The position numbers and the translations under genes were made by a program. Under the pieces are notes generated by a model. It was given only the letters and a program-made list of their open reading frames with translations. It was not told the origin of the DNA and searched no databases. A stretch of 35,377 nt of DNA, from NCBI GenBank assembly GCA_903850745.1, contig CAINMH010000040.1:1-35377 (forward strand), in the 5' to 3' direction. Position 1 is the first letter of the stretch. Each line of letters starts with the position of its first letter. Positions 1 to 35,377 of the stretch are shown one piece after another. Source of the DNA: an uncultured bacterium. Its GTDB lineage: Bacteria; Actinomycetota; Actinomycetes; S36-B12.

Positions 1-222
1 GTAGAAAATGAGTTTCCAGACAACCTGCCGCGAACAACAGCCTCAACTCTCGAGAGTGGATTAGCTGGGGTCTTCAGCGGTTACGCGCCACAGGTCATGG
101 CAGTTTCCGCGGAGTTCGGGCTAGACCCGGGTGATCTGTGGCGTGCGCTCGGTGAGCACAAGATCGTGGCAGCGCAAGAGTCCATGATCCGCGAGATCGC
201 AATCGCACTCCGCATGGGCTGA
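1..222 (+). CDS. 4-hydroxy-2-oxovalerate aldolase-like protein, C-terminal fragment (5' end outside window)
   Basis: The reading frame is open from the first base and stops with TGA at 220-222, so only the last 73 residues are seen. The segment LAGVFSGYAPQVMAVSAEFG followed by a G-L-D-P-x-D-L stretch, L-G-x(4)-V-x(2)-Q-E-x-M-I and an I-A-x(2)-L ending resembles the C-terminal communication domain of DmpG/HsaF-type aldolases. Those enzymes cleave 4-hydroxy-2-oxoacids in meta-cleavage pathways and pass the aldehyde to an acylating dehydrogenase. The catalytic TIM barrel is not in the window, so activity cannot be judged. No dehydrogenase partner is visible downstream; the next gene converges on this one after 20 bases. 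The family call rests on remembered C-terminal motifs and is moderate. Confidence 0.6.
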   Translation, partial: VENEFPDNLPRTTASTLESGLAGVFSGYAPQVMAVSAEFGLDPGDLWRALGEHKIVAAQESMIREIAIALRMG

Positions 223-242
223 AAGGTTCTTGGCCCTCGCGC

Positions 243-1124
243 CTATTGCCGCATGATAAATAGGCCGGCTATCACACCGATCGGAGCTAAGAACCAGGCT
301 AGGCGGACCGAAGCCGCCACAACTGAATCGGCGTATCCGTACAGCACCGAGAACTGTGGCGGAAAGAACGCCGGGATGCTGAAGGTGCCAAGCACCAAAA
401 CAGCCGCAATTGCGGGCGTTGGTGCAAGAAGGACTAGCGGCACCATCAGGGCAATGCGTACGACGGTGAGGATAACCCACACTCGCACACCGGGCCGCCA
501 TGGAATCCGCTGACTGGGGTGCATAACTGATCCAACGAATACGGCAGCACCTGTAGCTGCCAACACCGGCGCCGCCCACTCAATTACTGTGCCCGCCCAC
601 GCAGGTGCATCAGAGAAATAATTGAGCACCAGTCCGACAACCAGCGCGATGAACGGCGCCTCGTCAATAAACGAGGTGCGCTTTCGCTGTGGGATGGGCG
701 CGTGTCGACGCAGAATCCAGACGAATACACCGAATACAGCACGGGCCAGTCGGTCAATAAAGACCGCAACGACCACCCCTGCTGTGCCGGCGATCGCGTC
801 GGACATGGGGACCAGCCAAAACGATGGGTTGGGGATGGCGGACCATCCTCCCAAAACCGCGTGAGCCGTGCGGCTTGGTGATCGAGGCGTGAGCAGGTAG
901 GCCACTCCGATGAGAAGAACGCAGATAGCTGTAACTAGTACCGGCCACAGCAGGTCTGACCAGCCACCCAACTGCCAACCAGCGAGCAGCGAGATCAGTG
1001 CGCTCGACAGCAACAGCTGGGTGCGGATGAAGACCCGCCACTCCCCAGCGAGTTTGCCTGTGCGAGCAATCGCAAATCCCGCTGAAGCCCCCACCGCGTA
1101 GGCAAGCACGATCACTAGTGTCAC
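243..1124 (-). CDS. AEC-like (auxin efflux carrier family) membrane permease
   Basis: This 293-residue protein is almost entirely hydrophobic, with about eight to ten predicted membrane helices and a hydrophilic loop near residues 140-150 (RRHAPIPQRKR) dividing two halves. Length and two-fold layout fit the AEC/BART superfamily of organic-anion or malonate-type permeases, and N-P-S-F near the middle is reminiscent of the family's broken-helix region. I cannot identify a substrate. The start is GTG (1122-1124), supported by the Shine-Dalgarno AGGGAG at 1132-1137. The gene is divergent from a TetR regulator 236 bases away, which suggests but does not prove that the regulator controls it. Other polytopic permease families remain possible. 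Confidence 0.5.
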   Translation of the reverse strand: MTLVIVLAYAVGASAGFAIARTGKLAGEWRVFIRTQLLLSSALISLLAGWQLGGWSDLLWPVLVTAICVLLIGVAYLLTPRSPSRTAHAVLGGWSAIPNPSFWLVPMSDAIAGTAGVVVAVFIDRLARAVFGVFVWILRRHAPIPQRKRTSFIDEAPFIALVVGLVLNYFSDAPAWAGTVIEWAAPVLAATGAAVFVGSVMHPSQRIPWRPGVRVWVILTVVRIALMVPLVLLAPTPAIAAVLVLGTFSIPAFFPPQFSVLYGYADSVVAASVRLAWFLAPIGVIAGLFIMRQ

Positions 1125-1272
1125 TTCGCGTCTCCCTACGATGCTCTGAACGAAGTTGCTCTCATGACACCTTCTGCCCCATCTAAGGCCACCACAAGCC
1201 AGTTGGAGAAGTTAGCACAGGCGGTTCACTGCTTGCCTAAGCCCACAGACGTGAAAGTCCTTAAATAGAGGG

Positions 1273-1287
1273 ACAGTTCGAAACTGT
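1273..1287. promoter_or_regulatory. Inverted repeat in divergent AEC/TetR intergenic region, candidate TetR operator
   Basis: ACAGTT (1273-1278) and AACTGT (1282-1287) form a perfect 6-3-6 inverted repeat around CGA. It lies between the divergent permease and TetR genes, about 36 bases upstream of a -10-like TATTCT (1323-1328) for the TetR gene. TetR proteins often bind such short palindromes in their own intergenic region. No convincing -35 element was found. Confidence 0.4.
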
Positions 1288-1360
1288 TCTTCAATTCCCG
1301 CCCCACTACTGGATCATCGCGCTATTCTGGGGAGGTCCCTTTGCCTAGACGGGGTTGATC

Positions 1361-1990
1361 ATGGTTCGAAAAGCACCGGTGCAAGCGCGCAGTGTCGAGT
1401 CGATGAATCGCATGCTCGAAGCTGGCGAACAACTGTTCTACGAGGGCGGTAGCCCGGCTCTGACCCTCGAGGCCGTCATCGAACGTTCTCAGACGTCCAC
1501 CGGCTCGTTCTATGCGCGCTTTGGCGACATGAACGGATTCCTCGAGGCAATGCATGAGCGGGTGCTCGGAATTATCGCATCCGAAATGGTACCCATAATT
1601 GCGAAAGCCGCCGCGCAGCCCGATCTGGAATCAGCCATACTGAGTTTGACCAAAGCCGCCCTTGACATTGTCGACCGGCATAGAGCCCCGGTGTATTTTT
1701 TCGCGGTGGGAAACTCGCAAGACGAGACTGCGCGGTCCATGGGGGCGCAATTCAATCTGGGTGGTAATGATGCGTTTGTTGGCGTAGTTGGGAGCTTCCT
1801 CCCCGACGCCTCTAGCGCTGCCGCCAAGCGGAGAATTGATACCGCCTGGCGTACGATCCTCGCTGCAATGTTCCAGCACGTCATGCTTGACCAAAGCGAA
1901 TTCTCTCGCATCACCATGAGCCAGAACGTGCGCGCTACGGAACTTGCCGTGATGATCTCGGGTTATCTGCGTTCGATCCCTACTACGTAG
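1361..1990 (+). CDS. TetR/AcrR family transcriptional regulator
   Basis: This is a cytoplasmic one-component repressor of about 209 residues. The N-terminal 50 residues form a TetR-type helix-turn-helix: the helix with E-A-G-E-Q-L-F-Y-E-G-G is followed by A-L-T-L-E-A-V-I-E-R-S and the recognition helix T-S-T-G-S-F-Y-A-R-F-G-D. The rest is an all-helical ligand-binding domain with no recognisable ligand signature. I prefer ATG at 1361, with GGGG at 1351-1354 six bases upstream; an in-frame TTG at 1355 is the alternative. The 3' end overlaps the convergent gene below by 8 bases. It probably regulates itself and the divergent AEC-like permease. Confidence 0.8.
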   Translation: MVRKAPVQARSVESMNRMLEAGEQLFYEGGSPALTLEAVIERSQTSTGSFYARFGDMNGFLEAMHERVLGIIASEMVPIIAKAAAQPDLESAILSLTKAALDIVDRHRAPVYFFAVGNSQDETARSMGAQFNLGGNDAFVGVVGSFLPDASSAAAKRRIDTAWRTILAAMFQHVMLDQSEFSRITMSQNVRATELAVMISGYLRSIPTT

Positions 1991-2378
1991 ACCTGCTGCG
2001 CGAGATTCTGTTGCGATCCCACCAGAAAGCCAGAGCCCACACCACTATCTTGAACGCGGAGAACGCGGCCAAGGTGTAATCCTGCACGTTGATGAGCAGG
2101 ATCAACTCCATCACGAAGTAGAACAGCACCCACGCGTAGGCGAATACGCGCACAGTGGGCAACTTTCGCCACAAGATGATTGCAGTGGCCAGAATCTGGG
2201 CCACTGGCAGGACATAGATCCCTAGGTATTCCGGCACTTGAAGTTCACCGGATATCTGGGTCGCTGAAGTTGCATTGCGAATGACAAGCACAGCAGAAAA
2301 GATCAGTAGTGCGCACAGTGCAATCGTGGCCGCCCAGTAGCGCCCACGATTCCACGTTCGTTCTGATGGCTTTGCCAT
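1983..2378 (-). CDS. Small four-helix membrane protein, DoxX-like
   Basis: The 131-residue protein has four hydrophobic segments at roughly residues 14-34, 47-68, 76-96 and 102-119, with a basic C-terminus (R-N-R-I-S-R-S-R). The pattern of a short helix-breaking P-E-Y-L-G before helix two, followed by a charged turn (WRKLPTVRVFAYAWVLF), resembles DoxX-like proteins of the PF13564 type. This is a weak match from memory. It starts 22 bases after the YHYH gene stop, with an AAGGA ribosome site about seven bases before ATG, so the two are probably co-transcribed. Function unknown; a redox or quinone-linked role would be a guess. Confidence 0.6.
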   Translation of the reverse strand: MAKPSERTWNRGRYWAATIALCALLIFSAVLVIRNATSATQISGELQVPEYLGIYVLPVAQILATAIILWRKLPTVRVFAYAWVLFYFVMELILLINVQDYTLAAFSAFKIVVWALAFWWDRNRISRSRST

Positions 2379-2400
2379 AGATTATCCTTGCTGTCGCGAG

Positions 2401-3432
2401 TTAGTGCGTTCCACCCATGTGCTGGGGGGTACCACGGAAGCAGCCGATCGAGTATGGATACTCGTTATTGAGCACGTAGTGATAGATCTCCTGCTTCTTG
2501 CCGTTGAATACGACCTCGCTCACCATGCCATGGCATTCGTCGAGCTGCGCATTTGTCACGACCTTGCCATCTGCCCCACGGGGACCGTAGATGCCGAAAC
2601 CATCCAAGGCGTAGCCCAGAAGGGGAGACGGCTCACCCGCATCACCCTGGTCAAGACACTTCCATGAATAGCCGTGGTAGTGATACTGCTGTGCATATGG
2701 ATGACCAAAACAGCGATCAGTCGGCAATGCGGCATTCGGGTCATAAGCATTGCCGAGTGCATCCAAGGCCACCTCAGCGTGCCATGCAGCACCGGTAAGA
2801 GCAACGCCGATCATCAGTGATGAAAAACAGCTCGGCTCTTTTGCGACTTTAGGGTGCTTGGGAAGCGTAAGTTCCAGGTGGTATGGCTTGACCGGAATCT
2901 CCGCAGCGTTGGCATAACCCTCAGCGGGAAGAGCAGCGTAGTACTTGTAGGACGCGGAATTCTGGGGAATCGGGAATCGGCCGATCGGATGATTCGGAAT
3001 GCCGTTGCCCTTGAGGATGCGGGTAGTTTTGGTCTTCGTGATCTTGAAGACACTTCTCATCTTCACGCTACCCGGCACTTTCTCGATCTCCGAAATTACC
3101 ACCTTGCCATTTTGTACCCAGGGTGTTCGCGCTCGCGTCAACTGTGTGCCAACCGTTTGGCCAACTGTGATCGTCTGACCATTTGGCAATTGCACCGGGA
3201 CACAGGCAAAGATCGTGTTCTTTGCCGGCGCATTTATAGGTGTGCCGGCTGGCGCAGTCTTCAGCACCGTCGGAGCACCATTGCCATCCCAACCAGTCGA
3301 GGGATTCGCCGGCGTAAAGGCATTCGCCGAGGTAAAGCCATTCCCCAAGGAAGAAAGGAGCCCTGTGGCCAAAGCCGCTGCACCGATTCCCACTTTCCAC
3401 TTGCTGGACACATTCGGGCGACTCTTTCTCAT
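2401..3432 (-). CDS. Secreted YHYH-domain protein
   Basis: The 343-residue protein has a Sec-type signal sequence (basic R-K-S-R start, hydrophobic core about residues 13-32, likely cleavage after A-N-A near residue 38). The C-terminal 140 residues carry the hallmarks of the YHYH domain (PF14240): Y-H-Y-H at 250-253, L-L-G-Y-A-L-D-G-F at 271-279 followed by I-Y-G-P, L-D-E-C near 297-300, a second Y-H-Y at 317-319, and C-F-R-G-T near 331-335. The several His and Cys residues could bind metal, but the biochemical function of the family is not established. ATG at 3430-3432 has a GGAAGGG ribosome site seven bases upstream. A strong palindrome lies in its promoter region. Confidence 0.8.
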   Translation of the reverse strand: MRKSRPNVSSKWKVGIGAAALATGLLSSLGNGFTSANAFTPANPSTGWDGNGAPTVLKTAPAGTPINAPAKNTIFACVPVQLPNGQTITVGQTVGTQLTRARTPWVQNGKVVISEIEKVPGSVKMRSVFKITKTKTTRILKGNGIPNHPIGRFPIPQNSASYKYYAALPAEGYANAAEIPVKPYHLELTLPKHPKVAKEPSCFSSLMIGVALTGAAWHAEVALDALGNAYDPNAALPTDRCFGHPYAQQYHYHGYSWKCLDQGDAGEPSPLLGYALDGFGIYGPRGADGKVVTNAQLDECHGMVSEVVFNGKKQEIYHYVLNNEYPYSIGCFRGTPQHMGGTH

Positions 3433-3462
3433 GGCGATTCCCTTCCACCTCTTATAGGGTAA

Positions 3463-3495
3463 ATTCTCTAAATACCATACATTATTTTAGAGAAT
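3463..3495. promoter_or_regulatory. 10-bp inverted repeat upstream of the YHYH gene, candidate operator
   Basis: ATTCTCTAAA (3463-3472) and TTTAGAGAAT (3486-3495) are perfect 10-base arms separated by 13 bases. They sit 31-63 bases upstream of the YHYH start codon in an AT-rich patch. On the minus strand a TAGACA-18-TATGGT element overlaps the repeat, so a bound protein could block the promoter. No repressor gene is adjacent, so the regulator is unknown. The bases from 3496 to 3638 hold no gene that I can see. Confidence 0.5.
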
Positions 3496-3638
3496 ACTGT
3501 CTACTAATGTTGAGAATCTTTTATGACTACCCCAAGAGTGAGGATGGAGGGGTGCTGTCGCTGGTAGTCGATCTCCTTCAGCTCGCGGATAGCAGGCTGG
3601 AAGATGCCCCCCTCACTTTGCCGTGCCGGGCTGACCCA

Positions 3639-4181
3639 TCAAGCTCCTGATTCCACCTCAGCGCGATTCTCCCCCGCGTCACTCCATGCCACCACCATGC
3701 TCGGGAGCAGGGAGATAAACAAGGTAAGGCACAGGACCAATCCGACGCCCTGAACCCAGGTCGCAGTGAAAGTCAATGAGTCATTCACTGAGACTGAGAC
3801 GAATACGACCAGACCTATGGCCAATAACCCGGACACAATCCATCCAAGAATCAGGTAAGCGTAGAAATACGCGCGATTGCGCACGGCACGTTGCCGCTCA
3901 TCCAGGAACCGCTCCGGCAGCTCGGCCACCGTGCGGGTCGAGATGCGTAGCACCCACCAACTGCACCAAGCCGCGATCGTTACAGCAATGCCCACGATCC
4001 CACCACCCTGCGTGAATGAAGGGATGATGGCTACGCAGAGAAGGGTGCTGATGACCGCGAGGATTCGCCGGCTATTTCGCGTGCGCAGTCGTTGAAACTT
4101 GTGGTCACGCTGGATGCGCTCGACCCTGCGCTCGAGATTGGCCTCTTTACGCTCCTGTCGGTTTGTCCGTAGGCGCGACAT
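3639..4181 (-). CDS. Four-helix membrane protein paired with an XRE regulator
   Basis: This protein of about 180 residues has a very basic N-terminus (about residues 1-40, many R/K/E, probably a short cytoplasmic coil) followed by four membrane helices in two hairpins, with the second pair around I-L-G-W-I-V-S-G and V-L-C-L-T-L-F-I-S-L-L-P. I recognise no enzyme or transporter motif. The start at ATG 4181 is seven bases after AAAGGAG; ATG 4187, which overlaps the regulator stop as ATGA, is an alternative but too close to that site. Pairing of a small XRE regulator with a co-transcribed four-helix membrane protein is a recurring arrangement in Gram-positive bacteria. The function is unknown. 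Confidence 0.7.
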   Translation of the reverse strand: MSRLRTNRQERKEANLERRVERIQRDHKFQRLRTRNSRRILAVISTLLCVAIIPSFTQGGGIVGIAVTIAAWCSWWVLRISTRTVAELPERFLDERQRAVRNRAYFYAYLILGWIVSGLLAIGLVVFVSVSVNDSLTFTATWVQGVGLVLCLTLFISLLPSMVVAWSDAGENRAEVESGA

Positions 4182-4183
4182 AG

Positions 4184-4435
4184 TCATACTCCTTTGCGGG
4201 ACTTGGTGAATGGTTGTAGCGAGAAGAGTTCTTCAAGCGGGACGTCGAGAACCGATGCGATGTGCAACGCCAGGGCGAGGCTGGGTGAGTACTCACCACG
4301 TTCGAGATAGCCGATGGTTTGGTAATGGACTGAGACTGCGTCGGCGAGCTCCTGTCGGCTCAAGCCTCGAGCAACACGCCACTCCTCAAGCCGGCTGAAT
4401 ACCGCGGGTTCCTCTGCTTTGCTCTTGCGTCCCAT
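4184..4435 (-). CDS. XRE-family (Cro/CI-type) helix-turn-helix regulator
   Basis: The 83-residue protein consists almost wholly of one HTH_3 domain: R-L-E-E-W-R-V-A-R-G-L-S-R-Q-E-L-A, then V-H-Y-Q-T-I-G-Y-L-E-R-G, then S-L-A-L-A-L-H-I-A-S-V-L-D-V-P-L-E-E-L-F. The longer in-frame extension upstream is rejected: ATG at 4435 is exactly six bases after a -10 hexamer and begins the canonical domain. The stop overlaps the first possible ATG of the membrane protein by four bases, so the two are translationally coupled. It likely represses its own promoter through the two repeats upstream. Confidence 0.88.
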   Translation of the reverse strand: MGRKSKAEEPAVFSRLEEWRVARGLSRQELADAVSVHYQTIGYLERGEYSPSLALALHIASVLDVPLEELFSLQPFTKSRKGV

Positions 4436-4441
4436 GAAGGC

Positions 4442-4470
4442 AGCATAAATGCTACATAGCAATAATGCAA
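4442..4470 (-). promoter_or_regulatory. Leaderless promoter with paired operator repeats for the XRE regulator
   Basis: On the minus strand TTGCAT (4470-4465) and TATGCT (4447-4442) are separated by 17 bases and followed by exactly six bases and the ATG at 4435. Two similar repeats, AGCATAAATGCT (4442-4453, a palindrome) and AGCAATAATGCA (4458-4469), lie 16 bases apart on the -10 and -35 elements. This fits autorepression of a leaderless mRNA. Confidence 0.6.
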
Positions 4471-4573
4471 CATTTTGATACGAAAGAATCTCGTCCACAC
4501 AAGGAAGAAGGCCAAAGGGATGCTCCCTGGGTCTTCTCACTCGTAGCGGACAGGCAAAGCGTGGGACGCACCC

Positions 4574-4610
4574 TTGCACCCGAACGTCTTGAATTGTACA
4601 ATATGTACAT
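4574..4610 (+). promoter_or_regulatory. Leaderless yefM promoter with two nested TGTACA operators
   Basis: TTGCAC (4574-4579), a 17-base spacer and TACAAT (4597-4602) are followed by six bases and ATG 4609. Two palindromes with TGTACA cores overlap this region: ATTGTACAAT (4593-4602) covers the -10, and ATGTACAT (4603-4610) covers the presumed transcription and translation start. TGTACA is the known core recognised by YefM antitoxins in the E. coli yefM-yoeB operator, which fits the antitoxin gene that follows. Confidence 0.7.
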
Positions 4611-4860
4611 GAGCGAGATTCCTGTCAGTGAAGCCCGCGAGCACCTTGCGGACGTGATAGCCGGCGCCTCGCGCTCAGGAGAACCTGTCTATCTGACCCG
4701 TCATGGCAAGGCCGTCGCCGTCGTGGTGGATCCCGACATCTTCGAGCGTCTCCTCCTGGATGCGGAGGATGCCCTCGACCGAGCTGAACTCACGCTTGCC
4801 CGTGATGAGGGCGATTACGTCCCCTGGGAGCAGGTCAAAGCCGAACTCGGCTTGGTGTGA
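4609..4860 (+). CDS. Phd/YefM-family antitoxin
   Basis: The 83-residue protein starts S-E-I-P-V-S-E-A-R-E-H-L-A-D-V-I, the Phd/YefM DNA-binding fold, with the internal strand G-E-P-V-Y-L-T-R-H-G-K-A-V-A-V-V-V. An acidic, probably flexible C-terminus ends in W-E-Q-V-K-A-E-L and would wrap the toxin. Length matches the family. I choose ATG 4609 because it lies six bases after TACAAT with no Shine-Dalgarno in between; ATG 4603 in the same frame is the alternative. The stop overlaps the toxin GTG by four bases. With the toxin it should bind the TGTACA operators and repress the operon. Confidence 0.85.
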   Translation: MSEIPVSEAREHLADVIAGASRSGEPVYLTRHGKAVAVVVDPDIFERLLLDAEDALDRAELTLARDEGDYVPWEQVKAELGLV

Positions 4861-5120
4861 GCAAGCACTACGAAATCCGCATTGCTCGGCGAGCCGCGAA
4901 ATCCTTAGGCTCCCTGCAACGTCGAGATCAGCAGCGCATCCGCGCCACAATCGAGCTTCTCGCCGGTGCCCCGCGGCCCCCTGCCTGTGTTGCACTTTCC
5001 GGCGAGGCCGACGTGTATCGGGTTCGCGTAGGCGATTATCGGCTCGTCTATGAGGTCCTAGACGACGTGCTCCTTATCCACGTGGTGCGCATCGGGCACC
5101 GACGTGATGTGTACCGCTGA
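4857..5120 (+). CDS. RelE/ParE-superfamily toxin (probable mRNA interferase)
   Basis: The 87-residue protein has the RelE-type layout: an N-terminal strand and helices rich in Arg (I-A-R-R-A-A-K-S-L-G-S-L, R-R-D-Q-Q-R-I-R), then V-Y-R-V-R-V-G-D-Y-R-L-V-Y-E-V and the C-terminal strand V-V-R-I-G-H-R-R-D-V-Y-R. The Arg residues in the R-V-G-D-Y-R segment and the C-terminal His-Arg-Arg and Tyr match positions used by RelE toxins to cleave mRNA in the ribosomal A site. GTG start overlaps the antitoxin stop (GTGA), ensuring coupled synthesis. ParE-type activity against gyrase is less likely given these residues. Bases 5121-5264 after it hold no gene or clear terminator. Confidence 0.85.
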   Translation: MSKHYEIRIARRAAKSLGSLQRRDQQRIRATIELLAGAPRPPACVALSGEADVYRVRVGDYRLVYEVLDDVLLIHVVRIGHRRDVYR

Positions 5121-5264
5121 CATGGGAATGTCCAATACGCAGGAAAACTTTCGACCTTCGATTTGGTAGCGAGTGGACGGGCGCCCTTGGTTCATTCATT
5201 TGTGGGCCTTGACGTTGTCGGCATTGCAGAGTCAAGCTTGAGTTTTCCGGCCCCGCTAAGCCTC

Positions 5265-6506
5265 CTAGCCGATGCGATCGGAGTCGATATCGCGCAGGCT
5301 CTTGACTCGCAACACCCCGAGGGCGGTGAGGACGAGAAGCCCGGCGATGCCGAGGAGAACCGGCTTGACGCCGAACTTCTCCGCGAGCACTCCGGCGAGA
5401 TACATCGCTGCGGGCGGAGCGACGTAGAAGAGTGACGTCTGGATACCGTAAACACGGCCCTGGGCATCGGGCTCCACGCGACGTTGCACGACGGTGTTCA
5501 TGAGCGGCTGCATCGGACCCCAGGCCAAGCCGAGTGCAAATCCTGCGGCGACCATAAGCGGCAGCGGAGGGAGCAGTGCAATCGGCAGATAGAACACGAT
5601 CGTGGCGATGAGGACGGCGCGGGCGATATTGAGACGCGACACGCGTTGCGACAACCATCCGTAACCAACGGCACCGATGATCGTGCCGGCCGACAGCGCC
5701 GCGAGGACGAGGCCCAGGGCAGCGGGCTGTCCGAGGGGTTCGAAGTGTGCCGGGAGCAGGACGGATTCGGTGGGCAGATAGATAGCCCCGAGAATCGTCA
5801 CGGCAAGGATGAGAGCGCGTAGCGCATGGTCGTTCCAGATGATCTTGATCCCGAGAACTGCGTTTTGCCACGCATTGGGATGCGACTCACCCGCCTCCTG
5901 GCGAGCAGCCTTGGCCTCCTGACCCGCGTCACCCACGTGCAGGAAGACGATGAGGAATGCTGAGATGAGGAACAGAACGAATGGCACCCAGAACGCCGAC
6001 ACTGGGCCCAGCGTCGCGATGAGCAGTGACCCGGCGAGCGGGCCGATGACCCACCCCACACTAAAGATGCCCTCGTGAATGCCGTTGAGGCGCGTGACGC
6101 TCATGTGGCTCGCCTCGGCCACATCGGGGATGAGTGCCTTTCGTGCGGTGTAACCGGCTGGGTCGAATATTGCACCCAGCATGGCAAGTCCGATCAGCCA
6201 TGCAACATTGAGTTCTGTGAAGAACGCAACGATGGGGATCGCCGCGACGGAGACGGCCGACAGCAGGTCGGAGATGATGCTGACGATTCGGCGCCCGAAG
6301 TGATCTACAGCCCAACCCGCTAGCGGAGCGGCAAGGACACCCGGAAGAGCGGAGATCGCTACGACAAGGCCGGCGGCTGCGATGGAATCGGTGACGTCGA
6401 GTACGAGCCACGGAATGGCAATCGTCACGACGCCGTTGGACATGCCCGAGAACAGGTTGGTCGTCTCCAGGAGTGCAATCGGTCTCCAGTGGATGCCGGA
6501 CCTCAT
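5265..6506 (-). CDS. MFS drug-exporter-like transporter
   Basis: The 413-residue protein has about 12 hydrophobic helices in two six-helix halves, split by a hydrophilic loop near residues 192-212. The loop after helix two, G-W-A-V-D-H-F-G-R-R, is the major facilitator motif A (G-x-L-x-D-R-x-G-R-R). Later F-x-P-L-G-Q-P and S-Q-R-V-S-R-L precede helices of the second half. It fits the EntS/multidrug exporter branch (MFS_3); the substrate is not deducible. ATG at 6506 overlaps the stop of a small upstream ORF by four bases, and the unit is divergent from a TetR gene, a typical drug-efflux arrangement. Confidence 0.85.
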   Translation of the reverse strand: MRSGIHWRPIALLETTNLFSGMSNGVVTIAIPWLVLDVTDSIAAAGLVVAISALPGVLAAPLAGWAVDHFGRRIVSIISDLLSAVSVAAIPIVAFFTELNVAWLIGLAMLGAIFDPAGYTARKALIPDVAEASHMSVTRLNGIHEGIFSVGWVIGPLAGSLLIATLGPVSAFWVPFVLFLISAFLIVFLHVGDAGQEAKAARQEAGESHPNAWQNAVLGIKIIWNDHALRALILAVTILGAIYLPTESVLLPAHFEPLGQPAALGLVLAALSAGTIIGAVGYGWLSQRVSRLNIARAVLIATIVFYLPIALLPPLPLMVAAGFALGLAWGPMQPLMNTVVQRRVEPDAQGRVYGIQTSLFYVAPPAAMYLAGVLAEKFGVKPVLLGIAGLLVLTALGVLRVKSLRDIDSDRIG

Positions 6507-6742
6507 GCGGGCACGTCGCAGCTCACCTGCACGGGCAGGGAGCGAAAGCCGTGGATCATCCGACTCGGGTTGTCTGCGAAGCCGGCCATGTCATCGGTGG
6601 TCTCGAGCACGCCACCCGGATCGCCGAGGAGTGAGTAAGCGCGGCTGAGGGCCCAGACGGCGCTGATGGACGCCCCCCAGTGAAGGTCGCGCTTGGCGTT
6701 AGCTATCGATCGGGCCTTCCATTGGGCCAGTTCTGTTGGCAT
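6503..6742 (-). CDS. Small hypothetical protein upstream of the MFS exporter
   Basis: This 79-residue ORF begins 37 bases from the divergent TetR start and ends in an ATGA overlap with the MFS start, which favours it being translated as the first gene of that operon. It is soluble in composition, with W-K-A-R-S-I-A-N-A-K-R-D-L-H-W-G-A-S near the start and G-D-P-G-G-V-L-E-T-T-D-D in the middle; I recognise no domain. A minus-strand TTGACG-18-TACAAC element lies seven bases before its ATG, so it could be leaderless. It may instead be a translated leader for the exporter. I am only moderately sure it makes a stable protein. Confidence 0.5.
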   Translation of the reverse strand: MPTELAQWKARSIANAKRDLHWGASISAVWALSRAYSLLGDPGGVLETTDDMAGFADNPSRMIHGFRSLPVQVSCDVPA

Positions 6743-6748
6743 AACATC

Positions 6749-6779
6749 TGTTGTACAACACTCGTTGTATGCTCGTCAA
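6749..6779. promoter_or_regulatory. Overlapping divergent promoters with a 12-bp palindrome
   Basis: TGTTGTACAACA (6749-6760) is a perfect palindrome in the 37-base gap between the divergent TetR and MFS-operon genes. On the plus strand TATGCT (6768-6773) is followed by six bases and the TetR ATG at 6780, with no good -35 seen. On the minus strand TTGACG (6779-6774), 18 bases and TACAAC (6755-6750) precede the small ORF. The palindrome overlaps the minus -10, so TetR binding should shut both directions. Confidence 0.6.
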
Positions 6780-7334
6780 ATGGGCGTGCGTGACGAGGTC
6801 AAAGAGGCGACGATTCGGGTCATCGCCGCTGAGGGAGTTCCGGCAGTGACGATCCGCCGAGTGGCCCGCGAAGTGGGTCGCTCGACGTCTGCGATCACGC
6901 ACTACTTCGCTGATCGCGACGAGTTACTGCGCGAGGCGGTCAGCGAAACCCTGGCCGAGAGGCAGGAGCAGATTGAGGCAATGCTATTGACGGCTGAGAA
7001 TCCCTTGGTCACTTTCCTCGAATGGTCCATCGAAGCTGACCCCCACGGCGTGTGGGGGTCCATCGTCGCGGCTTACCGAGTCGGTATCGAACGTGAGATC
7101 ACTGATCTAGCCTGGACATTCGATCAATGGTGGTGGGACCAACTAGTGCACTTGCTCGATGGGCGATGTGCAAGGGGAGTCGATCCGCAAGAGGCGGCTG
7201 CCGCGATTGGCGTGGTGGTTGAGGGGTTGATCCTGTCAGTGGAGGCGCCGAGTCAAAACACGGCTCAACGTCAGCGACTTCTCCACCTTCTCGTAGGACC
7301 GCTCCTTGCGGCGAACGAAATGGCCGTCGGTTAG
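6780..7334 (+). CDS. TetR family transcriptional regulator of the adjacent MFS operon
   Basis: The 184-residue protein has a clear TetR helix-turn-helix in its first 50 residues: R-D-E-V-K-E-A-T-I-R-V-I-A-A-E-G, V-T-I-R-R-V-A-R-E-V-G and the recognition helix S-T-S-A-I-T-H-Y-F-A-D-R-D-E-L-L. The remaining helices carry a W-x-F-D-Q-W-W-W stretch that may line the ligand pocket. An upstream in-frame start at 6693 is rejected because it would run through the opposite promoter and add residues outside the domain. ATG 6780 is six bases after TATGCT, consistent with a leaderless mRNA. It probably represses itself and the divergent exporter. Confidence 0.87.
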   Translation: MGVRDEVKEATIRVIAAEGVPAVTIRRVAREVGRSTSAITHYFADRDELLREAVSETLAERQEQIEAMLLTAENPLVTFLEWSIEADPHGVWGSIVAAYRVGIEREITDLAWTFDQWWWDQLVHLLDGRCARGVDPQEAAAAIGVVVEGLILSVEAPSQNTAQRQRLLHLLVGPLLAANEMAVG

Positions 7335-7431
7335 AAGCCAGTATCGGCGGCACTGGTAGGTGGGTTCGAACGTGGTGGTGAAGGACTTCAGGCTGCGCCT
7401 GCTCCTCCCAAATCCTGGCGACCTCACAATC

Positions 7432-7475
7432 AATTGAAAGAGGACCCCTCCCGAAGGAGGGGTCCTCTTTCAATT
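7432..7475. terminator. Perfect 20-bp bidirectional hairpin terminator
   Basis: Bases 7432-7451 and 7456-7475 are exact inverted copies around a CGAA tetraloop. Both strands end the stem with CTCTTTCAATT, a moderately T-rich exit. It lies 97 bases after the plus-strand TetR stop and 2 bases beyond the 3' end of the minus-strand tRNA gene, so it can stop transcription from both sides. The bases 7335-7431 hold no gene. Confidence 0.8.
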
Positions 7476-7477
7476 AG

Positions 7478-7551
7478 TAGCGGGGGCAGGATTTGAACCT
7501 GCGACCTCTGGGTTATGAGCCCAGCGAGCTACCGAGCTGCTCCACCCCGCG
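7478..7551 (-). tRNA. Initiator tRNA-Met (anticodon CAT)
   Basis: The 74-base minus-strand cloverleaf begins CGCGGGG, has the D-arm AGCAGCTCGGTAGCTC, anticodon arm CTGGGCTCATAACCCAG, T-arm GCAGGTTCAAATCCTGC, and closes with CCCCGC then T72 and A73. Two features mark it as the initiator: position 1 (C) and position 72 (U in the RNA) do not pair, and three consecutive G-C pairs lie beside the anticodon loop. The bases after A73 read CTA, so CCA is not encoded and must be added by the CCA-adding enzyme. A promoter lies upstream and the hairpin terminator immediately follows. Confidence 0.97.
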
Positions 7552-7573
7552 GTGGCCGTTTACGGCGAAGCCC

Positions 7574-7603
7574 ACAATACGTCATCGCGGCCCCCGGCCC
7601 CAA
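7574..7603 (-). promoter_or_regulatory. Promoter for initiator tRNA gene
   Basis: On the minus strand TTGGGG (7603-7598), 18 bases and TATTGT (7579-7574) lie 22 bases upstream of the mature tRNA 5' end. The -35 overlaps a small inverted repeat, CCCCAA-x-TTGGGG (7598-7610), directly after the MFS stop codon, which might instead be part of that gene's terminator. Confidence 0.45.
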
Positions 7604-7610
7604 GTTGGGG

Positions 7611-9221
7611 TCAGAGGTCATCTACTCCCCTCGCAGGCACGTCTACTTCAAAATAATGCCTGATTGCGATCGGGGGGCCCACGATTCCCTTCACCCGATC
7701 GGATATCTCCGTATCCTCCGGGGACTGGCGGATCTCATGTTGCTCGAGGTGATCGTGCCAGGAGTCGACTTCCCATCTCTCCACAAAAATGTTGCCCTCT
7801 TCGACGTCGTTCGTGAGCACCCAGCCGCGCCCTCCGGTGCGGCGACGTGATCGTCGCAACTCCCGCATTGCACCGAGGAACTCTTCGCGTACTTCGTCGG
7901 AAACTTGCCACACCACCGTGACGTGCGCACGTCGTTCGAGATGGGCATCCGGTATGTCGATTTCACCGATCGGCCAACCTGTCGCTTCACCGATAACGGT
8001 CACTTCAGGCAGTCGTCCAAGCAGCCCCACGAGCCAGATCGGCAAAATACACAAGCCGGCCACAAGTAACGCGACCGTGAGACTAAAACGGTCAGCGACC
8101 ACTCCCCACAACACCGCGCCGGCAGCCATGCCTCCTTGCGATGCCATGAAGTAGTAGGCCAGCCCGCGCGCACGCACCCATCCAGGCAACAACATTTGGC
8201 TTTGCGCCAACAAGACTGCGCCCACGGCAGTCCAGGCTGCACCCGTGATTGGCAGGATCAGATACAGAACTACCGGATGGTGGATGAAACCGATCGCGAT
8301 CAGACAGACCGCGAACACAGGCATGATGAGCATGACGTACTGATTGCCGGGCACGCGCCTGCGCACGGGTGCAAGCACGATTGTGCCCACGACCGCGCCA
8401 CCACCCAGCGCAGCCATTACCCAGCCATACTCACCTGCACCGAGACCAAGTTCGCGGAGTGCTACCACCGGCAGCAGCGCAAAGAGCGCACCGCCACAAC
8501 CAAACCAGGCAGCCGTGACAAAGACTGTTGTTCGGAAGGCTCGCGCATTGGCGACGTGACGAAAGCCCGTGCGCAAGGCTGGGATGAAGCGGCGCGAAGC
8601 CGATAGTTGGCTGGGAACATGCGAGACCATTGCGCTGATCGCGAATGCGAGGAACCCAAGAGTGCTCAATCCAAATGCCAACGTTGGACTCAGTAAAGCA
8701 ATCGCAAAGCCGCCAAGAGCTGGCCCCACAACGCGGGCCGCGTTGAATGTGATGCTGGAAAGCATGCCGGCAGATGGCAAGTACTGCGGCGCGACAATAT
8801 CGGGTACTGCAGCGGCAAATGACGGCGCATTAACCGCCCAGGCCAAGCCGAGCAGAGCTGTCAGAACAAGCAACAAACCGGCGCTTAGTTGATCTGCTGC
8901 GCAGGTCACGGTGAGGGCAATTCCGACACACACCGCACCGATGTTGGTCACGATTAAGACAGTCCGACGCGAAACCAAATCGGCTAGTACGCCCGACGGA
9001 ATCGTGAAGATCAAAAAAGGCAGAGTGACCGCAGATTGCAGCAATGCGATTGTGAGAGTGGATTCGCCACGGCGCACTAAGAGCACCTGCGCCGCTATGG
9101 TCATCACCCAGATAGCCGTCTGAGAAGCGAATTGGCCAACCATCAGATTGCGATAGGCCCGCGAGACGCGCAGCGGTGATAGCAACCGACCTGGCTCCGG
9201 GGCCGGGCGCAAAGTCGTCAC
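7611..9221 (-). CDS. MFS exporter (EntS-like, MFS_3) with C-terminal ferredoxin-like domain
   Basis: The 536-residue protein has an N-terminal 12-helix transporter (about residues 20-410) with motif A-like G-V-L-A-D-L-V-S-R-R after helix two. A soluble tail follows: T-V-V-W-Q-V-S-D-E-V-R-E-E-F-L-G-A-M-R-E-L-R-R, then F-V-E-R-W-E-V-D-S-W-H-D-H-L-E-Q-H. Such antibiotic-monooxygenase-like tails are common in MFS_3 proteins (PF05977). Substrate unknown. The longest frame starts at GTG 9219-9221, but GGGAGG directly abuts that codon; a TTG three codons later has better ribosome spacing. It lies 57 bases downstream of truA on the same strand and may be a separate unit. Confidence 0.83.
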   Translation of the reverse strand: MTTLRPAPEPGRLLSPLRVSRAYRNLMVGQFASQTAIWVMTIAAQVLLVRRGESTLTIALLQSAVTLPFLIFTIPSGVLADLVSRRTVLIVTNIGAVCVGIALTVTCAADQLSAGLLLVLTALLGLAWAVNAPSFAAAVPDIVAPQYLPSAGMLSSITFNAARVVGPALGGFAIALLSPTLAFGLSTLGFLAFAISAMVSHVPSQLSASRRFIPALRTGFRHVANARAFRTTVFVTAAWFGCGGALFALLPVVALRELGLGAGEYGWVMAALGGGAVVGTIVLAPVRRRVPGNQYVMLIMPVFAVCLIAIGFIHHPVVLYLILPITGAAWTAVGAVLLAQSQMLLPGWVRARGLAYYFMASQGGMAAGAVLWGVVADRFSLTVALLVAGLCILPIWLVGLLGRLPEVTVIGEATGWPIGEIDIPDAHLERRAHVTVVWQVSDEVREEFLGAMRELRRSRRRTGGRGWVLTNDVEEGNIFVERWEVDSWHDHLEQHEIRQSPEDTEISDRVKGIVGPPIAIRHYFEVDVPARGVDDL

Positions 9222-9278
9222 CCTCCCATCTCACCACGCACAGGCGTACGGCTGCGAGTGCCGCCACACCAGATCTAG

Positions 9279-10130
9279 TCAGAGTTGACGAATCGCGCGT
9301 GTGATTGCCTGCCGCGCCAAGAATTGGTCTGCTGGTGGATAGACAACCTCCTCCAGTACGAGCCCTTGCGCAGGAGCAACATTCGCTGCGTTATGTCGCT
9401 CACCTGCATGAAGGACCTCGCCCATCCACTCCGGCTCACGACGGCCATCACCCACAGGAAGAAAGCCACCCACGAGTGAGCGAACCATGGAGTGGCAGAA
9501 CGCGTCAGCGGTAATCGACAACGTCACGATTTCGCCGTCACGAGTCCAGTTCGCATCGAGCAGAGTGCGGATACTGGTGCGACCATCAGCTTGCTTACAA
9601 AACGCCGCAAAATCATGCAACCCAAGAAGTTGCGGCACCGCAGCGTTCATACGATCAACATCAAGGGTGTTGGGGTGACGCACTGCCCACATGCGCGCTA
9701 ACGGATCTGGCCCATTGGTGGAATCACAGAGGGTGTAGGAGTAACGGCGGCTTAACGCAGAGTATCGAGCATCAAAACCTGGTTCGGCCTCGCGCACAGC
9801 CGTCACACGAATGTCCGGCGGGAGCGTCCCCCGCAAACGAAACGGGACTTTCCTCGCGACTGCATGCCACTTATCAAAGGGCACATCGACATGTGCAACT
9901 TGACCACGGGCATGAACGCCAGCATCAGTACGCCCCGCGCACGTGGCATAAAGGTGCCCGTCTACATGCAGGATCGCCGCAAGCGCGGTCGAGAGCTCGG
10001 TTTGCACCGTGCGCTCACCGGGCTGTCGAGCCCAACCAGCAAACTCGGTCCCGTCATACCCAATATCGAGCCGAAGCCGGAGATCAGGCACCGCAGGATC
10101 AGGCCTTCTCGTCGTCCTTTGAGTCGCCAT
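9279..10130 (-). CDS. truA: tRNA pseudouridine synthase A
   Basis: TruA isomerises uridines 38-40 in the anticodon arm of tRNAs. The 283-residue protein shows [13 protein letters not shown] at the start of the fold and the catalytic motif [10 protein letters not shown], whose Asp is the nucleophile. The partner motif R-Y-S-Y-T-L-C follows, and [13 protein letters not shown] near the C-terminus is typical. The ATG at 10130 overlaps the rplQ coding end by 32 bases; an in-frame GTG at 10091, just after the rplQ stop, is a credible alternative. Its place after rplQ is the usual end of the alpha operon in actinobacteria. Confidence 0.95.
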
Positions 10131-10725
10131 CAGCCTCAGCCTCAGCTGCGGCCTCAGCCTCGACTGGGCTCACTGCTTCGCCAGTCTCGTCGTCGACAAC
10201 CTCGACACCGACCGAATCAGAATCCACGGCCATAGCGGCTGCGATCTCCTCGGCGGTGACGTGCGCCTCCTCGACTACGGGAGTCTCAACGGGAGCAGCA
10301 GCCTTGGCAGCTGACTCCTTCACCGCACGCTTGGTCGCGCCGGTTGCCTCAGCGACAACCTGCTCAGCCAGAGCCTCGACGAGTTCGATGACCACCATGG
10401 GGGCGTTGTCGCCCTTGCGAGGACCGATCTTGGTGATGCGCGTGTAGCCACCCTGACGAGTCGCGTAACGCGGACCAATCTCGGTGAAGAGGGTGTGAAT
10501 GACACCCTTGTCACGTACGACAGTCAGCGCACGACGACGAGCGTGCAGATCACCGCGCTTGGCGAATGTGATCAACCGCTCCGCGAGGGGACGCAGGCGC
10601 TTGGCCTTGGCCTCGGTCGTGGTGATGCGGCCGTGCTCGAAAAGAGCAGTCGCGAGGTTGGCCAGCATGAGTCGCTCATGTGCTGGCCCGCCACCGAGAC
10701 GGGGACCCTTAGTAGGCGTAGGCAT
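10099..10725 (-). CDS. rplQ: 50S ribosomal protein L17
   Basis: Residues 1-120 are the conserved bL17 domain ([18 protein letters not shown], then [19 protein letters not shown]). L17 binds near the peptide exit tunnel. A tail of about 85 residues, rich in Ala, Glu and Asp, extends the protein to 208 residues; acidic or Ala-rich tails are known on L17 in actinobacteria, but this one is long and probably disordered. The gene lies 25 bases after rpoA and overlaps truA. Confidence 0.96.
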
Positions 10726-10750
10726 GTCCTTCTCCTTGCTTCCTTATGTC

Positions 10751-11776
10751 CTAGAGCCGCTCGTCCTCGGCAAGGCCGAGATCGTCGTCTTCGTCTTCGT
10801 CATCAACCAAGTACACGGCAGCGCCGGGGTCGAATCCAGGCGGGCTGTCCTTGAGTGCAAGACCCAAGCTCACGAGCTTGACCTTGACCTCATCGATGGA
10901 CTTCGCACCAAAATTGCGGATGTCAAGCAGGTCGGCCTCACTGCGGCTAATGAGCTCGCCCACAGTGTGCACGCCTTCGCGCTTGAGACAGTTGTATGAA
11001 CGCACCGTGAGGTCAAGTTGCTCGATCGGCGTGGTCAACTGCTCGGCCACGAAAGCATCCGTCGGCGATGGGCCGATGTCGATGCCCTCTGCCTCAAGGT
11101 TGAGTTCGCGCGCAAGTCCGAAGAGCTCGACCAACGTGCGGCCAGCCGATGCGACAGCGTCGCGAGGAAGCATGCAGGGCTTGGTCTCCACGTCAAGGAC
11201 GAGGCGATCGAAGTCGGTGCGCTGCTCCACACGAGTTGCCTCAACGCGGTAGGTGACCTTCATGACCGGCGAATAGATCGAGTCAACCGGGATGCGGCCG
11301 ATCTCCTGGCCAGGCTGCTTGTTGAGAGTCGCCGAAACGTAGCCACGGCCACGCTCAACCACGAACTCAATGTCAACCTTGCCCTCGCCGTTAAGAGTGG
11401 CGATATGGAGATTGGGGTTGTGCACCTCAACGCCGGCGGGCGGTGCAATGTCACCAGCAGTGACGGCGCCAGCACCCTGCTTGCGCAGGTACATGACTAC
11501 CGGCTCGTCGAACTCCGAGGAGACGACGATCTGCTTGATGTTGAGAATGATCTCAGTGACGTCTTCCTTGACTCCAGGAATCGTCGTGAACTCATGCAGA
11601 GCGCCATCGATGCGGATGCTGGTAATTGCAGCTCCGGGGATCGACGAGAGAAGCGTACGGCGCATGGAGTTGCCAAGCGTGTAGCCGAACCCCGGCTCGA
11701 GTGGCTCGAGAACAAACCGCGAACGAGTCTCGCTGATTGGTTCTTCGGTGAAGGTGGGTCGCTGTGAAATAAGCAC
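10751..11776 (-). CDS. rpoA: RNA polymerase alpha subunit
   Basis: The 341-residue protein has the N-terminal assembly domain ([25 protein letters not shown]), which dimerises and nucleates beta and beta-prime assembly. After a linker the C-terminal domain follows ([33 protein letters not shown]), which contacts upstream DNA and activators. The tail is strongly acidic (D-D-E-D-E-D-D-D). The start is GTG (11774-11776) followed by L-I-S-Q-R-P-T-F, the usual actinobacterial beginning. It is preceded by rpsD after 47 bases. Confidence 0.98.
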
Positions 11777-11823
11777 GTGTCTTCTTCCTTCCCTTGACGC
11801 CCGCTATTTGACGTCGGTTCGGA

Positions 11824-12450
11824 CTACTTGGAGTAAAGCTCGACGATCAACTGCTCCTGGACCTGCGTGTCAATGACCGCACGGGCCGGAAGCGAGTGCA
11901 CGAGGATCCGCATCTTGGACGGGATGACCTCGAGCCACGCTGGCACGGGACGCTCGCCAATCTCGGCGTGCGCAACGACAAAGGGCGTCATTTCGCGTGA
12001 TCCGCCACGAACCTCAACGATGTCGCTGGGCTGTACGCGGTACGAAGGAATGTCGACCTTCACGCCGTTAACGACGAAGTGTCCGTGTCGAACCAGCTGA
12101 CGCGCCATGTCACGCGACTTGGCTAGGCCAGCGCGGAAAACGACGTTGTCTAGACGGCTCTCGAGAATGCGCAGCAGGTTCTCACCCGTCTTGCCCTGAC
12201 GACGATGGGCTTCTTGGTAGTAACCACGGAACTGCTTCTCGAGCACACCGTAGATGCGAGCTGCCTTCTGCTTCTCGCGAAGCTGCATGAGGTACTCGCT
12301 GTCCTTCGAACGACCGCGACCATGCTGGCCGGGAGGGTAAGGACGCTTCTCGAACGGGCACTTGGCGGATTCGCACTTCGAACCCTTAAGGAAAAGCTTT
12401 GTCTTTTCGCGACGGCAGCGTTTGCAGTCTGCTCCGGTATAGCGGGCCAT
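11824..12450 (-). CDS. rpsD: 30S ribosomal protein S4 (zinc-binding form)
   Basis: uS4 nucleates 30S assembly on 16S rRNA and in some bacteria represses its own operon. The 208-residue protein begins [12 protein letters not shown] and has four cysteines at 9, 12, 26 and 31, the zinc-binding version. The S4 RNA-binding domain follows ([23 protein letters not shown]). It lies in the rpsM-rpsK-rpsD-rpoA-rplQ alpha operon. It is a candidate ligand for the pseudoknot-like leader before rpsM. Confidence 0.98.
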
Positions 12451-12470
12451 GTTGTTTTATCTCCTCGTTC

Positions 12471-12878
12471 TCAAACGCGACGGCGCTTGGACGGCCGACA
12501 ACCGTTGTGGGGGACGGGGGTCACATCTTGAATTGAACCGACCTCAAGGCCAGTCGCCTGCAGGGAGCGGATGGCTGTCTCGCGGCCCGAACCGGGTCCC
12601 TTAACGAAAACCTCCACCTTGCGCATGCCGTGCTCCATCGCGCGACGAGCAGCGGCCTCAGCGGCGAGCTGCGCAGCGAACGGTGTCGACTTGCGGCTGC
12701 CCTTGAAGCCCACCTGTCCGGCGCTCGACCAAGCAACGACTGCTCCGGTCGGATCGGTGATGGACACGATGGTGTTGTTGAACGTGCTCTTGATGTGCGC
12801 GTGGCCGTGGGCCACGTTCTTCTTCTCTTTGCGGCGCACCTTCTTGGCGCCAGCAGCCTTGCCAGACTTGGGGGGCAT
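12471..12878 (-). CDS. rpsK: 30S ribosomal protein S11
   Basis: uS11 sits on the platform of the small subunit near the mRNA exit. The 135-residue protein has a basic N-terminus ([11 protein letters not shown]) followed by [32 protein letters not shown] and the C-terminal [17 protein letters not shown]. Length is normal. It is 45 bases after rpsM and 20 before rpsD. Confidence 0.98.
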
Positions 12879-12923
12879 ACGGGTTCTTCCTGTCGAGGGT
12901 CAGATGGGGACGGGCCGCTTCTG

Positions 12924-13301
12924 CTACTTGCTGACCTTTTTCTTTCCAGCCACCGTCTTGCGCGGACCCTTGCGGGTGCGGGCATTGGTGTGTGTGCGCT
13001 GGCCACGGACCGGCAGTCCGCGGCGATGCCGGATGCCCTGGTAGCAGCCGATCTCCACCTTGCGGCGAATGTCAGCAGCAACTTCACGACGAAGGTCACC
13101 CTCAACCCGCAGGTTTACGTCGATCCAGTCACGAATAGAAATGACCTGCTCTTCAGAGAGGTCCTTCACTCGCGTGTTGGGATCGATGCCAGTTGCCTGC
13201 AGAGCCTCCTTGGATCGGGAACGCCCGACTCCAAAGATGTAGGTGAGCGCGATCTCCACTCGCTTATCGCGAGGAAGGTCGACGCCAACGATGCGTGCCA
13301 T
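12924..13301 (-). CDS. rpsM: 30S ribosomal protein S13
   Basis: uS13 lies in the head of the 30S subunit and contacts L5 and P-site tRNA. The protein is 125 residues from [10 protein letters not shown]. It has the helix-two-turn-helix body ([13 protein letters not shown]) and the basic tail [17 protein letters not shown]. The longer in-frame upstream extension is rejected because it lacks homology and would cover the structured leader. The start has GAAAAGAG upstream. It is the first gene of the alpha group and is separated from rpmJ by 182 structured bases. Confidence 0.97.
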
Positions 13302-13483
13302 GGGCGTAACTCTTTTCTGTGTCGTATGAAGATGTCTGGTGCGGCACCATTCCTGTCCGCCCGGACAGGCCTCGGCATCTTCTCCGAGGGTGGCGTCCCG
13401 CAATCAAGCACGTGTCGATGCGGGGGTCGGGTACCGCTTGGTTCAGGTGAGCAACAGGTTTTCTCCCTGTGTCACCGGAGGGA
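13302..13483 (-). promoter_or_regulatory. Structured rpsM leader with candidate pseudoknot (possible r-protein autoregulatory RNA)
   Basis: On the minus-strand RNA three elements follow the rpmJ stop. Hairpin I pairs 13472-13476 with 13446-13450 and 13466-13470 with 13454-13458. Hairpin II pairs 13419-13424 with 13397-13402. The third element starts with stem CCUCGG/CCGAGG (13389-13384 with 13375-13370), closed by the eight-base loop AGAAGAUG. Seven loop bases, GAAGAUG (13382-13376), are perfectly complementary to CAUCUUC (13334-13328). This would form a pseudoknot enclosing two further hairpins, an 8-bp stem (13369-13362 with 13359-13352) and GGUG/CACC (13348-13338). The start codon follows 27 bases later. 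No T-run is seen, so it is not a simple terminator. It recalls the nested S4-binding pseudoknot of the E. coli alpha operon in position and kind; the pairing is seen, the ligand is inferred. Confidence 0.6.
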
Positions 13484-13597
13484 CTAGCCCTGACGCTGCT
13501 TGTGACGCACGTTTTCGCAGATCACCATGACAACACCGTGTCGACGGATCACCTTGCACTTGTCGCACATTTTCTTGACGCTGGGCTTGACCTTCAT
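13484..13597 (-). CDS. rpmJ: 50S ribosomal protein L36 (zinc-ribbon form)
   Basis: This very small gene encodes 37 residues beginning [21 protein letters not shown] and ending [13 protein letters not shown]. The C-x2-C, C-x(n)-H pattern is the zinc-binding C+ form of bL36, which binds 23S rRNA near the GTPase-associated region. ATG at 13595-13597 is 14 bases after the infA stop, matching the universal infA-rpmJ-rpsM order. Its full length and all four ligands are intact. Confidence 0.97.
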
Positions 13598-13611
13598 TTA
13601 TTTCTCCCGCC

Positions 13612-13833
13612 TTATTTGTACCGGTAGACGATCCGACCCCGAGTGAGGTCGTAGGGCGAGAGCTCCACGACTACCCGGTCATCAGGGAGGATGCGGATGT
13701 AGTGCATACGCATCTTGCCGCTGATGTGAGCGAGAACTTTGTGGCCGTTATCGAGTTCTACTCGGAACATTGCGTTCGGTAGAGACTCGACGATGGTGCC
13801 TTCAAGCTCAATGGCGCCATCTTTCTTGGCCAT
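13612..13833 (-). CDS. infA: Translation initiation factor IF-1
   Basis: IF-1 occupies the ribosomal A site during initiation and modulates IF-2 and IF-3. The 73-residue OB-fold protein reads [35 protein letters not shown] and ends R-G-R-I-V-Y-R-Y-K, the standard actinobacterial length. An in-frame ATG five codons upstream (13848) would add M-T-S-E-V. I prefer 13833 because IF-1 normally begins M-A-K-K-D, although the GAGG before it is only two bases away. A promoter-like element lies in the 114 bases after map. Confidence 0.95.
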
Positions 13834-13876
13834 AACCTCACTCGTCATCTCGTACTGGGATTTCGGATTTGTTCTT

Positions 13877-13902
13877 GGCCCGAGGGCCGACGCAGCAGTC
13901 TA
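13877..13902 (-). promoter_or_regulatory. Probable infA promoter and short 5' UTR hairpin
   Basis: In the 114-base map-infA gap the minus strand carries TAGACT (13902-13897), a good actinobacterial -10, about 64 bases before the infA ATG; only a weak -35 (TTCGTC, 18 bases upstream) is visible. Just downstream, GGCCC-GA-GGGCC (13877-13888) could form a small hairpin in the untranslated leader. Confidence 0.4.
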
Positions 13903-13947
13903 CGCTGTGCTGCCCCGAAGGACGAAATCGGGTCCAATACCCCCCGA

Positions 13948-14715
13948 TCACAGTGCGGTCAAGACCACCGGACCGTCGGCTGTGATGGCCACGGAATGCT
14001 CCCAGTGGGCCGCCGGGCGGCCATCTGCCGTGACCACAGTCCAATCGTCAGCCAGGACTTTGGTGTCAGCTGCCCCAAGAGTCACCATGGGCTCGATCGC
14101 TAGGGCCATGCCCTCCCGGATCTGGGGACCTTCTCCCCGGCGCCCGTAATTGGGCACAGACGGGCTCATATGCATAGCCGTGCCAATGCCGTGGCCCACG
14201 TAGTCCTCCACGATGCCGTAAGGCCCCTGTGAGCGGACGTACTGCTCGACCGCATAGCCGATGTCACCAATGTGTCCGCCAGCGACTGCAGCCGCTATGC
14301 CGACCACGAGAGACTGCTCGGTGACACGCGACAACTCCAGCAGTTCCGGAGCCACCGATCCGACTGGCACTGATAGCGCCGCATCGCCATGCCACCCGTC
14401 GACGATCGCCCCACAATCGATGGACACCAGATCTCCTTCGGAGAGAACCCGTGCGCCTGGGATGCCATGCACAACTTCATCGTTCACGGATACGCAGATA
14501 TGCGCCGGAAACCCGTGGTAACCAAGGAAACTCGGTAGCGCACCTTCGGAGCGAATCGACTCCGCAGCGACTTCGTCGAGTTCGGCTGTGGTGATGCCGG
14601 CACGAACTTCGGAAGCAACCAATGCGAGTGTCCGAGCTACAACAAGACCTGCCTGACGCATCACTGCCAATTGCGCCGGGGTCTTGATCTCAATGCGCTC
14701 CCGTTTGCGGAACAT
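13948..14715 (-). CDS. map: Methionine aminopeptidase, type I
   Basis: The enzyme removes the initiator Met from nascent proteins. All five metal ligands of the pita-bread fold are visible: Asp in S-I-D-C-G-A, Asp in W-H-G-D-A-A, His in G-H-G-I-G, Glu in A-I-E-P-M and Glu in H-W-E-H-S. The substrate His is in the H-I-C-V-S-V-N segment. At 255 residues it is the short type without an N-terminal SH3-binding extension. It overlaps adk by one base (TGATG), the common actinobacterial secY-adk-map arrangement. Confidence 0.97.
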   Translation of the reverse strand: MFRKRERIEIKTPAQLAVMRQAGLVVARTLALVASEVRAGITTAELDEVAAESIRSEGALPSFLGYHGFPAHICVSVNDEVVHGIPGARVLSEGDLVSIDCGAIVDGWHGDAALSVPVGSVAPELLELSRVTEQSLVVGIAAAVAGGHIGDIGYAVEQYVRSQGPYGIVEDYVGHGIGTAMHMSPSVPNYGRRGEGPQIREGMALAIEPMVTLGAADTKVLADDWTVVTADGRPAAHWEHSVAITADGPVVLTAL

Positions 14716-15275
14716 CAGCGCAGGGCTGCAAGAACGCGAGCACTGACCTCGTCGATCTCGCCCATGCCGTCCACTTGTACTAAAAGTCCGCGATCGCGGT
14801 AGACGGCAGTGAGCGGAGCGGTCTGCTCTGCATAAACCTCTAGCCGGCGACGGATGACCTCTTCGGTGTCATCAGAACGTCCACTCGTCTGGGCACGAAG
14901 CAGTAGTCGCCCGACAACTTCATCTGTCACAACGGTGAGCTCGACAACTCGATCGATTTGCTGACCTGACTCAGCGAGCATGGCATCAAGTTCGGCCACC
15001 TGCTCGACTGTGCGGGGATAGCCATCGAGCAAGAAGCCCGCAGCACAGTCCGCATTCGCGATGCGATCACGCACCATCTCATTGGTCACACTGTCGGGCA
15101 CGTATTCGCCGGCATCCATGTAGCGCTTCGCTTCAATGCCTAATGCGGTGCCACCGCCCACATTTGCGCGGAACAGGTCACCAGTGGAGATGTGCGGAAC
15201 CCCAAGGGCCGTCGAGACAAGTTGAGCTTGCGTACCCTTGCCAGCTCCAGGCGGACCCATGAAGACGACTCTCAT
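14715..15275 (-). CDS. adk: Adenylate kinase (short form)
   Basis: Adk interconverts ATP, AMP and ADP. The P-loop is G-P-P-G-A-G-K-G-T near residues 7-15, the AMP site contains S-T-G-D-L-F-R, and F-L-L-D-G-Y-P-R-T matches the family signature. The protein is 186 residues because the LID is reduced to a short loop (Q-T-S-G-R-S-D-D-T) rather than a zinc-binding or extended LID, as in other actinobacteria. Its start overlaps the secY stop by four bases, and its stop overlaps the map start by one. Confidence 0.98.
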   Translation of the reverse strand: MRVVFMGPPGAGKGTQAQLVSTALGVPHISTGDLFRANVGGGTALGIEAKRYMDAGEYVPDSVTNEMVRDRIANADCAAGFLLDGYPRTVEQVAELDAMLAESGQQIDRVVELTVVTDEVVGRLLLRAQTSGRSDDTEEVIRRRLEVYAEQTAPLTAVYRDRGLLVQVDGMGEIDEVSARVLAALR

Positions 15276-16570
15276 CGCAGGAAGCCCTCGTAGCTACGTT
15301 GCTGCAATTGGGAATCGATCTGCTTCACCGTGTCGAGACCGACGCCGACCACAATCAGCAGGCTCGTGCCACCGAAGACGAACAGGTTGCCGATATCGAG
15401 CAGATTGAATGCCACCACGGGCATTACCGCGATGAGACCGAGATAAATCGAACCCGGGAACGTTAGACGATTGAGCACATAGGCGAGGTAGTCCGCGGTC
15501 GGCTTGCCCGCACGGATGCCCGGGATAAAGCCACCGTAGCTCTTCATGTTGTCAGCGACCTCGGTCGGATTAAAGGTGATCGACACGTAGAAGTAGCAGA
15601 AGAAGATGGTCAAGAAGAAGAAGATCCACAAGTAGGCCGAAGATGTTCCAGTGGAGAAGTTGGTCGCAATCCATTGCGCCCATTCCGACTGGCTGCCGGT
15701 CAACTGCACGATCAACGTGGGCAAGAACATTAAGGAGGAGGCGAAGATAACCGGGATGACGCCGGCCATATTTACCTTGAGCGGGATGTACGTCGAGGTT
15801 CCGCCGTACATCTTCCGACCGACCATCCTCTTGGCGTATTGCACCGGAATACGGCGCTGAGCCTGTTCGATGAAGACGATGAGCGCAATGACGAACAGCA
15901 CGATGACGATAGTTATTGCAAAGGTGAACCAGCCCTTGCTGCTCTGAACGTTCAAGAACGACTGCGGGATTTGCGCGATAATCGACGCGAAGATCAGGAT
16001 CGACATGCCGTTGCCGATGCCACGCTCGGTAACGAGCTCACCCAGCCACATGACCACTGCTGTGCCAGCAGTCATGACAATGACCATCGTCAAAATGACC
16101 CAGATGCCCTGATTGGGAATCAACTGCTCGTCGCAGCCTTGGAAGAGAGCGCCGGGTGTGCGAGCAAGGGAAAGGATCGCGGTCGACTGCAGGATCGCCA
16201 AACCGATGGTCAGGTAGCGCGTGTACTGCGTGATCTTCGCCTGACCGGACTGTCCTTCCTTCTTCAGCGCTTCAAGCCGTGGAATAACCACTGTGAGCAA
16301 CTGAATGATGATGCTCGCCGTGATGTACGGCATGATGCCGAGCGCAAAGACAGACAACTGCAAGAGCGCGCCACCGGAGAACAGGTTGACCAGGGCGTAG
16401 ATCGAGTTGTCTTGCACCACGTCGATGCATCGCTGGATAGCGGAGTAGTCAACGCCAGGAGTTGGCACAACGGAGCCCAGCCTGAAGAGCGCAATGACCC
16501 CGAGTGTGAACAGGATCTTTTTGCGCAGGTCAGGCGTACGGAACGCAGCGGCAAATGCGCCGAAGTTCAC
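15272..16570 (-). CDS. secY: Preprotein translocase subunit SecY
   Basis: SecY is the channel of the Sec translocon in the cytoplasmic membrane. About ten membrane helices are visible, with the N-terminal F-R-T-P-D-L-R-K-K-I-L-F-T, the plug region after helix one (V-P-T-P-G-V-D-Y) and the cytoplasmic segments with A-Q-R-R-I-P-V-Q-Y-A-K-R and G-I-R-A-G-K-P-T. I place the start at GTG 16568-16570, six bases after a perfect AAGGAGG, giving 432 residues beginning M-N-F-G-A-F. A longer frame opens with TTG at 16603 but would place the ribosome site inside the coding region. The gene is 43 bases after rplO with this start. Confidence 0.96.
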   Translation of the reverse strand: MNFGAFAAAFRTPDLRKKILFTLGVIALFRLGSVVPTPGVDYSAIQRCIDVVQDNSIYALVNLFSGGALLQLSVFALGIMPYITASIIIQLLTVVIPRLEALKKEGQSGQAKITQYTRYLTIGLAILQSTAILSLARTPGALFQGCDEQLIPNQGIWVILTMVIVMTAGTAVVMWLGELVTERGIGNGMSILIFASIIAQIPQSFLNVQSSKGWFTFAITIVIVLFVIALIVFIEQAQRRIPVQYAKRMVGRKMYGGTSTYIPLKVNMAGVIPVIFASSLMFLPTLIVQLTGSQSEWAQWIATNFSTGTSSAYLWIFFFLTIFFCYFYVSITFNPTEVADNMKSYGGFIPGIRAGKPTADYLAYVLNRLTFPGSIYLGLIAVMPVVAFNLLDIGNLFVFGGTSLLIVVGVGLDTVKQIDSQLQQRSYEGFLR

Positions 16571-16613
16571 TAGTGGCCTCCTTGGATCGTGGGACGGATT
16601 CAATCAGTTGGGG

Positions 16614-17054
16614 TCACCCCTTGCTGATTGAACCACCCGCCGCCTCGATCTTCGCCTTCGCCGAGTCGGAGAAAGCGGTGACGCTTACCTGAACTTTGAC
16701 CGCGATATCTCCGCGGCCGAGCACCTTCACCGGCTGGCCCTTGCGGACAGCGCCGGCGGCCACGAGGTCTGCGACCGTGATCACGCCACCATTGGGGAAC
16801 AGTGCCTCGATCGCGGAGACGTTGACTACCTGGAACACCACCTTGTTGGGAGGTGTGAAGCCACGGAGCTTGGGCAGACGCATGTGCATCGGCATCTGAC
16901 CGCCCTCAAAGCGCTCAGGGACCTGATAGCGCGCCTTCGTGCCCTTGGTGCCACGGCCAGAAGTCTTGCCCTTAGATGCCTCGCCACGGCCCTTGCGGGT
17001 GCGCTCGGTCTTGGCGCCGGGTGCCGGTCGCAGGTGATGAACCTTCAGTGCCAT
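16614..17054 (-). CDS. rplO: 50S ribosomal protein L15
   Basis: uL15 is an early assembly protein that reaches into 23S rRNA. The 146-residue protein begins [14 protein letters not shown], has the extended basic Gly-rich arm ([19 protein letters not shown]) and the globular C-terminus. An upstream in-frame extension overlapping rpmD is rejected because M-A-L-K-V starts the canonical family sequence. It begins one base after the rpmD stop. Confidence 0.97.
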
Positions 17055-17055
17055 G

Positions 17056-17238
17056 TCAGTCGACCTCCTCAACAGCGACCAGGTGCGACACAGTAGAAAC
17101 CATGCCACGGATCTCCGGTCGGTCTTCCTTCACAACAGTGTCGCCAATGCGCTTAAGTCCGAGACTACGCAACGTGTCGCGCTGGGAGGACGTGCCCCCG
17201 ATCTTGGACTTGCGCTGGGTGACCTTCAGACGTCCCAT
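17056..17238 (-). CDS. rpmD: 50S ribosomal protein L30
   Basis: uL30 is a 60-residue ferredoxin-like-fold protein on the large subunit. It reads [27 protein letters not shown] and V-S-H-L-V-A-V-E-E, matching the bacterial short form. The ATG shares one base with the rpsE stop (TGATG); a GTG one codon upstream is possible. The canonical order rpsE-rpmD-rplO supports the call. Confidence 0.96.
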
Positions 17239-17840
17239 CACGAACCTCCTGCTGCGCGAGCGCGAAGCAGTGCAGCAGGTGCCACGTCTTCGAGCGGAAG
17301 GCCACGGCGAGCCGCCACAGCCTCAGGGCGCTCAAGGAGCTTCAGTGCTGCGACCGTCGCGTGAACGACGTTGATCGCGTTGTCGGAGCCAAGCGACTTC
17401 GACAAAACGTCATGAATGCCAGCACACTCCAGTACTGCACGAACCGGTCCACCGGCGATAACGCCGGTACCGGGAGCGGCCGGGCGGAGCATGACTACGC
17501 CAGCTGCTGCCTCACCTGTGATGGGGTGAGGAATCGTGCCCTGAATGCGCGGCACCTTGAAGAAATTCTTCTTGGCTTCCTCGACACCCTTGGCGATAGC
17601 CGCGGGCACCTCTTTGGCCTTGCCGTAGCCGACACCGACCGAACCATCGCCATCGCCGACCACCACGAGAGCAGTGAACGAGAAACGACGGCCGCCCTGC
17701 ACGACCTTGGACACGCGGTTGATCGCTACTACGCGCTCAATGAATGCTGACTTCTCCTCGCGGGGTGCGCGCTCACGGCGCTCCCGCTTATCGGAGCCGC
17801 CGCCGCCGGCACTGCCGCCACGACGCTGGGTTGATGCCAC
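17238..17840 (-). CDS. rpsE: 30S ribosomal protein S5
   Basis: uS5 lies at the mRNA entry site and affects decoding fidelity. The 200-residue protein has a low-complexity N-terminus (Gly-rich then [11 protein letters not shown]) before the double-stranded RNA-binding-like domain ([18 protein letters not shown]) and the C-terminal domain with [15 protein letters not shown]. The basic N-terminal extension is typical of actinobacterial S5. It lies 9 bases after rplR. Confidence 0.97.
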
Positions 17841-17849
17841 AAGTTCCTC

Positions 17850-18230
17850 CTAGAACTCTAGGCCGCCCTCGCGGGCGCCCTCCGCCAAGGCCGCGACGCG
17901 ACCGTGATACTTGTTGCCACCACGGTCGAAGACCACAGCGGAGACGCCTGCCTGCTTGGCGCGATTAGCAACGAGCTCGCCAACACGGCGGGCGCGAGCG
18001 GTCTTGTCGCCTGACAACCCTCGGATATCGCCTTCCATAGTGGAAGCCGATGCGAGAGTCTTGCCGACCGTGTCGTCGACGACCTGCACGACCAAGTGGC
18101 GGGCAGATCGCGTGACGACGAGACGGGGACGCAGTGTTGTGCCGGTAACCCTCTTGCGGACGCGAAGGTGGCGACGACGACGTGCGACCGAAGTCGAACC
18201 CTTGACAATTTTCGGGGCGAAGGAACTCAC
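17850..18230 (-). CDS. rplR: 50S ribosomal protein L18
   Basis: uL18 binds 5S rRNA together with L5. The 126-residue protein has [33 protein letters not shown] and the C-terminal [24 protein letters not shown] signature. It overlaps rplF by four bases (ATGA) and is followed by rpsE after nine bases. Confidence 0.97.
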
Positions 18231-18766
18231 TTCTTGCCCGCCTTTCCAGCCTTGCGACGGATGACTTCACCCTCGTAGCGCACACCCTTGCCCTTGTAGG
18301 GGTCAGGCTTACGCAACTTACGGATGTTCGCGGCGACTTCGCCGACCTGCTGCTTGTCGATGCCCTGGACCTTGAACTTGGTCGGGGTCTCGACTGCGAA
18401 CGCGATGCCCTCCGGCGCCGTTACAACTACCGGGTGGCTGAAACCAAGAGCGAACTCAAGGTCCTGCCCCTTGGCAGCGACGCGATAACCGGTGCCCACG
18501 ATCTCGAGGGTCTTTTCGTAGCCCTGCGTAACACCGAGCACCATGTTTGCGACCAACGTACGAGTCAGCCCATGACGCGAGCGTGAATCACGCTCGTCGT
18601 TGGGGCGCTCAACATAGAGCGTGCCGTTGTCGTTGCGCACGATGATCGGTGTGACGATCGTGTGGGCCAATGTGCCCTTCGGGCCTTTGACTGTCAGATC
18701 AGAGCCATCGATGATGACCTCAACGCCGCTGGGAACGGGGATGGGAAGACGTCCAATACGTGACAT
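18227..18766 (-). CDS. rplF: 50S ribosomal protein L6
   Basis: uL6 contacts the sarcin-ricin loop region and the factor-binding site. The 179-residue protein shows two similar domains: [23 protein letters not shown], and in the second half the signature [11 protein letters not shown]. Standard length. It begins nine bases after rpsH and overlaps rplR by four bases. Confidence 0.97.
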
Positions 18767-18775
18767 GGCGGCCTC

Positions 18776-19180
18776 CTACCAGACGTAGGCGAGGACTTCC
18801 CCACCCACGCCCTTCTTTGCAGCCTCACGGTCGGTCAGCAGACCGGAGGAAGTGGACAGGATCGCGATGCCAAGGCCGCCGAGGACTCGCGGGAGTCCGG
18901 TGCTCTTGGCATATACACGAAGACCAGGCTTCGATACACGGCGAATGCCAGCGATCGAACGCTCGCGGCTCGGGCCGTACTTGAGGTGCAGCTGCAGGTT
19001 CTTGCCTACCTCGGCATCCTCAACGCTCCACGAAGCGATGTAACCCTGCTGCTTCAAGATCTCGGCGATGCTCGCCTTGATCTTGGAAAACGGCATGATG
19101 ACATCGTCGTGATACGCCGAGTTGGCGTTGCGCAGACGCGTAAGCATGTCTGCGATCGGGTCGGTCATGGTCATGGCCAT
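18776..19180 (-). CDS. rpsH: 30S ribosomal protein S8
   Basis: uS8 binds the central domain of 16S rRNA; in E. coli it represses the spc operon. The protein carries [16 protein letters not shown] near the start and the family signature [13 protein letters not shown] near the C-terminus. Three in-frame ATG codons lie within the first five positions (19180, 19174, 19168). GAAAGG upstream is four bases from the first and ten from the second, so the exact start is uncertain by two codons. Confidence 0.96.
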
Positions 19181-19232
19181 CGGGCCTTTCTGCCGCGGTT
19201 TCCGTTAGGGACCTACGGCAATAGTTTTGGAA

Positions 19233-19418
19233 TTACCAGCTGCTCTTAGTGACACCGGGAAGCTCGCCTGCGTGCGCCATCTCGCGCACACAGATACGGC
19301 AGAGCCCGAACTTGCGGTACACCGCGTGCGGACGACCGCATCGGGTGCATCGTGTATAACCGCGCACCTTGAACTTCGGTGTGCGCTTCTGCTTCTCGAC
19401 CAGGGCCTTTTTTGCCAC
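19233..19418 (-). CDS. rpsN: 30S ribosomal protein S14, type Z (zinc-binding)
   Basis: The 61-residue protein is the short zinc-dependent uS14: [10 protein letters not shown], then a C-x2-C pair in [13 protein letters not shown] and a second C-x2-C in [11 protein letters not shown], ending G-V-T-K-S-S-W. It sits in the head of the 30S subunit. Location between rplE and rpsH is canonical. If a zinc-independent paralogue exists it is outside this window. Confidence 0.97.
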
Positions 19419-19419
19419 G

Positions 19420-19989
19420 TCAGTTCTCCTTGAACGGGAATCCGAGGAGGCGAAGCAATTCGCGGCCCTCCTGATCGGTCTTGGCGGTAGTCACGAGAGT
19501 GATGTCCATGCCACGGACGCGGTCAACCTTGTCCTGATCGATCTCGGGGAACATTGCCTGCTCCGTGAGACCGAAGGTGTAGTTGCCGTTGCCGTCGAAC
19601 TGCTTGGGTGACAGCCCGCGGAAGTCACGGATACGCGGAAGCGCAACGGACAAGAGACGATCCAGGAACTCCCACATGCGATCGCCACGAAGAGTCACGT
19701 GGGCACCGATGGGCATTCCTTCGCGCAGCTTGAACTGGGCGATGGACAGGCGCGCCTTCGTCACGATCGGCTTCTGACCAGTGATGTCAGTGAGATCGCG
19801 GATCGCACCCTCGATCAACTTAGAGTCGCGAGCCGCCTCACCGACGCCCATGTTGACGACGATCTTGACTACGCCAGGCACCTGCATGACATTCGCGTAT
19901 TCGAACTCGGTGCGAAGCGCGCCGATGATCTCCTCGCGGTAACGAGTCTTTAGACGCGGAACCACGCGCGTCTCTGAAACAGCGGTCAT
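19420..19989 (-). CDS. rplE: 50S ribosomal protein L5
   Basis: uL5 binds 5S rRNA and forms an inter-subunit bridge to S13. The 189-residue protein has [27 protein letters not shown], and [15 protein letters not shown], all characteristic. The start overlaps the rplX stop by four bases and the stop is one base before rpsN. Confidence 0.97.
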
Positions 19990-20351
19990 GACAGATCCTT
20001 ACCGGTGCGCTTGGACACGCGAACATTGCGCGTTGCGGAGTACGTGGTGCCGTCGGGACGACGCTTCTCAACAGTCTCCGTGCGGCTACCAATGCGAGTC
20101 GGGCGACCATCATCTGGATCGACGACCATCACGTTGGAGACATGAATCGAAGCCTCGGTGGTGATGATGCCGCCAGTCTTGGCGCCGCGGTTGTTCTGGC
20201 CGACCTTGGTGTGCTTCTTGATGCGATTGACGCCCTCGACGAGGATGCGATCGGCCTCCGGAATCACCTCAATGACCTTGCCCTTAACGCCACGGTCCTT
20301 GCCAGTGATGACCTGAACGGTGTCGCCCTTTTTAATGCGAATGCGAGCCAT
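19986..20351 (-). CDS. rplX: 50S ribosomal protein L24
   Basis: uL24 is an assembly initiator near the exit tunnel. The 121-residue protein opens with a KOW motif ([21 protein letters not shown]) followed by [10 protein letters not shown]. It is slightly longer than the E. coli protein because of a basic C-terminal part ([11 protein letters not shown]). It follows rplN after two bases and overlaps rplE. Confidence 0.97.
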
Positions 20352-20353
20352 GG

Positions 20354-20722
20354 TTACAGCACCTCCGGTGCCAGAGAGATGATCTTCATGAAGCGCTTCT
20401 CGCGAAGCTCACGGCCGACTGGCCCGAAGATACGAGTGCCGCGCGGTTCTCCATCACCCTTAAGGATGACGGCCGCGTTCTCGTCGAAGCGGATGTAGGA
20501 GCCGTCCGCACGACGACGGGCCTTACGGGTACGAACGATGACGGCCTTGACCACATCGCCCTTCTTGACACCCGCGCCGGGGATGGCGTCCTTCACCGTA
20601 GCGACGATGATGTCGCCAATTCCGGCGTAGCGACGCCCCGATCCGCCGAGAACCCGGATGCAGAGCAGTTCCTTAGCTCCGGTGTTGTCGGCGACACGAA
20701 GTCGCGACTCCTGCTGAATCAC
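20354..20722 (-). CDS. rplN: 50S ribosomal protein L14
   Basis: uL14 contacts helix 44 of 16S rRNA in an inter-subunit bridge and is a binding site of the silencing factor RsfS. The 122-residue protein has [16 protein letters not shown] and the signature [24 protein letters not shown]. Length is exactly that of the family. It is separated from rpsQ by 40 bases with no obvious structure. Confidence 0.98.
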
Positions 20723-20762
20723 TTCAATCTCCTACCGATCACGGCACCCGTATGGGTGTCGC

Positions 20763-21026
20763 CTACTTGGCCTTCTCGAGGATTTCGACCACGCGCCAGC
20801 GCTTGGTCGCAGAAAGGGGACGCGTCTCCATGAGAAGAACGCGATCGCCGATTCCGCACGAGTTCTGCTCGTCGTGCGCCTTCAACTTGCTCGTACGACG
20901 GACAACCTTGCCGTACAGCGGATGCTTGAAGCGGTCTTCGACCGCCACAACAACTGTCTTGTCCATCTTGTCGCTGACCACGAGGCCCTCACGGACCTTG
21001 CGATCGCCACGCTGCTCGTTGCTCAT
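20763..21026 (-). CDS. rpsQ: 30S ribosomal protein S17
   Basis: uS17 is a primary 16S rRNA-binding OB-fold protein. The 87-residue sequence has [22 protein letters not shown] and [13 protein letters not shown], then [14 protein letters not shown]. The start overlaps the rpmC stop by four bases, as in many S10 clusters. Confidence 0.97.
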
Positions 21027-21265
21027 GCCGCACCCTCCGCTGCGTCAGTGTCAAGCGGGGTGATGCCCAGCTCGCGCTCACGCATGATCGTGTAGAGCCG
21101 CGCGATGTCCTTGCGGACCGCGCGCAGACGTCCGTGGTTCTCGAGCTGACCGGTCGCGCCCTGGAAGCGGAGGTTGAACAGCTCCTCCTTGCACTCCTTC
21201 AGACGCTCCACCAGCGACTCGTCGTCGAGGTTGCGTAACTCTGTCGCTGAGGTACCCGCGGCCAT
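21023..21265 (-). CDS. rpmC: 50S ribosomal protein L29
   Basis: uL29 lies at the exit tunnel and helps recruit trigger factor and SRP. The 80-residue protein shows the two-helix core [15 protein letters not shown] and [19 protein letters not shown] with R-K-D-I-A-R. A longer frame running upstream into rplP is rejected in favour of ATG 21263-21265, which shares one base with the rplP stop. The C-terminal D-T-D-A-A-E-G-A-A tail is an acidic extension. Confidence 0.96.
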
Positions 21266-21687
21266 CAGTCCTCCACCGATTCCTCGCGCCGCACGATGCG
21301 GCACTTCATGGGCAGCTTGTGCATCGCACGCTGCAGGGCCTCCAGCGCCGTTTTTTCGTTCGGGTATGACAACTCGAACATGACACGGCCTGGCTTTACG
21401 TTGGCGACCCACCACTCCGGTGAACCCTTGCCGGAACCCATACGGGTCTCAGCAGGCTTCTTGGTGAGCGGACGGTCGGGGTAGATGTTGATCCACACCT
21501 TGCCGCCACGCTTAATGTGACGAGTCATTGCGATACGAGCCGACTCAATCTGTCGGTTCGTGACATATGCGGGTTCAAGCGCCTGCAGCCCGTAGGTGCC
21601 AAAAGTCACCTTCGTGCCACCCTTTGCAGCGCCGCTGCGATTGGGGTGGTGCTGCTTGCGGTGCTTCACCTTGCGTGGAATCAGCAT
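21265..21687 (-). CDS. rplP: 50S ribosomal protein L16
   Basis: uL16 organises the A site of the large subunit. The 140-residue protein begins [15 protein letters not shown] and contains [25 protein letters not shown] and V-K-P-G-R-V-M-F-E, all diagnostic. It starts three bases after rpsC. Confidence 0.98.
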
Positions 21688-21690
21688 CAG

Positions 21691-22473
21691 TTATGCCTCG
21701 CTTCCGACAGCATCTTCGGACACCGCGACAGGCGCGCCATCTGCACCGGCCATCGGACGACGGCCACGCTCTGGCGCGCGACGAGGCGCACCAAGACGTG
21801 CTGCAGCAGCGGCTGCCTCGCGCTCAGACCGGGTACCAAGAGCCTCGCCCTTGTAGATCCAGACCTTCACGCCGATGCGACCGAAAGTGGTGCGGGCCTC
21901 GTAGAAGCCATAGTCAATGTCTGCGCGAAGCGTATGCAAAGGCACGCGTCCTTCACGATAGAACTCCCGGCGACTCATCTCAGCGCCGCCGAGACGACCG
22001 GAGACCTGCACGCGGATGCCCTTAGCGCCACCCTTCATCGCACTCTGCATTGACTTGCGCATCGCACGACGGAAGGAAACTCGGCTCGAGAGCTGCTCAG
22101 CAACACCCTGAGCGACGAGTTGCGCGTCAATCTCGGCGTTCTTGACCTCAAGGATGTTCAGCTGCACCTGCTTGCCAGTGAGCTTCTCAAGATCGCCACG
22201 GATGCGGTCGGCCTCTTGGCCGCGGCGTCCGATGACGATGCCAGGACGGGCAGTGTGAATGTCGACGCGTACACGATCACGCGTGCGCTCGATCTCCACC
22301 TTGCTGATGCCAGCGCGCTCCATGCCCTTGGAGAGCAGTCGGCGGACCGCCACGTCCTCTTCGACATAGTCGCGGTACCGCTGACCCGTCTTCGAGCTGT
22401 CAGCAAACCAACGCGACGTGAAGTCGGTGGTAATGCCCAGACGAAAACCGTGTGGATTGACCTTCTGACCCAT
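21691..22473 (-). CDS. rpsC: 30S ribosomal protein S3
   Basis: uS3 lines the mRNA entry tunnel. The 260-residue protein begins [14 protein letters not shown] and has a KH domain with the G-R-R-G loop ([12 protein letters not shown]). The C-terminal domain includes [18 protein letters not shown] tail of about 45 residues rich in Ala, Arg and Gly is an actinobacterial-style extension. The longer frame to 22530 is rejected because M-G-Q-K-V-N-P is the conserved start. Confidence 0.97.
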
Positions 22474-22480
22474 GCTCAGA

Positions 22481-22843
22481 TCACCTCTTCTTCCCGGCCG
22501 CTGTCGTTTCCGAGCGAGACTCGAGAACAACGGTGATGTGGCTGGTGCGCTTGCGGATTCGGAATGCGCGCCCCTGTGCTCGGGGACGAAACCGCTTCAT
22601 AGTCGGACCCTCGTCGACGAACGCCTCACTGACGAACAGTGACTGGGGATCGAGATTGTGGTTATTGGTCGCGTTGGCGATGGCGCTATCGAGCACCTTG
22701 CCAACGGGCTCGCTCGCAGCCTGCGGCGCGAACCGCAACACTGCCTGAGCGTCAGACGCCGGCAACCCACGAATGAGGTCCACCACACGGCGGGCCTTCA
22801 TGGGCGTGACGCGCACGAATCGCGCCTGAGCCCTGGCTTCCAT
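22481..22843 (-). CDS. rplV: 50S ribosomal protein L22
   Basis: uL22 has a long beta-hairpin that lines the nascent-chain tunnel. The 120-residue protein has [20 protein letters not shown], the [17 protein letters not shown] tip and the expected length. No insertions are seen in the macrolide-resistance hairpin. It is 44 bases after rpsS and seven before rpsC. Confidence 0.97.
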
Positions 22844-22887
22844 TGATACCCCTTGCTTAGTCGTTTGTCTGTCGAGAGAGCGATGCG

Positions 22888-23169
22888 CTACTTGCGCTTC
22901 GCCTTCCGGTCATCCTTGACGTGACCCTTGAAGGTCCGCGTCGGTGCGAACTCGCCGAGCTTGTGGCCGACCATGTTCTCGGTCACGAAGACCGGGACAT
23001 GCTTGCGGCCGTCATGCACGGCGATGGTGTGGCCGAGCATCGCCGGAATGATCATGGAACGACGCGACCACGTCTTTATGACGTTGTGCGTTTCCTTCTC
23101 ATTCTGGTCATCGACCTTCTTGAGCAGGTGACCGTCAACAAACGGACCCTTCTTAAGACTACGAGGCAT
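22888..23169 (-). CDS. rpsS: 30S ribosomal protein S19
   Basis: uS19 pairs with S13 in the 30S head. The 93-residue protein begins [12 protein letters not shown] and contains the signature [22 protein letters not shown] with [12 protein letters not shown]. It starts 12 bases after rplB. Confidence 0.98.
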
Positions 23170-23181
23170 GCTCTACTTCCC

Positions 23182-24018
23182 TCAGCGCTTCTTGCCGGTC
23201 TTGCGGCGGCGGACGATGAACTTGTCGCTGGCCTTGTTGGCCTTGCGGGTACGGCCCTCTGGCTTGCCATTCGGGTTGACCGGATGACGACCACCGGAGG
23301 TCTTGCCTTCGCCACCACCATGCGGATGGTCGACCGGGTTCATGGCCACGCCACGGACCGTCGGACGACGGCCCTTCCAGCGCATACGTCCGGCCTTGCC
23401 CCAGTTGATATTGGACTGCTCGGCGTTGCCCACTTCGCCGACGGTCGCGCGTGCGCGCACATCGACGTTGCGGATTTCGCCACTTGGCATACGCAACTGC
23501 GCGTAGGGGCCGTCTTTGGCCACGAGCTGCACACTCGAGCCAGCTGATCGTGCGATCTTCGCGCCGCCACCGGGACGCAGCTCCACAGCGTGGATGACTG
23601 TACCGACGGGGATGTTGCGCAGCGGAAGATTGTTGCCCGGCTTGATATCGGCCGCAGGGCCAGTCTCAATTCGGTCGCCCTGGCGGAGTTTGGCCGGGGC
23701 AATGATGTAGCGCTTCTCGCCATCGGCGAAATGCAGCAATGCGATGCGCGCGGTGCGGTTGGGGTCGTACTCGATGTGAGCGACCTTGGCGGGCACGCCA
23801 TCCTTGTCTGCACGACGGAAATCAATCATGCGATAGGCGCGCTTGTGTCCGCCACCTTGGTGACGTGCCGTCACACGACCGGCGTTGTTGCGGCCGCCCT
23901 TACTGATGAGCGGCTTCACCAGGGACTTCTCCGGTGTGGACCGCGTGAGCTCGACAAAGTCGGCCACGCTCGAGCCACGACGGCCCGGCGTTGTCGGCTT
24001 GTACTTACGGATACCCAT
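23182..24018 (-). CDS. rplB: 50S ribosomal protein L2
   Basis: uL2 is needed for subunit association and peptidyl-transferase function. The 278-residue protein has the OB-like and SH3-like domains and the conserved C-terminal loop [13 protein letters not shown], whose His is the residue important for activity in E. coli. It ends in the basic tail [12 protein letters not shown]. Standard length, no anomalies. Confidence 0.98.
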
Positions 24019-24044
24019 GGTCTACTTCCTCATTCCTGCGCCGG

Positions 24045-24344
24045 TCAGCTGACCGGGCCTCCGAAGATGTCGATGCGATCGCCCTGGACAACCGAGACGA
24101 TGGCGCGCTTGGTGGCATTGCGACGCCCGAAGCCAGCACGAGTGCGGATGCGCTTGCCCTCACGGTTCATGGTGTTGACCGAAAGAACACGAACGCCAAA
24201 CACCTGCTCGACGGCGATCTTGATCTGCGTCTTGTTCGCGCTCGGCGACACCAAGAAGGTGTACTTGTTCTCGTCGAGGAGCCCGTAGCTCTTCTCAGAG
24301 ATGACCGGAGCGATCAGGATGTCGCGGGGATCGGCGATTCTCAT
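24045..24344 (-). CDS. rplW: 50S ribosomal protein L23
   Basis: uL23 sits at the tunnel exit and docks trigger factor and SRP. The 99-residue protein shows [36 protein letters not shown] and the [11 protein letters not shown] stretch. The start overlaps the rplD stop by four bases. Confidence 0.97.
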
Positions 24345-25015
24345 GCGCCTGCCTCACTCTCAGTGGCAATAGCCTTTGCGCCGCGACCCTTGGCTGGGCC
24401 AGAGGTGAACGAATCGAACGCCTCCTGCGTGAACACAACGTCGTCAGCGACGAGCACGTCATAGGTGTTGAGCTGGCCGGTCGTCACCACGTGAACAGAT
24501 GCAATATTGCGCAAGCTCAGCTGTGCGACGACGTCTTCGTATTCGACAACAACCAGCAACTTGGGACGGGTGCTCAGTGTCGCGAGCAGCGCGAGAACCG
24601 CCTTGGTCGATGGCGTCTCTCCAGTCACCAACTCAGAAACGATGTGAACGCGACCGTCACGGGCGCGATCCGACAACGCACCGCGAAGTGCCGCTGCCTT
24701 CATTTTCTTGGGGGTGCGCTGGTCGTAGCTGCGCGGGGTCGGGCCATGGACAACGCCACCACCAACAAACTGCGGTGCACGCGTCGAGCCCTGACGGGCA
24801 CGGCCGGTGCCCTTCTGCTTGTACGGCTTGCGGCCACCACCACGGACTTCTCCGCGCGACTTAGTGTCATGGGTGCCCTGGCGAGCCGCCGCAAGCTGCG
24901 CGACAACAACCTGATGCATCAAAGGGATGTTGACCTGAACGTCAAAGATCTCTGCAGGAAGTTCGACTTTGCCGACTGCCTTGCCCTTGGAGTCAATTAC
25001 CTCAACAGTTGTCAT
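24341..25015 (-). CDS. rplD: 50S ribosomal protein L4
   Basis: uL4 helps form the tunnel constriction and in E. coli autoregulates the S10 operon. The 224-residue protein has the basic loop [28 protein letters not shown] and [11 protein letters not shown] at 25013-25015 overlaps the rplC stop by four bases. The longer frame upstream is rejected because it runs through rplC. The C-terminus carries a short Ala/Glu tail. Confidence 0.97.
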
Positions 25016-25662
25016 GCCAACACATCCTTTGAGGTCGTCCGGACGAACACCAGTCCGCCCTTGGGCCCTGGTACGGCACCCTTGATCAGGATGAGACCGC
25101 GCTCGGTGTCCACCGACTGGACCTGAAGGCCCTGAGTCGTCACACGCACCGTGCCCATATGACCGGCCATGCGCATGCCCTTGAACACACGACCGGGGGT
25201 CGAGCATCCACCGATGGAACCTGGAGAACGATGCTTACGCTGCACACCGTGCGTGGCGCGTAGACCGTGGAAGCCATGACGCTTCATCGCGCCAGCAAAG
25301 CCCTTGCCTTTCGATGTGCCGACGACGTCGACAAACTGTCCGGCCTCGAAGGTGTCGGCACCCACCTGCTGACCGAGGGTGTACTCGGACGCATTCTCGG
25401 TACGCACCTCAACGAGATGGCGACGGGGACTCACACCTGCCTTGGCAAAGTGCCCAGCCTGCGGCTTGTTCACCTTGCGCGGGTCGATGGCACCAAAACC
25501 GATTTGCACGGCAGAGTAGCCGTCAACATCGGGAGTGCGCACCTGTGTGACCACGCAGGGGCCAGCCTTGATCACGGTGACGGGAACAACTTTATTGTTC
25601 TCATCCCATACCTGAGTCATGCCGAGCTTCTCGCCCAGCACTCCCTTGACATTCGCGTTCAT
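25012..25662 (-). CDS. rplC: 50S ribosomal protein L3
   Basis: uL3 is one of the first proteins in 50S assembly and reaches towards the peptidyl-transferase centre. The 216-residue protein has [28 protein letters not shown] and H-R-S-P-G-S-I-G followed by the M-A-G-H-M-G segment. The start lies 15 bases after rpsJ. Confidence 0.98.
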
Positions 25663-25677
25663 GGTTTCTTCGATCCC

Positions 25678-25986
25678 CTACAGCTTGATCTCAATGTCGA
25701 CACCGGCAGGAAGGTCGAGACGCATCAGCGAGTCAACCGTCTTGGGTGTCGGGTCGAGAATGTCGATGAGGCGCTTATGCGTGCGCATCTCGAAGTGCTC
25801 CCGGCTGTCCTTGTACTTGTGCGGGGAGCGAATAACGCAATAGACGTTCTTCTCCGTCGGCAGCGGCACCGGGCCCGCGACCTTTGCACCAGTACGAATC
25901 ACCGTGTCGACGATTTTGCGCGCCGAACTGTCGATGACCTCGTGGTCATAGGCCTTGAGCCGGATGCGGATCTTCTGTCCCGCCAT
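25678..25986 (-). CDS. rpsJ: 30S ribosomal protein S10 (transcription factor NusE)
   Basis: uS10 is a 30S head protein that also joins NusB in antitermination complexes. The 102-residue protein reads [34 protein letters not shown] and R-T-H-K-R-L-I-D-I. An in-frame ATG six codons upstream is rejected because the conserved N-terminus is M-A-G-Q-K. It opens the S10 cluster, 88 bases after tuf, with a hairpin in between. Confidence 0.98.
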
Positions 25987-26029
25987 GGTGGCTGATGTCC
26001 TCACTCTGCGATGTGCTGCTTACGGATGT

Positions 26030-26060
26030 TGTGTGGGGCGGGTGTTCGCCGCCCCACACA
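26030..26060 (-). terminator. 12-bp hairpin between tuf and rpsJ
   Basis: TGTGTGGGGCGG (26030-26041) pairs perfectly with CCGCCCCACACA (26049-26060) around a seven-base loop. It lies 14 bases after the tuf stop codon. No T-run follows on the transcribed strand, so it may be an attenuator, pause or RNA-end stabiliser that separates str and S10 transcription rather than a full intrinsic terminator. Confidence 0.5.
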
Positions 26061-26074
26061 GGGAAGAACTTGTA

Positions 26075-27268
26075 CTACTTGATGATCTTGACTACGCGTC
26101 CTGCACCAACGGTGCGGCCACCCTCGCGGATTGCGAAGCGGAGGCCTTCCTCCATGGCGATTGGCTGGATGAGATCAACCAGCATCTCCGTGTTGTCACC
26201 GGGCATCACCATCTCCTTGCCCTCAGGCAGCTTGACGATGCCAGTCACGTCCGTGGTACGGAAGTAGAACTGGGGGCGGTAGTTGTCGAAGAACGGCGTG
26301 TGACGGCCACCTTCGTCCTTGGACAGGATGTAGACCTGTGCCTCGAACTCGGTGTGCGGCGTGATCGAGCCGGGCTTGCAGAGAACCTGGCCACGCTCAA
26401 CGTCGTCACGCTTGGTGCCGCGAAGGAGCAGGCCCACGTTCTCGCCTGCCCGGCCCTCGTCAAGCAACTTGCGGAACATCTCGACGCCGGTGACGGTCGT
26501 CTTGGTTGAGCCAGGACGAATGCCGACGATCTCGATTTCTTCGTTGACCTTGACGATGCCGCGCTCGATACGACCGGTGACAACGGTGCCACGACCAGTG
26601 ATCGTGAAGACGTCCTCAACGGGCATAAGGAACGGACGGTCAATCTCGCGCTCAGGTGTCGGGATGTAGTTATCGACGGCGGTCATGAGTTCCATGATTG
26701 CCTCGCCCCACTTGGCGTCACCGTTGAGAGCCGGGAAGGCAGCAACGCGGACTACGGGGATGTCATCGCCGGGGAACTCGTACGCGGAGAGGAGCTCGCG
26801 CACCTCCATCTCGACGAGTTCGAGGAGATCCTCGTCGTCGACCATGTCGCACTTGTTGAGGGCAACAACGATCGAAGGCACACCCACCTGGCGAGCAAGG
26901 AGCACGTGCTCCTTGGTCTGCGGCATGGGGCCGTCGGTTGCAGCCACGACCAGGATGGCGCCGTCCATCTGCGCAGCACCGGTGATCATGTTCTTGATGT
27001 AGTCGGCGTGGCCGGGGCAGTCGACGTGCGCGTAGTGACGCGAGTCGGTCTGGTACTCGACGTGCGCGATCGAAATCGTGATACCGCGCTGACGCTCTTC
27101 GGGCGCCTTATCGATCTGATCGAAAGGCGTGAAGGGGTTGAGATCCGGCATCTTGTCGTGCAGGACCTTGGTGATCGCCGCGGTCAGCGTCGTCTTGCCA
27201 TGGTCGATGTGCCCGATCGTGCCGATGTTTACGTGCGGCTTCGTCCGCTCGAACTTCGCCTTAGCCAC
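26075..27268 (-). CDS. tuf: Translation elongation factor Tu
   Basis: EF-Tu carries aminoacyl-tRNA to the ribosome with GTP. The 397-residue protein has the P-loop G-H-I-D-H-G-K-T at 19-26, the switch I region [13 protein letters not shown] and the N-K-C-D specificity motif near 137, followed by the two beta-barrel domains. GTG start (27266-27268) lies six bases after AAGGAG. Ile at P-loop position 21 is a common actinobacterial form. This is the only tuf copy in the window. A 126-base gap separates it from fusA, leaving room for its own promoter, though I could not pick one. Confidence 0.98.
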
Positions 27269-27298
27269 TTGAGGCTCCTTCTGGGTCCTATTGGTGCG

Positions 27299-27338
27299 CC
27301 ACCCGGCTGTCGCGGATGGGCTGTGCTGGGTGGTTTTT
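27299..27338 (+). terminator. Plus-strand terminator-like hairpin in fusA-tuf gap
   Basis: CCACCC (27299-27304) can pair with GGGTGG (27328-27333), extended by GC pairs after one wobble, and is followed on the plus strand by TTTTT. Both flanking genes are on the minus strand, so the T-run is on the wrong side for them. It could stop antisense transcripts, or the stem alone could act in the sense mRNA. Confidence 0.35.
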
Positions 27339-27394
27339 CAGGACAGTCCGGACGTGGTGACACGCCGGGGTGTTGCATAAGAGGTCGTAGTCAT

Positions 27395-29497
<2,103 letters not shown>

Positions 29498-29530
29498 GAT
29501 TTATCTCCGTACGAGGTTGGGTTGGATGGA

Positions 29531-30001
29531 TTACCAGCGGTAGTGCGCGAAGGCCTTGTTGGACTCGGCCATCTTGTGTGTGTCTTCACGCTTCTTGACA
29601 CTTGCACCAAGACCGTTTGACGCGTCGAGAATCTCGTTCATGAGGCGCTCGGTCATCGTCTTTTCACGACGTTGACGCGAGTAGCTGACCAACCAGCGCA
29701 GCGCAAGCGTGGTGCTGCGGCCGGTGCGAACCTCGACGGGGACCTGGTAGGTCGCGCCGCCGACGCGGCGGGAGCGCACCTCAAGGGTGGGGCGAATGTT
29801 GTCAAGGGCGCGCTTGAGAGTGGCTACCGGATCGGTGCTCGTCTTATCGCGGCAACCTTCTAGTGCGCCGTACACGATGCGTTCTGCGACGGAACGCTTG
29901 CCGTCAAGGAGGATCTTGTTGACCAACTGGGTCACGACTGGTGAGGCGAAAACCGGATCAATGACGACCGGACGCTTACTGGCTGGGCCTTTACGGGGCA
30001 T
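29531..30001 (-). CDS. rpsG: 30S ribosomal protein S7
   Basis: uS7 organises the 3' major domain of 16S rRNA; in E. coli it represses str operon translation. The 156-residue protein begins M-P-R-K-G-P-A and has [22 protein letters not shown] and the C-terminal [20 protein letters not shown]. It shares one base with the rpsL stop, leaving no room for the E. coli type of S7 operator between rpsL and rpsG. Confidence 0.98.
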
Positions 30002-30375
30002 CAGGCCTTCTCCTTCTTCGCTCCGTAGCGCGAACGCGCCTGCTTGCGGTTCTTCACGCCCTGGGTATCAAGCGCACCGCGGATGATCTTGTAACGAACA
30101 CCTGGGAGGTCCTTCACGCGACCGCCACGCACGAGCACGATCGAGTGCTCCTGCAGGTTGTGACCAACGCCGGGGATGTAGGCCGTGACCTCGACACCAG
30201 AAGTCAGGCGGACGCGCGCGACCTTACGGAGCGCGGAGTTCGGCTTCTTGGGCGTGGTCGTGTAGACGCGCGTGCACACGCCGCGACGCTGCGGGCTGCC
30301 CTTGAGGGCAGGGGTCTTACTCTTCGAGACCTTGTCCTGGCGGCCCTTGCGGACCAGCTGCTGGATCGTGGGCAC
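30001..30375 (-). CDS. rpsL: 30S ribosomal protein S12
   Basis: uS12 sits at the decoding centre. The 124-residue protein has [11 protein letters not shown] (Lys43 and Lys44) and [11 protein letters not shown] (Lys88). The Lys residues changed in streptomycin-resistant mutants are wild type, so the sequence predicts no S12-based resistance. The start is GTG (30373-30375) with a GGCGGAG ribosome site about seven bases upstream. It is the first gene of the str operon and has a long structured leader. Confidence 0.98.
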
Positions 30376-30545
30376 CGTGTCTCCGCCTTGTCGTCTAGTT
30401 CCGGTTCGTCGTGAGGGTCTTCCGACCCCCGCGTTCGGGTGTGTCGCGCGGGTGCGAACCCGTACGACGGTAATCGTCGTTTCTGGACCTGACCCAGCCG
30501 CATCAACCTCAGCGGGTCAGCGTGCCGGGCAAGCCCGAGGCACAA
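30376..30545 (-). promoter_or_regulatory. Structured 5' leader of the str operon with five hairpins
   Basis: Reading along the minus-strand RNA, five local stems follow one another. H1 is 30543-30522 (GUGCC / GGCAC with an inner GGGC / GCCC). H2 pairs CUGACCC 30520-30514 with 30495-30489. H3 pairs ACGACG 30480-30475 with CGUCGU 30469-30464. H4 is CGGGU-UCGC-ACCCG (30462-30449). H5 is GGGUC-GGAA-GACCC (30428-30415), closed by a GNRA-type loop. The ribosome site and GTG start follow about 30 bases later. No T-run is seen, which argues against a terminator. A regulatory role is inferred. Confidence 0.5.
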
Positions 30546-30551
30546 GGAGAG

Positions 30552-30581
30552 ACACTAGCGCGCGAGTCCCCCATGCTCCAA
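30552..30581 (-). promoter_or_regulatory. Probable str operon promoter
   Basis: On the minus strand TTGGAG (30581-30576), an 18-base spacer and TAGTGT (30557-30552) would start transcription near 30545, exactly at the 5' foot of the first leader hairpin. A second candidate lies upstream around 30602-30612 (TTGACT and TAAAAT overlapping). The assignment is by pattern only. The rest of the gap up to 30673 shows no gene. Confidence 0.4.
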
Positions 30582-30673
30582 ATCGGGGGGTAGGTGGGCC
30601 CATTTTAGTCAAACGACCATAAACCGGCATTGCTCCCCCTTGAGGCCCGAGTGTCGATCAAGTCGCCTCGCCC

Positions 30674-30685
30674 TACACTCACGCT
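30674..30685 (+). promoter_or_regulatory. Leaderless -10 element of the pseudo-ABC gene
   Basis: TACACT (30674-30679) is followed by exactly six bases and the GTG at 30686, with no Shine-Dalgarno sequence before that codon. This matches the -10/N6/start arrangement of leaderless actinobacterial mRNAs and is the main reason for choosing this start. No strong -35 hexamer was found; TGTCGA or GTGTCG near 30651-30657 is at the right distance but weak. Confidence 0.5.
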
Positions 30686-32944
30686 GTGAGAGAGCAGCCC
30701 TTCGTGGACTCCCCCGATGCCGCCACCATCACCCGCACAGACGGAACCTTCACCGCATTGTGGCGGTGGTATTGGCCATATGTCCGGCCCTACCGCACGC
30801 GGCTGGTGTTTCTGGGCGTGATCACCGCCATCATGCTTGCCTGTCAGGCGCTAATTCCGCTACTGGTCGAGAGCATCCTGCATCACGGCGAGTGGGACAC
30901 CAAGGCAATCTTGCTACTGCTCGCCATGGTTGCCATTCAGTTGGCGACCGGGCACTGGTCTCACCTCGATGCTCATGCCATCGCGAGTTCTTCGGCTTCT
31001 CTTTTACGTGTCCGCGTGTTTGATCGCACGCTACACAGCAAGATCCTTCGTCAAGATGGGCTCGTTCGCTCGTCAATTGTGAGCCGGCACACGACGGACG
31101 TAGACCACGTCAGTGAAGCGTTCGAATCGACTGCAAGTGCGGGAATTCCTGGTGTACTTCGCGTGATCATCAGCCTGAGCCTGCTGACATTCGTGGAGTG
31201 GCGGGCCGGTCTTGTCATGACCGCCGCCTCACTGTTGTTTGTTCTGCTGAGAATCTATCTGGGAAAGTCTTTGGTCGTTGCTGACCGCGACCGGCTCTCC
31301 GCCAGTAGTCGTGTCGGCGAAAGTGTCGATGAGGCACTTACCGCGCCCAAAGTTATATCAGGACTGCGCTTAAGCAGCTGGGTTCAATATCGTTTTGGGG
31401 GACGCACTCACTATCTCGAGGAGACTTCGCATCGTCAGGGGCGACGGGTAGCCGATCTCGTGACAGGTGCGCACTTGGCGGGGCTTGTCGGACTACTCGC
31501 AGTCGTGATCTTCGGACTGACCAGCGGCGGTGAGCGTCTCGCTGCAGTAGCGGCAGCCCTGCTCTATGTCGAAGGAGTTGTTAAGGGACTAGAAGCACTT
31601 CCGAAGTGGATTCGATGTGTCCAGTTGGCAATCGTGAGCCGCCATCGTATTGATCAAATTCTTGTCGATGCCAATCAGCTGACGATGCCTAAGGCCGCCT
31701 TCGACGCGATTCCCACACTGCAAGAGCCCTTCGATTTCCCACCTGAGTGCATGGTGGGAATCGTTTCGCCAAATGGATACGACGTCGACTTGGCTCTCGC
31801 TGCGATATCTGGAAGCGGTGGTGACCCCAACGATTGGCGCATCACATTTGAGGGCAACCCAGTTCGATCTTCGAGCTCAGACAACGGCGTAATCCACCTA
31901 CCGCAGGAGCCTCTCGCGTTCAACGCATCGATAACCGATCACTTTCGCGGAGTAGCTCCGGACTTATCGGAGACAGCCATAATAAAATTGCTGGAGTGTG
32001 TGGGCCTCGGCTATCTCGCAGCAATGCCCGAGGGCCTGACGCGTCTACTTGGACCAGTCGGAACTAGCCTCACCATTGACGAGCGACAGCGCTTAGGACT
32101 TGCGTTAGCGATAGCAACGGATTCGCGATTGCTTTTGGTCGGCCCATTGCTCGCTCTAGCGGATACAGATACCGCCTTGTCGTTGATCCAACCACTGCGC
32201 GACAGAAAGTTGCCGGCAATCGTTGTAAGCGCTCGAACCGCGGAAGTTGCGGCCAGTATGGATCTGGTTGTTTTCGCGTCCGAGGCCGGCATGCGCATGG
32301 ATACCCATGAACACCTGCTCGTCGATAGCCCGGAGTATTCGCATCTGTGGTCAGCCCGACTGTCCACAAGCGATGTTGACCTCAGCGTGCTCGGCATTGA
32401 CGAGAGCGCCCAAGGAACGTTGCTGACCCGGCTTGTCACCGAGAGCTACGGCTCTGGTGAAATCATCTATCGCGAAGGCGCACCCGCGGATCGCATTGTC
32501 TTCACGATCTCCGGCAAGATCGAGATCCTCGCTACCGACGCACAAGGAAATTCGCGACGTGTTGCTGTGCTCGGCCCCGGCAACCATTGTGGTGACCTTC
32601 GATTGACGCCCGGAGAGGTTCGAGCAGAGACCGCGGTAGCAATTGATGACACTGTCGTGCGCAGTCTTTCGCGCGAAGCCATCTCCGCTGGGATGTCTGG
32701 TCTACTTGATCGCACTGCGAGCGAACGACGCATCGTCTCGACAATTCTGCGTTCCGGCCCAAGCACTGCCGAAGAAATCCAAGCCGTGCTGCACGATATT
32801 GACGAAGCCGAGTTGCTCTCCGCATTAGCGCTTCTGAAGGGTGACGGAGCGATCACGGAGGAGGACGGTCGCTACCGCACCGTGCAGAAGCGGGCCACCA
32901 AATCTGGAGCAGCCGACATCCTGGATCGAATTGGTGGGCTGTAG
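30686..32944 (+). CDS. ABC-exporter-like membrane protein with degenerate ATPase domain, cNMP-binding-like domain and winged-helix-like tail
   Basis: The 752-residue protein starts like a type I ABC exporter: membrane helices at about 38-60, 74-90, 155-190 and 260-300, with the cytoplasmic element R-V-F-D-R-T-L and S-R-H-T-T-D-V-D-H-V (133-142). Residues 340-555 align by eye with an ABC ATPase that has lost its chemistry. Walker A reads G-I-V-S-P-N-G-Y-D-V-D (358-368) without the Lys-Ser/Thr; the signature reads L-T-I-D-E-R-Q (462-468) instead of L-S-G-G-Q. Walker B reads L-L-L-V-G-P-L (482-488) without Asp-Glu, and the H-loop His is Ala516. The Q-loop Gln407 (L-P-Q-E-P) remains. Residues 575-670 resemble a Crp-type nucleotide-binding domain (G-E-I-I-Y-R-E-G, V-L-G-P-G-N, C-G-D-L-R-L, R646). 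Residues 680-735 resemble a winged helix (S-T-A-E-E-I-Q-A-V-L, L-L-K-G-D-G-A-I-T). ATP-driven transport seems unlikely; a cNMP- or ligand-gated sensor or scaffold is inferred. Confidence 0.8.
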   Translation: MREQPFVDSPDAATITRTDGTFTALWRWYWPYVRPYRTRLVFLGVITAIMLACQALIPLLVESILHHGEWDTKAILLLLAMVAIQLATGHWSHLDAHAIASSSASLLRVRVFDRTLHSKILRQDGLVRSSIVSRHTTDVDHVSEAFESTASAGIPGVLRVIISLSLLTFVEWRAGLVMTAASLLFVLLRIYLGKSLVVADRDRLSASSRVGESVDEALTAPKVISGLRLSSWVQYRFGGRTHYLEETSHRQGRRVADLVTGAHLAGLVGLLAVVIFGLTSGGERLAAVAAALLYVEGVVKGLEALPKWIRCVQLAIVSRHRIDQILVDANQLTMPKAAFDAIPTLQEPFDFPPECMVGIVSPNGYDVDLALAAISGSGGDPNDWRITFEGNPVRSSSSDNGVIHLPQEPLAFNASITDHFRGVAPDLSETAIIKLLECVGLGYLAAMPEGLTRLLGPVGTSLTIDERQRLGLALAIATDSRLLLVGPLLALADTDTALSLIQPLRDRKLPAIVVSARTAEVAASMDLVVFASEAGMRMDTHEHLLVDSPEYSHLWSARLSTSDVDLSVLGIDESAQGTLLTRLVTESYGSGEIIYREGAPADRIVFTISGKIEILATDAQGNSRRVAVLGPGNHCGDLRLTPGEVRAETAVAIDDTVVRSLSREAISAGMSGLLDRTASERRIVSTILRSGPSTAEEIQAVLHDIDEAELLSALALLKGDGAITEEDGRYRTVQKRATKSGAADILDRIGGL

Positions 32945-32957
32945 TGCCGCGATCTAA

Positions 32958-32993
32958 AGAGCTGCGCGCTCAGTTCTCTAGGCGAGCAGCTCT
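32958..32993 (-). terminator. Possible weak terminator between convergent genes
   Basis: AGAGCTGC (32958-32965) and GCAGCTCT (32986-32993) are perfect 8-base arms around a 20-base loop, partly inside the 3' end of the GNAT-like gene. On the minus strand the stem exits into TTTAG, a short T-run. It lies 13 bases beyond the stop of the plus-strand pseudo-ABC gene and could serve that transcript too. Confidence 0.35.
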
Positions 32994-33674
32994 CTGTAAC
33001 GAACCCACCACTGACTCATGCTCGGGCGGCAATCCGTAATGATCGATCAGCAGCGCCGACAAGCAGCGCGTAGCGAGTTCAGACGCCGGCAGGCCCACCC
33101 CGGCGCCTATCGGCAACAACATCGCCGAATAGTCGTCGAAGAAGGCAAGATCACCGAATTCCTTCCAGTGAATGCCATGAATCGGTTCGCGATATTCGGG
33201 ATCGGCGAGAATGAATCCACACGATTGCCATCGCTCAATTAGGTGTGCGTCACTTTCCAAGACAGTCGCATAGACCTCAAATCCAAGTTGATTCGCTTCT
33301 TGTACGCATACGTCTAGTAGGAAATTCACGAATTGCTCTAGATATTCCCGAGCCAATCCCCTACGGGCATCCCGATCAATACCTCCAAAGAGCATCATGA
33401 CCACGCCGTGTCGCACATTGAGATTGAAAATCCACTCGCCGACTGGCTCGCCTTGACGAAAGACGAGCCAAGCATGAACGATCTCTCCTTCGGGCGGCTG
33501 TCCCGTGCGAAGTTGTGATCGCAAATCCTCCAGCACATGCGAGTAATCCGGGAAGAAACCGTTGTGGACTACTGCAAGTGTGTCGAGCAAAGGTTCGCGC
33601 TCACTCTCGCTAAGGACAGGGTCTAGAACATCGATCACCGAGAATTCTGGAACCTGCGGGATCGGCGTTAACAA
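32970..33674 (-). CDS. GNAT-like N-acetyltransferase family protein
   Basis: With the start proposed here the protein has 234 residues. Residues 65-160 resemble a GNAT fold: the strand pair A-W-L-V-F-R-Q-G-E-P-V-G-E-W-I-F, the putative acetyl-CoA loop G-I-D-R-D-A-R-R-G-L-A-R-E (98-110) followed by a long helix, and the C-terminal strand and helix H-L-I-E-R-W-Q-S-C-G-F. The C-terminal 65 residues are not recognised. I place the start at TTG 33672-33674, right after the HAMP gene stop, with AAGGAG overlapping that stop four bases upstream. A longer frame to 33752 runs inside the upstream gene. Substrate unknown. Third gene of the minus-strand operon. Confidence 0.55.
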   Translation of the reverse strand: MLTPIPQVPEFSVIDVLDPVLSESEREPLLDTLAVVHNGFFPDYSHVLEDLRSQLRTGQPPEGEIVHAWLVFRQGEPVGEWIFNLNVRHGVVMMLFGGIDRDARRGLAREYLEQFVNFLLDVCVQEANQLGFEVYATVLESDAHLIERWQSCGFILADPEYREPIHGIHWKEFGDLAFFDDYSAMLLPIGAGVGLPASELATRCLSALLIDHYGLPPEHESVVGSLQRAARLEN

Positions 33675-33675
33675 G

Positions 33676-34770
33676 TCACTCCTTGCCGAGGTCTTCGCGC
33701 ATTCTCTCGCGCATCTCCGCCGCCTTGCGCGCGAGATCAGCAAACGAGTCATTCTCCGTGATTTCGCGGACGGCCTCAGCGCGGCGGGTTTGGTCGATCT
33801 CTACCTTCAAGCGCTGGACTTCCTGGCTCAGGGACTTCTCACGAGCCCCGACCTTGCGGGCCATGGTGGCGAAGGATTCAGCTAACTCGTACATCTCGTC
33901 GGGGAAACGTCCGCCTGAGAATGAACTGAGGTCCAGATCGTATTCACCATCCGCAATCCGTGCTGATGCTGCCGTGAGTCGCTTAAGCGGACGGACCAGC
34001 GTGGTGGACAGGAGTAGCACGACTCCAAGGAGGATCAGGTAAGCCGCGATCAGGATTGGCAGCAAGCGGGACAGCACATCGCGCTTAACCTCATCTACAT
34101 AAGTGATTGGATAGTCCACGCCAAGTCCGCCGACAGCAACACCGTTCTTGTCCAGAATCGGCACATACGCGGAGATCCAAGATCCATACGCGTCTGTGTA
34201 GGCGGGTTGAAGAGTCGGCTGGGCAAGTCCTTCATTCATCAGTTGGTTCGTCTCGACAGAACTCGTGTTCGAGATGGCCACCTTGTAGGTATAACCGATC
34301 TGCGGATCGAGGAAAAACCCTGACGACGCCGCTGCATAGAGCAGCCCATCCTTGGGATCCTTGAAATAGGCGTAGGAAAGGGCCTCGCCGGTGATGTTGT
34401 TCAAGTTATAGAGAGCGCGCGCTTGGTCTGCATAGAGTGGACTAGACGGATAGCCCAGCCCAAATGGATTAGATTCGTCTACTACCGGCGGAACCGTGGT
34501 GATCAGTTCGACGAACTGCTCAGCATTGATGCCCAAGGCTCCACCGGTCGCGAACGTTTTCAGTTCGTTCTCCAAACGTGTCTGCGCATTCTGGGTACTG
34601 AACTGAAGTACGTAGAGCGCGATGAAAACAAAAACCACCGTGAATGCAGTCGCGTATGCGGCGAGGAGCTTCCAGCGCATGGTGATGCGAATAGACCTTT
34701 TGGACTCTCCGCCTGGAGATTTCGGGGAGACCTCTACCTGAGATTCCACTGCAATTGATTCAGTTGACAT
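33676..34770 (-). CDS. Membrane sensor with extracytoplasmic domain, HAMP and coiled coil, no output domain
   Basis: The 364-residue protein has a charged N-terminus, a first membrane helix (about 35-57), an extracytoplasmic region of about 175 residues that may be Cache-like (Y-G-S-W-I-S-A-Y-V-P-I-L-D-K-N-G-V-A-V-G-G-L-G-V-D-Y, 195-220), and a second helix (233-256). A HAMP domain follows (V-R-P-L-K-R-L-T-A-A-S-A-R-I-A-D-G-E-Y-D, to about residue 308), then a coiled coil ending E-I-T-E-N-D-S-F-A-D-L-A-R-K-A-A-E-M-R. No kinase, cyclase, GGDEF or methyl-accepting domain follows, so it must signal by protein contact. It starts three bases after the permease stop and is followed one base later by the GNAT-like gene. 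Confidence 0.8.
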   Translation of the reverse strand: MSTESIAVESQVEVSPKSPGGESKRSIRITMRWKLLAAYATAFTVVFVFIALYVLQFSTQNAQTRLENELKTFATGGALGINAEQFVELITTVPPVVDESNPFGLGYPSSPLYADQARALYNLNNITGEALSYAYFKDPKDGLLYAAASSGFFLDPQIGYTYKVAISNTSSVETNQLMNEGLAQPTLQPAYTDAYGSWISAYVPILDKNGVAVGGLGVDYPITYVDEVKRDVLSRLLPILIAAYLILLGVVLLLSTTLVRPLKRLTAASARIADGEYDLDLSSFSGGRFPDEMYELAESFATMARKVGAREKSLSQEVQRLKVEIDQTRRAEAVREITENDSFADLARKAAEMRERMREDLGKE

Positions 34771-34773
34771 TAG

Positions 34774-35377
34774 TCACTCTTCCCCGAGCACTATGGAGCG
34801 GTTTTGTTTACGTCGACGCAGGCGCCAGTTCAAAAGACTATCTTCCCAGCCACGGCGCACCCGCAAGGCCAGCGGAATGGCGAAGATCGTGATGAGCGCT
34901 CCGAGTGCCGGAATCACCCATAGTTGGCCAGCCAAAAGGCCGAGCGCCGCCAGTGGTCCCGCGATGATGAGGCCCACTGAAATCGGTAGCAGATCCACGA
35001 TGAACGAGACGCGAGTCCTCCGCTCGTCAGGCACAAGAGCCAGTGCTGCGCGGCGCGCATTTTCATCCACACTCCAGCGCGGGATAAACCATGCCGCAAG
35101 ACCGAGTGCTAGGAGCGGATACGAGCGAAATGCGATTCCACAGGCGAGAAGAATCCCGGCGAGCACGGTCATGACCGGAAGAATGATGAGAACACCAGGT
35201 ATGCCGATACGGTCCTGGAGTTTTTCGGCGAAAAATATTTGCAGCAGGAGACACATAATCAGCGACGCCAGCATTACCGAGCCAAAGAAGAACTGAAGCT
35301 GACCTGCATCGGAGCCGATGAGTTCGCCCTCGCCTGTCATGAAAGACAGGAATACGGTCATGCCGCCGATAAAGGTA
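34774..35377 (-). CDS. Polytopic MFS/NTT-like permease, C-terminal part (5' end outside window)
   Basis: The frame is open to the right edge, so at least 200 residues are seen and the N-terminus is missing. About six hydrophobic segments are visible, separated by short loops. One loop, D-E-N-A-R-R-A-A-L-A-L-V-P-D-E-R-R-T-R-V-S-F-I-V-D, resembles the loop that carries L-P-x-E-x-R in MFS-related nucleotide-translocase-like (NTT/Npt) permeases. This family call is from memory and weak; membrane location is clear. The tail is very basic (R-R-R-K-Q-N-R). It is the first gene seen of the operon with the HAMP sensor and the GNAT-like protein. An apparent ATG at 35361 lies inside a membrane helix and is probably not the real start. 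Confidence 0.6.
   Translation of the reverse strand, partial: TFIGGMTVFLSFMTGEGELIGSDAGQLQFFFGSVMLASLIMCLLLQIFFAEKLQDRIGIPGVLIILPVMTVLAGILLACGIAFRSYPLLALGLAAWFIPRWSVDENARRAALALVPDERRTRVSFIVDLLPISVGLIIAGPLAALGLLAGQLWVIPALGALITIFAIPLALRVRRGWEDSLLNWRLRRRKQNRSIVLGEE

Follow-up and report, generated by a model that had tools for sequence, protein, structure and literature searches.

The window, that is, the whole stretch of DNA analysed here (35,377 nt), coincides with one entire contig (C40); the genome is actinobacterial, 2.57 Mb in size and 99% complete. It carries the gene of an ABC exporter-like protein, hereafter pseudo-ABC, in which an exporter membrane domain is followed by an ATPase-dead nucleotide-binding domain (NBD), a cyclic-nucleotide-binding (cNMP)-type roll and a winged helix, and it also carries genes of a recurrent cassette (Table 1).

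Table 1. Positions in the window of the pseudo-ABC gene, its domains and motif equivalents, and the adjoining cassette genes.
Feature	Residues	Position	Strand	Remarks
Pseudo-ABC exporter gene	752 aa	30686..32944	+	Intact ORF, GTG start
Type IV exporter transmembrane domain	20–330	30743..31675	+	Pfam ABC_membrane, structure, conservation
Coupling regions ICL1 SRHTTDVD and ICL2 GESVDEA	133–140 and 211–217			Conserved
ABC NBD fold without catalytic motifs	349–556	31730..32353	+	VIA-align, HMMER alignments
Walker A equivalent SPNGYDVDL	361–369	31766..31792	+	Lys position is Val367 (consensus GxxGxGKST)
Signature equivalent LTIDERQRL	462–470	32069..32095	+	LSGGQ replaced by LTIDE; L462 invariant; R467/Q468/R469 kept
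Walker B/D-loop equivalent LLLVGPLLALAD	482–493	32129..32164	+	Asp-Glu replaced by G486-P487; D-loop Asp493 kept
H-loop equivalent	514–518	32225..32239	+	His replaced by Ala516; His in 0/41 sequences
cNMP-type beta roll	573–665	32402..32680	+	PF00027 (cNMP_binding, residues 586–667), E=5.3e-16; Foldseek to CRP/GlxR
Phosphate-binding-cassette (PBC) equivalent GNHCGDLRLTPGEVRAE	632–648	32579..32629	+	Asp for Glu, Arg646 kept
Winged helix	677–732	32714..32881	+	Acidic third helix; long Crp-type C-helix missing upstream
C-terminal tail ending KSGAADILDRIGGL		32882..32941	+	Conserved as K.G...LLDRL
GNAT-like cassette protein (cluster C4)		32970..33752	-	Conserved neighbour in 12–16 loci; true start probably nearer 33680
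HAMP receptor with SiaA-like linker and tail EITENDSFADLARKAAEMR, no output enzyme		33676..34770	-	PF00672; NCBIfam SiaA match 232–363; alignment
MFS-like cassette protein, C-terminal part, cut at contig end		34774..35376	-	Overlap with contig C181

The exporter fold is recovered along both halves of pseudo-ABC. Pfam finds ABC_membrane at residues 45–225 (PF00664, E=1.4e-11) and the cNMP_binding domain, and reports no ABC ATPase domain; both halves are matched by NCBIfam exporter models, and a profile of 30 homologues aligns with P-glycoproteins and other ABCB exporters, again over both halves. The AlphaFold2 model of the full protein has an ABC exporter fold (mean pLDDT 73, the domain arrangement being uncertain), its best Foldseek matches are ABC exporters, and in VIA-align residues 348–560 superpose on NBD287 with Z 18.8 and 2.8 Å across 184 residues. 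The first-pass annotation, made from the letters alone, had described a frame intact over 752 codons with a type I exporter membrane domain and an ABC-like domain, and had named a non-ABC fold for residues 340–555 as the outcome that would speak against it; the frame and both domains are as it described them, and the fold obtained is that of an ABC NBD.

Motif loss, retention and selection in the nucleotide-binding domain

The motif positions of pseudo-ABC were assigned through the profile alignment to P-glycoproteins (HMMER), and their conservation was scored on an alignment of 41 pseudo-ABC sequences. The position of the Walker A Lys is occupied by Pro, Ala, Ile, Arg, Thr, Ser, Val or Met, and by Lys in none of the 41; in Walker B, Gly predominates in place of Asp and Pro or Ser in place of Glu, and the Asp/Glu pair occurs in 0/41. 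Moreover, LSGGQ is replaced by L[ST]xxE in most homologues, both signature glycines being gone in the window protein. The divergent homologue L134 (27% identity, outside the main group) has also lost the motifs, its Walker A reading GRSASGIET and its Walker B LNDPS. The profile alignment thus agrees with the first-pass annotation on the replacement of the Walker A Lys, LSGGQ, the Walker B Asp, the catalytic Glu and the H-loop His, and the homologues with intact Walker motifs that it had thought worth looking for were not found: no relative with an intact ATPase is present among the 41 aligned sequences, which all have the same losses. Its statement that the Q-loop Gln is kept is right for the window protein (Gln407) and wrong for the family, in which Gln occurs in just 4 of 41 aligned sequences.

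What is retained has a different distribution. The NBD positions conserved at 90–100% are L462, R467-Q468-R469, D493 (36 Asp and 5 Glu in the 41 sequences), H541, L544, Y551 and W555, and the Walker A and H-loop positions rank among the most variable. In ABC exporters, the elements lost here are those that bind nucleotide, and the signature helix and the D-loop are turned towards the membrane domain or the other NBD. The parts of pseudo-ABC which contact the membrane domain or a second subunit survive, namely the coupling loops, the signature Leu, the RQR helix and the D-loop Asp.

Pseudo-ABC is an old, conserved dead ATPase under strong purifying selection: pairwise dN/dS lies between 0.055 and 0.17 over the full-length genes and between 0.06 and 0.12 over the dead NBD by itself. 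Since the Walker A Lys, the Walker B Asp/Glu pair and the H-loop His occur in 0/41 homologues, the motif loss is not a recent decay, and the same losses in 41/41 sequences together with purifying selection indicate a role other than ATP-driven pumping, which supports the selection for a non-hydrolytic role that had been suggested from the intact frame. The loss of every catalytic motif could also be taken as the mark of a decaying pseudogene or an assembly artefact, to which we assign next to no probability, because open frames with the same losses are found in dozens of genomes, dN/dS is well below 1 and a copy is present in the complete genome of the isolate IMCC26256; a pseudogene or single-genome decay is ruled out by these homologues and by dN/dS.

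The carriers of pseudo-ABC are freshwater actinobacteria, and its distribution is patchy: homologues occur in 28 of 118 related genomes and in 15 of 395 genomes of the class, and also in MAGs named Nanopelagicales, Acidimicrobiales and Microthrixaceae. When 396 phylum-wide genomes were searched with the C-terminal domain, the fusion was found only in this genome, in IMCC26256 (G487) and in G556, and the frames of the weaker cNMP matches contained no Walker A motif. No copy of pseudo-ABC was found on plasmids, and PADLOC gave no defence-system match for it. Six of the homologue-bearing MAG records (L057, L058, L068, L079, L082 and L086) are titled Bifidobacterium breve, which is probably a mislabelling. 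Between the window and its sister species L056, synonymous divergence is 0.23–0.36 in the C-terminal domains (window 32402–32941) and 0.9–1.1 in the membrane domain and NBD, a contrast that suggests recombination or gene conversion.

Pseudo-ABC could also be the dead half of a heterodimeric ABC exporter, whose functional half is encoded elsewhere; pumping would then go on at a single site, as it does in Pdr5 or TAP. A degenerate site is a common feature of heterodimeric exporters, NBS1 of Pdr5 has substitutions at the Walker A Lys, the Walker B Glu and the H-loop His alike (PMC7756269), and intact NHLM-type ABC genes lie near pseudo-ABC in three loci (L063, L079 and L083). In heterodimeric exporters, however, the half without Walker A, Walker B and His still gives its signature to the Walker A of the partner, Pdr5 being the extreme case (PMC7756269), and this intact signature on the degenerate half is lacking in pseudo-ABC, whose own motif has become LTIDE (L[ST]xxE in most homologues), so that both composite sites would be damaged. 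Signature loss besides Walker loss therefore makes a working site in a heterodimer improbable; in addition, an ABC half is not a constant neighbour, being present in 5 of 41 loci, two of which have unrelated ABC types; a partner half encoded at an unlinked site may nevertheless exist. We judge the heterodimer unlikely, and the same two points, the lost signature and the lack of a constant ABC neighbour, favour a homodimeric, ATP-independent receptor or scaffold. An assignment of pseudo-ABC to the NHLM bacteriocin exporters (TIGR03796/TIGR03797) was tried and rejected, TIGR03796 scoring 25 bits against a cut-off of 853.

The C-terminal roll, the winged helix and the ligand

When modelled alone with AlphaFold2 (mean pLDDT 81), residues 563–752 form a beta roll, a short helix, the winged helix and a short tail helix, and this C-terminal 190-residue model matches whole CRP/GlxR chains in Foldseek; the long dimerisation C-helix of Crp is missing in the predicted model, where the short helix stands between roll and winged helix. 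The PBC in the window is G636-D637...R646 and the family pattern is GDLRLTxGExRAE, with the Asp in 40/41 and the Arg in 36/41 sequences, from which the binding of a phosphate-bearing ligand by the roll appears possible. Class III cyclases, the one class searched for, are absent from the genome of the window and from 24 of the 28 pseudo-ABC carriers, so that self-made cAMP is unlikely as the ligand. The third helix of the winged helix (704–722) has a median charge of -3 and is acidic in almost all homologues; therefore, judged from its sequence, the winged helix would be likelier to dock on a protein than to bind DNA. The Crp-like domain described by the first-pass annotation is found by Pfam (PF00027), AlphaFold2 and Foldseek, and its small winged-helix tail in the AlphaFold2 model and the Foldseek matches; its reading of the PBC (Glu to Asp637, Arg646 remaining) stands, and the missing cyclases strengthen its doubt about cAMP as the ligand.

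The match to whole CRP/GlxR chains and the Arg kept in most sequences would also agree with a membrane-anchored, cAMP-responsive one-component transcription regulator held by a relict exporter, but the absence of class III cyclase from the genome itself and most carriers, the change of the PBC Glu to Asp, the missing dimerisation C-helix and the acidic third helix all speak against it, and we regard it as very improbable. Among the NCBIfam cNMP-domain models, the best match to the roll is the encapsulin model NF041163 (32.6 bits). Chain 9bje, which we take to be a family 2B encapsulin shell protein, aligns to the roll with GD in place of GE, and Arg646 is without an equivalent in that alignment. 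For the insertion domain of family 2B encapsulins, which adopts the cNMP fold, a lack of cyclic-nucleotide binding has been reported (PMC12407261), and this related fold likewise counts against a cAMP regulator.

A similar C-terminal end is found on another protein. An acetolactate-decarboxylase-like protein (PF03306; domain identified on L036), in which the HxH...GGH residues are kept, ends in a winged helix and LLDRL-type tail like those of pseudo-ABC (hhalign P=6e-7). Its gene is an operon neighbour in several pseudo-ABC loci and adjoins pseudo-ABC at L060 1722–2711, L061 1248–2237, L067 6990–7979 and L134 8239–9234.

The gene cassette and the proposed signalling role

Clustering of the neighbours gave four recurrent partners of pseudo-ABC, i.e., a MinD/ParA-like ATPase, a Cache-HAMP or HAMP receptor, an MFS-like protein and a GNAT-like protein. 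The ATPase has 254 aa and the motif HSFRGGTGKSN, its best NCBIfam matches being a KGGVGR-variant ATPase and archaeal MinD. The receptors have no output enzyme, and their post-HAMP tail matches the linker of the phosphatase SiaA. The MFS-like protein has no Pfam match, and the GNAT label was given by inspection, the cluster C4 protein having no family match. At its right end, the window is overlapped by exactly 141 bases by contig C181, which carries the N-terminal part of the MFS-like protein and then the MinD/ParA-like ATPase and rpoC, and the cassette is thus located between rpoC and rpsL. Because this partner lies on another contig, the link to the ATPase and to Cache-HAMP proteins was missed by the first-pass annotation.

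Pseudo-ABC is tied in the genomes to the ATPase and to Cache-HAMP receptors. The ATPase is present in 27 of the 28 carriers versus 8 of 90 non-carriers (Fisher p=1.9e-18, the genomes not being independent), and common descent can be an alternative cause of this co-occurrence; from the 8 relatives that have the ATPase alone, it follows that the ATPase works without pseudo-ABC. Of the 40 loci whose flank reaches 3 kb or more, 29 have a HAMP or ATPase gene within 6 kb of pseudo-ABC, and in about ten loci a HAMP gene follows directly downstream on the same strand, with a gap of at most 165 nt or a small overlap. IMCC26256 carries both pseudo-ABC and the ATPase, and another Cache-HAMP-like gene is directly upstream of its pseudo-ABC. 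Counting against the cassette link, 20 loci have long flanks on either side, and a clustered HAMP or ATPase gene is nearby in just 14 of these.

Several further arrangements were seen around the cassette. With respect to the pseudo-ABC gene, the HAMP–GNAT pair has opposite orientations in the window and in the sister species L056, and NHLM-type exporters lie near the cassette in several actinobacterial loci. The MFS-like protein has one or two copies of D.W.FL..RK near its N-terminus (window 34774–35376 with L132 1–1073; L056, L060, L061, L067, L072 and others), a motif that resembles the HAMP tail D.F..L..KA.E[ML]R and the MinD-contact start of MinE, and that may be a candidate docking motif for the MinD-like ATPase. 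Proteins of about 500 aa, with an N-terminal part that looks by eye like an RsbW-type ATPase and a GNAT-like part, adjoin the ATPase gene at L060 9213–10697, L134 10465–12117 and L140 10063–11228.

The same ATPase family (53–59% identical) also occurs in cassettes of Nostoc, Pseudanabaena and Deinococcus, in which pseudo-ABC was not found. In Nostoc, the gene has a Cache protein and a cNMP-domain protein as neighbours; in Pseudanabaena, it adjoins NHLM-type peptide exporters and a cNMP-domain protein; and in Deinococcus, it is accompanied by HAMP proteins, an MFS-like protein and a second ATPase. A Deinococcus plasmid locus (L153 8001–11156) has two MinD/ParA-like genes, the second with the variant HSFMRGTGKST. 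In Streptomyces, the neighbours of the ATPase gene are SpoIIE and anti-sigma genes. Another neighbour of the ATPase, in Nostoc and in actinobacteria, is a permease-like protein whose N-terminal helical domain (RRANTLLFLIE..TA) is conserved (L152 5385–7979, L135 297–2234, L137 10408–12639), and a shorter version of this domain is present in L036 and L134.

The company that pseudo-ABC keeps in the genomes, a MinD-like ATPase and a membrane sensor, makes sensing or signalling its most likely function, in place of pumping. A reading that keeps transport, in which pseudo-ABC is an ATP-independent facilitator, channel or scramblase gated by a ligand at the cNMP-type domain, would make use of the complete exporter membrane domain, the conserved coupling loops and the attached ligand-type domain. 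ABC proteins that are not pumps exist, CFTR being a channel and SUR a regulator; however, CFTR and SUR still bind ATP, and the tie to receptors and the MinD-like ATPase fits signalling at least equally well. We consider such gated transport unlikely.

For the non-pumping receptor or scaffold, docking on a cassette partner, we put the chance at about even. Without pumping, the membrane domain, probably dimeric, would change shape on an external or membrane signal. The conserved coupling loops and, in the dead NBD, the RQR helix would relay this change to the Crp-like roll, at which a small non-cAMP ligand may act as a gate. The relay would continue from the roll to the acidic winged helix and the LLDRL tail; these may bind one of the cassette proteins, with the MinD-like ATPase and the HAMP receptor as the likeliest partners, and such docking would control the localisation or activity of the partner membrane complex. 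More broadly, and tentatively, pseudo-ABC could be a new bacterial membrane receptor made from a whole ATP-free ABC exporter, in which signals at the membrane domain, perhaps with a non-cAMP ligand at the roll, cross the dead NBD and reach a winged helix by which a MinD/ParA-type ATPase switch is controlled, and transporter folds (ABC, MFS, APC-like) and Cache-HAMP receptors would be alternative inputs to it.

Comparison with known systems

No description of the pseudo-ABC family or of its signalling cassette was found in the literature searched, most subscription papers lying outside it, and to our knowledge every degenerate ABC protein in earlier descriptions either retains nucleotide binding or forms a complex in which one ATP site or more still works. 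Pseudo-ABC, a full-length exporter conserved with both halves of its site lost, its coupling machinery kept and a Crp-like module added, would be evidence that signalling can make secondary use of the exporter's conformational switch. Its association with a widespread MinD/ParA-like ATPase, which stands beside Cache-HAMP proteins and, in some cyanobacteria, beside peptide natural-product genes, is a testable handle on the signalling cassette.

Like the CRP/FNR regulators (Mtb CRP, GlxR), pseudo-ABC has a beta roll followed by a winged helix, but it differs from them in the PBC Asp, the lack of a long C-helix, the acidic third helix and the fusion to a membrane protein. The likeness to family 2B encapsulins is limited to the cNMP-type domain, for the HK97 shell fold is absent and the rest of pseudo-ABC is an ABC exporter. 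SUR1/SUR2 would be alike in that an exporter fold serves as a regulatory subunit, a likeness that on the pseudo-ABC side depends on the proposed role and for which membership is not claimed; SUR binds nucleotides and partners a K+ channel, unlike the reading preferred for pseudo-ABC. The degenerate-site transporters (Pdr5, TAP and others) share changes in Walker A, Walker B and the H-loop, whereas Pdr5 and TAP retain one working composite site and pseudo-ABC has neither its own signature nor a constant partner half. Finally, pseudo-ABC resembles the type IV (ABCB-like) exporters TM287/288, BmrA and MsRv1273c/72c in the membrane fold with its coupling helices and loops, the NBD fold, the D-loop Asp, and the signature Leu with the next helix; it differs from them in the added Crp-like and winged-helix domains and in the Walker A Lys, Walker B Asp/Glu, signature glycines (LSGGQ) and H-loop His, which pseudo-ABC and its aligned homologues lack, so that it is an ABC exporter by fold and not a working one by the defining motifs.
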